64,000 bases of DNA, from NCBI GenBank assembly GCA_028284705.1, contig JANQRE010000023.1, positions 1 through 64,000 of the forward strand. The letters are read 5' to 3'. Of the stretch, positions 1 to 64,000 are shown piece by piece; positions within the stretch are counted from its first letter, which is position 1; each line of letters opens with the position of its first letter. The notes under the pieces were generated by a model. That model saw nothing but the letters and a program-made list of their open reading frames with translations. It was not told the DNA's origin and did no database searches. The stretch is from Paracoccaceae bacterium (lineage in GTDB: Bacteria; Pseudomonadota; Alphaproteobacteria; Rhodobacterales; Rhodobacteraceae). The translations under genes and the position numbers were made by a program.

Positions 1-23
1 CCTTGCTATACGGCGCGAACCGT

Positions 24-98
24 TCCGGCGTAGCTCAGCGGTAGAGCAGTTGACTGTTAATCAATTGGTCGTAGGTTCGATCCCTACCGCCGGAGCCA
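24..98 (+). tRNA. tRNA-Asn (anticodon GTT), encoded CCA; 3' half serves as attL
   Basis: TCCGGCG acceptor stem (24-30) pairs with CGCCGGA (88-94); anticodon loop CTGTTAA with GTT at 56-58; GTTCGATCC T-arm; CCA at 96-98. Confidence 0.93.
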
Positions 99-100
99 AA
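52..100 (+). repeat. attL direct repeat (3' half of tRNA-Asn)
   Basis: 49-bp identity with 13860-13908. Confidence 0.9.
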
Positions 101-119
101 ACCCCAATAAAGTCAGATA

Positions 120-144
120 GATGTGAGATTCTGCATCTCACATC
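120..144. repeat. Perfect 10-bp inverted repeat with 5-nt loop (GATGTGAGAT-TCTGC-ATCTCACATC)
   Basis: Read directly; lies between attL and the integrase gene. Confidence 0.8.
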
Positions 145-208
145 TTGGCCAGAATCTGCCTTTCACATACCTTACACACAGTACACACTGTGGTGGGAAT
201 CTGCGGAT

Positions 209-1387
209 ATGGCCGAGAAGCACACGATTTTAGGTGGCAAAGTTCACGTATACAAGCGCGAGCGCAGCTCGGTTTGGCAGTGCTCGACCTATCTTGAAGG
301 TAAGAACCGTCGCGTTAGCACAAAAGAAGAAAGCCTCGCCAGAGCGAAGGAGTTCGCCGAGGATTGGTATCTCGAACTCCGGGGCAAAAAATCACGTGGT
401 GAGCTACTATCGGAGCACACGTTTGCTCACGCAGCTGATCGCTTCATGAAAGAGTATGAGCTCATGACCGCAGGTGAGCGAAATGAGGTCTATGTGAACG
501 GACACAGAGGGCGTTTGAAGAACCACCTGATACCGTACTTCGGGAAAATGGGCATCTCTCAGGTCACATCCGGTGCCGTGCAGGACTACCGGATTTTTCG
601 GATCGAGCCGAAGGACGAACCGAACTGGAAGCCACCATCACGATCTACCATGCACCATGAAATCGTGACCTTGCGCCAAGTCTTGAAGACAGCCTTACGT
701 CAGGGTTGGATTCAGGGTCTGCCTGACCTCTCGGCCCCCTATCGGGCTTCAGGGAAAGTGGTGCATCGCGCTTGGTTCTCGCACGAAGAATACAAAACGC
801 TCTACACTGCAACTCGTGCCAACATCAAAAGCCAGCTGAACTCACGCTATCAAATGCTTGCCGCCCAGCTGCATGACAAAGTGCTATTCATGGCCAATAC
901 CGGTATTCGTCCTGATGAAGCCAACGGCTTGGAATACCGGGATGTCGAGATCGTCGAAGATGACGCAACCGGCGAGACGATCCTCGAAATAGAAGTCAGA
1001 GGAAAGAGAGGGGTCGGTTACTGCAAAAGCACCACCGGTGCTGTCCGACCCTTTCAGAGGATGATGGACCGCAATCAGCCGGAACAGACTGACCGACTTT
1101 TTCCAACCGCGCATAACCGACAATTCAATCGTATTTTGGAGGAGACCGGCCTCAAGTTCGACAGACAGGGCAACCGCCGCACGCTCTACTCCTTGCGTCA
1201 CAGTTACATCTGCTTTCGGTTGCTTGAAGGCGCTGACATCTATCAGATCGCCAAGAACTGCCGCACCAGCGTTGAGATGATCGAGAAGCACTACGCAGTT
1301 CACTTAAAGAACAGCTTGGATGCCGCAGCAATCAATGTCCGAAGATCAAAAAGTTCGGGCGGAAAGCGGACCTCCACTACGGCCTAG
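209..1387 (+). CDS. Tyrosine recombinase / phage-type integrase
   Basis: TGIRPDEANGL (catalytic Arg box), SLRHSYICFRL (HxxR-like box), EKHYAVHL (catalytic Tyr). Start set at ATG 209 (MAEKHTILGG) because the ORF-track start lies inside the tRNA. Confidence 0.88.
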   Translation: MAEKHTILGGKVHVYKRERSSVWQCSTYLEGKNRRVSTKEESLARAKEFAEDWYLELRGKKSRGELLSEHTFAHAADRFMKEYELMTAGERNEVYVNGHRGRLKNHLIPYFGKMGISQVTSGAVQDYRIFRIEPKDEPNWKPPSRSTMHHEIVTLRQVLKTALRQGWIQGLPDLSAPYRASGKVVHRAWFSHEEYKTLYTATRANIKSQLNSRYQMLAAQLHDKVLFMANTGIRPDEANGLEYRDVEIVEDDATGETILEIEVRGKRGVGYCKSTTGAVRPFQRMMDRNQPEQTDRLFPTAHNRQFNRILEETGLKFDRQGNRRTLYSLRHSYICFRLLEGADIYQIAKNCRTSVEMIEKHYAVHLKNSLDAAAINVRRSKSSGGKRTSTTA

Positions 1388-1505
1388 ATCAACTGCCAAA
1401 AGCGCAGGAAGCGGACGTTGCAAAGTCTGCGCCATGTAACCGATTTGACCTCGACGAAAGTTGCACGAGACTGTTCATTTCATAAGCAAGCGTTAAACAT
1501 GCATC

Positions 1506-3236
1506 ATGTCGATTCACCTAGAAGGCGTTGGTGCGCGATTTTATCGTGGAATTGGTCCCGACCCACAACTTGTTGGCCCATTCAAAAAAATGAACTTCTT
1601 TGTTGGGCCGAACAACGCCGGGAAATCCATAATCCTCAACCTGGTTGCCAACCACATCAAAGGCAATGCTGGCGGCAAGGTGAATGATCAACTTAACCCA
1701 GAAGAAAAATACACCGGTAAGCAGTCAGGAGAGTTTGCAAGCGCATTTGGTTTGAGTACTGAACGCGTTCTCGAAAATCTCGACGTCTATAAGCGCGATA
1801 TTTCTGTTGGCCAGGCCCTCAAGGAAATCGTAGCGAAACTGTCTTTTGAAGGTTTGGTTTGGACAAGAACAAATGGAACAGGGCTATTTCACGAGTTTGA
1901 TAGCAAAAAAATCAAAGGCTTCCTCCCAATCGAACAACATTGGCAAGGGGTTTGGCATACGCTGACGGGACAGCTTGACGGTGGAATAGATCAACACTGG
2001 ATACCAGAAACGCTGGAAGTGATCGTAAAGGCTGCCAGTCCAAATCTACCAGACATCCACCTGATACCAGCCAAGCGGCAACTAGGGCCGAAGGGCGAAG
2101 AACTGGCTGACAACTCCGGACGTGGTTTGATTGACCATTTAGCGAAGTTGCAAGCTCCCAGTTTTGACCGGCAAGAGGACAGGAAAAGGTTCGACCGTAT
2201 TAACTCATTCGTAAGCGACATCACAGGGAAGTCAGGCGCACGCCTGGAGGTACCAAGTGAACGTGAACACCTTCTGGTGCACATGGACAATAAGGTGCTA
2301 CCGCTTTCATCGCTCGGCACCGGAATACATGAGGTAGTGTTGATCGCAGCCTTTAGCACCATTCATGATGGTTCGATCATGTGCATTGAAGAGCCAGAGA
2401 TACATCTCCATCCTTTGTTGCAACGCAAATTAGTACGTTATCTTATGGACGAAACTGCCAGCCAGTACTTCATTGCCACCCATTCGTCGGCGTTCATAGA
2501 CACACCGGGATCAGCTGTTTTTCATGTCATGAACGATGGCGTTCAAACCTCCGTTCGAGCGGCGCTGACGAAGAACGAACAACGCGCGATCCTTGATGAC
2601 TTGGGGTGTCAAGCGTCTGATATTCTTCAAGCCAATGCCGTTATCTGGGTAGAAGGACCATCTGACCGAATACTGCTAAACCACTGGATCACAGCGGTCG
2701 AACCCACGCTCAAAGAGGGAATACACTACACCATAATGTTCTATGGCGGCTCATTGGTGAGCCATCTTACGGCATCCGACGATGCGTTAGACCGGTTCAT
2801 TAATCTGCGTGAGCTGAACAGGAACATGGCTGTGATTATTGATAGCGACAAGTCCCACCCAACTGATCCACTCAAACCACATGCACGGAGGTTGCAAGAC
2901 GAATTAAAAAAGGAAGGCGGTATGGCATGGATCACAGCGGGTCGAGAGATGGAAAACTATGTCGATGGCCAGCGTCTACAAAAAGCTCTCAAAGGCTTGC
3001 ACCCAAAACTGTACGTTAAGCCGGGTAAGATTGGTCAATTCGACCACGCCTTCTATTTCTATCGAAAGAACCCGGCAAAACCAGGTCGGCTCGAAACATA
3101 TAAGAACGGCGACAAAGTCGGCGCGGCAACGATCATCGCCAATGCTCCAGCTGACTTGAGCATTCTGGACTTACGAGTGCGCATTGAGCAATTGGTGCAC
3201 TATGTATCACAAGCCAACGGGTTGCCGAGGGAGTAA
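1506..3236 (+). CDS. OLD-family-like AAA ATPase with C-terminal TOPRIM domain
   Basis: Walker A GPNNAGKS; Walker B/signature MCIEEPEIHLHP; ATHS H-loop; TOPRIM-like WVEGPSDR ... VIIDSDKS. Confidence 0.8.
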   Translation: MSIHLEGVGARFYRGIGPDPQLVGPFKKMNFFVGPNNAGKSIILNLVANHIKGNAGGKVNDQLNPEEKYTGKQSGEFASAFGLSTERVLENLDVYKRDISVGQALKEIVAKLSFEGLVWTRTNGTGLFHEFDSKKIKGFLPIEQHWQGVWHTLTGQLDGGIDQHWIPETLEVIVKAASPNLPDIHLIPAKRQLGPKGEELADNSGRGLIDHLAKLQAPSFDRQEDRKRFDRINSFVSDITGKSGARLEVPSEREHLLVHMDNKVLPLSSLGTGIHEVVLIAAFSTIHDGSIMCIEEPEIHLHPLLQRKLVRYLMDETASQYFIATHSSAFIDTPGSAVFHVMNDGVQTSVRAALTKNEQRAILDDLGCQASDILQANAVIWVEGPSDRILLNHWITAVEPTLKEGIHYTIMFYGGSLVSHLTASDDALDRFINLRELNRNMAVIIDSDKSHPTDPLKPHARRLQDELKKEGGMAWITAGREMENYVDGQRLQKALKGLHPKLYVKPGKIGQFDHAFYFYRKNPAKPGRLETYKNGDKVGAATIIANAPADLSILDLRVRIEQLVHYVSQANGLPRE

Positions 3237-3366
3237 CACTTGCTACGGCCCGTAGCCGTTTCGGTCACTTAGGGAGAGGCGGCAGCAAACGTCCACTTCG
3301 GGCTGCCCTGCTTGGTTGCTACATTAGTCATAACTTATGCACCGGATGCGATCGCTAGCGAGTTTG

Positions 3367-3876
3367 CTACCATTCTAATAGTTGCTCTATCGCACCAGCT
3401 CCGCAGCGCACTGCAATGCCATTCTTCTTCAGGAGCTTTGCTATGCTACCCTTTGAGTTAGCTTTGATCTGTTTTTTCTTTGCAGCAGTCCAAGCTTTTG
3501 CTTTCGGTTCGAATAGATCAATGTCTTCAGAAACAATGAGTTTAGCTTTTGCTCCCATGGCAGTGCCTACCCACTTGTAGTCTTTTGACGGGAGGCCACA
3601 TCTTTCACACTCTTGTTTCAGATCAGATGCTTCTGCATATTCTTTAACAAGACCCTTGGCTGCCATATCGGCCAGCCAATCAAGTAGATTGAGCCCCACA
3701 GCGCCAGGTGAACATGTCTCTGCGTATTCCTGTATGATCTTACCCTTACGATCCAGTGAGATGTGGCCCTTGTTGCAGACTTCATCAATGAGATGGCAGT
3801 ACAATCCAGAGGATGCATCCAAGCGTTCTTTTTGAAAGTAAGCCATGCAGTTTGTGTCAACAACAATAGGATTCAT
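3367..3876 (-). CDS. PIN-domain-like nuclease
   Basis: N-terminal VVDTNCMAYF; C-terminal KDYKWVGTAMGAKAKLIVSEDIDLF resembles the conserved acidic PIN core; starts 2 nt after the stop codon of the upstream ATPase gene. Confidence 0.65.
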   Translation of the reverse strand: MNPIVVDTNCMAYFQKERLDASSGLYCHLIDEVCNKGHISLDRKGKIIQEYAETCSPGAVGLNLLDWLADMAAKGLVKEYAEASDLKQECERCGLPSKDYKWVGTAMGAKAKLIVSEDIDLFEPKAKAWTAAKKKQIKANSKGSIAKLLKKNGIAVRCGAGAIEQLLEW

Positions 3877-3878
3877 GT

Positions 3879-5225
3879 TTAATTTCTAGAGAATAGGTCT
3901 AGTTGATTCTCTCGCGCTGAACTCTTTTGTGTAGACGCGCGCGCGAGCGCAAAACTCTCTTTTTGGCGCTGTGGAAAGAAATCCCCCGGCCAAGACTGGC
4001 CAAAATCTCCGTTTTCAGAGATTTTCACATTCGTTACCTTTCTGCCCGTCGCACTGTCTTCAACGAAGAATATTCGCACATCGTCAGGCGAAAGGTCTCC
4101 AAGTGCAACATGTCGTGCAACCCGCAAAACTAGGTTATCGCTGTGCGTCTCAACTAATACCTGTCCTACGTTCCGAGCAATCTCTACAAAGAATGAACCG
4201 AGTTCGGCCTGCGCATTGGGGTGCAGATGGATTTCCGGCTCCTGAACAACCAACAGTCCGCCAGCTCGCTTGTGAACCTGATTCAGGAATTGAATGCCCG
4301 ACACCAACACCGGCAAGACTTGGCTTACTCCGAATCCAACATCGCAGATGTTGTGTCGCGTTCCATCGCGGCCGATAACCGAAACTTCAAAATGTCGATC
4401 TGTAAGGTGCCGAACTTCGAGGCCCTGAGATATATTTGTCCTCTTTAGCCACTCTGAAATAATCGGGACAAATCCGATCTGCTCTCTTCCTCGCTTGTTG
4501 GAATCGTTGGCCAGCATTGTTATGGCGTTTTGACCGTTCTGCCCGACCCTATCGGCTGTTTCTCCCGAAAAAAGGTAGGTCCTCTCTGGTTGAACTCTAA
4601 ACGGAGAGAGTGTTTCGTAAGCAGAAAAAAAGTCTCGAGTCCTCCGCGAAAACGAGAAGAGCACTCTGTCTGTATTTCGCAACAATTCGATGGTTTCTTC
4701 ATTTGGAGCAGAGTCAAGATCCCTATGTATCGGCAGCGCACGTGAGATTGGCAAAAAACCGTCAAAACGAGGCTTTCGCTTTGAGATTACGTTTGACAAC
4801 TGCTCGATATCCCTGCCGCCGACTTTGAAATCAAATCGATCAGAGGTCTGACTAAAGCCAACAATAGGCTTCTGTTTTTGGTAGAGTTCAAATCCACCGA
4901 GCTCGACTTCACGACGTTGGGTTCTGTATTTGTAGTCAAGCTTTAGCTGGTAATCCCAAATCTTCAGGGCAAATTTGACACGCGTACCCGCATGGCCTCC
5001 ATGAACCATGTCTTTGAACGTACCAAGATTGTCGAATGGTCCGTTTAGTAGCAACGGGCTGCTACCCGAAGCCGGGTCAAGTGTAGTCTGTGCGAGAACA
5101 TTGAGCGCGCTTAGAGCACTCGACTTTCCTGAATTATTGGCCCCGACAATTATGTTCAACTTACTGAATGGAAACTTTTGCTGCCTAAACGCGCGAAAGT
5201 TTGTGAGTGTGAGTTCAGTTAGCAT
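3879..5225 (-). CDS. AAA family ATPase with DUF3696-like C-terminus
   Basis: Walker A GANNSGKSS; LVVQEPEIHLHPNAQ; VETHSDNLVLR; C-terminal VKISENGDFGQSWPGDFFPQRQKE. Confidence 0.8.
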   Translation of the reverse strand: MLTELTLTNFRAFRQQKFPFSKLNIIVGANNSGKSSALSALNVLAQTTLDPASGSSPLLLNGPFDNLGTFKDMVHGGHAGTRVKFALKIWDYQLKLDYKYRTQRREVELGGFELYQKQKPIVGFSQTSDRFDFKVGGRDIEQLSNVISKRKPRFDGFLPISRALPIHRDLDSAPNEETIELLRNTDRVLFSFSRRTRDFFSAYETLSPFRVQPERTYLFSGETADRVGQNGQNAITMLANDSNKRGREQIGFVPIISEWLKRTNISQGLEVRHLTDRHFEVSVIGRDGTRHNICDVGFGVSQVLPVLVSGIQFLNQVHKRAGGLLVVQEPEIHLHPNAQAELGSFFVEIARNVGQVLVETHSDNLVLRVARHVALGDLSPDDVRIFFVEDSATGRKVTNVKISENGDFGQSWPGDFFPQRQKESFALARASTQKSSARENQLDLFSRN

Positions 5226-5494
5226 TCAAACCGCTGCTCCAGATACGCTATCCTATTCTGTGCCTTCCACCCGGCATCGATAAATGACAGGACCTGGTTG
5301 ATTTTATCTAGATGAAACTTCGAAGCCAACCGGTTGATGCTGGTGTCGCTAGACCCAAGCAAATCCGCATAAGCCCTTATATCCTCAATTGTCTTAGCGC
5401 CGCCAATGTCTGCTTCGGGCTGCGACCGGAAAACAGATTGAATTCGTCGGATGACCGCTTCGAGCCATTTACCGAATGCTGCACAACACGCCAA
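5219..5494 (-). CDS. Small hypothetical protein upstream of and overlapping the ATPase gene
   Basis: Stop codon overlaps the ATPase start (ATGCTAA). The N-terminal part spans a dispersed repeat copy and has no ATG, so the true start is uncertain. Confidence 0.35.
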   Translation of the reverse strand: MACCAAFGKWLEAVIRRIQSVFRSQPEADIGGAKTIEDIRAYADLLGSSDTSINRLASKFHLDKINQVLSFIDAGWKAQNRIAYLEQRFEC

Positions 5495-5511
5495 GGCTGC
5501 TTTGCGGATTG

Positions 5512-6507
5512 CTATCGCTTAATAGACCAGACCATTGCGGTCTCGTAGCCGGCAGATTCCAGCAGCTTGGTCTTAGACGCCCATCCCGCCGGACAGACGA
5601 CAAAGGCGGCTCCCATACCACGTTTGGCGAACGCCGCCTCGGCCGCACGCAAAAGCGCATTGGAAGCTTCACTACCTCCGTCAAGCCCCGCCGGGTTGGC
5701 CAGCTCAGGGTGGTAGTAGTCATCAATGACACCTGTCCCCGTGATGTCGTGGGCCGGGGGAAAGTGGAGCCGTGAGGCGGGCTGTGCGATGACGTAGCCC
5801 TGCAAATCCTCGGACTCGCCAAGAACCATCATGTCCCGATCGCGGAGCGCTAGGCTCCGCGTCATCCAGGCCGAAAATCGTGGATCAGCTTCGGGGTGAA
5901 TTTCCCAGAACGGGTCGATGTCAAAAAGAACCTGACGGTTCTCGGCGCTGCGTGCAACGATGCCAGAAACATCGTCTTCCGTCGCTTGTCGAACTCCGGT
6001 GGGCATTCCTTGATCGCCAAGGTCACTGCGTGACAGATAGAGCGTAAGAGGTTCATAGCCGCTTGCCTCAAACGCGGTTGGCCAGATTTCGCCAGCGACG
6101 TAGGACGCCAGTTTGCTCTTGGCACCAGCTTCGTGAAGGACGTCTTCGGCTGCGGCCAACAGGCCTTCAACAGTGCCGTTTGGCGCATCGGCTGCAACGA
6201 AGGAGTCAGACAGGATCAATCCCGGCTCCCCAAGCGGGCCAGTATAGATGGGCGGCACTGGCAGCATCATCGCATGAATGACACCCGTGAGCTGACCCCC
6301 ATCCTCCGCGACATGCCAAAACTGTTGAAAGGGTTGTTGTTCGGCCGTCAGCGCAAATGTGAGCGCCTTCTCGATCTGCGCGGGCGCGTCATCCGCCATC
6401 TTCCAGAGGATAGCATCCTCTGCATGGCGTTCCTGCGCATCCAGCATGAGGAGCCCGACCAGGCGCGGCATGTCGTCGGGTGTCGCTGGTCGGATTGTCT
6501 GGGTCAT
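5512..6507 (-). CDS. GNAT family N-acetyltransferase
   Basis: MTQTIRPATPDDMPRLVGLL start; two-lobed GNAT-like pattern; C-terminal GMGAAFVVCPAGWASKTKLLESAGYE. Confidence 0.75.
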   Translation of the reverse strand: MTQTIRPATPDDMPRLVGLLMLDAQERHAEDAILWKMADDAPAQIEKALTFALTAEQQPFQQFWHVAEDGGQLTGVIHAMMLPVPPIYTGPLGEPGLILSDSFVAADAPNGTVEGLLAAAEDVLHEAGAKSKLASYVAGEIWPTAFEASGYEPLTLYLSRSDLGDQGMPTGVRQATEDDVSGIVARSAENRQVLFDIDPFWEIHPEADPRFSAWMTRSLALRDRDMMVLGESEDLQGYVIAQPASRLHFPPAHDITGTGVIDDYYHPELANPAGLDGGSEASNALLRAAEAAFAKRGMGAAFVVCPAGWASKTKLLESAGYETAMVWSIKR

Positions 6508-6631
6508 CGCTCGATCCCTTGTAGCTATTGCTGAGTGCTGCTTCCCCGTTTGTATCGGCGGCCTGCAGCAAATTGACAAAGCAGGATAATTCCATCAGCG
6601 TTTAGAAAAACTATCGCCTTTGAGGCATCGT

Positions 6632-7495
6632 ATGAAGAACGTCAACCTGAACGCGCTTCGGGTGTTCTATGTCGCCGCATCGCACGGGAACCTGCAACGC
6701 GCAGCTGAGGAGCTGAACCTATCGCGTGGCGCAGTGTCTCAGCGGATCAAACAGCTCGAAATTGAGCTGGGGGTGGTTCTTCTCGTGCGTGGCGCACGCG
6801 GTGTCTCGCTGACCCCTCAAGGCGAGCGCTGCCATGCTGCGATGGAAGGCGCATTGGCGATCCTCGACACTGCCTTTGTGAGCATCGGCGGCGGCAGTGA
6901 TCGCGTCACGCTACATCTTGGTTCATCCACCGCAACGAAGTGGTTGATGCCTCGAATGGACGCTTTCGCGGCCAAGTTTCCGCATGTAGCACTCACGACA
7001 CAGGTCCACGAGCAGGTTCTGGCACGCAGTCTGGGCCGGAACGAGATCGCAATATGGCCCGGTGAAGCGCATGACACGAATTCAGCTCACGGATCGCGCC
7101 GCTTGGCCGACATCAGCCTAATTGCCGTATGTAGTCCTGATTTCCTGCGACCGGATTGGCCAATGGGGCTGGAGACACTGCTGACGCTGCCGCTCCTTCA
7201 GGATGCGCACCGGCGGTGGGAAAAGCTGATCCATGAAACCGGGTATGGAGACATGCACAAGCTACTCAACTTCGACCGATCTGCATTGGCTCTCGATGCT
7301 GCTATCAGTGGTCACGGCGTTGCCATAGCGCCGACCTACATGGTGGAGAATGATCTTCGGTCAAATAAACTGGTGGAGATTTGGGTCGATCCCGACCCCT
7401 CTAATGATGGGCTCTATATCTCATGGGCCAAGGATCATTTAGGCCAGACGCGCATCAAGCGGATCGTCGATTGGATCGCTTCAGAGTTTGAATAG
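6632..7495 (+). CDS. LysR family transcriptional regulator (GcvA-like)
   Basis: N-terminal LNALRVFYVAASHGNLQRAAEELNLSRGAVSQRIKQLEIELGVVLLVR winged HTH; divergent from the GNAT gene. Confidence 0.9.
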   Translation: MKNVNLNALRVFYVAASHGNLQRAAEELNLSRGAVSQRIKQLEIELGVVLLVRGARGVSLTPQGERCHAAMEGALAILDTAFVSIGGGSDRVTLHLGSSTATKWLMPRMDAFAAKFPHVALTTQVHEQVLARSLGRNEIAIWPGEAHDTNSAHGSRRLADISLIAVCSPDFLRPDWPMGLETLLTLPLLQDAHRRWEKLIHETGYGDMHKLLNFDRSALALDAAISGHGVAIAPTYMVENDLRSNKLVEIWVDPDPSNDGLYISWAKDHLGQTRIKRIVDWIASEFE

Positions 7496-7641
7496 AAGCA
7501 GACCTTCGACCTGCGAAGAGGAACGGCAGAAAAAATGTCCGCTCCGCCGACATCGAGCGGCGTGATCCAATGTCTGCTTCGGGCTGAGATGGACGGGCGT
7601 TGGACAGAGCCTCGACGCAATTGTAACTTTCATCCGGTCGC

Positions 7642-7866
7642 ATGAATTTTGGGATTTTAATGATGAGAAGACCCAACAACCGAGAGCGAAAAGTGCTTAG
7701 AGAGTTTGCAGGCAAGCCTGAACCTTGGGGGCGTTTCGCAGGTGCAGGTAAGGCTACATTGACGAGCCTGTTGAATGAAGGTTGGATCAGGCCAAACACA
7801 GATCCCAATTACCCACCAGAGTATTTCGAAATCACAGAGCTCGGTGAAGAAGCAGCTTATCTGTGA
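7642..7866 (+). CDS. Small hypothetical protein (winged-helix-like)
   Basis: 74 aa with a plausible fold-like pattern LREFAGKPEPWGRFAGAGKATLTSLLNEGWI; homology not testable here. Confidence 0.5.
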   Translation: MNFGILMMRRPNNRERKVLREFAGKPEPWGRFAGAGKATLTSLLNEGWIRPNTDPNYPPEYFEITELGEEAAYL

Positions 7867-8093
7867 TACCCAAAAGGGTTCTCTCTTGTCTGCAGTCGAA
7901 TAGGGAAAGTTCAGGTCTGCTTTGAGGCCGGGCAACAGGCAAAGACGCTTTTTGGGGCCTCAGAAGGTTCCGTCCAACAACCCCACGAATCTCGCAAAGC
8001 TGCCGCTCCATTCCGATTTGCCGCACAAACGCTTCCGACTGCTTATTCTTCGGTTCGTGGCTAACTTCGGCCACACATCATAGGAATGAAGAG

Positions 8094-8249
8094 ATGATGC
8101 CAACAAAAATAACAATGAATATCCAAGCCGTCCTTGAAGCCGTTGAGGCTGACCACCGACAGACCTCTCGCGGCGAAATTATGGAACTCGTCCAAGTCTA
8201 TGACGAATGGGGTGAAACGCCAATCGAGCTGCTGCTCTGGATCGCCTAA
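8094..8249 (+). CDS. Small hypothetical protein, 51 aa
   Basis: ATG with GA-rich upstream region; MMPTKITMNIQAVLEAVEADHRQTSRGEIMELVQVYDEWGETPIELLLWIA; followed by GGGGCGC/GCGCCCC stem at 8256-8274. Below the ORF-track cutoff. Confidence 0.45.
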   Translation: MMPTKITMNIQAVLEAVEADHRQTSRGEIMELVQVYDEWGETPIELLLWIA

Positions 8250-8500
8250 CCTGTTGGGGCGCGGCGAGCGCCCCACCTATTTCCGCGCCGCTTCTGATCC
8301 GCAGACGGAACGAAATGCAACCTTAGCTGAGCTGTCCCATCTGCTGCCACAACCTATGTCTCCTTAGGGCTGGCACCTGTCAGCTGACGGAATTTGTCAG
8401 ATGTCGGGAAAGAGCCCCTGGATGATTAGACGCCAAGTTTTTGAGGTTTGATCACGGGGCATATTTGGTCGGTCGTCGTCTTACCCAGCCTTGCTGAAGT

Positions 8501-8851
8501 CTATGAAACAACTCCGGGGAGATACCATCCAGTGCGCTTGCCCAGCTGCGGGTTTTCTTGCAGCGACGAGCTAAGAACCCGATGTCCGCTTGCCGTAATC
8601 TCGTAGACTTTGCGCTTTCCCCCTCGCCTGTCGGAAACTGGCTCCACAAATCTATGTTTTACCAAACCTTTGTTTTCGAGCTGATCGAGCGTCCGATAAA
8701 TCTGAGGCAAGGCAATCGCGTCTTCGCGTTCGAGCAGAGTGCGATACATTTCGCCACCGTAAGCGTTTTCCTTCAATGCGAACACCAGCTGAAGCAATGC
8801 CAACTGACGACCACCGAGAACAATTGTACTTGGATCTTTCATCGGTCTCAT
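8501..8851 (-). CDS. PadR family transcriptional regulator
   Basis: YGGEMYRTLLEREDAIALPQIYRTLDQLENKGLVKHR...RRGGKRKVYEITASGHRVL; start MRPMKDPS directly after the upstream ORF stop at 8854. Confidence 0.75.
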   Translation of the reverse strand: MRPMKDPSTIVLGGRQLALLQLVFALKENAYGGEMYRTLLEREDAIALPQIYRTLDQLENKGLVKHRFVEPVSDRRGGKRKVYEITASGHRVLSSSLQENPQLGKRTGWYLPGVVS

Positions 8852-8853
8852 GC

Positions 8854-9490
8854 CTACGCTCCTGTCCACCTCTGCACGAGCTTCGTTACGCTCTTCACGA
8901 TTGGAAGGTTGTCGATCCACACTCGCCCGATCGAAACGTAAAGTCGTACAGTAGCGTATCTGTTCCCAAATTCGACACGGTCGGCCTCTCTAGCATCCCG
9001 CAGATCCGACACCTTCGATTCGTAGTCATCTCGGGACAAAACCAGGCGCAAGAGGCCAGCAGGGATCTTATCGTTGTCAATTCTGGTTCTCTTGAATCTC
9101 AAGCCGTGAAAGGCAAATAAGCGGGCTTGAGATTCAAGAATAAGTAGCTGCCTAAACATCTCACGTGTTCTCACGTCCCAGTTAGTGCCACCTTTCACGA
9201 ACTTGTCCAACTCTAAGAGATCGCTCTTGGTGACCGCTCTCAAAACATCCATGCGTAATTCGGGCTCACGGTGCCCGGGTTTCATTAGTGCTTCCCTCGC
9301 CCCTTCAATGATTTCGCCCCTTCTGACGCCGCCAATGGTCAAGCCTGGGTTGTAAGGAAGGTTCAGGCCTTCGTAGATTTTGGCAGTTTCGTCGTCCTGC
9401 TTCCACTCTGACCCAAAAGTGGACGTAACTTCGCGACAAACGCAGTCTTCTTGTTCGCAATGTGCGCAAGTTTTCGGTTTGTCTGCCATA
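8854..9490 (-). CDS. Hypothetical protein with N-terminal Cys cluster (CAHCEQEDCVC)
   Basis: Start MADKPKTCAHCEQEDCVCREV; adjacent to the PadR gene. Confidence 0.55.
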
Positions 9491-9776
9491 TGCCACTCCA
9501 AATTTAACTTGTTACTAAACAAGTTATTCAAGGAAGTCAATTTTATTGCCTATTGCACCGTGGTTAACGGAACAATCAGCGTTCATCTTGTAGATTGATT
9601 TCGATTTCCAATGGGAATTCCCCTGAGAAATCCACTTCGGGAAAATTCTCTTCAGCTACAATATCAGAGCGCTTCAAGAGCAATGCGACCCACGACGTTA
9701 ACACGGACGTAACGCGCCTGACCTTGTCCCGACACTTCGTATGTCGGAATTTTTCTCAATGTCACAATCCGGAAAC

Positions 9777-9914
9777 TTATTTTGCGCGACGCAAGGCGAG
9801 CACTGTGACACAAACGATTGAAAGCGCGGCAATAACCGCGACAATCGCCAAGTTTCCAGACGCCTCGCCTTCTAAAAACCTGCTTACTATTTTCATTTCG
9901 CTTTCGTGGTCCAT
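9777..9914 (-). CDS. 45-aa putative single-pass membrane protein
   Basis: MDHESEMKIVSRFLEGEASGNLAIVAVIAALSIVCVTVLALRRAK; GGAG 8 nt upstream of the ATG. Below the ORF-track cutoff. Confidence 0.5.
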   Translation of the reverse strand: MDHESEMKIVSRFLEGEASGNLAIVAVIAALSIVCVTVLALRRAK

Positions 9915-10408
9915 GCTACCAACTCCATTAGCTTACAATGCCTTGAGCGTAGAGCCGCCGAATTAATCGGGGGCGGCGATGATCCACTTTTCAAGAAACC
10001 TAAGGGACGTCACAACACCGTTAGCGTTAACACGATGGAATTGGTCCATTTTGCGTCGGATCTGCTCAATTTATTGGGCGGTGTCTCGCTTCATTCCGCC
10101 GCACATGTGAGCGTTGAACACCGCTTTGGTACAGATGGCACCTGCCCCGCCACCTTGCGTAGGGCCACCGCGCACTAGGCTTCCGCCGGCGGGTCGGCTT
10201 ACACATGTGGACATTGCGGGGGTTGAGTGAAACGGCAGCAATTGTCCGCACTGCGGTCAAATCAGAACGTCGGATGAATGTCCGCTCCGGGCTGGTTCCT
10301 TCTCATACTGTTGGCTCATGCCGTGGGCGGCGTTCTAGGAATGATGGCCGCTGGGATGTTGATCACGGAAGGCTGCGACCAGCAGTCAGTAAGTTCTCAG
10401 CCCCTTGG

Positions 10409-10645
10409 TCACGGTGGACCCTTGTAGAAGAACGCCTTGCAGCGATCATGCAAGTTGTGGGTGTCGGCAAACGCCTTGTTGCATCGGCGCGATGCCATCT
10501 GTCCTAGCACGTCTGGCGCCAACGCATCCAGCCCATAGACACGTGCCAATTCAAACCGCGAGCACACTGCAATGCGCTGGCACTCCCAGCACAAAATGAC
10601 GATTGGCTCGTCTTTCAGGTCTCGAATCCGTAGTGCTCCACCCAT
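10409..10645 (-). CDS. Small hypothetical protein with CxxC motif
   Basis: MGGALRIRDLKDEPIVILCWECQRIAVCSRFELARVYGLDALAPDVL; compact protein-like composition. Confidence 0.45.
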   Translation of the reverse strand: MGGALRIRDLKDEPIVILCWECQRIAVCSRFELARVYGLDALAPDVLGQMASRRCNKAFADTHNLHDRCKAFFYKGPP

Positions 10646-10719
10646 TGTGTTGAGTAAGAACATAACAGGAACAAAAGCAAGCGTTGCAGCACGCTCTTGA
10701 GCACTTCGGTCGGGCCAAC

Positions 10720-11376
10720 CTAGACCGGCTCTTCTTTCATCCCGACGCCTTCCCCGATCAGCGAAAGCTCCCCGGGATAGGGTTGCAGCATGGCAAAGGC
10801 TTCGTCTGCCTCTGCTCTCAGCCAGGCTTCGTATTGTTCAGGATCGAGGATGACTGGCATGCGCGTGTGGTACTTCGATGCGAACTCGTTGGGCGAGGTT
10901 GTCACCATCGAATGGAACACGCCATCCACCTCGGTATCGCCGACGAGGCCCTTCCTATACTGCCATATCCCTGCGAAGGCGAAGGCCTCAGCTCCTGATG
11001 GGCGAAACCAGTGGTAGGTCGCAGGCTTGCGGCCTGTGGCTTCGGCATATGCGGTGGCCGGGATAAGGCAGCGCCGTTCCTCAAATGATTTGCGCCACAT
11101 GCCGGACGTTCTGATCTTGTCGTCTCGCGTATTGTTCCAGGCCTGCGGCTTAATCCAATTGCCAGTCTTCTTACTCTTGTTGGGTGTCAAAAATCCCCAG
11201 CTCGACCGCACGAGCGCCCGGTCCCCCAATTTTCCTATGGCGACAATCGGTGCTTCGCCTTTCGGGTAAATCGCAGGCAGGGCGGGCATGTTTCCGAGGT
11301 TAGATTGCTCGACGGAAACATCGAACAACTGCCGCATCGCCTCATGGGTGGTCAGATTGGAGTGTAGGTTGCACAT
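10720..11376 (-). CDS. SOS response-associated peptidase (SRAP / YedK-HMCES family)
   Basis: Starts MCN (catalytic Cys2); WGFLTPNKSKKTGNWIKPQAWNNTRDDKI; RRCLIPATAYAEA; FAFAGIWQ; YHTRMPVILDPEQYEAWL. Confidence 0.92.
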   Translation of the reverse strand: MCNLHSNLTTHEAMRQLFDVSVEQSNLGNMPALPAIYPKGEAPIVAIGKLGDRALVRSSWGFLTPNKSKKTGNWIKPQAWNNTRDDKIRTSGMWRKSFEERRCLIPATAYAEATGRKPATYHWFRPSGAEAFAFAGIWQYRKGLVGDTEVDGVFHSMVTTSPNEFASKYHTRMPVILDPEQYEAWLRAEADEAFAMLQPYPGELSLIGEGVGMKEEPV

Positions 11377-11512
11377 CAGGCCATTTTGAAGCCGAAGTCA
11401 GGTTTGCACAATGCGGACAAAACGGACAACAGGGCAGCGACAACCCAGACCTCACGTCACCTAAGCACTTGCCACCAAAAATGCTGCAAAGCATCTTGAC
11501 CTTCAACTAGGT

Positions 11513-12190
11513 GTGCGAGGAATTTTTAAGTTGATTTACCATCCTGATCCTACCGAGTTTATTGCGAATTCAGGAGACTATGGCGCCTTAGGCAAGACGT
11601 TGGTTGAACTGTCAAGCCTAGAGTTCGCTCACGACAGCTTCGTGTTCAAAATGCACGAAACAAACCGCGACTTATCTCTCAGTCTCGCGAAGCGGTTTCC
11701 TCGACACTTTAAGGAAAAAACAGACTTCCTGATTAATGCTGTGACCGGTGTTTCAAAACTACGACAGGTTCCAATTTTTCAGACAGGAGAACTTAACCTT
11801 CTATGGCTACAGTACCAGTTGGACGAGCTCTACGGTGTAAGATCCATAATTGCACATGGCTCAGTATCCCTTTCTGAAACGACACCTAATCGTATCACCT
11901 GGACGTTTGAACGTTTTGTGCAAAAAGAGAGGAAAAACTGGACTCGTGAAGCGGTGAAAATGTCAAACGGCTACCTTGCTAGCGTCCATTGCACAGCTTC
12001 GGTGATAAGGCGGTATCTCTCGAATTTAAGAAGATGTCTAGAAGGCGGTTTCTGTTGGGAGGAAGTGTATCAGACGGACAAAGAAATTAGACTGAACCGA
12101 AAAATACTTGCTGAAGTTGCAGCCAGTGGTGTCGTTTCTGCTGACAGTGGGTGGATTGGCTCGTTACCACCACTGGGCCCGGTGGAGTGA
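11513..12190 (+). CDS. Hypothetical protein with HEPN-like Rx4H motif
   Basis: Contains YGVRSIIAHGS (R-x4-H) in a predicted helical context; GTG start. Confidence 0.5.
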   Translation: MRGIFKLIYHPDPTEFIANSGDYGALGKTLVELSSLEFAHDSFVFKMHETNRDLSLSLAKRFPRHFKEKTDFLINAVTGVSKLRQVPIFQTGELNLLWLQYQLDELYGVRSIIAHGSVSLSETTPNRITWTFERFVQKERKNWTREAVKMSNGYLASVHCTASVIRRYLSNLRRCLEGGFCWEEVYQTDKEIRLNRKILAEVAASGVVSADSGWIGSLPPLGPVE

Positions 12191-12334
12191 ATCCCGTATT
12201 GGGATCAGTGATTTGGTCGCCTTTTTTGCCAGATGGCCAGCTGCGTGTTGCTGTTTCTCAAGGACCGGTCCCATCCGCTTAGCAACGCGATGGCGAAATG
12301 TCCTGCACTTGTTTGATCTCGAACATTGAGCTTT

Positions 12335-13771
12335 TCAAAACTGACCGTGAGAGTCCCATAGACCATGTTCGAGTTGTGACCGAATGGTGTGCACTATGTT
12401 GGATGGATCGTTCGAATTGAGCGAGACAAGCCAATTCTGAGGCTCTATTTCAACGGTTTTTCCAGACACCCTTCTGTTCGAGGTGGTGATTTTCGTGATT
12501 TGGCGCTTCTGGGCTGGATCGGCGAAAACATGGCTAAGATGAAGGCTTTTTGCCCGTTCGAGGAATTGGCGCAGCTTATTGGCATCAATGCTCTGTTCCG
12601 CCTTCTGGCGAAGGGTTTCTTCGCATTTGGCGCGTTGGATCAGTAGGTTTTCCTTCATTTCATTGAACAGTGTTTCGTCGATGAGATCGTCAAGGAACTT
12701 CTCGGTGAGCTTCATCTCGCGGGTTCTGATTTGCTTGAGCTGTAGTTCGGCCTGTTCGCCAGAGGACTGTGTACTGCGGCCTTCAAGGTGCTGAAACACA
12801 CGTTGCTCGATTTCTAGCGCCGCGTCATCACTCAAACCGTATTGGAATAAGATGTTGCGGACTTGTTCATCGATCATCCGGTCGGAGATGCATTTCGTAA
12901 CACAGCCCCTGGTGTGGCATCGGTAGTAGACGTGCCCTCGCTGAAGCTCGCCAACCATGGCATTTCCGCAATCAGCACAGCGAAAGAGGCCGCGATAAGT
13001 GTGATTGTGCTTTGTATTCTTCTTGATGTTGCGCCCCTCTCGAAGAGCGGCGACAGCGGCAAAGAGGTCCTGTGAAATCAGCGGTTCGTGCTTGCCCGAA
13101 TACACCTTACCAGTTCGGCGAATTTTGATGATGCCAGTGTAAAATGGGTTTGTGAGGATGAGCTCAACGTTGGCGACATAGAGTTTCCGCCCAGTCCTCG
13201 TGGTCAGACCGCGTATATTCATCTCTTCAGTCAAGGCAACGTAAGAGTATTCACCAGATGCATAGAGCTCGAACATGAGCCGGACTAGTGGGCCGCGAAC
13301 CGGGCAGATGGTCTTCAGCTTGGCTTTGCCGTTGTCGAGATATCCCAAGGGCGCGGTGTATGGATACAGGCCTTCTTTCAGTCGGCCGATTTGCCCCTTT
13401 TTGCTCTCTTCTCTGTTGTTACGGATGAAATCTGCGGCAACTACAGCCTGGATGTCTGCCGCCAGCCTGCCGCCGCGCGTATTGAAGTCAAGCGCCTCGT
13501 GCGCAAAGTGGATATCTACGCCGATATCAGCAAGATCATGAATCCTTCCCCAGTCGCAAATGTTGCGTGAAGAACGGTCGATTTTGTGCACGATGAGACC
13601 ATCGGCCTTTTTCTGCCGCAAGGCTTTGATGATCTGATTGAAAATCGGGCGTTTGCTTTTAGCGGCAGTTTCGGTTTCCTCAAACCACCGGACCACGTTG
13701 AGATCGTGCGTTTCGGCATAGGCCCGGATGGCGTCTTTTTGCGCCTCAAAGTGCGTTTCAGCGTGCGTCAT
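12335..13771 (-). CDS. Large serine recombinase, N-terminally truncated (catalytic-serine segment absent)
   Basis: FEAQKDAIRAYAETHDLNVVRWFEETETAAK...GLIVHKIDRSSRN...recombinase domain, zinc ribbon RCADCGNAM...YRCHTRGC. No YxRVSTxxQ block upstream in any frame before the island end. Confidence 0.8.
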   Translation of the reverse strand: MTHAETHFEAQKDAIRAYAETHDLNVVRWFEETETAAKSKRPIFNQIIKALRQKKADGLIVHKIDRSSRNICDWGRIHDLADIGVDIHFAHEALDFNTRGGRLAADIQAVVAADFIRNNREESKKGQIGRLKEGLYPYTAPLGYLDNGKAKLKTICPVRGPLVRLMFELYASGEYSYVALTEEMNIRGLTTRTGRKLYVANVELILTNPFYTGIIKIRRTGKVYSGKHEPLISQDLFAAVAALREGRNIKKNTKHNHTYRGLFRCADCGNAMVGELQRGHVYYRCHTRGCVTKCISDRMIDEQVRNILFQYGLSDDAALEIEQRVFQHLEGRSTQSSGEQAELQLKQIRTREMKLTEKFLDDLIDETLFNEMKENLLIQRAKCEETLRQKAEQSIDANKLRQFLERAKSLHLSHVFADPAQKRQITKITTSNRRVSGKTVEIEPQNWLVSLNSNDPSNIVHTIRSQLEHGLWDSHGQF

Positions 13772-13781
13772 GCAGAAAAAG

Positions 13782-13802
13782 TTACACACATCATTACACA
13801 CA
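13782..13802 (+). repeat. Two TTACACACA direct repeats at the right island end (third copy at 172-180 at the left end)
   Basis: TTACACACA at 13782-13790 and 13794-13802; same-orientation copy at 172-180 plus GTACACACT at 181-189. Confidence 0.65.
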
Positions 13803-13859
13803 GAATTAATTCATGAATTAATGTATATATTTATCTGTTACTTAGCAGCTAGTATTGAC

Positions 13860-13908
13860 GACTGTTAATCAATTGGTCGTAGGTTCGATCCCTACCGCCG
13901 GAGCCAAA
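13860..13908 (+). repeat. attR direct repeat
   Basis: 49-bp identity with 52-100. Confidence 0.9.
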
Positions 13909-14014
13909 CTTCCCTCAAAATCAACGCGTCATGCGATGTAGCTGGGCCGTCTGTGAGATGGCAAAGCACAATGTGATTGCGGTATCGCTGAGCGCCGAAC
14001 GTCGCACCCCGAAC

Positions 14015-15028
14015 CTAGAGACGTGGAAGTGGTGTGATAGCGTGGGGAAAATCGCTTGGGATCGCGCCGGGCGGCTGGCCGAATGAGGAAACGTCCGGAG
14101 GTTGCGCAACCGCTGTTGCACAGCGAAAGCCAATGGCCGTGCCGAAGTAGACCGCGTCTTGGCCCGGTGGGAATTGAGCCTCGTCCCAAGGCCCGGACCC
14201 TTTCTCAATCTGGCCTGCGGCCCCATACATGAAGATCGAATTGAGCGACGCCTGCTGGCGGTAATGCGCGCCACGCCAAACGCGTCTTGCGCCTTCGCTT
14301 TGATCCGTGATCGCACCTGTCTCCGGATCGGCGAAAGCACCCGAGACCCACTCGCCGACATTCGAACTCATCGCAAAGAGGCCCAGCGGGTTGGGCGGGT
14401 ATGCGTCCGGCAGATGCGGGACAATGGGCTCGTCGTTCAGGGTCGCATTGTAGAGGTCTTCGAGATAGTCATAGGCACCGGTCTGGGTCGCGTAGGCCAC
14501 CGCCTGCCCGCCAGATCGCGCCGCATATTCCCATTGCGCGGAACTGGGCAATTGCACCGGCTGACCAGTGATCTCCGCAACCCAGGCACAGAAGCCCTCC
14601 GCATGCTCATAGGATACCTGCGCCGGATATGGCCCTTGACGGAGTGGCGCCGGCTCATCGCGGCGCAGCGGCAATCCGCGGGCATTTGCATAGAGGTCGA
14701 AATCTGCATTCGTGACTTCGAAGCGGGAGAGGTAAAAGCCGTCCACCTTTGTTTCGGGGCGGTCCGGGTCCACTTCCGGGCCTAGGATCAACTCTTCTTT
14801 CCGCACCCCGTCGATCATGACGGGAACCGGCACATTGCCCATCAGGAAGCTGCCGGCGGGCACAAAGACCATGTCCCGTAAGGCCCGCTCGGCAAAGGCC
14901 TCGATCGCACTCGCTGTGGCTTTCGGCGGGTCGTAACCTTCGAAATCACTGCCAAACAAAGATCCCATGGCGACTGCCCCTTGTGTCAGGCTCAAGCAAA
15001 TGGCGAGCGATGTCAGTGGTTTACGCAT
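14015..15028 (-). CDS. Exported SUMF1/formylglycine-generating-enzyme-fold protein
   Basis: Signal peptide MRKPLTSLAICLSLTQGAVAMG; VPAGSFLMG, VDGFYLSRFEVTNADF, LPSSAQWEYAARSGG, VGEWVSG, GFRCA. Confidence 0.8.
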   Translation of the reverse strand: MRKPLTSLAICLSLTQGAVAMGSLFGSDFEGYDPPKATASAIEAFAERALRDMVFVPAGSFLMGNVPVPVMIDGVRKEELILGPEVDPDRPETKVDGFYLSRFEVTNADFDLYANARGLPLRRDEPAPLRQGPYPAQVSYEHAEGFCAWVAEITGQPVQLPSSAQWEYAARSGGQAVAYATQTGAYDYLEDLYNATLNDEPIVPHLPDAYPPNPLGLFAMSSNVGEWVSGAFADPETGAITDQSEGARRVWRGAHYRQQASLNSIFMYGAAGQIEKGSGPWDEAQFPPGQDAVYFGTAIGFRCATAVAQPPDVSSFGQPPGAIPSDFPHAITPLPRL

Positions 15029-16868
15029 AATATCTGGTCGGTGTATCCGGCGCGATCTCTCGTTGGGTCTCGATCTCATGCACTTTTTGATCAAATTTCC
15101 GCTGCGATCCACCGTCAAGCACCGCATTCAGTCGCGCCATACCCGCGGCGCGCCCGGTCTTGGCCCCAGTCGGGCTAACGCGTTCGATCACCTGGGCCCA
15201 TTCCCGGCGTGACTGGATGGAGTCCATAACGACCAGAATGGCACCTTCCTGATACTCTTCCCAGGAGAGTGTGAAACGCTCGCCCAAGCGGTAGAGGATC
15301 ATGCCCTTGGTCTCTGGTGGGGCGAAGGTCAGAAGTTCAGGACGGGCCTGAATGCGACGGGCGAACGCCTCGGCCTCCGCCGGGCCGGAAAAGAGCGCGC
15401 GGACCTCGACAATCGCCGCTTGCACCAGTTCGCCGACCTCGCGGGCCAGGTATTCCGCTGGTTTCACGATGAGGTAATAGGCTAGGGCCTTGATGGCCTC
15501 GAACGCCGCGCGCGAGATGAACCGCAGCAGCGAGAAGTCATTCGCGACCAGTTGGTGGTAGATATAGACGATGAAGTCGCCCACGGTTGCAATGCCCACG
15601 GCTGCGGTGAAGCCGCCCTTGGCGCCTACTCCGATGACAAGCTGCGCCCCTGCCCGGACGTAAAGCTTGCCTGTCGTGTCGTCGATCTCGATCTTGAAAT
15701 GCGCCTCCGCGCCAATCCCGGCATTGGCCGCGATTTGCACACCCACGTCAAAAACCGTCGACCAGCCATGTTCCTGACGATTGTGCCGCTCCTCGGGGTT
15801 GTCCCACTCAAGACCGCCTTTCACCCCGGCATTGGCTTCCACACCTGCGAATGCGCCGGCCGCGATCTCGCCTTTGCCACCGGCGCTTGAGCCTTTGCCT
15901 TTTACCTTGCCGTCCTGCTTGGGCACATATTCGATGCCCGCTGTCCCCATCACCGAGGCCCCCACCATCGCGTCGACCGCAATCTCCGCACGGAAGCGAA
16001 AATAGCCGAAATCCAGTTGGTGCTCGGCATTGGTCGAGCTTGGACCTTGCGATGGATCGCCCTCCTTGAAAGTCCAGAGCGCATGCCATCCGTCGCGGTC
16101 GGGCAAATAGCCTCGCAGGTCGGCCTTCGCTTCGGCGAGCACGGCGCGCGCATTTCCCGAGGCGCTGAGCCCATAGGCATTGGTGTTTGGATTGTAGCCC
16201 AGATTGAAACTGAACCCGGCATAGCCACGGAAGAGTTGCGCCGCAGCGGATACGTCGAAATTGGGATGATCAGAGTTCGAATAGACGAGGCTGTCATTCA
16301 CCGCATCGACCCAGGCGAGCCAGTTTGCGTCCCAGACATCGGTGATGGAACCCGAAACATTTCCTTTCAGAAGCGTCCCTTTGACCGAAATGCCCTTGGA
16401 GAGGTCATCTTTCAGCTTCTGGGAGATATCCGACCAGGCCTGGCGCAGCGCGCCACGTTCAAGCTGTGCGGTGCTGCCCTGCTTGCGGGCTTCCAGGAGG
16501 CTCTTGTCGACCTGATAGCTGCGCCAGTGGTTGCGCATTTTGTCGGAGCGCACATAGGTCCACCGTTTGCCGCGAATGCTGTAGGCCTGAACCAGATGTT
16601 TCGATGGCAAAGCCCCGCCGGTCTGCGGCACATAGCCGTCCAGTGTTTTGGCCAGTGCATCCTTTGCGGCGATCACAGCCTCGGGGTTTTCGCCGCGTTG
16701 CGCGTTTTCGATGTCTTTGAAGAGATTGTCGATCAACACGCTCTCTGCATTGACCACAATGCGATCTGGTCCACCAAACAGAAGCACAACGCTGTCACCC
16801 ACTGCCGGATCACCGCAGGACGGCACGTAAAACAGCTCCAGATCACCGCATTCTACGCAGATGCTCAC
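15021..16868 (-). CDS. Putative T6SS effector (large glycine/alanine-rich protein with C-terminal hydrophobic segments)
   Basis: GTGA overlap with the DUF4123 gene; AAGAFAGVEANAGVKGGLEW region; hydrophobic GKLYVRAGAQLVIGVGAKGGFTAAVGIATVGDFIVYIYHQLV and AIKALAYYLIV. Confidence 0.6.
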   Translation of the reverse strand: MSICVECGDLELFYVPSCGDPAVGDSVVLLFGGPDRIVVNAESVLIDNLFKDIENAQRGENPEAVIAAKDALAKTLDGYVPQTGGALPSKHLVQAYSIRGKRWTYVRSDKMRNHWRSYQVDKSLLEARKQGSTAQLERGALRQAWSDISQKLKDDLSKGISVKGTLLKGNVSGSITDVWDANWLAWVDAVNDSLVYSNSDHPNFDVSAAAQLFRGYAGFSFNLGYNPNTNAYGLSASGNARAVLAEAKADLRGYLPDRDGWHALWTFKEGDPSQGPSSTNAEHQLDFGYFRFRAEIAVDAMVGASVMGTAGIEYVPKQDGKVKGKGSSAGGKGEIAAGAFAGVEANAGVKGGLEWDNPEERHNRQEHGWSTVFDVGVQIAANAGIGAEAHFKIEIDDTTGKLYVRAGAQLVIGVGAKGGFTAAVGIATVGDFIVYIYHQLVANDFSLLRFISRAAFEAIKALAYYLIVKPAEYLAREVGELVQAAIVEVRALFSGPAEAEAFARRIQARPELLTFAPPETKGMILYRLGERFTLSWEEYQEGAILVVMDSIQSRREWAQVIERVSPTGAKTGRAAGMARLNAVLDGGSQRKFDQKVHEIETQREIAPDTPTRYYA

Positions 16869-17779
16869 GCCGAAACACGCTCCAATCCAAACCGTCGCCG
16901 CGTTTCATGCAAAATGAACCCCATTGAATAGTCACCTTCTGAAATCGTTCGCCAAATCGGACCCTGATGGTCCGGGCCGATCTGCTGAAGGACCACAAAC
17001 GCATCCACGAGATTCGTATCATGGCTGTAGCCGTAGCGTTGCAGCCAAACGGCGGTTTTTACAAATTCTTCGTGGTCCGATGCGGCAATGTCATACTCGA
17101 CACAAAGCCGACACGCCGTGCGTGTGAACTCGACATGTTGCATGGCCTGCCATTTGCGCCGTGTCAGGACGAAGGGCGCCGGATCGATCTCAGGTTCCGG
17201 GTCAACGCTGAGAACCGAGGCTGTCCAAACCTCTGGACGCAACTGCTCAACGGTGACGATGCGGTCGATTGCAGCAAAGAAGTGCGCGACCTCTCCGGGC
17301 TCCGCCTGTTGCAGGACGGCTGAGAGGAAATCCGGCTCAAAGAAACGGAAGAAGAACCGGTTGCCTTCCTCATCAGGCAACAGAGTGAATTTGCGAAGAT
17401 GCGCCCAAAGAGCATCGAAGCTCTGCGGTGAGCGGATCAGGATACCCGCCTGTCGGTCCCAGAGATGCCAGGCGGCCTCTCCGCGGGTCATCATGTTGCG
17501 CAGCAACTTCGCCTGCGGGGTCAACTCAACCAGCCAAGGGGCCACATCGGCATGTTCTTCGAAGGCTTCGCCGATGTAGAGGCACTGATGGCGCAGATTT
17601 TCCGCCATGCACATCTCAACGATCCCGGGCACTTTCGCACCATCGAGAACCGCAAAAAGCGCGATATCACCACCCAAAACGGGCTCTTCCAACAACTCGG
17701 GAACGATATCAGTCGCGCCGAACGTGTTTTCCAGCGGAACGAGGTCACTGATCTGGTCAATTCGCAGCTGGCTTGACAT
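16865..17779 (-). CDS. DUF4123 domain protein (T6SS effector adaptor/chaperone-like)
   Basis: ALFAVLDGAKVPGI...QCLYIG...APWLVELTP...WHLWDRQAGILIRSPQSFDALWAHLRKFTLLPDEEGNRFFFRFFEPDFLSAVL. Confidence 0.78.
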   Translation of the reverse strand: MSSQLRIDQISDLVPLENTFGATDIVPELLEEPVLGGDIALFAVLDGAKVPGIVEMCMAENLRHQCLYIGEAFEEHADVAPWLVELTPQAKLLRNMMTRGEAAWHLWDRQAGILIRSPQSFDALWAHLRKFTLLPDEEGNRFFFRFFEPDFLSAVLQQAEPGEVAHFFAAIDRIVTVEQLRPEVWTASVLSVDPEPEIDPAPFVLTRRKWQAMQHVEFTRTACRLCVEYDIAASDHEEFVKTAVWLQRYGYSHDTNLVDAFVVLQQIGPDHQGPIWRTISEGDYSMGFILHETRRRFGLERVSA

Positions 17780-18171
17780 GCAGCGGACGCTCTCAAAACG
17801 AAAACTCTATTGCAAGTCCAAAGCGTTAAATACCTTGTGATGGCTTCCACGCGAGCCAGCCCAGGTCATCAAAGGGCTCCGTTTCTATGGCCAAAGTCGC
17901 GTATCGGTGCCTCCATGCGGCAAGCTCTCGTTGCGTTTTTGCTACATGTTTGTTGCCTTGCCGCAATATCGCCACATTCCCGCCCGGGGCCTGCCCAACT
18001 CTCATGCTGAGCTGACCTAAGAGCAGCAAACATAAGAGGTACGCTATGGAGAATCGACCTCGCCCACCCGCGGATCGCGACGCGAAACCGCCGCAACCGC
18101 AAAAACCCGTGCGCTTCACGGATTGGGCAAGCATCTAGAAAACATCTCGGTACGGGCCTAGGCTTGGGCCC

Positions 18172-18510
18172 ATGTCCGACCCGATATCTTCGATCCGCAA
18201 TCTTGGCCCTGCCTATGAGCAGAGCTTCGCCAAGATCGGAATCACAACCGCAGATCAGCTTCGCGAGATTGGCGCAGATGAGGCTTATGGCCGTCTGCTC
18301 GCCGCTGGCACACGCCCGCATTTCATCGGCTACTACGTGCTTGTAATGGGGTTACAAGGGCGACCGTGGAACGATTGCAAGGGCAATGAGAAGCTTGAGC
18401 TGCGCAAACGGTTCGATGCACTCAAGGAAACACGTTTCAATAAGGAATTGAGCGGCTTAGAGCGTGTTCTTGATGAGATTGGCGTCGTCGAGCGGTCGCA
18501 AAATTCTTGA
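18172..18510 (+). CDS. TfoX C-terminal-domain-like protein
   Basis: SIRNLGPAYEQSFAKIGITTADQLREIGADEAYGRLL...LQGRPWNDC. Confidence 0.8.
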   Translation: MSDPISSIRNLGPAYEQSFAKIGITTADQLREIGADEAYGRLLAAGTRPHFIGYYVLVMGLQGRPWNDCKGNEKLELRKRFDALKETRFNKELSGLERVLDEIGVVERSQNS

Positions 18511-18541
18511 AATCACCGAATGTAAATACTATTTACATTAT

Positions 18542-18943
18542 ATGAACGAGGAGACAGACGGAACACTCGCCCGGCTCGACCGGATGGCATATGTGCTGGA
18601 AAACGTAATCCCGATCCCAGGAACCAATATCCGCTTTGGCCTTGATGCCGCCGCGGGTTTTGTGCCGGTTGTCGGTGACGTCATCATGCTCGTCCCGGCG
18701 AGCCATATTCTTCACACCGCACATCGAATGGGCGCATCTCGACGCCTTTTGATCCGCATGGGGCTCAATCTTGGCATCGACGTTATCGTTGGTATGGTCC
18801 CCCTCGTGGGTGACATCTTCGATATGGGCTGGAACGCAAATACCCGCAATGTCAACTTGTTACGCGGCTTTCTTGAGACGCGCGGCACTTACGATCTTGA
18901 TCTTCTGCCGATTGCAGTCGCCCCAGAGCAGACGACCTCTTAG
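18542..18943 (+). CDS. DUF4112 family membrane protein
   Basis: LDRMAYVLENVIPIPGTNIRFGLDAAAGFVPVVGDVI...IDVIVGMVPLVGDIFDMGWNANTRNVNLLR. Confidence 0.85.
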   Translation: MNEETDGTLARLDRMAYVLENVIPIPGTNIRFGLDAAAGFVPVVGDVIMLVPASHILHTAHRMGASRRLLIRMGLNLGIDVIVGMVPLVGDIFDMGWNANTRNVNLLRGFLETRGTYDLDLLPIAVAPEQTTS

Positions 18944-19009
18944 ACAAGGACCTGACAAGCGCGGCATTTCGCGGTTTAGTGCCTGCAAATTGATGATCTG
19001 TTGAGTGCC

Positions 19010-20227
19010 ATGGCCACAGAAACCGCTGAAAACCGCCTGCGCGACGCGTTGCGCCACCATTCCGAAGGGCGCGAGAAGGAAGCGCGCAAACTTATCCGCA
19101 ACCTGCCCCCTCTAAAGACCCTAACAGACCGGGCCGCTTATCTTCGGCTGAAGCGCGCTCTGGGGCAGCCAATGCCGGAGGATGAGGCGCGTCTCGACGT
19201 CGATTTGGCGAAGACAGCGTCGGAGTGGCAGGGGCATTACGATCAGGCTCGCGCGCTCTATCTGCTGGGGCGGACCCCTGAGGCATTGGAAGCGGCACTT
19301 GAAGCCCAAAAGGGCGGAATCGAGGATCGCGGACCTGCCCTCTTGCTGTTGAAAATCTATCTCGACCAGAAGGAGCCCGACAAAGCGGCGGATGCCATCC
19401 TCGCCACCGCCGCGGAACGCAAGAAGCCCGGCGGGTTGCTGCTGGCTGCTGCGAAGGTTCTCGGACAGGCCGGACATGGCGCGGCCGCTGAGCGATTGCT
19501 GGACGCCGCCGAGCCGCATCAGGGTGACGACCGCGCGGAGTTCGACTATGTCGCTGCAGGCATTCGCGGCACCGCCCCCGCAGACGCGGATCAAGGCAAG
19601 ATGGCTGCCGCAATCTTCGACAAATTCGCCAGCGACTATGACGAGGTTCTGGCCTCGATCGGCAACAACGGACCGCAACTGATCGGCAAGATGCTTGAGG
19701 CGCTGCCGATGGCGCGCAAAGGATCGATGCAAGTGCTGGACGCAGGCTGCGGGACCGGGCTATGCGGCGACATCCTCAAGCCCTATGCAAAGAACCTGCA
19801 AGGCGCTGATATCTCGGTGCCGATGCTTGAGAGGGCGAAGAAACGCAATTTATATCATGGACTTACGAGAACTGATCTAAATCAGCCGGCGACAATCCCC
19901 GCGGGCCCCTTCGATCTGATTGTCCTAGCGGACGTGTTGCTCTATTTCGGCGATCTTGCGCCGGTGTTGACGCCCCTGGTTCAGCGTATGAAACCGGGCG
20001 GTTGGATGCTGTTGACGGTTGAGGATGGCAGCGATCTGCCCAGCCCGGGCTATCAATTGGGCGCGTCTGGGCGGCACAAACATAGCGAGGCGCATGTGGC
20101 GCAGGCTTTGAATGCGGCGGGACTCGGCAAGACCAAATTCGAGATGCGCGAAACCCTGCGCCATGAATTTGGCATGCCCATTGCAGGGCTGGCGATGGCC
20201 GCTCAGAAGCCGATGCTCGCTTTTTGA
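19010..20227 (+). CDS. TPR-like + SAM-dependent methyltransferase
   Basis: VLDAGCGTGLCGDILKPYAKNLQGADISVPMLERAK; N-terminal helical repeats. Confidence 0.85.
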   Translation: MATETAENRLRDALRHHSEGREKEARKLIRNLPPLKTLTDRAAYLRLKRALGQPMPEDEARLDVDLAKTASEWQGHYDQARALYLLGRTPEALEAALEAQKGGIEDRGPALLLLKIYLDQKEPDKAADAILATAAERKKPGGLLLAAAKVLGQAGHGAAAERLLDAAEPHQGDDRAEFDYVAAGIRGTAPADADQGKMAAAIFDKFASDYDEVLASIGNNGPQLIGKMLEALPMARKGSMQVLDAGCGTGLCGDILKPYAKNLQGADISVPMLERAKKRNLYHGLTRTDLNQPATIPAGPFDLIVLADVLLYFGDLAPVLTPLVQRMKPGGWMLLTVEDGSDLPSPGYQLGASGRHKHSEAHVAQALNAAGLGKTKFEMRETLRHEFGMPIAGLAMAAQKPMLAF

Positions 20228-20350
20228 ATGTCTCTGGTCGCCCTGAAACGAACCTTCAGAGGCACCGCATTAACCAATTGACGGCCCGTCTCGATAAAAT
20301 TTTTAAGGACGATCTGGGGGTGCCCCAGAGAGCCCCCACCGCATGTGGAT

Positions 20351-20385
20351 AAAAAAAGACCCGCACCGGGTGCTCCGATGCGGGC
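20351..20385 (-). terminator. Rho-independent terminator downstream of ndk
   Basis: Minus strand: GGCCCGCA...TGCGGGTCTTTTTTT. Confidence 0.75.
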
Positions 20386-20412
20386 CAGCGATAAAATTTT
20401 TATCGGTAGAAG

Positions 20413-20835
20413 TTAACCGACCAGTTCCAGGCCGGAGAAGAAGTAGGCAATCTCTTCTTTCGCTGTGTCCGGTCCGTCCGAGCCATGCACCGAATTCTCG
20501 CCAATCGACAATGCGAATTCCTTGCGGATCGTGCCCTCATCCGCTTCCGCCGGGTTCGTGGCACCCATCACTTCGCGGTTTTTCGCAATCGCGTTCTCGC
20601 CTTCCAGGACCTGCACGACAATCGGTTCGGAGGACATGAATTCGCAGAGCTCGTCATAAAACGGGCGCTCTTTATGCACCGCGTAAAACACGCCCGCCTG
20701 CGCTTTGGTCAGATGGATACGTTTCTGCGCGATGACACGAAGGCCAGCCGCTTCCAGTTTAGCGACAATCGCCCCGGTGAGATTGCGTTTCGTGGCGTCG
20801 GGCTTGACGATCGAAAAGGTGCGTTCCAGTGCCAT
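20413..20835 (-). CDS. ndk: Nucleoside diphosphate kinase
   Basis: [23 protein letters not shown]...[20 protein letters not shown]. Confidence 0.97.
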
Positions 20836-20950
20836 GACAGCTCTCCTTGAATGAGTTTGCCGCCCTCTAGCATGGGGTCCAACCGGTGAAAACCCGACAA
20901 TTCACACCCGCCGATTGACACCGTCGCGCCGCTTCGTCACACCGCGCCCC

Positions 20951-22792
20951 ATGCTGATGATTTCGCAGATCACCTATGCCGTGGAGGGCCGCACGCTGTT
21001 CGAAGAGGCCTCCGCCATCATCCCGACCGGCCACAAGGTCGGGCTGGTTGGCCGTAATGGTACGGGCAAGACCACGCTGTTTCGTCTGATCCGCGGTGAA
21101 TTGAGCCTTGAGTCCGGGTCGATCACCCTGCCCGACCGCGCGCGGATCGGGGGTGTCGCCCAGGAGGTGCCGTCATCTGAGACCTCTTTGATCGACACCG
21201 TGCTGGCCGCTGATACCGAACGGGCATCCCTCCTAGCCGAGGCGGACAGGGCCACCGACCCAACCCGCATCGCCGAGATCCAAACCCGTCTCACCGATAT
21301 CGACGCCTGGTCCGCCGAAGCGCGCGCGGCATCCATCCTCTCCGGCCTCGGCTTCACTCATGCCGAGCAGCAGATGCCCTGCTCCGCTTTCTCCGGCGGC
21401 TGGCGCATGCGTGTCGCCTTGGCCGCCGTTCTGTTCTCTGAACCCGACGTTCTGCTCCTCGACGAACCCACCAACTACCTCGACCTCGAAGGCGCGCTGT
21501 GGCTTGAGACCTATCTCAGCCGCTATCCCCACACTGTTATCATCATCAGCCACGACCGCGCGCTGCTGAACCGCGCCGTCAACGCGATCCTCCATCTCGA
21601 ACACAAGCGCCTCACCTATTACACCGGCCCCTACGATCAATTCGCCAAACAGCGCGCCGCCAATCGCGCTGTGCAGGCGGCGGCCGCGAAGAAACAGGAA
21701 GCCCGCCGCGCCCATCTGCAAGCCTTCGTGGACCGCTTCAAAGCCAAAGCCTCGAAGGCGAAACAGGCGCAAAGCCGGGTGAAAATGCTGGAGAAGATGG
21801 AGGCAATCACGCTGCCTGAGGACCAGGCCCGCACGGTCTTCACTTTTCCCGAACCCGAGGAACTTTCGCCGCCCATTATCAACACTGAGTCCGCCTCGAC
21901 CGGCTATGGTGACGCGGTTGTACTAAGCCATCTTAATCTGCGCATCGATCAGGACGACCGCATCGCGCTTCTGGGCCGCAATGGCGAAGGCAAATCGACT
22001 CTAGCCAAGATGCTCTCCGACCGGTTGCCATTGATGGGCGGGCGAATGAACCGGTCGAACAAGCTACGCATTGGATTCTTCGCGCAACATCAGGTCGAGG
22101 AGCTTCGCATCGACGAAACCCCGCTGGATCACCTGTTCCGCGAGCGCCCAGCAGAGGGCCAGGCGAAACTGCGCGCGCGCCTCGCCTCGTTCGGCCTTGG
22201 CGCGGACCAGGCGGAGACAAAAGTTGGCAAGCTCTCCGGCGGACAGAAAGCACGCCTCTCCCTGCTGCTCGCCACCCTCCCCGCACCGCATCTGCTAATC
22301 CTCGACGAACCGACCAACCACCTCGATATCGAGAGCCGTGAAGCGCTGGTCGAAGCGCTCACCGCCTATTCCGGCGCCGTCATCGTCGTCAGTCACGATA
22401 TGCACCTGCTCTCTCTAGTTGCCGACCGGCTCTGGCTGGTGAAAGACGGTCGTGTTACGCCTTATACCGAGGACCTTCAGGCCTATCGCAAAATGCTTCT
22501 CGCCCCGCCTGAAAAGCCCTCCAAAGAGAAACCAAAACCTAAACGCGCCAGCCGTGATCAGGTGCTTGAGCTGCGTGCCCAGGTTCGCAAGGCCGAGGCT
22601 CGGGTTGAGAAACTGACCGAAATGCAGGACGAGTTGGCCAAGAGGCTTGCCGACCCGAAGGTGTATGAGGATGCGATGGCCAGCAAGCGCGCGGTCTGGC
22701 AGAAGAAATATGCCGAAGTGATGGATGCGCTCGACCGTGCTGAAGGTCTGTGGGTGTCGGCGCAAGAAAAACTCGACAAGGCAGAGGCTTAA
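20951..22792 (+). CDS. ABC-F family ATP-binding cassette protein
   Basis: Two ABC domains: GRNGTGKTT/FSGGWRMRVALA/LLDEPTNYLD and GRNGEGKST/LSGGQKARLSLLLA/ILDEPTNHLD. Confidence 0.95.
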   Translation: MLMISQITYAVEGRTLFEEASAIIPTGHKVGLVGRNGTGKTTLFRLIRGELSLESGSITLPDRARIGGVAQEVPSSETSLIDTVLAADTERASLLAEADRATDPTRIAEIQTRLTDIDAWSAEARAASILSGLGFTHAEQQMPCSAFSGGWRMRVALAAVLFSEPDVLLLDEPTNYLDLEGALWLETYLSRYPHTVIIISHDRALLNRAVNAILHLEHKRLTYYTGPYDQFAKQRAANRAVQAAAAKKQEARRAHLQAFVDRFKAKASKAKQAQSRVKMLEKMEAITLPEDQARTVFTFPEPEELSPPIINTESASTGYGDAVVLSHLNLRIDQDDRIALLGRNGEGKSTLAKMLSDRLPLMGGRMNRSNKLRIGFFAQHQVEELRIDETPLDHLFRERPAEGQAKLRARLASFGLGADQAETKVGKLSGGQKARLSLLLATLPAPHLLILDEPTNHLDIESREALVEALTAYSGAVIVVSHDMHLLSLVADRLWLVKDGRVTPYTEDLQAYRKMLLAPPEKPSKEKPKPKRASRDQVLELRAQVRKAEARVEKLTEMQDELAKRLADPKVYEDAMASKRAVWQKKYAEVMDALDRAEGLWVSAQEKLDKAEA

Positions 22793-22795
22793 GAG

Positions 22796-23422
22796 ATGGA
22801 CCTCACCTTCGCCATCACAGCGTTTGTGACGCTTTTTGTGGTCATCGACCCGATCGGCCTGACCCCGATGTTCGTGGCTCTCACGCAAGGCATGAGCGCC
22901 GCGCAGCGCCGTCGGATTGCCACCCGCGCCTGCCTTGCGGCCATCGTTATCCTGACGATTTTCGGCCTCGCCGGTGAAGAGGTGCTGGCCTTTATCGGCA
23001 TCTCGATGCCCGCCTTCCGCATCTCCGGCGGCATTCTGCTCTTCGTTACAGCCTTCGACATGCTCTTTGAACGCCGCGATCAGCGCCGGGAGAACCAGGC
23101 CGATGAGGGCGAAGCGCGCGACGATCCATCGATCTTCCCCCTTGCCATGCCGCTCATCGCCGGCGCGGGTGCTATGGCCACGATGATCCTGCTCGTAGGC
23201 TCTGCCAATGGAGACATCGCAAAAATCGCCACGGTGCATGCGGCCATGGCCATCGTCGTCGGTCTGGTCTTTGCCTTGGCCCAGACCGCCGGTCTGATGG
23301 AGCGCCTGCTGGGCCGCACTGGCATTAAGGTCGTCACCCGCCTGCTGGGCATGTTACTCGCCGCACTGGCGGTGCAATTCGTGCTCGATGGCCTGCGCGA
23401 TTTCGGTTTTGTGGCATCGTGA
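22796..23422 (+). CDS. MarC family membrane protein
   Basis: FVTLFVVIDPIGLTPMFVALTQGMS...FPLAMPLIAGAGAMATMILL. Confidence 0.92.
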   Translation: MDLTFAITAFVTLFVVIDPIGLTPMFVALTQGMSAAQRRRIATRACLAAIVILTIFGLAGEEVLAFIGISMPAFRISGGILLFVTAFDMLFERRDQRRENQADEGEARDDPSIFPLAMPLIAGAGAMATMILLVGSANGDIAKIATVHAAMAIVVGLVFALAQTAGLMERLLGRTGIKVVTRLLGMLLAALAVQFVLDGLRDFGFVAS

Positions 23423-23459
23423 CGGCTGCCTTCCTATATAGGAACAAAAGGAGGCAGGC

Positions 23460-24041
23460 ATGAGCGGCGATGACTATGGCAGATTGATCTATCTGGTCCT
23501 TCTGGGATCGGTGATCGCGGGCTATTTCTTCATGTCCAACCGCAACCGGCTGGGCGAGGTCGCCCGGGGCGCGATCCTTTGGGTGTTCATCTTCCTCGGC
23601 GTCGCTGTCACATATGGTCTCTGGAACGATATCTCGCGCACCATTCTGCCGCGCCAGAGCGTTTCCATGGAGACCGGCCAGATCGAGGCACCGCGCCGCG
23701 ATGACGGCCATTTCTACCTGACCCTGGAGCTAAACGACACGCCCGTCGAATTCGTCGTCGATACTGGAGCGACAGATGTCGTGCTCAGCCAGCGCGACGC
23801 GGAACGCATCGGAATTGACGTGGAGAATCTGGAGTTTAGCGGACGTGCTTCAACCGCCAATGGCACCGTGCGCACCGCCCGCATCCGCATCGAAGATGTC
23901 GCCATCAGCGGCATCACCGAGGAACCACTGCGGGCCTGGGTCAATGAGGGCGAGCTTGATACCTCCCTCTTGGGCATGTCCTACCTACAGCGCTATGACA
24001 GCGTTGAAATTCAGGGAAACCGCCTGCTTCTGACCCGCTGA
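23460..24041 (+). CDS. Retropepsin-like aspartic protease (TIGR02281-type)
   Basis: VEFVVDTGATDVVLSQRDAERIGID ... DTSLLGMSYLQRYDSVEIQGNRLLLTR. Confidence 0.9.
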   Translation: MSGDDYGRLIYLVLLGSVIAGYFFMSNRNRLGEVARGAILWVFIFLGVAVTYGLWNDISRTILPRQSVSMETGQIEAPRRDDGHFYLTLELNDTPVEFVVDTGATDVVLSQRDAERIGIDVENLEFSGRASTANGTVRTARIRIEDVAISGITEEPLRAWVNEGELDTSLLGMSYLQRYDSVEIQGNRLLLTR

Positions 24042-24158
24042 CCTCGATCTGGTCAAAAACACCCAAAACCCTAACCGCGCCACGTGCGCTCAGCTCCGAT
24101 CAACGCGTCACGCCCGCCCTCACGCTATGTCAAACCGGCGCGGGAGCGCGCATTTGGA

Positions 24159-24626
24159 TCACGCCTCCTGGGGCGGATGCTGAGCTTTCATTTCCCAGGC
24201 ACCACTTTCCTGCGACCAATATTGCGCCGTGGCTCTGGCCTCCGTCAGCGCCTTCCACTGCCCGCGTGCCGTTTGAACCGCCTCACCATCATGACCGTTG
24301 AAGACGATCATCGTTCGGGTCATCCCTGTCACTTCCGCCGGTGATACCTCAGCCCCATCAAATGAGACCAGGCACTCCGCCTCATTCTCAGGCGTGGTGA
24401 GGGTCAACAGGATCGGCTGATCGGCATCAAATCCGGACCCGGCAACCGCATGGGGCAGAAATCCTTCGTCGAGCCAAAGCTTTTCATCGAGCCAGTTCAA
24501 CCGGTCTTTCGTCACCCCACGCACCGCGACACGCCACCCTGCGCCGCGCGCGCGCTTCAGAAGCTGCGGTAGCGCCTGCTCGACCGATTGCCGGGTAAGA
24601 TGATAGAAGAAAACCTCGCCCATCAC
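24159..24626 (-). CDS. holC: DNA polymerase III chi subunit
   Basis: EVFFYHLTRQSVEQALPQLLKRARGAGWRVAVRG...LDEKLWLDEGFLPHAV; next to pepA. Confidence 0.93.
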   Translation of the reverse strand: MMGEVFFYHLTRQSVEQALPQLLKRARGAGWRVAVRGVTKDRLNWLDEKLWLDEGFLPHAVAGSGFDADQPILLTLTTPENEAECLVSFDGAEVSPAEVTGMTRTMIVFNGHDGEAVQTARGQWKALTEARATAQYWSQESGAWEMKAQHPPQEA

Positions 24627-26092
24627 TCCTCAAAATTATCTGCAATCAACCGGTTAAGCGCCCGTACCCCCCAGCCGGTGGCACCTTTCGGCGCAAAGGC
24701 GGTCTCGGATTTCACCGAGGCCACTCCGGCGATATCGAGATGGATCCACGGCGTCTCCGGCTTCACGAAACGCTGCAGAAACTGCGCGGCTGTGATCGAG
24801 CCCGCAGGGCGTCCACCGACATTTTTCATATCCGCGATCCGGCTTTTCAGCATCTCGTCATAGGCCTTGCCCATCGGCATGCGCCAGGCGCCCTCTTCCT
24901 CGGCCCCCGCGGCTTTCAGAAACGCATTGGCCAACGCGTCATTGTTGGAAAAGACGCCTGCATTTTCATGCCCCAACCCGATGATGATCGCGCCGGTCAG
25001 GGTCGCGAGATTGATGCAGCCCACCGGCTCAAACCGCTCCTGCGCGTACCAGAGCACGTCGGCCAGAACCAAACGCCCTTCGGCATCGGTGTTGATGATC
25101 TCCACCGTGTCGCCCTTCATCGAGGCCACCACATCGCCGGGACGGGTCGCATTGCCCGAGGGCATGTTTTCCACCAGCCCGACGAGGCCCACGACATTCG
25201 CTTTGGCTTTGCGTGCGGCCAGCGTCTTCATCACGCCGGAAACAACACCCGCGCCGCCCATATCCATGGTCATATCTTCCATGCCAGCCGCAGGTTTCAG
25301 CGAGATGCCGCCGGTGTCGAACACAACGCCCTTGCCGACCAGCGCGAAGGGCTTGTCCGCCTTCTTTCCGCCCTTCCACTGCATGACCACCACCTTCGAG
25401 GGGCTGTCAGAGCCCTGACCCACGCTCAAAAGCGTGCGCATGCCGAGCTTCTCGAGTTCTTTTTCCTCCAGCACCTCCACCTCGACACCCAGCGCCTCTA
25501 GCCCCTCTAGACGCGCGGCGAATTCCGACGTGGTCAGCACATTGGCCGGGTCATTGGTCAGATCGCGGGTGAAGAACACCCCCTCAGCGACGGCGGTTTG
25601 CACTTCAAGACCGCCTTCCAAGCCTTTGGGATCATTCACCATCAATGTCACAGACGGCGTGTCATCCTTATCACCCGTCTTGTGATCATCGAATGCATAG
25701 GCCCGCAACATGATCCCCAATGCGACCTCATCGGCACGGCGAAGATTGCCACAAAGAGCCGTCAGGCCCGTCTTGGTCAAAGCCTTGCCCAACGTGGCCC
25801 CTGCTTTGCGCGCCTCTGAAACCTGCGGCCTGCGCGGCAGTTTCACGATGTGAAGAGCATCTGCGCTCAGGTTCAGCGGAAAGGCCAAGGACAGCGCCTT
25901 GCCGGTCTCCAGTTTCTCAAACCGCTCGCTCGCAATCGCGCGTTTCACCGCCCCGCGCGTTAACCGGTTCACGCGCCGCGCTGTGGCGTCCAACGCCCCG
26001 TTTTCCGGCACAAAAACCGCAACAGCGCCGGTGAGATCGGCAATGGCGTCGAGGTCAGTTTCTATGAGCGATACGGGGACGGGGCTGGTCAT
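24623..26092 (-). CDS. pepA: Leucyl aminopeptidase
   Basis: GKGVVFDTGGISLKPAAGMEDMTMDMGGAGVV; NTDAEGRLVLADVLWYAQ. Confidence 0.96.
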   Translation of the reverse strand: MTSPVPVSLIETDLDAIADLTGAVAVFVPENGALDATARRVNRLTRGAVKRAIASERFEKLETGKALSLAFPLNLSADALHIVKLPRRPQVSEARKAGATLGKALTKTGLTALCGNLRRADEVALGIMLRAYAFDDHKTGDKDDTPSVTLMVNDPKGLEGGLEVQTAVAEGVFFTRDLTNDPANVLTTSEFAARLEGLEALGVEVEVLEEKELEKLGMRTLLSVGQGSDSPSKVVVMQWKGGKKADKPFALVGKGVVFDTGGISLKPAAGMEDMTMDMGGAGVVSGVMKTLAARKAKANVVGLVGLVENMPSGNATRPGDVVASMKGDTVEIINTDAEGRLVLADVLWYAQERFEPVGCINLATLTGAIIIGLGHENAGVFSNNDALANAFLKAAGAEEEGAWRMPMGKAYDEMLKSRIADMKNVGGRPAGSITAAQFLQRFVKPETPWIHLDIAGVASVKSETAFAPKGATGWGVRALNRLIADNFEE

Positions 26093-26217
26093 GGCGACTC
26101 TCATTGTTGAAGGGTTTGAACCCTTGCTAGCCTGCCCCTGCCCGGATGACCAGAACACCCTGTTTCTTTTGGCAAAGATCGGATAAAACTTCGGGAAAAA
26201 GTAAAAAGGGGACGCAG

Positions 26218-27351
26218 TTGGCACGATTCGACAGATACATGCTGTCGCAGCTTCTGATCCTGTTTGGCTTCTTTTCGCTCGTTCTGGTCTCGGTCTATTG
26301 GGTCAATCGGGCCATTCGCATTTTCGACAATCTCATCGGCGGCGGGCAGACGGCCTGGGTGTTTCTTGAGTTCACCATGCTCACCCTGCCCTATGTGATC
26401 CTCGTGGTGCTGCCCATCGCGGCTTTTGTGGCAGCGATCTATGTCACCAATCGCCTCAGCGCAGAATCCGAGATGGTCGTTCTGCAGACCTCAGGCGCCA
26501 GTTCCGCCCGCATCGCACGACCGGTTTTCTATTTCGGCGTGATCGTCGCCCTTCTTGTGGCGGCTTTGGCCCATCTTCTTGTCCCCGCAGCCCGCACCGA
26601 ACTTGCCTGGCGCAGTCAGGAAGTGAGCCAGGACATCACCGCTCGTTTCCTAAAGGAAGGGCAATTCCTGCACCCGTCAACCAATATCACGGTTTATATT
26701 CAACGGATTACGCCCCTTGGGGAATTCCAGGAACTGTTCCTCGAAGACAAGCGCGACCCCATGGCGCAGGTGACCTACACCGCCGAAACTGCGCTTCTGG
26801 TGCCCGGCGATGATGGTCCGCGTTTGGTCATGTCGAACGGCCTTGCGCAGACATTTCGCCCTGAAACGGGTCGCCTCAGCACCGTGACCTTCGACAACTT
26901 CGCCTATGACATTGGCGGGTTGATGGATCCCTCCACTCAGCGCCTCCGCGACCTGGCAGAGCTTCCGACCCCAATCCTGCTCAACCCAAGCGAACAGGAC
27001 CTGGCCAATTCAAACGGCACTCGGGCGAGCTTCCTGGCAGAGGCTCATGGTCGCTTTGCGCGTTCCCTTCTGTCGATTTTCGTGCCCATGATGGGTTTCG
27101 CGGCGTTGCTGATCGGTGGCTTTTCGCGCTTCGGCGTCTGGAAACAGGTGGTCGGTGCAGTCGTACTGATCATCCTGGTGCAAATGGCCGCGAACACCAC
27201 AGAAGAGATCGCCCGCGGCGACGCGTCGCTCTGGTGGACAATCTATCTCGCCCCGGCCATGGCGGCGGCGCTTTCATTCATTCTAATAGCAATCTCCTCC
27301 GCCCAGCGCTTAAGGAACCCGTTTCGACGAGACAAAGAGGTCGCAGCATGA
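26218..27351 (+). CDS. lptF: LPS export permease LptF (TTG start)
   Basis: LARFDRYMLSQLLILFGFFSLVLVSVYWVNRA; YjgP/YjgQ permease pattern; overlaps lptG. Confidence 0.92.
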   Translation: MARFDRYMLSQLLILFGFFSLVLVSVYWVNRAIRIFDNLIGGGQTAWVFLEFTMLTLPYVILVVLPIAAFVAAIYVTNRLSAESEMVVLQTSGASSARIARPVFYFGVIVALLVAALAHLLVPAARTELAWRSQEVSQDITARFLKEGQFLHPSTNITVYIQRITPLGEFQELFLEDKRDPMAQVTYTAETALLVPGDDGPRLVMSNGLAQTFRPETGRLSTVTFDNFAYDIGGLMDPSTQRLRDLAELPTPILLNPSEQDLANSNGTRASFLAEAHGRFARSLLSIFVPMMGFAALLIGGFSRFGVWKQVVGAVVLIILVQMAANTTEEIARGDASLWWTIYLAPAMAAALSFILIAISSAQRLRNPFRRDKEVAA

Positions 27352-28445
27352 AGCTTGACCTCTATTTCGCAAGACGGTTCCTGTGGTCCTTCCTGCTCGT
27401 CGGCAGCGTGTTCTTCGGCATCGTGTTCCTGATTGACCTGGTGGAACAGCTCCGCAAATTCGACACCGAGGCCGTCGGCATTGTCGAAGGCACGGAACTG
27501 GCCCTGCTCAATATCCCATCGTCGCTCTATCGGATGCTGCCGCTTCTGATCACACTGACGACGATCACGCTCTTTCTGTCACTGTCGCGCACATCGGAAA
27601 TGGTGGTCACACGCGCATCGGGGCGGTCGGCGATCCGGTCTCTCGTGGCCCCTACTTTGACGGCGTTCATGATCGGCGTGCTGGGCGTGATGGCAATCAA
27701 CCCAATCGTCGCCGCCACGACCAAACAATATGAAGTGGTTGCCGGACGATATTCAAACTCCGGCGGATCGATCTCGTCTGTCAGCGCCGAAGGTCTTTGG
27801 CTGCGTCAGGGCAGCAGCGATGGTCAGGTGGTTATTCAGGCGGAACGCGCCAATCTCGATGGCACCCGGTTCTTTGATGTCACCTTCTACGGCCTCGACA
27901 CCGAGGGCACGGCCAAATATCGGATCAAGGCTTCAGAGGCGCTGCTGACGCCGGGTGCCTGGGTGCTGTCCAAGGCGAAACGCTGGGTTCTAAGCGAGAC
28001 CGAAAACCCGGAGACCTCCGCCGAGGAATACGCAAAGCTCGAAGTCCCCTCGACACTGACCCGCGATCAAATCCGAGACAGTTTCGGCACGCCGGATGCG
28101 ATCCCGATCTGGGAATTGCCGGAGTTTATCCGGCAGTTGGATGGTGCGGGATTTTCGGCTCTGCAACACCGGGTCTGGCTGCAAATGGAACTCGCCAATC
28201 CGTTGCTACTTGTGGCTATGGTCCTGATCAGTGCGGGTTTCACCATGCGCCACACACGGTTTGGGCGCACCGGGATCATGGTGCTGTCCGCTGTCCTTCT
28301 GGGGTTTGGCATCTACTTCCTGCGCAACTTCGCGCAAGTCTTGGGGGAGAACGGTCAAATTCCGATCCTTGTGGCCGCCTGGGCACCGCCGCTTGCGGGG
28401 ATATTCCTTTCACTCGGGCTGCTGTTGCACACGGAGGATGGCTAG
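27348..28445 (+). CDS. lptG: LPS export permease LptG
   Basis: MKLDLYFARRFLWSFLLVGSVFFGIVFLIDLVEQLRKF; ATGA overlap with lptF. Confidence 0.94.
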   Translation: MKLDLYFARRFLWSFLLVGSVFFGIVFLIDLVEQLRKFDTEAVGIVEGTELALLNIPSSLYRMLPLLITLTTITLFLSLSRTSEMVVTRASGRSAIRSLVAPTLTAFMIGVLGVMAINPIVAATTKQYEVVAGRYSNSGGSISSVSAEGLWLRQGSSDGQVVIQAERANLDGTRFFDVTFYGLDTEGTAKYRIKASEALLTPGAWVLSKAKRWVLSETENPETSAEEYAKLEVPSTLTRDQIRDSFGTPDAIPIWELPEFIRQLDGAGFSALQHRVWLQMELANPLLLVAMVLISAGFTMRHTRFGRTGIMVLSAVLLGFGIYFLRNFAQVLGENGQIPILVAAWAPPLAGIFLSLGLLLHTEDG

Positions 28446-30596
28446 ATGCGGCCTCTGCTGTGTGCCATCGCGTTGATCTGCGCCCTGTCAGCTCCGGGTT
28501 TCGCGCAAGAAACGCCGAGCGAGCCCGACACCGCGACATTGGTGGCTGACAGTCTCGTCTTCTCAGGCGAAACCAACCGCATCGAGGCGGTTGGAAATGT
28601 GGAAATCCTGCAAAACAGCGTGAAACTGCGCGCCTCGGCGATCACCTATGACGGCCAGTCAGATCGGTTGATCGTCGAAGGGCCGATCTACGTGCTCGAC
28701 GCCGATGGCACAGCGATTTTTGCCGATTTCGCAGAGCTGTCGGGCGATTTGCAGAACGGCGTCCTGACCCAGGCACGTCTGGTTTATGCGCGCCAATTGC
28801 AGCTCGCCGCGAATGAAATCCGCCGCACCGGCGGGCGCTACACGCAGTTCTACAAAACTGTCGCCTCCTCCTGTCATATCTGTGAGACCGACCCCACCCC
28901 GCTGTGGGAGGTCCGTGCCAAACGCGTCACTCACGATGCCGAAGAGCGGCAGCTTTATTTCGAGAACGCGCATTTGCGTGTCCTCGGTGTCCCTGTCTTC
29001 TATACGCCCTATCTGCGTCTGCCGGATCCCACGGTTGAACGCTCGACCGGATTCCTCTTTCCAGAGCTCAAATCCAACGGCGATCTCGGCGTGGGTCTCC
29101 GCATCCCTTATTTCATCACACTTGGCGATCATGCCGATCTGACCCTGGCGCCGTGGCTAACCTCGAAGGGCTCTCGCACCCTTGAAGCGCGCTATCGGCA
29201 GAAATTCCGCTTTGGCGAGATCGAGTTGAACGGGGCGGTCACCGATGACAATCTCACGATGGACTCAAACCGAAGTTACCTCTTTGCGGACGGAACCTTC
29301 GCCCTGCCTGCAGGCTTCACGCTCACCTTCGATGTCGAACTTGTGTCGGACCCGGGCTACTTGCTGCAATACGGGTTCTCCTCCAAGGACCGCCTCGATT
29401 CCGCGATCGGCATTACGCGGGCCAGCCGCGACGAACTCATCTCGTTCGATCTGGTGCATTACAGATCGCTCCGGGCCACCGACAACAACCGCACGCTGCC
29501 GACGCTTGTAGGCGATGCGATCTACAAGCGCCGCTTTGAGCCCACGGCACTGGGCGGGATCGCCTCTGTCCAGCTGGAAGCCCATGGGCACCTTCGCCGC
29601 TCTGATTTCGATGCCACCAATATGGGGCTGGCGCGAGATGTTACGCGGCTGTCAGGCGTCGCAAACTGGCGCCGAGATTGGGTCACGGCCCGCGGCATGC
29701 TCTTTGCGGTAGAAACCCAGCTCAGGGTCGACAATTACCAGATTGCGCAGGACCAACGAGTCGCGTTTCAGGATACCACCGAAGTTACGCCCTACGCGGC
29801 GCTCGAATGGCGCTGGCCGATGTTGCGCCAGACCGCCAAGGCCACCCATCTGCTCGAGCCGGTTGTGCAAGTGGTCTGGTCTGACACGGGCAACCGGCCT
29901 GTGGACAATGAAGACAGCATTCTCGTGGAGTTCGACGAGGCCAATCTCTTCCGGTTCTCGCGCTTTCCCGGCGCCGACGCGCAGGAACAAGGAGCCCGGA
30001 TCAATCTCGGCGTGACGTATACCCGCGAGGATCCCGACGGGTGGTCTTTGGGGCTGACGGTCGGACGTATCATTCGCGACCACAACAACCAGCAGTTTTC
30101 GGTCTCGACCGGGCTTGCCGGGCGCGGATCGGACTGGCTGGTGGCAGCGCAGTTGAAGATCGGCGAGCGACTAAACCTGATCAACCGTTCGATCTTTGAC
30201 GATCAGTTTTCCATCGCGCGCAATGAAACCCGGCTGGATTGGACGGGCGATCTTTTCAACATCGGCTCGTCTTTCATCTGGCTCGAAGCGGATGCGCCGC
30301 TTGGGCGGCCGATTGACACCTCGGAGTGGAATGTCGACGGCGCCTACCGCCTGTCGCGCCATTGGACCCTGTCCAGCGAGTTTCGCTACGATTTCGCCGC
30401 GAACCGGACGACACGCGCCGGTCTCGGGCTGACTTACCAGAACGAATGCGCGATTGTTGATCTTTCGGTCTCGCGCCGCTTCACATCTTCGACTAATGTG
30501 ACGCCAACGACGGATTTCAACATGTCGGTACAACTGGCCGGGTTCGGCGCCCGGGGTATCGGCGGTGAAAGTTTCGCACGCAGATGCAATGGATAA
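28446..30596 (+). CDS. lptD: LPS assembly protein LptD
   Basis: Signal peptide; N-terminal LptA-like domain; YLRLPDPTVERSTGFLFPELKSNGDLGVGLRIPYF; C-terminal beta-barrel. Confidence 0.95.
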   Translation: MRPLLCAIALICALSAPGFAQETPSEPDTATLVADSLVFSGETNRIEAVGNVEILQNSVKLRASAITYDGQSDRLIVEGPIYVLDADGTAIFADFAELSGDLQNGVLTQARLVYARQLQLAANEIRRTGGRYTQFYKTVASSCHICETDPTPLWEVRAKRVTHDAEERQLYFENAHLRVLGVPVFYTPYLRLPDPTVERSTGFLFPELKSNGDLGVGLRIPYFITLGDHADLTLAPWLTSKGSRTLEARYRQKFRFGEIELNGAVTDDNLTMDSNRSYLFADGTFALPAGFTLTFDVELVSDPGYLLQYGFSSKDRLDSAIGITRASRDELISFDLVHYRSLRATDNNRTLPTLVGDAIYKRRFEPTALGGIASVQLEAHGHLRRSDFDATNMGLARDVTRLSGVANWRRDWVTARGMLFAVETQLRVDNYQIAQDQRVAFQDTTEVTPYAALEWRWPMLRQTAKATHLLEPVVQVVWSDTGNRPVDNEDSILVEFDEANLFRFSRFPGADAQEQGARINLGVTYTREDPDGWSLGLTVGRIIRDHNNQQFSVSTGLAGRGSDWLVAAQLKIGERLNLINRSIFDDQFSIARNETRLDWTGDLFNIGSSFIWLEADAPLGRPIDTSEWNVDGAYRLSRHWTLSSEFRYDFAANRTTRAGLGLTYQNECAIVDLSVSRRFTSSTNVTPTTDFNMSVQLAGFGARGIGGESFARRCNG

Positions 30597-30612
30597 ACGA
30601 GCAGACAGACAG

Positions 30613-31887
30613 ATGACCATGGCCCGCGTAGTTTCCAGCCTCCTGTTGGTGTGCCTGATGGCGTTCTCAACGCCAGCCAGCGCCCAACAGGGCCCATTCA
30701 GCACCGTCATTCAGGTCAATGATCTGACGATCACGCAGTATGAGTTAGATCAGCGCATCCGCTTTCTGCAACTTCTGCGCACCCCAGGCGATCCTCTGGA
30801 AGAGGCACGCAGTGGGCTGATCGAAGATCGCCTGCGCCTGTCGGAGACGCGCCGTCAAGGCATTGTTCTGACTGAAGATCAAGTCCTCGAAGGTATGGAG
30901 GAGTTCGCGAGCCGCGCCAATCTCACCGCTGAACAGTTCATTCAGGCCATCGAACGCGAGGGTGTGGCCGCGCAAACCTTTCGCGATTTCGTCAACGCCG
31001 GTCTGGCCTGGCGCAATCTGGTGCAAGCTCAATTTGGCCCGCGCGCACAGGTGACCGAAGCCGAGGTGGATCGTGCGTTGGCGCTTCAGACCACACGCGG
31101 TGGCGCGCGCTTGTTGCTTGCGGAGATCATTCTGCCTTTGGCGCCCCAGGTTGAGGCCCGCAGCCGCGCCTTGATCCAGCGCCTTTCGGACACGATCACG
31201 ACAGAGGCGGCCTTCTCCGCCGCCGCGCGCCGCTACTCTGCGGCACCCACGCGTGGTCGGGGCGGTCGTCTCGATTGGTTGCCCATCGGGCAGGTACCGC
31301 CTGCGATCCGCGCCGCAGTCTTGCCACTAGAACCCGGCGAAGTAACTGATCCGATTCCGCTTGGGCCCGGCATTGCCATTTTCCAGTTGCGTGGCATTGA
31401 AGAGATCGATGCGCCCACGCCGGACACGCTCGCGCTGGAATATGTGACGATCCTGATCCCGGGTGCCGGTACCGATGCCGCCCGCGCCACAGCGCAGAAA
31501 TATCGCGACAATTACGACACCTGCGACGATCTCTATAAGCCCGCACAGGACTTGCCGCCTGAGTATTTTGAACGGGCGGTTCTGCCTGCCAGTGACGTGC
31601 CCGCCGAGATCGCTGCCGAGGCGATGAAACTGGATAGCAACGAGGTCTCGACCGCGCTGACCCGGCAAAACGGCACCTTTCAAGTCTTCCTGATGCTTTG
31701 CGGGCGCACTTTGGAGACACCGGAAAGCGATATTCCGGAGGAGGAACTCGCAGAGGGCGAGGAGCCCGCGCCGGTCATCGATCCTCGCGACCAGATCCGT
31801 AACCAGCTTTTCCAGCAGCGCATCGCCTCTTACGCGGACAGCTACCTCGAAGAGCTGCGCGCGGATGCCATCATCATTGAAAACTGA
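30613..31887 (+). CDS. surA: SurA-type periplasmic chaperone/peptidylprolyl isomerase
   Basis: Signal peptide; N-terminal SurA-like region; RYSAAPTRGRGGRLDWLPIGQVPPAIR rotamase segment. Confidence 0.88.
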   Translation: MTMARVVSSLLLVCLMAFSTPASAQQGPFSTVIQVNDLTITQYELDQRIRFLQLLRTPGDPLEEARSGLIEDRLRLSETRRQGIVLTEDQVLEGMEEFASRANLTAEQFIQAIEREGVAAQTFRDFVNAGLAWRNLVQAQFGPRAQVTEAEVDRALALQTTRGGARLLLAEIILPLAPQVEARSRALIQRLSDTITTEAAFSAAARRYSAAPTRGRGGRLDWLPIGQVPPAIRAAVLPLEPGEVTDPIPLGPGIAIFQLRGIEEIDAPTPDTLALEYVTILIPGAGTDAARATAQKYRDNYDTCDDLYKPAQDLPPEYFERAVLPASDVPAEIAAEAMKLDSNEVSTALTRQNGTFQVFLMLCGRTLETPESDIPEEELAEGEEPAPVIDPRDQIRNQLFQQRIASYADSYLEELRADAIIIEN

Positions 31888-32836
31888 CGCGCCCATCGCG
31901 CTGACCTGCGGGGAGCCCGCAGGCATCGGGTTGGAGGTCGCACAGAAAGCCTTTGAAACGTTGCGGGGAGAGGTGCCCTTCGTTCTGATCGCCGACCGCC
32001 GACATGTACCGGGAGAGTTGGTCGAGATATCCGCCTTCGACGAGGTGACGCCCGATATGTCTGCCCTGCCGCTTCTGCATCAGGAGCTTGGCGGCGAGGC
32101 CGTGCCCGGTAAGCCCGATCCCCGCAACGCGCAAGGCGTGATCGATGTGATCGCGCGGGCGGTGACCCTGACGCGAACCGGGCGCGCCTCTGCGGTTTGC
32201 ACCCTGCCGATTCACAAAAAGGCGCTGAAGGACGGGGCAGAGTTTCCCTTTCCGGGGCATACCGAACTGCTCGCACATCTCGCAGAGGTCGAGCACGTTG
32301 TGATGATGCTGGCCTGCGACGCGCTGCGCGTGGTGCCCGCCACGATTCATATCCCCCTGTCGGAGGTGCCATCCGCGCTGACGGAGGAGCATCTGCGCAG
32401 GGTCATCGAGATCACCGCTGAAGGCTTGCGGGACCAGTTCGGGATCGCCAATCCACGCCTCGCAGTGGCGGGCTTGAACCCCCATGCCGGTGAAGGCGGC
32501 ACGATGGGGACCGAGGATGAAACGCTCATCGCGCCCTTGCTGGCGCGCCTCGCCAGAGAAGGCTTGCGCGTGACAGGCCCCCTGCCCGCGGACACCATGT
32601 TCCACCCCGAGGCACGCGCGAAATACGACGCGGCGATTGCGATGTATCACGACCAGGCGCTGATCCCGATCAAGACGCTGGATTTTGCCGGTGGCGTGAA
32701 CTGCACCCTCGGTCTTCCCTTCATTCGCACTTCACCCGATCACGGCACGGCCTTTGATATTGCCGGTAAGGGCGTCGCCGATCCCACCAGCACCATCGCC
32801 GCGCTGCGCATGGCGCATCAGATGGCGCGGGCATGA
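31865..32836 (+). CDS. pdxA: 4-hydroxythreonine-4-phosphate dehydrogenase
   Basis: [72 protein letters not shown]. Confidence 0.96.
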
Positions 32837-33681
32837 GCCAGATCGACGGGCTGCCGCCCCTGCGCGAGGTGATCGCGACCCATGATCTCAGAGCGAAAAA
32901 ATCCCTCGGTCAGAACTTTCTGCTCGATCTGAACCTCACCGCGAAGATCGCGCGGCAGGCGGGGGATTTGAGTGTTGCGGATGTTTTGGAAGTGGGTCCC
33001 GGCCCGGGTGGTTTGACCCGAGGGCTTCTGGCCGAAGGCGCCAGAAAGGTACTCGCCATCGAGAAGGATAGCCGCTGCCTACCCGCTTTGGCGGAGATCG
33101 AGGCAGCCTATCCCGGTCGTTTGCAAGTCCTCAGCGCGGATGCGTTGGACATTGATGCGCGCGCGCACCTCGCACCGCCGATCCGCGTTGTGGCGAACCT
33201 GCCCTATAATGTCGGTACCGAGCTTCTGATCCGGTGGATGACACCGGATGTCTGGCCGCCGTTTTGGGAGAGCCTTACGCTGATGTTCCAGCGCGAAGTG
33301 GCGGAGCGGATTGTGGCGACGCCCGGCTCCAAGGCCTATGGACGACTGGCGCTGATGGTCGGCTGGCGGGCCGACGCCCGGATCGTGATGGACCTGCCCC
33401 CCGAAGCCTTTGTGCCCGCCCCGAAAGTGCGATCCGCTGTCGTTCATATCGAGGCCCTGCCAGAACCCCGGTTCCCGGCAGAGGCGAAAATACTGGAGGC
33501 CGTCGTGGCGAAAGCCTTCAATCAACGCCGCAAGATGTTGCGCGCGGCTTTGAAAGGGTTGGTGCCGGACACAGAAAGCCTGCTGCGCGACGCCGAGATT
33601 GATCCCACGGCGCGGGCAGAAACGGTGGACATAGAGGGGTTTTGCGCGCTGGCGCGCGCGGTGGCCGTTGCGCGGGCTTGA
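32833..33681 (+). CDS. rsmA: 16S rRNA dimethyladenosine transferase
   Basis: [58 protein letters not shown]. Confidence 0.97.
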
Positions 33682-34263
33682 TTATTCCGCCGCTGGCTGA
33701 TCCTCGCCCTCGGAAGTAGGGTCGGATTTCGGTTTCCGGGTGCGCGGCTTGCGGGGCGGTTTTGGAGCGCTCTCCACGGTCTCAACCAAACCGCTATCGC
33801 CATCGCTGCCAACATCGATCACATCCGGTTGCGGGCTTTCACCTTCGGTCACAAAACGCGGCAAGTCACCGACCGTGTCTTCCTGCTTCTCGCGCTTATT
33901 GGCTTTGCGATCCGCATTGCGCTCCTCACGTTCGGCATTGCGCTGTGCGTCGCGTTCTTCACGCTCCTTCTGACGCTCGCGCTGTTGTGCTTCCTGCGCT
34001 TCGCGGCGGGCTTCCTGCTCCTTCTGCGCTTCGCCCAGCAGGCGGATGTAATGCTCCGCGTGTTGCTGGAAGTTCTCCGCATTCACGCGGTCACCGGCCA
34101 GTTGCGCGTCACGGTGAAGCGTCTGGTATTTGTCGATGATCTGCTGTGGGGTGCCGCGCACTTTGCCTTCGGGCCCCGAGCTGTCAAACACGCGGTTGAT
34201 GATATTGCCCTGCGGGCGATTGTTGCGGTTCTTACCCCGCGACCGTGATCTGGATGATTTCAT
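33682..34263 (-). CDS. DUF4167 domain protein
   Basis: NNRPQGNIINRVFDSSGPEGKVRGTPQQIIDKYQTLHRDAQLAGDRVNAENFQQHAEHYIRLL. Confidence 0.93.
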   Translation of the reverse strand: MKSSRSRSRGKNRNNRPQGNIINRVFDSSGPEGKVRGTPQQIIDKYQTLHRDAQLAGDRVNAENFQQHAEHYIRLLGEAQKEQEARREAQEAQQRERQKEREERDAQRNAEREERNADRKANKREKQEDTVGDLPRFVTEGESPQPDVIDVGSDGDSGLVETVESAPKPPRKPRTRKPKSDPTSEGEDQPAAE

Positions 34264-34472
34264 GTGAGTTTAGGTTTTCCAGCCTTTGGCAGTTGGTTTT
34301 TCCTCGATCCTGTCCGCTTCAAACATGCGGTGTCCCCATGACAAGGATCGCGACCAATTTTGGCTTAAGCGTAGGGGGTGCGTGAGCACCGACGTCCTAC
34401 GGGCCTTAGAAAATCAGTCCATGCGGGCCATTGCAAGAGGATTTTGGCCCAAAGCGCGGTTTTCCACCGAAT

Positions 34473-35312
34473 TTACGGCGCTTTTCCCACAACAATGCGA
34501 TCTTTGCCGTTGATATCCTGACCCACCGCGACCTCTCTGTAGCCGCTACTAGTGAAGAGTTTCTTCACCGAGGGACCCTGATCATGGCCGATCTCGACCA
34601 TCAGCCAGCCCTCAGGGGTCAGATGATCGACCGCGCCGGGGATAATGATCTCGTAGGCCTCCAGCCCGGTCTCGCCCGGCATCAGCGCAATTTCAGGCTC
34701 GAACTTCCGCACTGCGGGGTCCAGCGTCGCATAGGCGGACGCATCGACATAAGGCGGGTTGGAAACGATCAGATCGAAGCGGCCTTCGACGGGATCAAAC
34801 CAACTACCCTGTATAAGCTCAGCACGCGTCTCCAGCTTGTGTTGCGTGAGGTTGCGTTTGGCCATCGCCAGTGCGGGCGCGCTGATATCCACGCCGACAC
34901 CTCTCGCCTCGAGGCGCTCCATCAGGAGCGATGAGAGAATGCAGCCAGATCCGGTGCCCAGGTCAAGCACGTGATCAAAGGAGGTTTGCAAAGCCCGCTC
35001 GACCAGGGTTTCAGTGTCCGGGCGTGGATCCAGAACATCCTCGGTCACAAAAAACTCGGCCTTCCAAAACGCCCGCGTCCCCAACACCTGCGAAAGCGGG
35101 CGCCCGGAGAGGCGCATCTGCAGAAACTCGTGGAGCAGTTGAAGCTCAGCCCGCGTAACCTCGTCATCCGCGCGTGCATTCAAACGATCCACAGGTGTTT
35201 GAAGCGCCGCAGCCACCAGCCGCCGCACCTCGCGTGCGGCGCTCTCCCCCGCGATATCGCGCAAGGCGGGCGTCGTCGCGGCGATCACCTGCGCCACCGT
35301 CTGACCGCTCAC
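34473..35312 (-). CDS. prmC: Peptide chain release factor N5-glutamine methyltransferase
   Basis: [28 protein letters not shown]; adjacent to prfA. Confidence 0.96.
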
Positions 35313-36361
35313 AGGCCCTCCGCCGCGAGCATTTGCGCCTGATGATCGGCGGTGAGCGCATCGATGATCTCATCGAGATCACCCGCCATGATCTGATCCA
35401 GCTTGTAGAGCGTCAGGTTGATCCGATGATCAGACATGCGCCCTTGCGGGAAATTATAGGTCCTGATCCGCTCCGAGCGGTCGCCCGAACCCACTTGTGC
35501 TTTGCGGTCGGCCGAGCGTTCATCGTCGATCCGCGACCGTTCCAGATCGTAAAGCCGAGCGCGCAACACCTGCATCGCGATCTCGCGGTTGCGGTGTTGC
35601 GATTTCTCGGAACTGGTAACCACGATCCCGGAGGGAATATGGGTGATCCGCACCGCTGAATCCGTGGTGTTGACGTGCTGCCCGCCCGCACCCGAGGCGC
35701 GCATGGTGTCGATCCGGATGTCAGTCGTCGGGATGTCGATATCAACCTCTTCGGCCTCGGGCAGCACTGCGACGGTGGCCGCCGAGGTATGAATGCGCCC
35801 GCCGCTTTCGGTCACCGGGACGCGCTGCACACGATGCACGCCGCTTTCATATTTTAATCGGGCAAAGACGCCCTGGCCTTTCACATGCGCGACGGCTTCT
35901 TTGATCCCACCAAGCTCGGATTGCTGTTCTTCGACCAAATCGAAAGACCAGCCTTTCGCCTCGGCATAGCGACGGTACATGTTCAGAAGATCGCCCGCAA
36001 AGAGAGCGGCTTCATCACCGCCGGTTCCGGGACGGATTTCTATCATCGCAGGCCTTGCGTCGGCGGCATCCCTTGGGAGCAATGCCAGACGCATGGCATC
36101 CTCAAGCTCCGGAACACGCGCCTTCAGCGTGGGCAGTTCTTCCTCCGCCAGTTCCTTCATCTCCGGGTCGCTCAGCATCGCTTCGGCCTCGTCAATATCG
36201 GCCAGTAATTGACGATAGGTGGCAATTTCCTCCGCCACTGGCTTCAGCTCGGCATATTCCCGACTGATCGCCTCAATATCCGCGGTTTCACCCGAGGCCA
36301 GTTGCGCCTCGAGGAACTCAAACCTCTCGGTGATCTGCTGGAGTTTTTCCAAAGGAACCAT
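35309..36361 (-). CDS. prfA: Peptide chain release factor 1
   Basis: [46 protein letters not shown]; start [14 protein letters not shown]. Confidence 0.97.
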
Positions 36362-36414
36362 GGGCCGCATCTCTCTCGATTGGCAGGTCAGGGTCAATAT
36401 GCTATTCTTTTCTC

Positions 36415-36651
36415 ATGTGGAAATATGCACTTGCCGCTCTCTTCACTTTCGCGCTGCCGTCCCTGGCAGACGTCACCTCGCCCTCTGGCCGCACTGTCGA
36501 GTGTTACTGCACCGACAAGGAAGGCGCCCGGGTCGAGTTGGGAGAGTTGCGCTGCCTGAATGTGAATGGTCGGTTCTTCATGGCGCGCTGCGAAATGGCG
36601 CTGAACAACCCGTTCTGGCGCGAGACCGGCGAAGGCTGCGTGGCGGGTTAA
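36415..36651 (+). CDS. Small exported Cys-containing hypothetical protein
   Basis: Signal peptide MWKYALAALFTFALPSLA; 78 aa; convergent 4-nt overlap with the DUF1499 gene. Confidence 0.7.
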   Translation: MWKYALAALFTFALPSLADVTSPSGRTVECYCTDKEGARVELGELRCLNVNGRFFMARCEMALNNPFWRETGEGCVAG

Positions 36652-37103
36652 TCCTCAAGCGCTGAGAGCAGTTCCCGCACCCGCGCTTCGTTGACCCCAA
36701 AATCTGCCTGTCCATAGACCAGACGCGCTGCGATATGCACTTGCGTCTCCTCGCCCTCACCCACAAGTTTGATATTGGTCACATCGGGAAACGCCCAGAT
36801 TTGTGAGCGGGTCACATAGGTGGCAAACCCCTCCTCAAGCGATCCGGCCAACAATTCCGTGCGTGCCATCGCGGTCAAGCGCTCGCGCAGTTTCGTGGCA
36901 ACATAAGGCACGCCCTGGGTGACACGGACGGACTCCAGATCGCCACCACTCGTCACCGTGAAATGTCCGAGTTCGCCTTTTGTGGCAATGGTCTCCGGGT
37001 CCACATGCCAGATCGCCGGATCGATGGGCCGCACACGGACAATCGCCGCACCGGTGAGCGCGACGAAGACCAGAGCCAGCAGCACATATTTCAGGATCGT
37101 CAT
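36648..37103 (-). CDS. DUF1499 family protein
   Basis: DVTNIKLVGEGEETQVHIAARLVYGQADFGVNEARVRELLSAL. Confidence 0.85.
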   Translation of the reverse strand: MTILKYVLLALVFVALTGAAIVRVRPIDPAIWHVDPETIATKGELGHFTVTSGGDLESVRVTQGVPYVATKLRERLTAMARTELLAGSLEEGFATYVTRSQIWAFPDVTNIKLVGEGEETQVHIAARLVYGQADFGVNEARVRELLSALED

Positions 37104-38237
37104 CTACTCGGCAGCCACGTCATCGGCGTTTTGTGCATCCAGTTCAGCGGCTTTTTTCTCGACCTGCTCAACGATGTGATCGACCATCTGGTCGTTCGAC
37201 ATCTTATGGCTCTGCTTGCCGGCCAGATAGACCATGCCGGACCCCGCCCCGCCCCCGGTGAAGCCGACATCGGTCATCAGCGCCTCACCCGGCCCGTTCA
37301 CCACACAGCCGATGATCGACAGCGACATCGGCGTTTTGATGTGCTCCAGCCGCTTTTCCAGAACCTCGACAGTCTTGATCACATCAAAGCCCTGCCGCGC
37401 GCAGGAGGGGCAGGAGATGATGTTCACGCCGCGATGCCTTAAGCCAAGCGATTTCAGAATTTCATAGCCAACTTTCACTTCCTCGACCGGATCAGCCGAG
37501 AGCGACACACGGATCGTATCGCCGATGCCCATCCAGAGGAGATTGCCAAGGCCAATCGCGGATTTGATCGTGCCCGAGACCAGCCCGCCTGCCTCGGTGA
37601 TGCCCAGATGGATCGGGGCATCCGTGGCCTCTGCCAGCCCTTGATAGGCAGCCGCGGCGAGGAACACATCGGACGCTTTGCAGGAAATCTTGAACTCGTG
37701 GAAGTCGTTGTCCTGAAGAATGCGAATATGGTCGAGCCCGCTTTCAATCATCGCCTCCGGGCAAGGTTCGCCATATTTTTCAAGCAGATGCTTCTCAAGC
37801 GAGCCCGCATTTACGCCGATGCGAATGGAACAATTATGGTCCCGCGCGGCTTTGATCACTTCCTTCACCCGGGTCTCATCGCCGATATTGCCCGGGTTGA
37901 TCCGAAGACAGGCCGCCCCCGCCTCTGCACTCTCAATCCCGCGTTTGTAGTGGAAATGGATATCCGCCACGATGGGCACCGGGCATTCCTTGACGATCTC
38001 TTTCAGGGCCTTTGACGAAGCCTCATCCGGCACGGAAATCCGCACGATATCTGCGCCCGCCTCGGCGCAGGCCTGAACCTGCGCGATGGTGCCTTTGATA
38101 TCCGTCGTCACCGTGTTGGTCATCGTCTGCACGGAGATCGGGGCGTCGCCCCCGACCGGCACATTGCCCACGTGGATTTTGCGCGACGGACGTCGGTCAA
38201 TCTGGCGCCATGGGCGGATTGCGTGCAGGGACATGGA
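37104..38237 (-). CDS. ispG: 4-hydroxy-3-methylbut-2-en-1-yl diphosphate synthase
   Basis: [62 protein letters not shown]. Start near MSLHAIRPW. Confidence 0.96.
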
Positions 38238-38344
38238 GGCTCCGGTCCGGTTCAATGTCTGTTGGTCAAGATATAGGCCGATCCCCGTAACACCGCAATG
38301 AAACGCCGCTTTCGGTCGCACCAGTCGGCGCTTGCGGCCCTGCG

Positions 38345-39592
38345 CTACTCGCTTACAAGAATGGGCGTCTGTTCTTCCGGGAGAGGGGCCGCGGCTGCGG
38401 CCATCATGTCAGCGGTCAGCGCCGGATCGGTCTCGGCCCCCGCTGGCTCATAGCTCGCCACGATCTCTTCCACCCCAAGGGCCACATTCTTGGCGACGGA
38501 GGTGCCCGGGCCTGCCGGTCCCAATGTTTCGCCCATCACGCTGAAGAACAGTGAGCCGGAATTGCCGGCACGAAGCACTGGCGGTTCATCGGTTTGCGGC
38601 ACGATATAGCGCTCGCCCGCATCGAGGATTTTCTCAAACAGCACCGTGCCATCGGGGTTTGCGACCCGCACCCAGGCCGGGCGCACGGCAAAAAGCACCA
38701 CGTCAGGCGCGGCATCCTCAACCACCTTCACCGGCGTCACCGGGGCATCTTCCGGGCCGATGGCGCCACCAATCGAGGCTGTCGCCAAGCGCTCTGCACC
38801 CGGATCAACCAATGCACCGATACTGCTGGGATCAAGTGCTGCAATCGGGCCGTCTCGCGCCGTCAGGACTGGCGCTTCCAACGCCTGCGGGCGGTAGAGC
38901 CGGTCGAGCGCGTCGGTTGTGGGTGGCGTAAAGGCGGCGATATCCTCGGAAATCGCCGGTGTGCCCAATTCCTCCGGCTGCGCTTGCAACGTCGCCACAT
39001 CGGCCACAACGCCAGGCGCTTGATCCACCGGGGCAAACTGCACCCGCTGCACCTCGCGCAACACAGAATAGCCGCCAAAGCCGAGCGTACCGATCAGAAC
39101 CAGAACCACCAGGATCGATCCGATGGCCCGCGGCTCCACATGGTCAAACACGCTGTCGGAGGCCACCGCATAGGGCGAGACCGGTTTCACGACCATATCG
39201 TCCGACCGCAGCCCGTTGCGCACCACGGATTTGGATTTCGCTTTGCTCGCAAGCCCCCCACCCTGCGATTTGGTCATGCCGTCCATGCCGGCAAAGCCGC
39301 TTTCTTCGCAGAATTTCTCGAACGCCCATTCCGGGTCGAGGCCGAGGTAGCGTGCGTAACTTCGCACATATCCGGCGATGAAGCCGGGAGTTTCAAATAC
39401 GGATGGGTCCGCGTTCTCGACCGCCGCGATATAGGTCGCTTTGATCTTCAACTCGCGCTGTACATCCAAAAGTGATTTGCCAAGAGTTGCCCGCTCCCCG
39501 CGCATGATGTCACCAAGCCGCAGATCGAACGCATCGAACCCACGCTTGTCATCATTTTCTTCGGATTTGGGCTTGTTTTTCCGCCCCAACAT
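38345..39592 (-). CDS. RodZ-like helix-turn-helix/DUF4115 membrane protein
   Basis: [64 protein letters not shown]; single TM; C-terminal [23 protein letters not shown]. Confidence 0.88.
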
Positions 39593-39710
39593 CAGGTTTG
39601 CCCGCCGTTTTTCCTGTTACCCAGTTTTTATGCCGCGATTCGCCCCCCTGGATCGCTGACACATTTCTTTTACCACATCGCAGGCGACAGGTGCACAAGA
39701 AGTTGTGGAT

Positions 39711-40934
39711 TCAGGCAGTTAGATCGGCGCGATTCAGCGCACAATGGGACCAAAGCTCGTCCATTGCGCTGATTAGAGCGCTAATCATCTTCGGATCATG
39801 CACCGGAGATGGGGTGAATCTCAGCCGTTCCGTGCCTCGTGGCACGGTTGGGAAGTTGATCGGCTGCACATAGATCCCAAAATCATCCAGTAACCGGTCT
39901 GAAATCATTTTACATTTCACCGGATCGCCCACATGCACGGGCACAATATGGCTGCCATGGTCGATCAGCGGTAAACCAAGGCCCTTGAGGCGCAGCTTCA
40001 GAACCGACGCCGCCTGCTGGTGGCGCATACGCAATTCCTGATCCTCTTTGAGGAACGCAACGGAGGCCGCAGCCCCGGCAGCGACCGCCGGAGGGAGGCT
40101 GGTCGTGAAGATGAAGCCCGGCGCGTAAGACCTTATGGCGTCACACATTTTGTCACTTGCTGCGATATAGCCACCCATCACACCGAAGGCTTTGGCGAGC
40201 GTGCCATTGATGATGTCGATGCGATCTGCAAGACCGTCGCGCTCCGCCACACCGCCGCCGCGTGGGCCGTACATACCCACTGCATGGACCTCGTCGATAT
40301 ATGTCAGCGCACCAAATCCATCGGCCAGATCGCAGATTGCCTCAATGGGGGCGAAATCCCCGTCCATCGAATAGAGGCTCTCAAAGGCGATCAGTTTCGG
40401 CGCATCCACCGGATCAGCTTCAAGTTTGGCCCGTAAGTCACTCAGATCGTTGTGTTTGAAGATACGCTTCTGGCCGCCATTGCGACGGATACCCTCAATC
40501 ATCGAGGCGTGGTTCAACGCATCGGAATAGATGATCAGACCGGGGAACAGCTTCGGCAGGGTCGAAAGCGTGGCATCATTGGCGATATAGGCGGAGGTGA
40601 AGAGCAACGCCGCCTCTTTGCCGTGCAAATCCGCAAGCTCCGCCTCAAGGCGTTTATGGTAAACGGTCGTGCCGGAGATATTGCGCGTGCCGCCGGAACC
40701 CGCACCGGTCGCATCCACAGCCTCATGCATCGCCTGCAGCACAGCGGGGTGTTGCCCCATGCCGAGATAGTCATTGCCGCACCAGATCGTCACGTCCTGC
40801 TCGGTGCCGTCCTCGCGCACACGGCGCGCGCGCGGATAAAACCCGGCCCGACGCTCGAGATCGATAAAGGTGCGATAGCGACCCTCTTCATGCAGCGCAT
40901 TCAAGGCGCGGTCGAGTTCTGCGTTGAAATCCAT
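39711..40934 (-). CDS. hemA: 5-aminolevulinate synthase
   Basis: [75 protein letters not shown]. Confidence 0.96.
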
Positions 40935-41024
40935 CCAGACAGCCGTCCTGTTACCCTCGGTTTTCCTCATCTAGCGGCGCTACCCCTCTGTGGGTAGGGA
41001 ACAAATTGCCGCCCCACGAAATTT

Positions 41025-41633
41025 TTATCCCTGATCGGCGACAACGATTCGGCAATCGCTTGCCCCACCCCGGGCGCAGGCTGTTATTGCCCGACCGCCA
41101 TCGCCGCGGTCAAACCCAAAAGCGCCGGTGCTGGGAGAGATTGCAAAGGCCTTTGGCGCCGAGAGTTTGCGATATTCGCGACGCAAGGCGGCGTTTGCGG
41201 ATGCGCTCAAGGTCAGCGCTGCGCCGTCTTTGGCACCCCGTGGGCTCGCCTCGACCACCACAACACAAGAGGCAGCGCCCTGCCCTTTGTTGGCGTTGCA
41301 ATAGTTAACGGCAGCGTTTCGCGCGGCTTCGAGGGAATGATGCTGCCCCACGCCTTTGATATAACTCACCACCAGCCCTTCATCGGGCGAAATCGCAACG
41401 GCGCCATAGCCCTCCAGAGACGCGCCGATCTGCTTGAAGGTCTGTTTCAGCGTCAGTCCTGCTGCTTGCAACTTGGCAATGTCGCTTTCCGGAACTCGAT
41501 CTGCGTAGGTCGTAACACTTACCCGCTTGCCCGCATTCGGCAGCGCTTTTCTGGCATCGCTGAAGCTCAACGGCTCTGCGAGGCCCATGCCCGCCATCGC
41601 ACAAAACGCCAAGGTGAGTGCCGCAGCTCTCAT
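41025..41633 (-). CDS. Exported hypothetical protein adjacent to hemA
   Basis: Signal peptide MRAAALTLAFCAMAGMGLA; HHSLEAARNAAVNYCNANKGQGAASCVVVVEASP. Confidence 0.75.
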   Translation of the reverse strand: MRAAALTLAFCAMAGMGLAEPLSFSDARKALPNAGKRVSVTTYADRVPESDIAKLQAAGLTLKQTFKQIGASLEGYGAVAISPDEGLVVSYIKGVGQHHSLEAARNAAVNYCNANKGQGAASCVVVVEASPRGAKDGAALTLSASANAALRREYRKLSAPKAFAISPSTGAFGFDRGDGGRAITACARGGASDCRIVVADQG

Positions 41634-41768
41634 GATGTATCTCCCCCGGGATCGATTTTGCGTGGCTACCTAGTGCAAACCGCGCCCGAGGACCAGACCG
41701 TCTCTGGACAGCCCCACGCGGATTGGTAGGGTCCGATACATCACCGTCGGCCATGAAGGAGCACGCCC

Positions 41769-43142
41769 ATGAGTCTCGATCCTGTTCTCGCCAAAATCGA
41801 TGCCGATCTCGAGGCCGCCACGGAGCGTCTGATGACCCTTCTGCGCATTCCGTCGATCTCCACCGATCCCGCTTACAAAGCGGATTGCGATAAAGCGGCG
41901 GACCTATTGGTGGAGGACCTGAAATCCATTGGATTTGACGCCTCCAAACGCCCGACGCCGGGACATCCCATGGTGATCGGGCACGCCGAGGGTTCCGGCC
42001 CGCATCTGATGTTCTATGGCCACTATGACGTGCAACCCGTTGATCCGCTTGAACTTTGGGACGCGCCGCCCTTCGAGCCCGCGGTGGAAGACACGCCCAA
42101 AGGCAAAGTGATCCGCGGACGGGGCTCGTCCGATGATAAGGGCCAACTCATGACCTTCGTGGAAGCCTGCCGCGCCTGGAAAGCGGTGCATGGCAGCCTG
42201 CCCGCCCGCATCTCGATCTTTTTTGAAGGCGAGGAAGAATCGGGCTCCCCGTCCCTCGTACCCTTCATGAAAGAGAATGCCGAGGAGCTGACCGCCGATA
42301 TCGCGCTGATCTGCGACACGGGCCTCTTCGGCGACAGCACCCCCGCCATCGTGACCCGTCTGCGCGGTCTTCTGGGTGAAGAGGTCACGATCACCGGGCC
42401 CAACAAGGACCTGCATTCCGGCATGTATGGCGGCATCGCGCGCAATCCGATCCGGGTTCTGGCGAAGATCATCGCTGGTCTGCATGACGAGACCGGACGG
42501 ATCACCGTGCCGGGCTTTTACGATGGCGTCGAAGAGTTGCCGCAAGAGATCGCCGCACAATGGGAGGCTTTAGGCTTTTCCAATGCAGATTTCCTCGGCG
42601 AGGTCGGCCTGTCGCAGCCCGCCGGCGAAGACGGGCGCTCGGGGCTCGAGATGATCTGGTCGCGCCCGACCTGCGAGGTGAACGGCATCTCCGGCGGTTA
42701 CGAGGGCGATGGGTTCAAGACGGTGCTGCCCTCGAAGGCCTCCGCCAAGATCAGCTTCCGCCTCGTGCCGGGCCAGGACCCACTAAAACTGCGCGACAGT
42801 TTCCGGGCCTATGTGACATCGCAGCTGCCGCCAGACTGCACGGTCGAGTTTGCCGATCACGGCGCGTCGCCTGCTTCGATGATGGCCACCGACCGGGCCG
42901 AGTTCGAAAAGGCACGTCAGGCGCTCAGCGACGAGTGGCCGAACGCCGCGGCTTATGTCGGATGCGGCGGCTCGATCCCAATTGCAGGTTACTTCAAGGA
43001 CATCCTCGGCATGGACGCGATGCTGATCGGCTTCGGCAAGGATGACGACCAGATCCACTCCCCGAACGAGAAATACGACCTCTCCAGTTTCCACAAGGGC
43101 ATCCGCAGCTGGGCGCGTGTTCTGGCAGCCCTGTCCGAATAG
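41769..43142 (+). CDS. M20 family dipeptidase
   Basis: LMFYGHYDVQPVDPLELWDAPPFEP; GRGSSDDKGQLMTFVEA; FFEGEEESGSPSL. Confidence 0.95.
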   Translation: MSLDPVLAKIDADLEAATERLMTLLRIPSISTDPAYKADCDKAADLLVEDLKSIGFDASKRPTPGHPMVIGHAEGSGPHLMFYGHYDVQPVDPLELWDAPPFEPAVEDTPKGKVIRGRGSSDDKGQLMTFVEACRAWKAVHGSLPARISIFFEGEEESGSPSLVPFMKENAEELTADIALICDTGLFGDSTPAIVTRLRGLLGEEVTITGPNKDLHSGMYGGIARNPIRVLAKIIAGLHDETGRITVPGFYDGVEELPQEIAAQWEALGFSNADFLGEVGLSQPAGEDGRSGLEMIWSRPTCEVNGISGGYEGDGFKTVLPSKASAKISFRLVPGQDPLKLRDSFRAYVTSQLPPDCTVEFADHGASPASMMATDRAEFEKARQALSDEWPNAAAYVGCGGSIPIAGYFKDILGMDAMLIGFGKDDDQIHSPNEKYDLSSFHKGIRSWARVLAALSE

Positions 43143-43234
43143 GGGTTTGTCCCGACGCAAAAATTGTCTAGGTCTTGCATATCGGTGATGTCGATTTTGT
43201 TTAAGTATTCCAACGGGCTGGGGCCGCGCGAACA

Positions 43235-44512
43235 GTGTCAAACAGTTTGGTGATCTCCGAGATCGGCGATTTGGAGCCACTCGATCTTCAGTTCGGCCTG
43301 ACCGATCCCAAAACGGTGCCTGATGACCTGCACGACACGCTCTTTGGGCCGCCCCCGCCAACACCGGCGGAAAAGGCTGCCGGGCTGGAGGAAACCGAGG
43401 CCAAGCTCTACGCGCTCCTTGATGCGACGACGATCCCTAATCTCGCCGATCTGCTGGAGCAATCGGGGCTACCCCACAAGTGTCTGTTTCAGAATGCCGA
43501 GGATGAGATCGATGCCCACGCGCCTTGGCTCGTCGAATTGCAGGATGGAAACCGCTTCACGCGCAACCTTTTCACACTGGACGAAAAGGCCGCTGCACCC
43601 TGGCATCTTTGGAACCACCAGGCTGGCATTTACTTCCGCGCACGGCAGGATTTCACGCGTCTTTGGCGCCATCTGCGGAAATTCACGAAACTCGCGGATC
43701 GTCGCGGCAAATGGCATCTCGTGCGCTTCTGGGAAACGCCGATCTTCTGGGCCGCGGTCGAACGGCGCGATCCACTGGTTGTTGAAATCCTGACCGGCTT
43801 GAGTTCGGCGATTGTCATGCGTGATGCACGCGCCCGGATTGCCGTCGCTCCGAACCCGGCCCCACCGCAGCCAAAGACGCTGACCGAAGAAACCCGCAAA
43901 CGGCTGATGTTGATCTGGAACGCTCAAAAGATCAGCGCATTCCTCACCAAGGAACTGCCCCGTCAGGTCCGCGCATATGGCGCTGACACAGCGGACACCG
44001 AGGCCTTCTGCTCATTGGTGCTCGATTGGTGCCTGCGCATGGAGATCACCGGCATGCGCGACGTGCAGCGCTTTGCCATCATCCATTGCTTCCTGGGTCT
44101 TGGCTTTGATCGCGATCTCGCTCTGACAGAAGATTTGCGCACGCAAGCTATTCGGGATCGCATCGCGACAGATGGCAATGCGGCGGAAAACTTCGCAAAG
44201 CATATCCGGGCGCACCATGCCGACCGCCTCGATCTTGGTGCACGCTGCCGGACCGCCGCCCAGCAATTGCGACCCGGCACCCGGTATCACGACACCTATT
44301 CGCGGCTTATTCAGCAAGATGGGCCGGAAAACGCGACAAAATCGCTGGTGGCACAGCTCAATCGCGATATTCTGGGTGCGAATTTTGCTGCCAACCCGTT
44401 GGTACGCAATTGTCTTTTGGTTCCGACTGAGACTGGTTCTGTGGTAGAAACCTATGACGCGCTGATTGCGCAGATTGAAACCCAAGCGGAGCGATTTGAT
44501 GACCGCAACTGA
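43235..44512 (+). CDS. DUF4123 domain protein (T6SS effector adaptor/chaperone-like)
   Basis: KLYALLDATTIPNLADLLEQSGLPHKCLFQ...APWLVELQDG...WHLWNHQAGIYFRARQDFTRLWRHLRKFTKLADRRGKWHLVRFWETPIFWAAV; similar to 16865-17779. Confidence 0.8.
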   Translation: MSNSLVISEIGDLEPLDLQFGLTDPKTVPDDLHDTLFGPPPPTPAEKAAGLEETEAKLYALLDATTIPNLADLLEQSGLPHKCLFQNAEDEIDAHAPWLVELQDGNRFTRNLFTLDEKAAAPWHLWNHQAGIYFRARQDFTRLWRHLRKFTKLADRRGKWHLVRFWETPIFWAAVERRDPLVVEILTGLSSAIVMRDARARIAVAPNPAPPQPKTLTEETRKRLMLIWNAQKISAFLTKELPRQVRAYGADTADTEAFCSLVLDWCLRMEITGMRDVQRFAIIHCFLGLGFDRDLALTEDLRTQAIRDRIATDGNAAENFAKHIRAHHADRLDLGARCRTAAQQLRPGTRYHDTYSRLIQQDGPENATKSLVAQLNRDILGANFAANPLVRNCLLVPTETGSVVETYDALIAQIETQAERFDDRN

Positions 44513-45266
44513 TTTCGACACAGCGCAAACTGCCGCTGACGGTCAGCCCAATCAGCAAGCGGGCGACACTCAGGGGGGGTGCTGTGGCCCTTGCGACCCA
44601 TGCGAGGCTTACACGTTTAAGCAGGCGTGCGACACCAGACGGCTGAGTGCGGGCGGCGATCCGTCGATTTCACGCCAGCTCTGGCGGCGCTATCAGGCCC
44701 GCAAATGTGGACCGCTGGAATACAATATTTATGACAGCAGCCTGGCAGCGTCTGGTTACTTCACCCAGCCTCGAAACATCGCGCTGGCCGATGGATTGGC
44801 CCCGCAAGAACCTCCCGACGGAAAGCGTGGATTCAGATTTGGGTGCTGCCTGCTGGAGGCAAAATATAGCCAACCCAATCGTGGGCGGGCGCTTTATATC
44901 GACCGCGCCACCTTTGTGCGTACGGCGCGGCAAAAGCGGTGGCTTGTGAACGCCTGGAACATCTCGCGCAACTCCCCGGGCGGGCGCATTTTGCGCATCT
45001 TCCGGCGCATGCCGCTCTCCCGTTTTGCAGGCAATCACTGGGACCAGCACCGCCGCGAAGCGCAATTGCAGGCCTCAATCTACGCTGCGTTTTGCAATTC
45101 TGATTCAACGCCTTACACGAACTTCCTCTACATATGTGGGGAGCGGAACTGGGTGCGTGCCTATTTTTCCCCCATCGCGGCGCGCTACACCAATGGTCGC
45201 GCCTGCCACAGTACCGTCAACAACCCGGAGAATTGGATCACCTCCGGCCGTCCGGCGGGGTGCTGA
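44499..45266 (+). CDS. Putative T6SS effector with restriction-endonuclease-fold toxin domain (Tox-REase-5-like)
   Basis: DGKRGFRFGCCLLEAKYSQ ... HRREAQLQASIYAAFC ... YTNFLYICGERNWVRAYF: E-x-K-like core and Q-containing helix; follows the DUF4123 gene. Confidence 0.6.
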   Translation: MTATDFDTAQTAADGQPNQQAGDTQGGCCGPCDPCEAYTFKQACDTRRLSAGGDPSISRQLWRRYQARKCGPLEYNIYDSSLAASGYFTQPRNIALADGLAPQEPPDGKRGFRFGCCLLEAKYSQPNRGRALYIDRATFVRTARQKRWLVNAWNISRNSPGGRILRIFRRMPLSRFAGNHWDQHRREAQLQASIYAAFCNSDSTPYTNFLYICGERNWVRAYFSPIAARYTNGRACHSTVNNPENWITSGRPAGC

Positions 45267-45269
45267 GCC

Positions 45270-46250
45270 ATGGCCTATGGAGTGCAAGTTGAGATCATTC
45301 TGCTGAGTGACGCCAATGCGCGTGAAAGCTACAATCTGCTCGAGGATTTAGATGGGTTCGAACCGGAGGATGGCGGTTTCTTCTATCGTGCCGATGGCGG
45401 GATTTCGGGCGGCAAATCGCGCTTTGACAACCTGCTGCAGGCCAATGCCTATGGCTTTATCTTTCCACATGAGGACGTGCTGGTCAGTTTCCTTGAGGAG
45501 ATCGTGACCGGCGACAATGAAGCGCTTGTTGGTCAGGAGCGTGCTCTGATCCTGTCCGACGCACAGGTGCATCTGATCGGCAATGATCCTGAAGCAGCCG
45601 CGCAGGGGCGTGCGGATGGGAAAGCTGTCTTCGCCGTGATCGACGGAGCGTTGGAGGACAAGCCCGGGTTTCTCGCCGCGCTGCGTGCCGCCCTTGACGC
45701 GCCTCGCGTTGAGGATGTCATGGAGGATGTGGGCGATGCGGAGGATCGTACCGAAAATCTGCCGGTCATCGTGCCCCCCGACGCGCTTCTGGCAACCGCA
45801 GGACTACGTGATAGCGGGCCACCGGCCCAGGATCGTGCGATCTATGTCGGGTCGCCAGATCTCCAACGTAACGACCTGATCCGAGACATTTTTGCGGCCT
45901 TTGGCGTCAAAGAATTCATCCTGTCCAGCGACCCCGAGAGCGACGAGATTTTCGCCGAACGGGAACTTGAAGATCAGACAATCTCGATCAACGCGCCAAT
46001 CTATCTCGCCGATCGTCCCTGGATGGAGGGGATGAAATCTATCGTCGAGCTGTCAGTCTCTACGGAACCCTATCTGCCAGCGAGTTTTCCCGAGCAAGTT
46101 GAATCCTGGACCAAGGTTTTTGGCCTAATCGCGGTTGTGCAAAACGATTTCGAGAGCGCTGAGACACGGATCGAGGGCATGCGCCTGAACGCAAACGGAG
46201 CGCCAGAGGGGTTTTCCGACAGTTTCAACGACGAAGAATTGGGCGAATAG
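45270..46250 (+). CDS. Hypothetical protein, candidate cognate immunity protein
   Basis: Acidic protein starting 3 nt after the effector stop codon; no recognised catalytic motif. Confidence 0.5.
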   Translation: MAYGVQVEIILLSDANARESYNLLEDLDGFEPEDGGFFYRADGGISGGKSRFDNLLQANAYGFIFPHEDVLVSFLEEIVTGDNEALVGQERALILSDAQVHLIGNDPEAAAQGRADGKAVFAVIDGALEDKPGFLAALRAALDAPRVEDVMEDVGDAEDRTENLPVIVPPDALLATAGLRDSGPPAQDRAIYVGSPDLQRNDLIRDIFAAFGVKEFILSSDPESDEIFAERELEDQTISINAPIYLADRPWMEGMKSIVELSVSTEPYLPASFPEQVESWTKVFGLIAVVQNDFESAETRIEGMRLNANGAPEGFSDSFNDEELGE

Positions 46251-46312
46251 CCATACCGGAGCCATATGCGAGCCAGACCCGTCCGGCAGAGCGCATTCGG
46301 GAAATCGTTCTT

Positions 46313-46774
46313 CTAGAGCGGAAGCGCGGTGGTTGACTTGATCTCCTCCATCGAAAGCAACGCGGTGACGTTATAGATTCGCACCTCCGCGATCAGCGCC
46401 TGGTAGAATTCGTCATAGGCGCGCGCATTGGCGACACGTACCTTCAGGATGTAGTCGATGTCGCCCGCCAGCCGGTGCGCCTCCATCACTTCGGGCCGCG
46501 CACGAAGCGCTTCGAGGAACTTGTTCTGCCAATCCGCCTCATGTTCTGAAGTGCGAATAAGTACAAAAAAACAGGCCTCTAGACCAAGGCTCTCTGGATC
46601 CAGCACGACAGTATCCTGCTTGATCACCCCCTTCTCGCGCAGCTTCTTGATCCGGTTCCAGACTGGTGTCTTCGAGGAGCCGACGGTTTTAGCAATGTCC
46701 TCAAGCGATTGTGAGGCGTCCGCCTGCAATGCCTTGAGAATGTTCCGGTCGGTCTGGTCGAGCGAGACTTCCAT
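46313..46774 (-). CDS. Lrp/AsnC family transcriptional regulator
   Basis: LDQTDRNILKALQADASQSLEDIAKTVGSSKTPVWNRIKKLREKGVI; divergent from cysG. Confidence 0.95.
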   Translation of the reverse strand: MEVSLDQTDRNILKALQADASQSLEDIAKTVGSSKTPVWNRIKKLREKGVIKQDTVVLDPESLGLEACFFVLIRTSEHEADWQNKFLEALRARPEVMEAHRLAGDIDYILKVRVANARAYDEFYQALIAEVRIYNVTALLSMEEIKSTTALPL

Positions 46775-46910
46775 CCCTCATTTCTCCTGATTTCAGAACG
46801 CGCGTTCCATTCTGGAACTCAACACGAACAATATTCCTTATTTGCGTCGCTGCATAGCAACATATTGGGAAATTATTCTATATTTGTCGAAACGAAACAC
46901 GGAAGCCCAG

Positions 46911-48299
46911 ATGAAACACTTCCCGATCTTCCTCAACGTCCAATCCCGCCGCGTGATCGTGTCGGGGGGTGGAGACGCGGCATTGGCCAAGCTGCGCCTG
47001 CTTCTGAAGACCGAGGCGAAGCTGACGGTGTTTGCTCACGACCCCGCGCCCGAAATCCTGAAATGGGCGACAGAAGGGCGCCTGACCCTCACACCCCGCG
47101 CATTGGAGGTCGGCGACGCCGTGTGCGCCAAGCTTTTCTACGCCGCGAATGAAGATGCGGCTGAGGACGCCCGTGTCGCGAAGATCGCCACCGCCGAAGG
47201 CGCATTGGTGAATATCGTCGACAATTTACAGGACAGCCAATTCATCACGCCCGCCATTGTCGACCGCGATCCGGTCACCGTGGCTATCGGGACGGAAGGC
47301 GCAGCACCCGTCCTCGCCCGCGCAATCAAGGCCGATCTTGAGGAGAAACTCTCCCCGACGCTCGGCCTCATGGCGCGGGTCGGCAAGGAGTTTCGCAAAC
47401 AGGTCGAGGCCTTGCCTTTCGGTCGGAAGCGGCGGGAGTTTTGGACAGAGTATTTCTTCGGCGCAACCGCACCGGAAACCGAAGAGGACGCGCAAGCCTC
47501 TCTCGAGACGCTACTTGAAAAACATCTGACCGCACCAAAGAATGACGGCCATGTCGATTTGGTCGGCGCGGGTCCTGGTGACCCCGAACTCCTGACACTG
47601 AAGGCCCGCAAGGCGCTCGATGCAGCCGACGTGGTCATCTACGACCGCCTCGTCGCACCGGAAATCCTGGAACTGGCGCGTCGCGAGGCTCTGATGATCG
47701 AGGCCGGCAAAACCGGCTTCGGCCCCGCCACACCGCAGGATGTGATCAACGAACTCATCGTCAGCCATGCCCGTGGCGGTGCCCATGTAGTGCGGCTGAA
47801 ATCGGGCGATCCGACCGTGTTCGGACGTCTCGATGAAGAGATCGAGGCCTGCGAGGCCGCGCATATCTCCTGGCGCATCGTGCCGGGGATCACCTCGGCC
47901 TCCGCCGCGGTCGCAGCCCTTGGCCAGTCCTTCACCAAACGTGGCCGCAACTCCGGCATGCGCTTCCTCACAGGCCACGACACCAAGGGGTTCGCAGATC
48001 ACGACTGGAAGACGCTCGCCCAACCCGGCGAGGTCGCCGCGATCTATATGGGCAAGAAATCGGCGCGTTTCATTCAGGGCCGCCTGATGATGCATGGCGC
48101 TGATCCCGCGACGCCGGTGACGGTGATCGAAAACGCCTCGCGGCCGACGCAACAGATCCTGGCCACGACCCTGGCCGACCTGGAACCCGCCCTGACCAAC
48201 GCCGATCTCAACGGCCCAGCTCTGACCTTTCTCGGCCTTGCGCCGCGTGCAGCATTGGCCGCCGCAGAACAATTTGAAACCAAGGAGGCTGTCTCATGA
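46911..48299 (+). CDS. cysG: Siroheme synthase
   Basis: MKHFPIFLNVQSRRVIVSGGGDAALAKLRLLL; VDLVGAGPGDPELLTLKARKAL; VVRLKSGDPTVFGR. Confidence 0.96.
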   Translation: MKHFPIFLNVQSRRVIVSGGGDAALAKLRLLLKTEAKLTVFAHDPAPEILKWATEGRLTLTPRALEVGDAVCAKLFYAANEDAAEDARVAKIATAEGALVNIVDNLQDSQFITPAIVDRDPVTVAIGTEGAAPVLARAIKADLEEKLSPTLGLMARVGKEFRKQVEALPFGRKRREFWTEYFFGATAPETEEDAQASLETLLEKHLTAPKNDGHVDLVGAGPGDPELLTLKARKALDAADVVIYDRLVAPEILELARREALMIEAGKTGFGPATPQDVINELIVSHARGGAHVVRLKSGDPTVFGRLDEEIEACEAAHISWRIVPGITSASAAVAALGQSFTKRGRNSGMRFLTGHDTKGFADHDWKTLAQPGEVAAIYMGKKSARFIQGRLMMHGADPATPVTVIENASRPTQQILATTLADLEPALTNADLNGPALTFLGLAPRAALAAAEQFETKEAVS

Positions 48300-48598
48300 G
48301 CAAGCCTTTCACGCCGAAAGTTGTCACAGCAAATGCCCTATTGGAGGGCGACGTTGTTTATCTCGACCAGAAATCCGAATGGGTCCGCGACTTGCAGGAC
48401 GCTGAGGTCGTGACCGATGAAGCCTCTGCCGAGTTGAAGCTGCTCGAAGCCGAGGCCCGCGGTCACGAAGCCGTCGGCGTCTATCTGGCCGACGTCGCGG
48501 TTGAGGACGGCATGATCAAGACCACGCATTTCCGCGAGGCCTTCCGCGCGAAAGGCCCCTCCAATTACCGCCATGGCAAGCAAGCGGAGCTGACTTAA
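48296..48598 (+). CDS. DUF2849 domain protein
   Basis: TANALLEGDVVYLDQKSEWVRDLQDAEVVTDEASAELKLLEAE; within the sulfite-reduction operon. Confidence 0.9.
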   Translation: MSKPFTPKVVTANALLEGDVVYLDQKSEWVRDLQDAEVVTDEASAELKLLEAEARGHEAVGVYLADVAVEDGMIKTTHFREAFRAKGPSNYRHGKQAELT

Positions 48599-50266
48599 AT
48601 GTATCATTACAACGACTTCGACCGCGATTTCCTTGCAGAACGCAACGCGCAGTTCCGCGCGCAGGTGACGCGTCGCATCGATGGCTCGCTGACCGAGGAC
48701 GAGTTCAAACCGCTGCGTCTGATGAACGGTCTCTACCTGCAACTGCACGCCTATATGCTACGTGTCGCCATTCCCTATGGCACGCTCGACAGCGCCAAAA
48801 TGCGCCAGCTTGCGATGATCGCGGACAGGTGGGACAAAGGCTACGGCCACTTCACGACGCGCCAGAATATTCAGTATAACTGGCCTGATCTGCGCGACGT
48901 GCCCGATATGCTCGACGCGCTGGCCGAGGTCGGCATGCATGCCATCCAGACCTCCGGCAACACGATCCGCAACGTCACCGCCGACCATTTTGCTGGTGCC
49001 GCCGCGGACGAGATCGAAGACCCTCGCCCGGTCGCGGAGCTTTTGCGCCAATGGTCCACCGACCATGCCGAATTCCAGTTCCTGCCGCGCAAATTCAAGA
49101 TCGCGATCACCGGCTCTCCGAACGACCGCGCGGTGACGAAGGCGCATGATATTGGCCTGCGCATGGTCCGCAACACGGCGGGTGAGCCCGGTTTCGAAGT
49201 GATCGTCGGGGGTGGCCTCGGACGCACGCCGATGGTCGGCAAAGTGCTGCGGGATTTCCTGCCGAAGGCCGATCTTCTGCCCTATGTCGAGGCCATTGTC
49301 AGCGTCTCCAACCTGCTCGGCCGCCGCGACAACAAATACAAGGCGCGCATCAAGATCACCGTGCATGAGAACGGGTTGGAGACGATCCGCGATCTGGTGG
49401 AGGAGCGTTTTGCGCTTCTGAAACCGGCATTCGAGGGCATCGACCAGACGCTTCTGGCGGGCATCGAGGCGCAATTCGCCGCCCCCGCTTTCACGACCGC
49501 CTCCGTCGCCCCCTTCAAGGATGCCTACCACCACGACCCCGTGTTCCGCTCATGGGTCGACACCAACATCACCAAACACCGCAATGACGATTACGCCATC
49601 GTCTCGATCTCGATCAAAGCGCATGGGCAAACACCGGGCGATGCGACCTCCGAACAGATGCGGGTGATGGCCGATCTGGCGGAGGAGTTTGGCCATGACG
49701 AGCTGCGCATCTCCCATGAACAGAACGTCATCCTGCCGCATGTGCACAGATCGCACCTGCCCGCGATCCATGCGAAGCTGAAGGAAAACGGGCTGGCCAC
49801 AGCCAATATCGGCCTGATCTCCGACATCATCGCCTGCCCCGGCATGGATTACTGTGCGCTTGCCACCGCGCGGTCGATCCCCGTCGCGCAACAAATCGCG
49901 ACGCGCTTCGATGAGCTGAAACTGGAACACGAGATCGGTGATCTGAAGATTAAAATCTCGGGCTGCATCAATGCCTGCGGCCACCACCATGTGGGCCATA
50001 TCGGCATTCTCGGCCTCGACCGCGCGGGTGTGGAGAACTACCAGATCACGCTTGGCGGCGACGGCACCGAAACCGCCGCCATCGGCGAACGTGCCGGTCC
50101 CGGTTTCGCCTATGACGAGATCGTGCCGGCCATCGAGCGCCTGATCTACGCCTATCTCGACCTGCGCGACAACGAAGACGAGACCTTCCTGCAGACCTAT
50201 CGCCGCCTCGGCCTCGCCCCTTTCAAGGCCGCGCTTTATCCGGAGGCAAAAGCAAATGCCGCTTAA
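48599..50266 (+). CDS. cysI: Nitrite/sulfite reductase (siroheme)
   Basis: YGHFTTRQNIQYNW; TSGNTIRNVTAD; ISGCINACGHHHVGHIGILGLDR. Confidence 0.93.
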   Translation: MYHYNDFDRDFLAERNAQFRAQVTRRIDGSLTEDEFKPLRLMNGLYLQLHAYMLRVAIPYGTLDSAKMRQLAMIADRWDKGYGHFTTRQNIQYNWPDLRDVPDMLDALAEVGMHAIQTSGNTIRNVTADHFAGAAADEIEDPRPVAELLRQWSTDHAEFQFLPRKFKIAITGSPNDRAVTKAHDIGLRMVRNTAGEPGFEVIVGGGLGRTPMVGKVLRDFLPKADLLPYVEAIVSVSNLLGRRDNKYKARIKITVHENGLETIRDLVEERFALLKPAFEGIDQTLLAGIEAQFAAPAFTTASVAPFKDAYHHDPVFRSWVDTNITKHRNDDYAIVSISIKAHGQTPGDATSEQMRVMADLAEEFGHDELRISHEQNVILPHVHRSHLPAIHAKLKENGLATANIGLISDIIACPGMDYCALATARSIPVAQQIATRFDELKLEHEIGDLKIKISGCINACGHHHVGHIGILGLDRAGVENYQITLGGDGTETAAIGERAGPGFAYDEIVPAIERLIYAYLDLRDNEDETFLQTYRRLGLAPFKAALYPEAKANAA

Positions 50267-50981
50267 GGAACTCGCGGAACGCCGCAATCTGCTGCATTCC
50301 AGAAGCGATGCGCAGACCATTCTGAAACATGCGCTTGACGATCTGGCCATCGGTCAGGTCGCGCTTGTCTCCTCGTTCGGGGCAGAAAGCGTCGTGCTGT
50401 TGCACATGGTGGCGCAGATCAATCCGGAGACGCCGGTGATCTTCATCGACACCGAGATGCTGTTTGACGAGACGCTCACCTATCAGCGTGAGGTGGCCGA
50501 GACGCTCGGTCTGACAAACGTTCGGGTGATCTCCCCGGATCGCGGCACGCTGATGGAGAAGGACATCGATGGGCTGCTGCACCGCACCGACCCTGACGCC
50601 TGCTGTGACCTGCGCAAGACGCAACCCCTTGAAAACGCTTTGAAAGAATTTGGCGGCTGGATCACCGGGCGCAAGCGCATTCAGGGCGGGCAACGGGTGA
50701 ACCTGCCGTTCTTCGAGAAGGAAGAGGGCAGCGCGCGCATTAAGATCAACCCGCTGGCTAATTGGTCGCTGCAGCAGATCGCGGCTTACATGAACGAGCA
50801 TAAACTGCCGAAACACCCGCTGGTGGATCATGGGTTCAAATCGCTTGGCTGCGCACCCTGCACCACCAAGGTTGCCGACGGTGAAGATCCGCGCGCAGGC
50901 CGTTGGCGCGGCAAGGAAAAAACCGAATGCGGCATCCATTTCGTGGATGGCCAGGTGATCAGACCGGAGAAAGCAGCATGA
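50256..50981 (+). CDS. cysH: Phosphoadenylyl-/adenylyl-sulfate reductase
   Basis: LVSSFGAESVVLLHMVAQINPETPVIFIDTEMLF; CCDLRKTQPLENAL; GCAPCTTKVADGEDPRAGRW. Confidence 0.94.
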   Translation: MPLKELAERRNLLHSRSDAQTILKHALDDLAIGQVALVSSFGAESVVLLHMVAQINPETPVIFIDTEMLFDETLTYQREVAETLGLTNVRVISPDRGTLMEKDIDGLLHRTDPDACCDLRKTQPLENALKEFGGWITGRKRIQGGQRVNLPFFEKEEGSARIKINPLANWSLQQIAAYMNEHKLPKHPLVDHGFKSLGCAPCTTKVADGEDPRAGRWRGKEKTECGIHFVDGQVIRPEKAA

Positions 50982-51391
50982 GCGTGATTGTCACCGATCA
51001 GGGCTTCGCGCCGGACACTTGGGATCGTGGATTTACCGCGCTCGCCGATCTGCCCGCAAATGACACGCCCTGTTGCATCGATGTACCGAGCGATGCCGAT
51101 CCCTCGCTGCTGTCGAACCGGTTGAGCGAGATCGACATGATCCGTGTGGATTTCCCCTCCTCCGCTGATGGCCGCGGCTTCACGATTGCACGTCGCCTGC
51201 GCCTCATGGGGTTCACCGGTCGCTTGCGCGCCCGTGGCCATGTGATCGCCGATCAATACGCCATGGCGCGGCGCTCCGGCTTTGATGAGGTGGAGATCGA
51301 CGACGCTCTCGCCACCCGACAGCCGGAAGATCAATGGCTCTTCCGTGCAAATTGGAAGGCGCATGACTACCAGGCCCGGCTGCGCGGCTGA
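50978..51391 (+). CDS. DUF934 domain protein
   Basis: FPSSADGRGFTIARRLRLMGFTGRLRARGHVIADQYAMARRSGFDEVEI. Confidence 0.92.
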   Translation: MSVIVTDQGFAPDTWDRGFTALADLPANDTPCCIDVPSDADPSLLSNRLSEIDMIRVDFPSSADGRGFTIARRLRLMGFTGRLRARGHVIADQYAMARRSGFDEVEIDDALATRQPEDQWLFRANWKAHDYQARLRG

Positions 51392-51464
51392 ACGACGCCT
51401 TTCCCTGACCCAGATCAATGTTTAACAAGGAGCGGCGGTGCTAGACCGCCCGCTAGACGCAAAA

Positions 51465-52316
51465 ATGACCGAGCAAAAACCTGTGAACGACCTGACCGCA
51501 AGTGCAAAACCTGTGCCCACCCTGCCCGACGCGCAAACCGTGACGGAGGTAACGCACTATACCGACAGGCTTTTTTCTTTCCGCTGCACACGACCTCAGA
51601 CCTTGCGGTTCCGCTCAGGCGAGTTCGTGATGATCGGCCTGATGGGCGATCCGGACCCGAAAACCGGCAAGCAGAAACCGCTTCTGCGCGCCTATTCCAT
51701 CGCCTCGCCCTCCTGGGATGAAGAACTGGAGTTCTATTCAATTAAGGTGCAGGACGGTCCACTGACCTCGAAACTACAGCACATCCAGCCCGGCGATCAG
51801 ATCATCCTGCGCCCGAAACCGGTCGGCACGCTGGTCCATGACGCCCTTCTGCCCGGCAAGCGCCTCTGGTTCTTTGCCACCGGCACGGGTTTTGCGCCCT
51901 TCGCCTCGCTCCTGCGCGATCCGCAGACCTATGAGGATTACGAGCAGGTCATCGTCACCCATACCTGCCGCGACGTGGCGGAACTGACTTATTCGAAAAA
52001 CCTGATCGAGAACCTGCGCAATGACGAGTTGATGCAGGAGCTTCTGGGCGACGGCCTCAACAAGCTGACCTACTACCCCACCACCACCCGCGAGGAGAGC
52101 CCAAAAATGGGTCGCATCACGCATCTTCTGCAGGATGGCACGGTGTTCAAGGACCTCGGCATCGAGGGTATCTCGGCAGAGACCGACCGCGCGATGGTTT
52201 GCGGCTCGATGGGGCTGAATATGGACCTCAAAGACATCCTCGAAGGCTACGGCCTTGAGGAAGGTGCGAACTCCGATCCCAAACACTACGTAGTCGAAAA
52301 AGCTTTCGTTGGATAA
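51465..52316 (+). CDS. fpr: Ferredoxin-NADP reductase
   Basis: FRSGEFVMIGLMGD; LLRAYSIASPSWDEELEFYSIKVQDGPLTSKLQ; ATGTGFAPFASLLRDP. Confidence 0.93.
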   Translation: MTEQKPVNDLTASAKPVPTLPDAQTVTEVTHYTDRLFSFRCTRPQTLRFRSGEFVMIGLMGDPDPKTGKQKPLLRAYSIASPSWDEELEFYSIKVQDGPLTSKLQHIQPGDQIILRPKPVGTLVHDALLPGKRLWFFATGTGFAPFASLLRDPQTYEDYEQVIVTHTCRDVAELTYSKNLIENLRNDELMQELLGDGLNKLTYYPTTTREESPKMGRITHLLQDGTVFKDLGIEGISAETDRAMVCGSMGLNMDLKDILEGYGLEEGANSDPKHYVVEKAFVG

Positions 52317-52324
52317 CTTAAAGA

Positions 52325-53131
52325 TCACGCCGTAAGCGGCTGACCTTCCACCGTTATCCTGTTCATGAGCCGTGCCTGACCTTGATAGTCGGCCACGGCG
52401 TAATGCTGCACCAGCCTGTTGTCCCAAATGACAACCGTGCACGGCGCGTAAGAGACGCGGCAGCAAAATGCAGGCTGCGTGCAATAGCGGTAGAGATACT
52501 GCAAAAGTGGTGCGCTTTCATCGACGCTCCAGCCGTCAAAATGCGTGGTGAAATCCCCGTTCACATAAAGCGCTTTCTGCCCGGTCTGCGGGTGACGGAT
52601 GACAACCGGGTGCAAGCTGGCGACGCCGGTATTGTCGCGACGGACCTTCAGCTCCGGGTCTCCGGTGGCGAAGCTACCATCGCTGTGCCAGGCGCTCAGG
52701 TTTTCCAGGGTCTCTTTGAGACCCGGCGACAGACGGTCATAGGCGGCGGTTTGCGAGGCGAAACAAGTGTCGCCACCGAATGCGGGTAGATCTCGCGCAA
52801 CAAGGATAGACGCCATGGCGGGCGCCGGATCATAGGAATGATCCGTGTGCCACCCGCCACCAATCACTGTCTTCTGATCGGGGGTCGTGCGCACTTCGGC
52901 GATCTGAGGAAAATCTGGCACTGGCGTGAAGAACCGATTCACGTCGATCTGGCCCCAATGCTCGGCAAAGGCGATGTGGTCCTCGTGGCTCAAGTTCTGG
53001 TCGCGTAGCACGACCACGCCATGCTCGAAGAGCGCCTCCTGAACGGCTTTCGCGGTCTCCGCACTGCAGCCAGCTAGGCTCACTTCACTAAGTTCAGCAC
53101 CAATCGTGCCGGTGAGTTTACGCACCTTCAT
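52325..53131 (-). CDS. TauD/TfdA family dioxygenase
   Basis: VVLRDQNLSHEDHIAFAEHWG; GGGWHTDHSYDPAPAMASIL; HPVVIRHPQTGQKALYVN; VIWDNRLVQHYAVADY. Confidence 0.93.
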   Translation of the reverse strand: MKVRKLTGTIGAELSEVSLAGCSAETAKAVQEALFEHGVVVLRDQNLSHEDHIAFAEHWGQIDVNRFFTPVPDFPQIAEVRTTPDQKTVIGGGWHTDHSYDPAPAMASILVARDLPAFGGDTCFASQTAAYDRLSPGLKETLENLSAWHSDGSFATGDPELKVRRDNTGVASLHPVVIRHPQTGQKALYVNGDFTTHFDGWSVDESAPLLQYLYRYCTQPAFCCRVSYAPCTVVIWDNRLVQHYAVADYQGQARLMNRITVEGQPLTA

Positions 53132-53182
53132 GGACCGCCCTCCCTTGCTGAAAAGACTGCGTGCAGTCTGCCAATCGAGCAA

Positions 53183-53216
53183 GAAAAAACCGCGCCGGAT
53201 TTCTCTGGCGCGGTTT
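53183..53216 (-). terminator. Rho-independent terminator
   Basis: Minus strand: AACCGCGCCAGAGAAATCCGGCGCGGTTTTTTC. Confidence 0.8.
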
Positions 53217-53238
53217 CAGATGTTGTTTCTTGGTAGAG

Positions 53239-54084
53239 TTACTGACCGAGGGCCGATTTCACCTGATCCAGCACACCCTGTACCAGTTCGGGGTTGTCGC
53301 GCGCCTGCTCAAGCGCGGATTTCAGGGTGGTTTTCATCACCGCATTCAGGTCCGAGCCCTCGACCATGCCCAGCACGGTCTCGTAGTTGAACCCTTCGGG
53401 TGTCAGAGCATCGGTCGCGGTCTCCGCAGCTTCGGTGGTTTCCTCAGTCGCGGTTTCGGTCGCCTCCGTGGCCGTCTCGGCTGCTTCTTCTGTCACCGTC
53501 TCAGTGGCCTCGGTTGTCTCCTCGGTCACGCTCTCTGCCGCTTCGGTTGCCTCTTCCGTTGCGGTCTCGGTGGCTTCTGTCCCCTCCTCAACGGCTTCAG
53601 TCGCTTCCTCGGTAACGGTTTCCGCGGCCTCAGAGGCTTCTTCCGTAGCCTCAGTCGCTTCCTCGGTTACAGTTTCTTCGGCAGCTTCCGTCGTTGTCTC
53701 AACCGTTTCTTCGGTCGCTTCGACCGCTTCGCTGGCCTCCTCGGTCACAGTCTCAACGGCCTCCGCGGCCTCTTCGGTGGCCTCTTCTACAGCTTCTGTC
53801 ACCGCTTCAGTTGCGCTCTCTACAGCCTCTGACGCAGCTTCAGTCGCTTCCTCAACCGCTGTCTCCGTGGCTTCGGTCGCCGTTTCCTCGCCAGCCTCAG
53901 CAGCTTCAGAGGCCTCCGTTTCCGTATCGGCCGACCCGGTTTCTTCCGTGGCGCTCTCCTCGACGCTTACGCCTTCGGTTGGATCATCATCGCTTGAGAA
54001 CCAACCCATGGCACTTGCTGGCGCGACAGAGGCGCCGGACATTACAGCCGCGAGAGCTAATGCAGATACAACATGCTTACGCAT
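53239..54084 (-). CDS. Exported low-complexity Thr/Glu/Ala-rich repeat protein
   Basis: Signal peptide MRKHVVSALALAAVMSGASVAPASA; long degenerate TEEATEAA repeat; ordered C-terminus NYETVLGMVEGSDLNAVMKTTLKSALEQARDNPELVQGVLDQVKSAL. Confidence 0.85.
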   Translation of the reverse strand: MRKHVVSALALAAVMSGASVAPASAMGWFSSDDDPTEGVSVEESATEETGSADTETEASEAAEAGEETATEATETAVEEATEAASEAVESATEAVTEAVEEATEEAAEAVETVTEEASEAVEATEETVETTTEAAEETVTEEATEATEEASEAAETVTEEATEAVEEGTEATETATEEATEAAESVTEETTEATETVTEEAAETATEATETATEETTEAAETATDALTPEGFNYETVLGMVEGSDLNAVMKTTLKSALEQARDNPELVQGVLDQVKSALGQ

Positions 54085-54284
54085 TCTCGAATTTCCCTTG
54101 TTTTCAGAGGGCCTACTGCCCCGATGCGCTTGATCTATGTCAGCTTTGGCAGGGTCACAACGCCTGTCCACGGGGAAAGGTTCCGATTTTGCGGCATTCC
54201 GCCGAAAAGCGGGTTGAACGATACCGCGGGGCTCTTTAATTTAAGGGCTCAGTTTTGTGCATGAACCACATAAGGAATGTTCTC

Positions 54285-54827
54285 ATAGCCCGCAGACCTC
54301 ATAACGCACCGCCGGTGCGTGATACCGGACCCCGCGTCAACGACCGAATCCGGGCCCCTGAAATCAGATTAATTGGTGCCGATGGCGAAAATGTGGGGGT
54401 TGTCTCCCCGGAACGCGCGTTGGACATGGCGATAGATGCCGGTCTTGATCTGGTCGAAATCTCCCCGAATGCCAATCCGCCGGTGTGCAAAATCATGGAT
54501 TTCGGGAAGTACAAATACGAACAGCAAAAGCGCGAATCCGAGGCGCGGAAGAAGCAGAAGACCATCGAGGTCAAAGAAATCAAATTCCGCCCCAACACCG
54601 ACACGCATGATTACGACGTGAAGATGCGCAACGTCTTCAAATTCCTGGAGAATGGCGACAAGGTGAAGGTGACCTTGCGTTTTCGGGGTCGAGAGATGGC
54701 GCACCTTAATCTGGGCCGGGAACTTCTGGAGCGTGTGGCCGAGGATGTAGAAGGCAAGGGTAAGGTCGAGAACATGCCGAAGATGGAAGGTCGTCAGATG
54801 ATCATGATGATCGGGCCGGTCAAATAG
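54285..54827 (+). CDS. infC: Translation initiation factor IF-3 (probable non-canonical ATA start)
   Basis: [72 protein letters not shown] at 54272-54276, 8 nt before ATA at 54285. Confidence 0.93.
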
Positions 54828-54891
54828 GTTGGACCTCCGTGCGTGACTCCGCCTCGCGGTTAACAAAACCCTAGGGAGTTCAAAAATTTTA

Positions 54892-54922
54892 AAGCCTCGG
54901 ACGAATATCCGAGGCTTTATTC
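54892..54922 (+). terminator. Putative terminator downstream of infC
   Basis: AGCCTCGGA...TCCGAGGCT hairpin followed by TTATT. Confidence 0.6.
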
Positions 54923-55031
54923 GATTGGCGCAGGCCATCACCTTCTGAGGAATCTCTGGGAAAACAAGACGATAGATCGGGAAGCGGCTGCCAACGGCCA
55001 CTTTAAAATTTTTAGACCTGTTAACTCAATG

Positions 55032-56033
55032 TCAGGATTTGGGTCCACGTGCCTCCCGCGGTTGCGGACGGGTGGGGATTTCCTTCAACAACCCACCAAC
55101 ACCCATGGCTTGGATGTCTTCAGCACCCACGGGCACGCCGCACAAAAGACGCTCCAGAACCCAATCCGCGCCGTTCAAAGCCGGAGAGCGCGCGCATCCC
55201 GGCAGGCCGATCACAGGCCGACCGGCCTGCGTGCCGATGAAGAGCAGATTACCCGGATCCACCGGCATCCCGAAGTGATGCACCGCCCCGCCGGCCCGAC
55301 GGACGGCCTCGGGCGCAGTGTCCTGCAGGTCTGAGGTCGCCGAACCTGTGAGGATGAAGAGTATCCCGGCCGCGCTGTCCGATATAGCCGCGGCCAGGTC
55401 CTCAACGTCATGCCGCACGACCGTTTTTGCCATCTGCGCGCCTAGTGCGTCGACACGGGTCTGCAACGCTTCATGACCCTTCTTGCCGTCGTCCCGGCCA
55501 ATCACTGTTTGGATGAGATGCGTCTCCCGAAGCAGGGTTGGCCGCATCTTCAAAGCGCTGGCGCCAACGACGCACGCTGCGTCAAGCGCCGCACGTGCAA
55601 CGCCATAGGCGATCACCTTCACGGTGGCCACCATGCCGCCTTCGCCCATGCGCTGCCATTGCGGCACCGTCGCCACGGTGATCATCGGGTCGATCGCGTT
55701 CAACCGATTGATCTGATCGACGGCAATATCGGCAACCCCCTTTACGTCGGCAAAGATGTTCACGCGGCCGGTCGATGCTTTCGAGAGCCTGAGACCAACC
55801 GTCTCAGGGCTCGGCACCAGGGCCGCTGCCAAGGCCGTGGCGGCGTCGTTTTCATGCACATCGTCGGACCCGAGACGTGCCACGACAACGTCATCAATAC
55901 CTGCCTCGGCGAGGCGCGCCAGTTCCTCCGCGCCCAAGGTGACCCCCTTGCGCAACCGGCCTTTGGGAAGCGCAACCGAATGGGCGAGGATTGCGCCCTC
56001 CGCATCTTCCGTCTTTACGGGACCGAATTTCAT
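55032..56033 (-). CDS. Molybdopterin-binding protein (MoeA/MogA-like fold)
   Basis: MKFGPVKTEDAEGAILAHSVALPKGRLRKGVTL; LFILTGSATSDLQDTAPEAVRRAGGAVHHFGMPVDPGNLLFIG; RPVIGLPGCARSPALNG. Confidence 0.85.
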   Translation of the reverse strand: MKFGPVKTEDAEGAILAHSVALPKGRLRKGVTLGAEELARLAEAGIDDVVVARLGSDDVHENDAATALAAALVPSPETVGLRLSKASTGRVNIFADVKGVADIAVDQINRLNAIDPMITVATVPQWQRMGEGGMVATVKVIAYGVARAALDAACVVGASALKMRPTLLRETHLIQTVIGRDDGKKGHEALQTRVDALGAQMAKTVVRHDVEDLAAAISDSAAGILFILTGSATSDLQDTAPEAVRRAGGAVHHFGMPVDPGNLLFIGTQAGRPVIGLPGCARSPALNGADWVLERLLCGVPVGAEDIQAMGVGGLLKEIPTRPQPREARGPKS

Positions 56034-56998
56034 TTCGGCTGGCGCAGGGCTTGCACGATCTCCGCCATTATCGAGATCGCGATCTCCGCCGGGCTTTGCG
56101 CACCGATATCGAGGCCCACAGGCGCGTTCAATCGTGCGATTTGGTCGCTCGTGAACCCGGCCTCTTCCAGCCGCGCGACCCGTTTCGCATGGGTGCGTGT
56201 CGATCCAAGGCATCCGATATAGAAGGCATCTGATTTCAAAGCGATTTGCAGCGCAGGATCGTCGAGTTTCGCATCATGGGTCAGGGTCACAACCGCGCTC
56301 CGCGCATCGGGCGCAAAGGCAGAGAGCGCCTCGTCTGGCCAATCATGGACCAAATCGGTTTCAGGGAAGCGGTCTACACTCGCAAAAGCCTCGCGCGGAT
56401 CAATCAACACGGGCGCAAAGCCGGCGGCTCGTGCCATAGGCAAAAGGTGCTGTGCGATGTGCACGCCGCCGATCACCGCCATCCGCAACGGCGGATTGTG
56501 GATCGTCACAAAGCGCTGCTCTTCATAGCCTGACTTGTCGCGGGCAAAGCGCTCAGGGAATGCATCTGCGCCCTGCAACTTCCGCGCCCAGTTTTCGGTA
56601 TCCACCACATAGGCCACGGGCCGACGGGCGGCGCGGGCAGAGACCAAATCGGCCAGCAGGGCGTCCGGTAGGGCCGGACCAACAGGTTCCACCAAAATCC
56701 CGATCTCTCCGCCACAGGCGAGGCCAACCGCGAAGGCTTCGTCATCGCTCACCCCATAGGTGAGCAGTTTGGGTTGACCATCCTCCAGCGCCTCGAGCGC
56801 TTCGGCGACAACTGCGCCCTCTACACATCCGCCGGAGACCGAACCCATGATCTCGGCTTGTCCGGAGATGGCCAGTAAGGAGCCGACAGGCCGCGGGGCA
56901 GACCCCCAAGTCTTCACAACCGTAGCAATCGCCGCGCCTTTGCCGGAGCGATGCCAGTCAAGGGCAATGGCCGGGATATCTTCGAAATCGGTGGTCAT
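56030..56998 (-). CDS. XdhC family protein (molybdenum cofactor insertion)
   Basis: GKGAAIATVVKTWGSAPRPVGSLLAIS; GSVSGGCVEGAVV; ACGGEIGILVEP; YIGCLGSTRTHAKR. Confidence 0.93.
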   Translation of the reverse strand: MTTDFEDIPAIALDWHRSGKGAAIATVVKTWGSAPRPVGSLLAISGQAEIMGSVSGGCVEGAVVAEALEALEDGQPKLLTYGVSDDEAFAVGLACGGEIGILVEPVGPALPDALLADLVSARAARRPVAYVVDTENWARKLQGADAFPERFARDKSGYEEQRFVTIHNPPLRMAVIGGVHIAQHLLPMARAAGFAPVLIDPREAFASVDRFPETDLVHDWPDEALSAFAPDARSAVVTLTHDAKLDDPALQIALKSDAFYIGCLGSTRTHAKRVARLEEAGFTSDQIARLNAPVGLDIGAQSPAEIAISIMAEIVQALRQPK

Positions 56999-57019
56999 GG
57001 CTCCAATATACGCATCCGT

Positions 57020-58270
57020 TCAGAGCATTGCCATCAGCCGGGCTTTCTCGCCGCTCTCTTGCGGGCGGGAGAGGGCTTCGGCCAAGCCCTCCAGCGCCGC
57101 AATGTTGTGTCCGGCGCGGAACATATCGACATGGGGCAGCATCGCCGCGATGCCCTTGGCCTTCGGCGCGAATCCGTCCCAGCGGAGCAGCGGATTAAGC
57201 CAGATCACGTGCCGCGCCGAGAGATGCAGCCGCTCCATCTCCGCCTTGAGAGCCTCCGGGTCATCGCGGTCAAGCCCATCGGTCACCAAAAGCACCACGG
57301 CGCCCTGCCCCATGACGCGGCGCGACCAGTCGCGATTGAACGCGTGGAGACAGGCGCCGATCCGCGTGCCACCCTCCCAATCCTGCGCCTCTCTGCCCGC
57401 TGCGGCGAGGGCCGCGTCCACATCGCGAGTGCGCAGATGCCGGGTGATGTTGGTGAGCCGCGTGCCGAAGGTGAAGGCATGCACCTTTGACCAGCCCGCG
57501 CCCTTCTCATTCGAGACCGCATGAAGAAAATGCAGCAACGCCCGGGAATACTGGCTCATCGACCCTGAGATATCGCAAAGCGCCACCAGATTGGGCCAGC
57601 GCGGACGCCGATTTTTTGTCGAAAAATCGCGCAGCTCTCCACCGTTGCGCATGGATTGCCGCATGGTGGCCCGCGCATCGAACAACCGGCCCGTCGGAGA
57701 AATCCGCGTCCGGCGGCTGACAAAGGGCTTCACGGGCAAAGACAGTTTCGCAAGCATGCGCTTGGCAGCAGCCATCTCCGCCGTGCTCATCTGCTCAAAA
57801 TCGAGCGTTTTCAGTTTCTCCTCACCCGACATCGTCCGCGACGCATCGATCTCGATCTGATCGCCGCCCTCTTCTTGCGCGAAGTCCGGCACCTCACGCT
57901 CCACCCCATCGAGCAGGGCCTCCGCCGCCCGTTTCTCAGCCGCGCGCGCTTTACGCTCCTCCTGCACACCGCGAATGGCGGGCGACATATAGGCGATCAT
58001 GTGGTCGAGATAGCGCGGATCGCGCCAGAACAGGCGAAAGGTCTGGTCAAAGACCAAACGCTGTTCAGGGCGCGAGATAAAACACGCCGCCAGCGTGTGG
58101 TAGAAATCGCTGCGTTCCGAAAACCCAGCCACCTCCACCGCGCGAATGGCATCGAGCACCCGTCCCGGCCCAACCGGCACGCCAGCCGCGCGCAAGGACC
58201 GTGCAAACCAGGTGATGTTCTCGGCCAGTTTGCCGTCTTCCGGAATATCCAGCGGAGCGTATTCAGGCAT
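57020..58270 (-). CDS. VWA domain-containing CoxE-like protein
   Basis: LVALCDISGSMSQYSRALLHFLHAV; FTFGTRLTNITRHLR; WEGGTRIGACLHAFNRDW; TDGLDRDD. Confidence 0.92.
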   Translation of the reverse strand: MPEYAPLDIPEDGKLAENITWFARSLRAAGVPVGPGRVLDAIRAVEVAGFSERSDFYHTLAACFISRPEQRLVFDQTFRLFWRDPRYLDHMIAYMSPAIRGVQEERKARAAEKRAAEALLDGVEREVPDFAQEEGGDQIEIDASRTMSGEEKLKTLDFEQMSTAEMAAAKRMLAKLSLPVKPFVSRRTRISPTGRLFDARATMRQSMRNGGELRDFSTKNRRPRWPNLVALCDISGSMSQYSRALLHFLHAVSNEKGAGWSKVHAFTFGTRLTNITRHLRTRDVDAALAAAGREAQDWEGGTRIGACLHAFNRDWSRRVMGQGAVVLLVTDGLDRDDPEALKAEMERLHLSARHVIWLNPLLRWDGFAPKAKGIAAMLPHVDMFRAGHNIAALEGLAEALSRPQESGEKARLMAML

Positions 58271-58357
58271 GTTTCGAATTTCCTTCGGAAATCCGACCGA
58301 TGCGAGGGGGCCAACCCCCTGGCGCTCCCCCGCAGTATTTTTGAAACATGGGAAGGA

Positions 58358-59269
58358 TCATGCCGCGGTGAGCTCCGCGCGCACCTCTTCCAACAGGCGC
58401 TTGGCCTCGGAGCCTTCGATCTTCTGGATGTCGTCCTGATACTTAAGGATCGCGCCCAGGGTGTCGGCGATCACCTCCGGGTTCATCGTCACCACATCGA
58501 GCGCCAACAGGCATTTTGCCCAATCGATGGTCTCAGCCACGCCGGGTCTTTTGAACAAATCTTCGGTGCGCAGCTTCTGCACGAAGGCAACGATCTCGCG
58601 GCTCAGTGTCTCCTGCGCTTCCGGCGCGCGGGCTGAGACGATTTCCATCTCACGCTCGAAGCTCGGGTAATCGACCCAGTGATAGAGGCAGCGCCGTTTC
58701 AGCGCGTCGTGCACCTCACGGGTGCGGTTCGACGTCACAATCACAATCGGCGGTTCCGGTGCTTTGATCGTGCCAAGCTCTGGGATCGTCACTTGAAAGT
58801 CGCTCAACGCCTCGAGCAGAAACGCCTCGAACGGTTCATCGGTGCGATCGAGTTCATCAATGAGCAGAACCGGCGCGCCGCCCTCTTGGGGTTGCATCGC
58901 TTCCAGCAGTGGGCGTGAGGTCAGATAATCTTTTGAAAACAATTCACTTTGAAGCGACGTTCGATCTGTTTCGCCGGCCGCCTCGGCGGTCCGGATCGCC
59001 ACCATCTGGGCCGGGAAATTCCATTCGTAAACCGCCGAAGCTGCGTCCAGACCTTCATAACATTGCAGCCGGATCAGACGCCGCCCTAGCGCGGAGGAGA
59101 TGGCCTTGGCGATCTCGGTTTTACCGACCCCGGCCTCGCCTTCGAGGAAGATCGGGCGCCCGAGTTTCAGCCCCAGAAACACCACCGTCGCCAGGGCCCG
59201 GCCGCAGACATAATCCTGCTCGCCCAAAAGCGTGATTGTGTCGTCGATGGATGCGGGCAGCGGGGACAT
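58358..59269 (-). CDS. MoxR-type AAA+ ATPase (CoxD-like)
   Basis: PIFLEGEAGVGKTEIAKAIS; LLIDELDRTDEPFEAFLLEALSDF; VIVTSNRTREVHDALKRRCLYHW. Confidence 0.94.
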   Translation of the reverse strand: MSPLPASIDDTITLLGEQDYVCGRALATVVFLGLKLGRPIFLEGEAGVGKTEIAKAISSALGRRLIRLQCYEGLDAASAVYEWNFPAQMVAIRTAEAAGETDRTSLQSELFSKDYLTSRPLLEAMQPQEGGAPVLLIDELDRTDEPFEAFLLEALSDFQVTIPELGTIKAPEPPIVIVTSNRTREVHDALKRRCLYHWVDYPSFEREMEIVSARAPEAQETLSREIVAFVQKLRTEDLFKRPGVAETIDWAKCLLALDVVTMNPEVIADTLGAILKYQDDIQKIEGSEAKRLLEEVRAELTAA

Positions 59270-59386
59270 GGCAACTCCTCGGTCGTCCGCTCATAGCTGC
59301 ATCTGTGCTGCGTGGCGTCAAGGAGTGGCGTTGCACATAGCCCCCACGAGGCGTATCACGATTGAGACAAACGCGGAGGGTTCCCG

Positions 59387-60607
59387 ATGAATGAAACCGT
59401 GAAAATCAAGGCCAAAGACGCGCCCGATATGGGGCAGTTCGATTGGGAGGACCCGTTCCGCCTGGAAGGCCAGTTGAGCGAAGATGAGCGTTTGTTGCGG
59501 GACGCTGCGCGAGCCTTTGCGGAGGACAAACTGGCACCGCGGGTGATCGAGGCCTATGCAAATGAGACCGAAGATCCCAGCATTTTCAAAGAGATGGGTG
59601 ACGCTGGTCTGTTGGGCCTGACGATCCCGGAAGAGTATGGCGGGCTTGGCGCATCCTATGTGACCTATGGTTTGGTGGCGCGCGAAATTGAGCGGGTCGA
59701 CAGCGGGTATCGCTCGATGATGTCGGTGCAGTCCTCGCTGGTGATGTATCCGATCTATGCTTACGGGTCCGAAGAGCAGCGCCGGAAGTATCTGCCGGGG
59801 CTTGCTTCGGGCGATCTGATTGGCTGTTTTGGGCTCACCGAACCGGATGCGGGGTCGGACCCTGCGGGCATGAAAACCCAAGCAAAACAAGTGGGTGGCG
59901 GGTATGAGTTGACCGGTTCGAAGATGTGGATTTCCAATTCGCCCTTTGCAGATGTGTTTGTGGTCTGGGCGAAGTCGGAGGCGCATGACGGGAAAATCCG
60001 GGGGTTCGTGCTGGAGAAAGGTATGGAGGGGCTGTCGGCGCCGAAGATTGGTGGCAAGCAATCTCTGCGCACCTCGACCACGGGCGAGATCGTTATGAAA
60101 GGCGTGCGGGTCGGCGAGGACGCATTGTTGCCGGGAGTTCAAGGGCTTAAGGGGCCGTTCGGATGTCTGAACCGCGCGCGCTACGGCATTGCCTGGGGCG
60201 TGATGGGGGCGGCGGAGTTCTGTATGCACGCCGCGCGGCAATATGGGATTGACCGCAAGCAGTTTGGCAAACCGATCGCGCAGACGCAGCTGTTTCAGAA
60301 GAAGCTCGCGGACATGCAGACGGAAATTTCCCTTGGATTACAAGGGGCTATCCGGGTGGGCAGATTGATCGACGAGGCCCAGGCCGCGCCGGAGATGATC
60401 TCGATCATCAAGCGCAACAATTGTGGCAAGGCGCTGGAGATTGCCCGGCAAGCCCGCGACATGCATGGCGGCAACGGAATTCAGGAGGAATATCAAGTGA
60501 TTAGGCACATGATGAACCTTGAGACCGTGAACACTTATGAGGGCACCCATGACGTGCATGCGCTGATTCTGGGCCGCGCGATCACCGGGTTGCAGGCATT
60601 TTTCTAA
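59387..60607 (+). CDS. Acyl-CoA dehydrogenase, glutaryl-CoA dehydrogenase-like
   Basis: [86 protein letters not shown]. Confidence 0.94.
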
Positions 60608-60693
60608 GACGAAAATCACCGTATGGTTTCCGTACCGCATCCGTATGGCATCCGTCCCGACACGCGTCGGACCCTAGGTATCCAGAAACCACC

Positions 60694-62064
60694 TCACGGC
60701 GGGCCCACCAGAAGTGTCATCAAATCTTCTGATCCGGCCTCGCCCCGGACCATCGAGAACACCACGCGAAGGATCGCCTCGATCCGCGCCTCGGGGAGCA
60801 CGGTCCCGGCGAAGGCGCGGAATTTGGCCTCGACCTCGGCGCGGGTCGGTTGCGGATCGGGGCCGCCGGAGGCGATGACCTCACCGCTGTCGATTGTGCT
60901 GCCATCGGCGAGATCGAAGAACACCCGGGCCAGTCTGGTTTCGGGATAGCTGGTTTCGAGTTCGGCCACGCCCCGGGACGAGATTCTCGCGCACATCTCC
61001 TGCAACGCCGGGTCAGTGAACGCCGCGGGCATGACTTCCTCCACCCCGACCCTGCCCCGCACCAGGGCGCAGGCCACGGGCCAGGCCATTGCGTATTGCG
61101 CCTGCTGCGTGGACGTTGGCACTCCATTGGTGAGATCGGCGGCGTAATTGAAGGTCTCAATGCGCACCGCCCTGATTTGCTCCGGCGAAATTCCCTCAGC
61201 GTGCACCTTGAGCGCGGCATCAATGGGCGCATGGGCCCAGCGGCAGATCGGATAGGGTTTGATATATTGATCCATCACCCGCCAGACCTTTCCGAGCTCG
61301 ATCCAATCCGGCGCTGCATCGTCGAATTCGACCGTGGCGGCGGGCGCACCAAGAAAGCCGTCCTGCGCGATGAGAGCGGCGTAGACGCCCACCGGTGCGC
61401 CGAAGCCGGAACCGTCGTGGAGCATCGAGGGGTTGGCGATCTCGCGCATCATCTGGCTGCGGGGTCCATGATATTCCGCAATACCCAGCGCGTGGCGGGT
61501 CTGGTCGGGGGTGAGGCCCAGGGTGCGGGCCGCGATGGCGGCACAGCCAAGCGCGTTCCAGGCGCCTGAGGTATGGTAGTCGGTGACCGTGTTATGCAGA
61601 GCGGCGGCCGCGTAGTTGGAGATTTCGTAGCCGAGCGCGAGGGTCGCAAGGAATTCTTTTCCTGACAGAGGGTTACCGGCCATTGTTGATGCTGTGAGCG
61701 CCGGGAAAAGCGCGCATCCGGCATGGCCTTTGGAGGCCTGCCAGCCATCATGGGCGTCGAGATTGTCAAGTTGCGTTGCCATGGCGAAGGCGGCCCCGGG
61801 GAGCGAGGCCGTGCGGCCGTCGAAGAGGAGCTGTGCGGTGGGGGCGTTTGGGCCTGCGGCCCAGTGATTGACCGCGTGGTCGCGGGCAATGCGGCCTGCG
61901 TCGAGCTTTGAGGCGGCAGCAAGAACACCTATCAGATCGAGAAGGTAGAGGGCGGTTGTCTCGAGGACGCCCTTTGGCAGGTCGTCAGGCCTTGTGTTGA
62001 GTGCAAAATCGATGACGCGGGTGGCGGTGGCGCTTTGGTCGGTAAGGGTCTGGTGCGTGGTCAT
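60694..62064 (-). CDS. MmgE/PrpD family protein
   Basis: FALNTRPDDLPKGVLETTALYLLDLIGV; AMATQLDNLDAHDGWQASKGHAGCALFPALTAS; KPYPICRWAHAPIDAAL. Confidence 0.92.
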   Translation of the reverse strand: MTTHQTLTDQSATATRVIDFALNTRPDDLPKGVLETTALYLLDLIGVLAAASKLDAGRIARDHAVNHWAAGPNAPTAQLLFDGRTASLPGAAFAMATQLDNLDAHDGWQASKGHAGCALFPALTASTMAGNPLSGKEFLATLALGYEISNYAAAALHNTVTDYHTSGAWNALGCAAIAARTLGLTPDQTRHALGIAEYHGPRSQMMREIANPSMLHDGSGFGAPVGVYAALIAQDGFLGAPAATVEFDDAAPDWIELGKVWRVMDQYIKPYPICRWAHAPIDAALKVHAEGISPEQIRAVRIETFNYAADLTNGVPTSTQQAQYAMAWPVACALVRGRVGVEEVMPAAFTDPALQEMCARISSRGVAELETSYPETRLARVFFDLADGSTIDSGEVIASGGPDPQPTRAEVEAKFRAFAGTVLPEARIEAILRVVFSMVRGEAGSEDLMTLLVGPP

Positions 62065-62348
62065 GGGGTTGAGGGTTTCAGGTTTTGGGGCGGGAAGTTG
62101 GTTGTTTGCGACATGCCTGTCATTGATTTCAGGACCCGCCGTGCATTGCCGTCACGCGGGGTGGCGATCCGAGGGTCGAGCTGAAGCGCTTTATGGTGGC
62201 GGGGTCTTCGGGCAGAATTACCAAAGCGCAAGTCTTGAAAAATCGCCGCCCCGTGGGGGCGTGACGGCGATGCGCGGCGGCTTCGCCTTGATTCCGCGCG
62301 GGCGACGCCCGGGTTGCGCTTGCGGGTCTTGAGCGCTACCGGACTGGC

Positions 62349-63083
62349 ATGAAACGCTTTCTGATCCTGCAACTGCGTCCCGAGACAGACGCCTCGGATG
62401 ACGAATACCGGGCGATCCTCGACAAATGTGGGCTGACGCAGGACCAGACGCATCGCATCCGGGTCGATCAGGAGGATATCCCGAGCGACCTTGATGTGAC
62501 GGATTATGCGGGCGTCATCGTCGGTGGCGGGCCAGGATGCGTCAGCGATCCGCCTCACAAGAAAAGCACTCTCGAGGCCAAAATTGAGCAGCAAATTCTG
62601 AACTTGATGCCTCAAATAACCGAGGAAGATCATCCCTTTATGGGCTGTTGTTACGGTTTGGGCATCCTTGCGCATCATCTGGGCGGCGAGGTCAGCAAGG
62701 CACGCTTCTCGGAACCCGTGGGGCCGACATATTGCACGCTGACGCCCGATGCTTCGGACGATCCTCTGCTGGAGGGACTGGCCCCCGAATTCGAGGTGTT
62801 CGTCGGCCACAAGGAGGCGGTGCAACAGGTGCCGGAAGGCACGGTGCATCTGATGCAAAGCGCCGCCTGCCCGGTGCAGATGATCCGCCACGGGCAAAAC
62901 GTCTATGCCACGCAATTCCACCCCGAAGCCGATGCGCATGACTTTGAACGGCGCATTCACATCTACAAAAACCATGGCTATTTCCCGCCCGAAGACGCCG
63001 AGCGCCTGATCGAGATCTGTCACGGCGCCAATGTCACGGTCCCGGGCGAAATCCTGCGTCGCTTCGCGGCGCGATACGGCTGA
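62349..63083 (+). CDS. Class I glutamine amidotransferase (GMP synthase-like)
   Basis: GVIVGGGPGCVSDP; FMGCCYGLGILAHHLGGEVSKA; YATQFHPEADAHDF. Confidence 0.92.
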   Translation: MKRFLILQLRPETDASDDEYRAILDKCGLTQDQTHRIRVDQEDIPSDLDVTDYAGVIVGGGPGCVSDPPHKKSTLEAKIEQQILNLMPQITEEDHPFMGCCYGLGILAHHLGGEVSKARFSEPVGPTYCTLTPDASDDPLLEGLAPEFEVFVGHKEAVQQVPEGTVHLMQSAACPVQMIRHGQNVYATQFHPEADAHDFERRIHIYKNHGYFPPEDAERLIEICHGANVTVPGEILRRFAARYG

Positions 63084-63237
63084 TTGCGCCGCAAGTCTCA
63101 GTTCCGCGACATTTTTTCCGCATCGAGACACGTTTCGGGCGTTGAACCCGGCCCTCAAGCCCCCTACACCGGATGCCAATAACAAGAGCGCCGAGTCAGC
63201 GCTTTAAGAGATTCGAAGTAGAATTCGGGAGAGATGC

Positions 63238-64000
63238 ATGGCCGACGCAGCCATCCAAGGGGACGACCATCACGACGAGCGGAGCTTTTTCGTTCGCTGG
63301 TTCATGTCCACCAACCACAAAGATATCGGTATTCTCTATATCTTCACCGCCGCGGTGATGGGCCTCGTTTCCGTGCTCTTCACCGTTTACATGCGGATGG
63401 AGCTGATGGAGCCGGGCGTGCAGTATATGTGCCTTGAGGGCGCACGGTTCTTCGCCTCGGACGTCGCCAATTGCACACCGAACGGACACCTTTGGAATGT
63501 TCTGATCACCGGTCACGGCATTCTCATGATGTTCTTCGTGGTGATCCCGGCGCTGTTCGGGGGCTTTGGCAACTACTTCATGCCGCTGCAGATCGGCGCG
63601 CCGGATATGGCGTTCCCGCGGATGAACAACCTCAGCTACTGGATGTATGTGGCAGGTTCTTCGCTGGCGGTTGTGTCGCTTCTGGTGCCGGGCGGAAATG
63701 ACCAGTTGGGCTCTGGCGTGGGCTGGGTGCTTTATGCGCCGCTCTCGACCACAGAAGCCGGCATGTCGATGGATTTCGCGATCTTCGCGGTGCACATGTC
63801 GGGCGCCTCGTCGATCCTGGGTGCCATCAACATGATCACGACCTTCCTGAACATGCGCGCCCCGGGCATGACGCTGCATAAAGTGCCACTGTTCTCGTGG
63901 TCGATTTTTGTGACCGCGTGGCTAATCTTGCTGTCCCTGCCGGTTCTGGCGGGCGCGATCACCATGCTGCTGACCGACCGCAATTTCGGCACGACCTTCT
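63238..64000 (+). CDS. ctaD: Cytochrome c oxidase subunit I (truncated by window end)
   Basis: [86 protein letters not shown]. Confidence 0.97.

Follow-up and report, generated by a model that had tools for sequence, protein, structure and literature searches.

A probable divergent relative of the candidate defence system HEC-03: an ATPase–PIN gene pair on a tRNA-Asn island

Two adjacent minus-strand genes of a Paracoccaceae bacterium probably form an ATPase-gated PIN ribonuclease module that defends against phages through abortive infection or dormancy in a PARIS-like manner, a reading to which we assign a probability of roughly 0.6. They lie in the stretch of 64,000 nucleotides that was analyzed here (hereafter, the window). 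The combination of an ATPase and a PIN protein has already been catalogued as a candidate system, HEC-03, and the version in the window is a new divergent branch. We infer the anti-phage effect of the pair from its conservation, the predicted folds of its products, its mobile setting, its homology to HEC-03 and an RNA ligase that accompanies the sister family. Among these, the association with the ligase is the most useful new lead.

Table 1. Gene pair and island features in the window
Feature	Position	Strand	Basis or remark
tRNA-Asn(GTT), integration site	24..98	+	3' part (52-100) is attL
Tyrosine integrase beside attL	212..1387	+	ORF listed from 50, with a probable true start near 212
OLD/GajA-like AAA-TOPRIM protein, convergent with the pair	1506..3236	+	GajA model 9e-19, AriAB 1.5e-16
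PIN-fold protein, 169 aa	3367..3876	-	ORF and predicted structure; proposed effector RNase
Junction: ATPase stop TAA, 2 nt, PIN start ATG	3874..3881	-	Sequence read
ATPase, 448 aa	3879..5225	-	ORF; Rad50/SMC-type ABC ATPase (NsnB/PDC-M55A/HEC-03B superfamily) that would act as sensor and gate
Serine recombinase, right end of island	12335-13801		
attR, 49 nt identical to the 3' end of tRNA-Asn	13860..13908	+	Repeat match

The two genes and their predicted products

Read on the minus strand, the junction between the two genes is AGAAATTAAACATGAATCC, in which the stop codon of the ATPase (TAA, 3881-3879) is followed by 2 bases and the ATG of the PIN gene at 3876. Coordinates and sequence agree here with the initial annotation, which had placed the two codons 2 nt apart. 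The corresponding gaps in close relatives of the pair range from -4 to +4 nt, and translational coupling of ATPase and PIN at the junction is likely. Upstream, a small ORF on the same strand (5219-5494) has a stop codon that overlaps the ATPase start (ATGCTAA). It was considered as a third gene or a VapB-type antitoxin and rejected, being conserved in none of the fetched loci.

The ATPase belongs to the NsnB/PDC-M55A/HEC-03B superfamily. It matches the PADLOC models NsnB (4.6e-62), PDC-M55A (2e-60), HEC-03B (4.8e-44) and AriA (5e-29), as well as AAA_15 (4e-28) and AAA_21 (4e-19) of Pfam. The motifs are intact and comprise a Walker A (GANNSGKS), a signature-like segment (GFGVSQVLP), a Walker B (VVQEPEIHLHP) and an H-loop (ETHSDN), and the AlphaFold model (pLDDT 85.9) structurally matches Rad50, SMC heads, Septu PtuA and GajA. 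The label "DUF3696-like" given to this protein at the outset is marginal by score (a weak match at 5e-4, with 20.6 bits where the cut-off is 22) and is fitting for the superfamily, in which several proteins carry a DUF3696 annotation.

The 169-aa protein carries the motifs previously pointed out in it (VVDTN, KDYKW and VSEDIDLF) and is not recognized by Pfam (PIN_3, E=0.17), NCBIfam or PHROGs. Its AlphaFold model, which was built from a 36-sequence alignment, reached a pLDDT of 96.0 and a pTM of 0.91. The PDB structures matched by this model were mostly PIN proteins, with VapC4 first and, in most of the 13 best matches, a probability of 0.97-1.00, followed lower down by minimal RNase P and, weakly, by the DNA-acting Exo1. 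When the PDB was searched by sequence, the PIN profile returned chance matches alone (dynein light chain, CXCL12), so the fold assignment rests on the model, by which the protein is predicted to have a PIN fold nearest to that of VapC toxins. Four acidic residues are kept among 36 relatives, namely D7 (36/36), E50 (33/36), D99 (35/36) and D118 (33/36), and further acids are present at D42 and D120. In the model, D7 follows strand 1, E50 lies in helix 46-55, D99 in helix 97-108 and D118 after strand 113-115, which are the positions that a PIN fold requires of its catalytic acids. The initial annotation had proposed a tightly coupled SMC-like ATPase and PIN nuclease, and both folds are indeed predicted for these adjacent genes.

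Conservation of the pair and its relation to HEC-03

A single scan of 85,462 species genomes with the ATPase alignment returned 80 loci. The closest ATPase relatives, at 48-56% identity, belong to Limibaculum, a proteobacterial MAG, Mesorhizobium and Sphingopyxis, and further ATPases of the window clade to a Methanomicrobiales archaeon (37%), Bryocella (35%) and a Neomarinimicrobiota MAG (31%). Viral contigs (IMG/VR) scanned with the clade alignment yielded one prophage (L099, ATPase 52%), and those scanned with single proteins of the pair yielded nothing. Window-clade loci were found by ATPase similarity alone, and a PIN gene lies directly behind the ATPase, in the same order as in the window, in all eight of these relatives (L019-L025 and L099: four proteobacteria, the prophage, the archaeon, an acidobacterium and the Neomarinimicrobiota MAG). 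Most of their PINs carry the signature of the window PIN. Across related loci, a PIN is directly downstream of the ATPase in 77 of 84 (67 of HEC-03 type, 8 of window type and 2 intermediate), which is not an unbiased rate of pairing since most of the loci behind the ATPase alignment had been identified via the HEC-03A PIN. The co-occurrence elsewhere that the original proposal implied is found across phyla. ATPase and PIN distances are correlated (r=0.92 over 24 loci), with 0 of 2000 permutations as high. The pairing is beyond chance, and the two genes form a conserved, co-evolving module.

Loci L029, L033, L045 and L092 have a PIN behind the ATPase. Another partner takes its place in L027 (9354-10331), L057 (9348-10328), L063 (5505-6491) and L098 (9985-10761), where the same ATPase superfamily with an exchanged partner represents effector swapping. 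The replacement partners in L027, L057 and L063 are of ~325 aa with motifs such as HDRMM...GKGMDIF; that of L063 is weakly NsnC-like (0.043), and that of L027 matches Pfam MIT_C (PLD-like, 5e-4). L085 has a transposase-like sequence where the PIN would be, and L078 and L097 fall below threshold. Occurrence is patchy: there was no other ATPase match at 1e-30 in 386 genomes of the class, no other match of the PIN profile in 198 genomes of the order, and no match in plasmid and phage collections with the window-type PINs tried.

The statement that this combination belongs to no named system did not hold, given that PADLOC lists HEC-03, composed of a PIN protein (HEC-03A) and an ATPase (HEC-03B), as a candidate. 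The source for HEC-03, an Hma-embedded candidate, is reportedly a 2024 preprint by Payne et al. (10.1101/2024.01.29.577857). That work is cited in PMC12111858 and PMC12988326; in the literature found, HEC-03 is a candidate only and is given no mechanism. Among 399 genomes of the phylum, HEC-03A had 14 matches, and a homologous ATPase was directly upstream in all 14. The window PIN was matched by the PADLOC HEC-03A model only at E=0.019 and the PINs of six relatives not at all. When the window-type and HEC-03A families were compared profile to profile, they matched with E=3.8e-8 and a probability of 95%, and they are remotely homologous. As the PINs of the window clade match no PADLOC or Pfam model, present tools would miss this clade.

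The ATPase tree separates a window clade of 9 rows (support 96/94) from a HEC-03B clade of 33 rows (support 100/99). Their grouping as sisters had a support of 85/58 and is favoured but unproven; the alternative trees were not rejected (p-AU 0.16 and 0.38), and one or two origins of the PIN pairing are both compatible with this result. HEC-03B scores the window ATPase below NsnB and PDC-M55A, and these two models are not specific, since they also match a HEC-03 ATPase. Judging by sequence comparison, the window pair is probably a divergent relative of HEC-03 within its own supported clade. By analogy it would work like HEC-03, which falls short of showing it to be HEC-03.

Mobile setting and the RNA ligase of HEC-03-type loci

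A 13.8-kb island (52-13908), inserted at tRNA-Asn, carries both genes as cargo (Table 1). GC content is 51.7% inside the island versus 60.0% beyond it, and 45-48% in the pair. No clean empty site was found, the DNA to the right of attR not being joined to tRNA-Asn in congeners. The OLD/GajA-like gene is likely a second defence gene on the island; as a component of the system it was rejected, as it was not seen in the relatives inspected. Two side observations concern repeats. A 23-nt near-exact direct repeat (5403-5425 and 7567-7589), whose 18-nt core occurs only there in the genome, flanks 2.2 kb of island DNA in which a LysR regulator and an acetyltransferase-like gene are found, and an imperfect array of related 51-nt repeats occupies 53396-53887 in an apparent single low-complexity coding region.

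Among the relatives, the prophage (L099, also L127; IMGVR_UViG_2937891427_000008) has an SNase-like gene on one side of the pair and a CI-type repressor on the other, on a contig with a GpA terminase, a lambda-type portal, an S49 protease and a baseplate J protein. An integrase adjoins the pair in L019, a tRNA gene lies within 500 nt upstream of it in L020 and L025, and in L021, L022 and L024 the pair is found among ordinary metabolic or chromosomal genes. Neighbours within 4 kb in the wider family matched 246 PADLOC models versus 13 for those beyond 5 kb (76 proteins each), a qualitative comparison in which models and not independent proteins were counted and one long helicase matches many models. 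These near neighbours match DISARM DrmD and DrmA (E=0), a type III methylase, HmaA and BREX BrxH. For the wider family, the defence-island enrichment suggested as a check in the initial annotation is seen in qualitative form. The idea of a new defence system is supported as far as the mobile elements (the tRNA-Asn island and the prophage) and the defence genes around the wider family go, and loses its novelty in that the combination is already the HEC-03 candidate.

The HEC-03-type loci of Azotobacter, Rhodococcus and an Aeromonas plasmid are annotated as an ATPase, a hypothetical protein (which is the PIN) and an RNA ligase. With a ligase profile, the PIN was seen to be followed immediately by the RNA ligase in 41 of the 61 HEC-03-type loci with enough DNA (e.g., L120, L123 and L126), at 447-556 nt past the end of the ATPase in these 41. 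It belongs to PF09414 (2.9e-34) and is matched by no PADLOC model. Cleavage by PIN nucleases yields 3'-OH and 5'-phosphate ends, which are the kind that ATP-dependent RNA ligases join. The association therefore suggests that the HEC-03-type PIN cuts RNA and that the adjacent ligase provides built-in repair. The wider family pairs an SMC-type ATPase with a PIN-fold protein, and two thirds of HEC-03-type loci add a neighbouring RNA ligase left unmodelled by PADLOC. This link turns the question of what a HEC-03-type PIN cuts into a direct test, namely for RNA with ligatable ends.

On the side of the window clade, none of the 7 informative loci has the ligase and the window's genome yielded no PF09414 protein, so that the case for RNA as the substrate of the window PIN is borrowed from the sister family. 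A bolder proposal, which we hold tentatively and at somewhat less than even odds, is that the window pair is a distinct, uncatalogued type of ATPase–PIN defence in an RNA-cleaving lineage, of which the HEC-03 branch reseals the cuts with its own ligase and the ligase-free window branch acts irreversibly. If true, damage and repair would be joined in one operon in the HEC-03 branch, and the window branch would be the irreversible form.

Proposed mechanism, alternatives and known systems

In PARIS, binding of a phage protein releases AriB from sequestration by the AriA ATPase, and the freed AriB cuts tRNA (PMC12409363). This hold of AriA on AriB makes PARIS the best model, and we propose that the window pair works likewise, with a PIN as the effector. 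The Rad50/SMC-like ATPase would assemble with the PIN and keep it inactive, and a phage-derived cue acting on the ATPase would free or activate it. The PIN, putatively a VapC-like metal-dependent endoribonuclease with RNA as its presumed substrate, would then cut structured host RNA, most likely tRNA, and thereby stop translation and phage growth.

On the one hand, the genes could be an addiction module of VapBC type, whose PIN toxin is neutralized by the ATPase and which serves mainly to maintain the island, with phage defence as an incidental effect. Such a module would fit the VapC toxins as nearest folds, the order of partner gene first and effector second with overlapping or near-overlapping junctions, and carriage by an integrative island. 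We consider it unlikely, given that the place of a small DNA-binding antitoxin is taken by an SMC-type ATPase of 448 aa whose motifs are intact, that the window-type PINs tried had no match in the plasmid collection, and that the wider family lies among defence genes. On the other hand, Rad50/SMC relatives recognize particular DNA ends or structures, and PIN domains are related in fold to FEN-type nucleases. A DNA-targeting system working in the manner of Septu or Gabija, with an ATPase that recognizes DNA ends or structures and a PIN that cuts invading DNA, would draw on the structural matches of the ATPase (Rad50, SMC heads, PtuA and GajA) and on the weak Exo1 match; it is less likely still, as the closest PIN folds act on RNA (VapC and, lower down, minimal RNase P) and an RNA ligase is part of the sister operon. 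A pair with a housekeeping or RNA-processing role that reached mobile DNA by chance in some genomes would suit the ordinary chromosomal surroundings of L021, L022 and L024 and is very improbable in view of the very patchy occurrence, scattered over Bacteria and an archaeon, the prophage and island carriage and the low GC.

The gated PIN ribonuclease that we prefer shares parts with several known systems. PARIS (AriA-AriB) likewise joins an ABC ATPase sensor, whose AriA model matches the window ATPase, to a small nuclease, but AriB is a TOPRIM protein and the window effector a PIN. Septu (PtuA-PtuB) is also a two-gene set of ATPase and nuclease, and the window ATPase model structurally matches PtuA, whereas PtuB is an HNH protein and the ATPases are just distantly related. 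Type II VapBC toxin-antitoxins have a PIN effector, VapC providing the nearest solved folds, but a small, DNA-binding antitoxin in the place of the ATPase. DS-3 and DS-5, from DefensePredictor, need a PIN ribonuclease for phage defence but lack an ATPase partner (PMC13092281); the same paper cites Payne et al. among several references for PIN and HipA domains validated elsewhere. Menshen (NsnA-NsnB-NsnC) and the candidate PDC-M55 have an ATPase of the same superfamily, but their effectors NsnC and PDC-M55B, of about 300-325 aa, are unlike the window PIN, for which neither the PADLOC models nor the predicted structure gave an NsnC or PDC-M55B match, and Menshen has an added DUF262 gene. HEC-03 has the same arrangement as the window, an ATPase followed by a small PIN, directly adjacent and on the same strand. 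It differs in that the window ATPase falls outside the HEC-03B clade, its nearest relatives read THSDNL where HEC-03 reads THSEHL, the C-terminal part of the window PIN is longer, and the window clade is without the RNA ligase.
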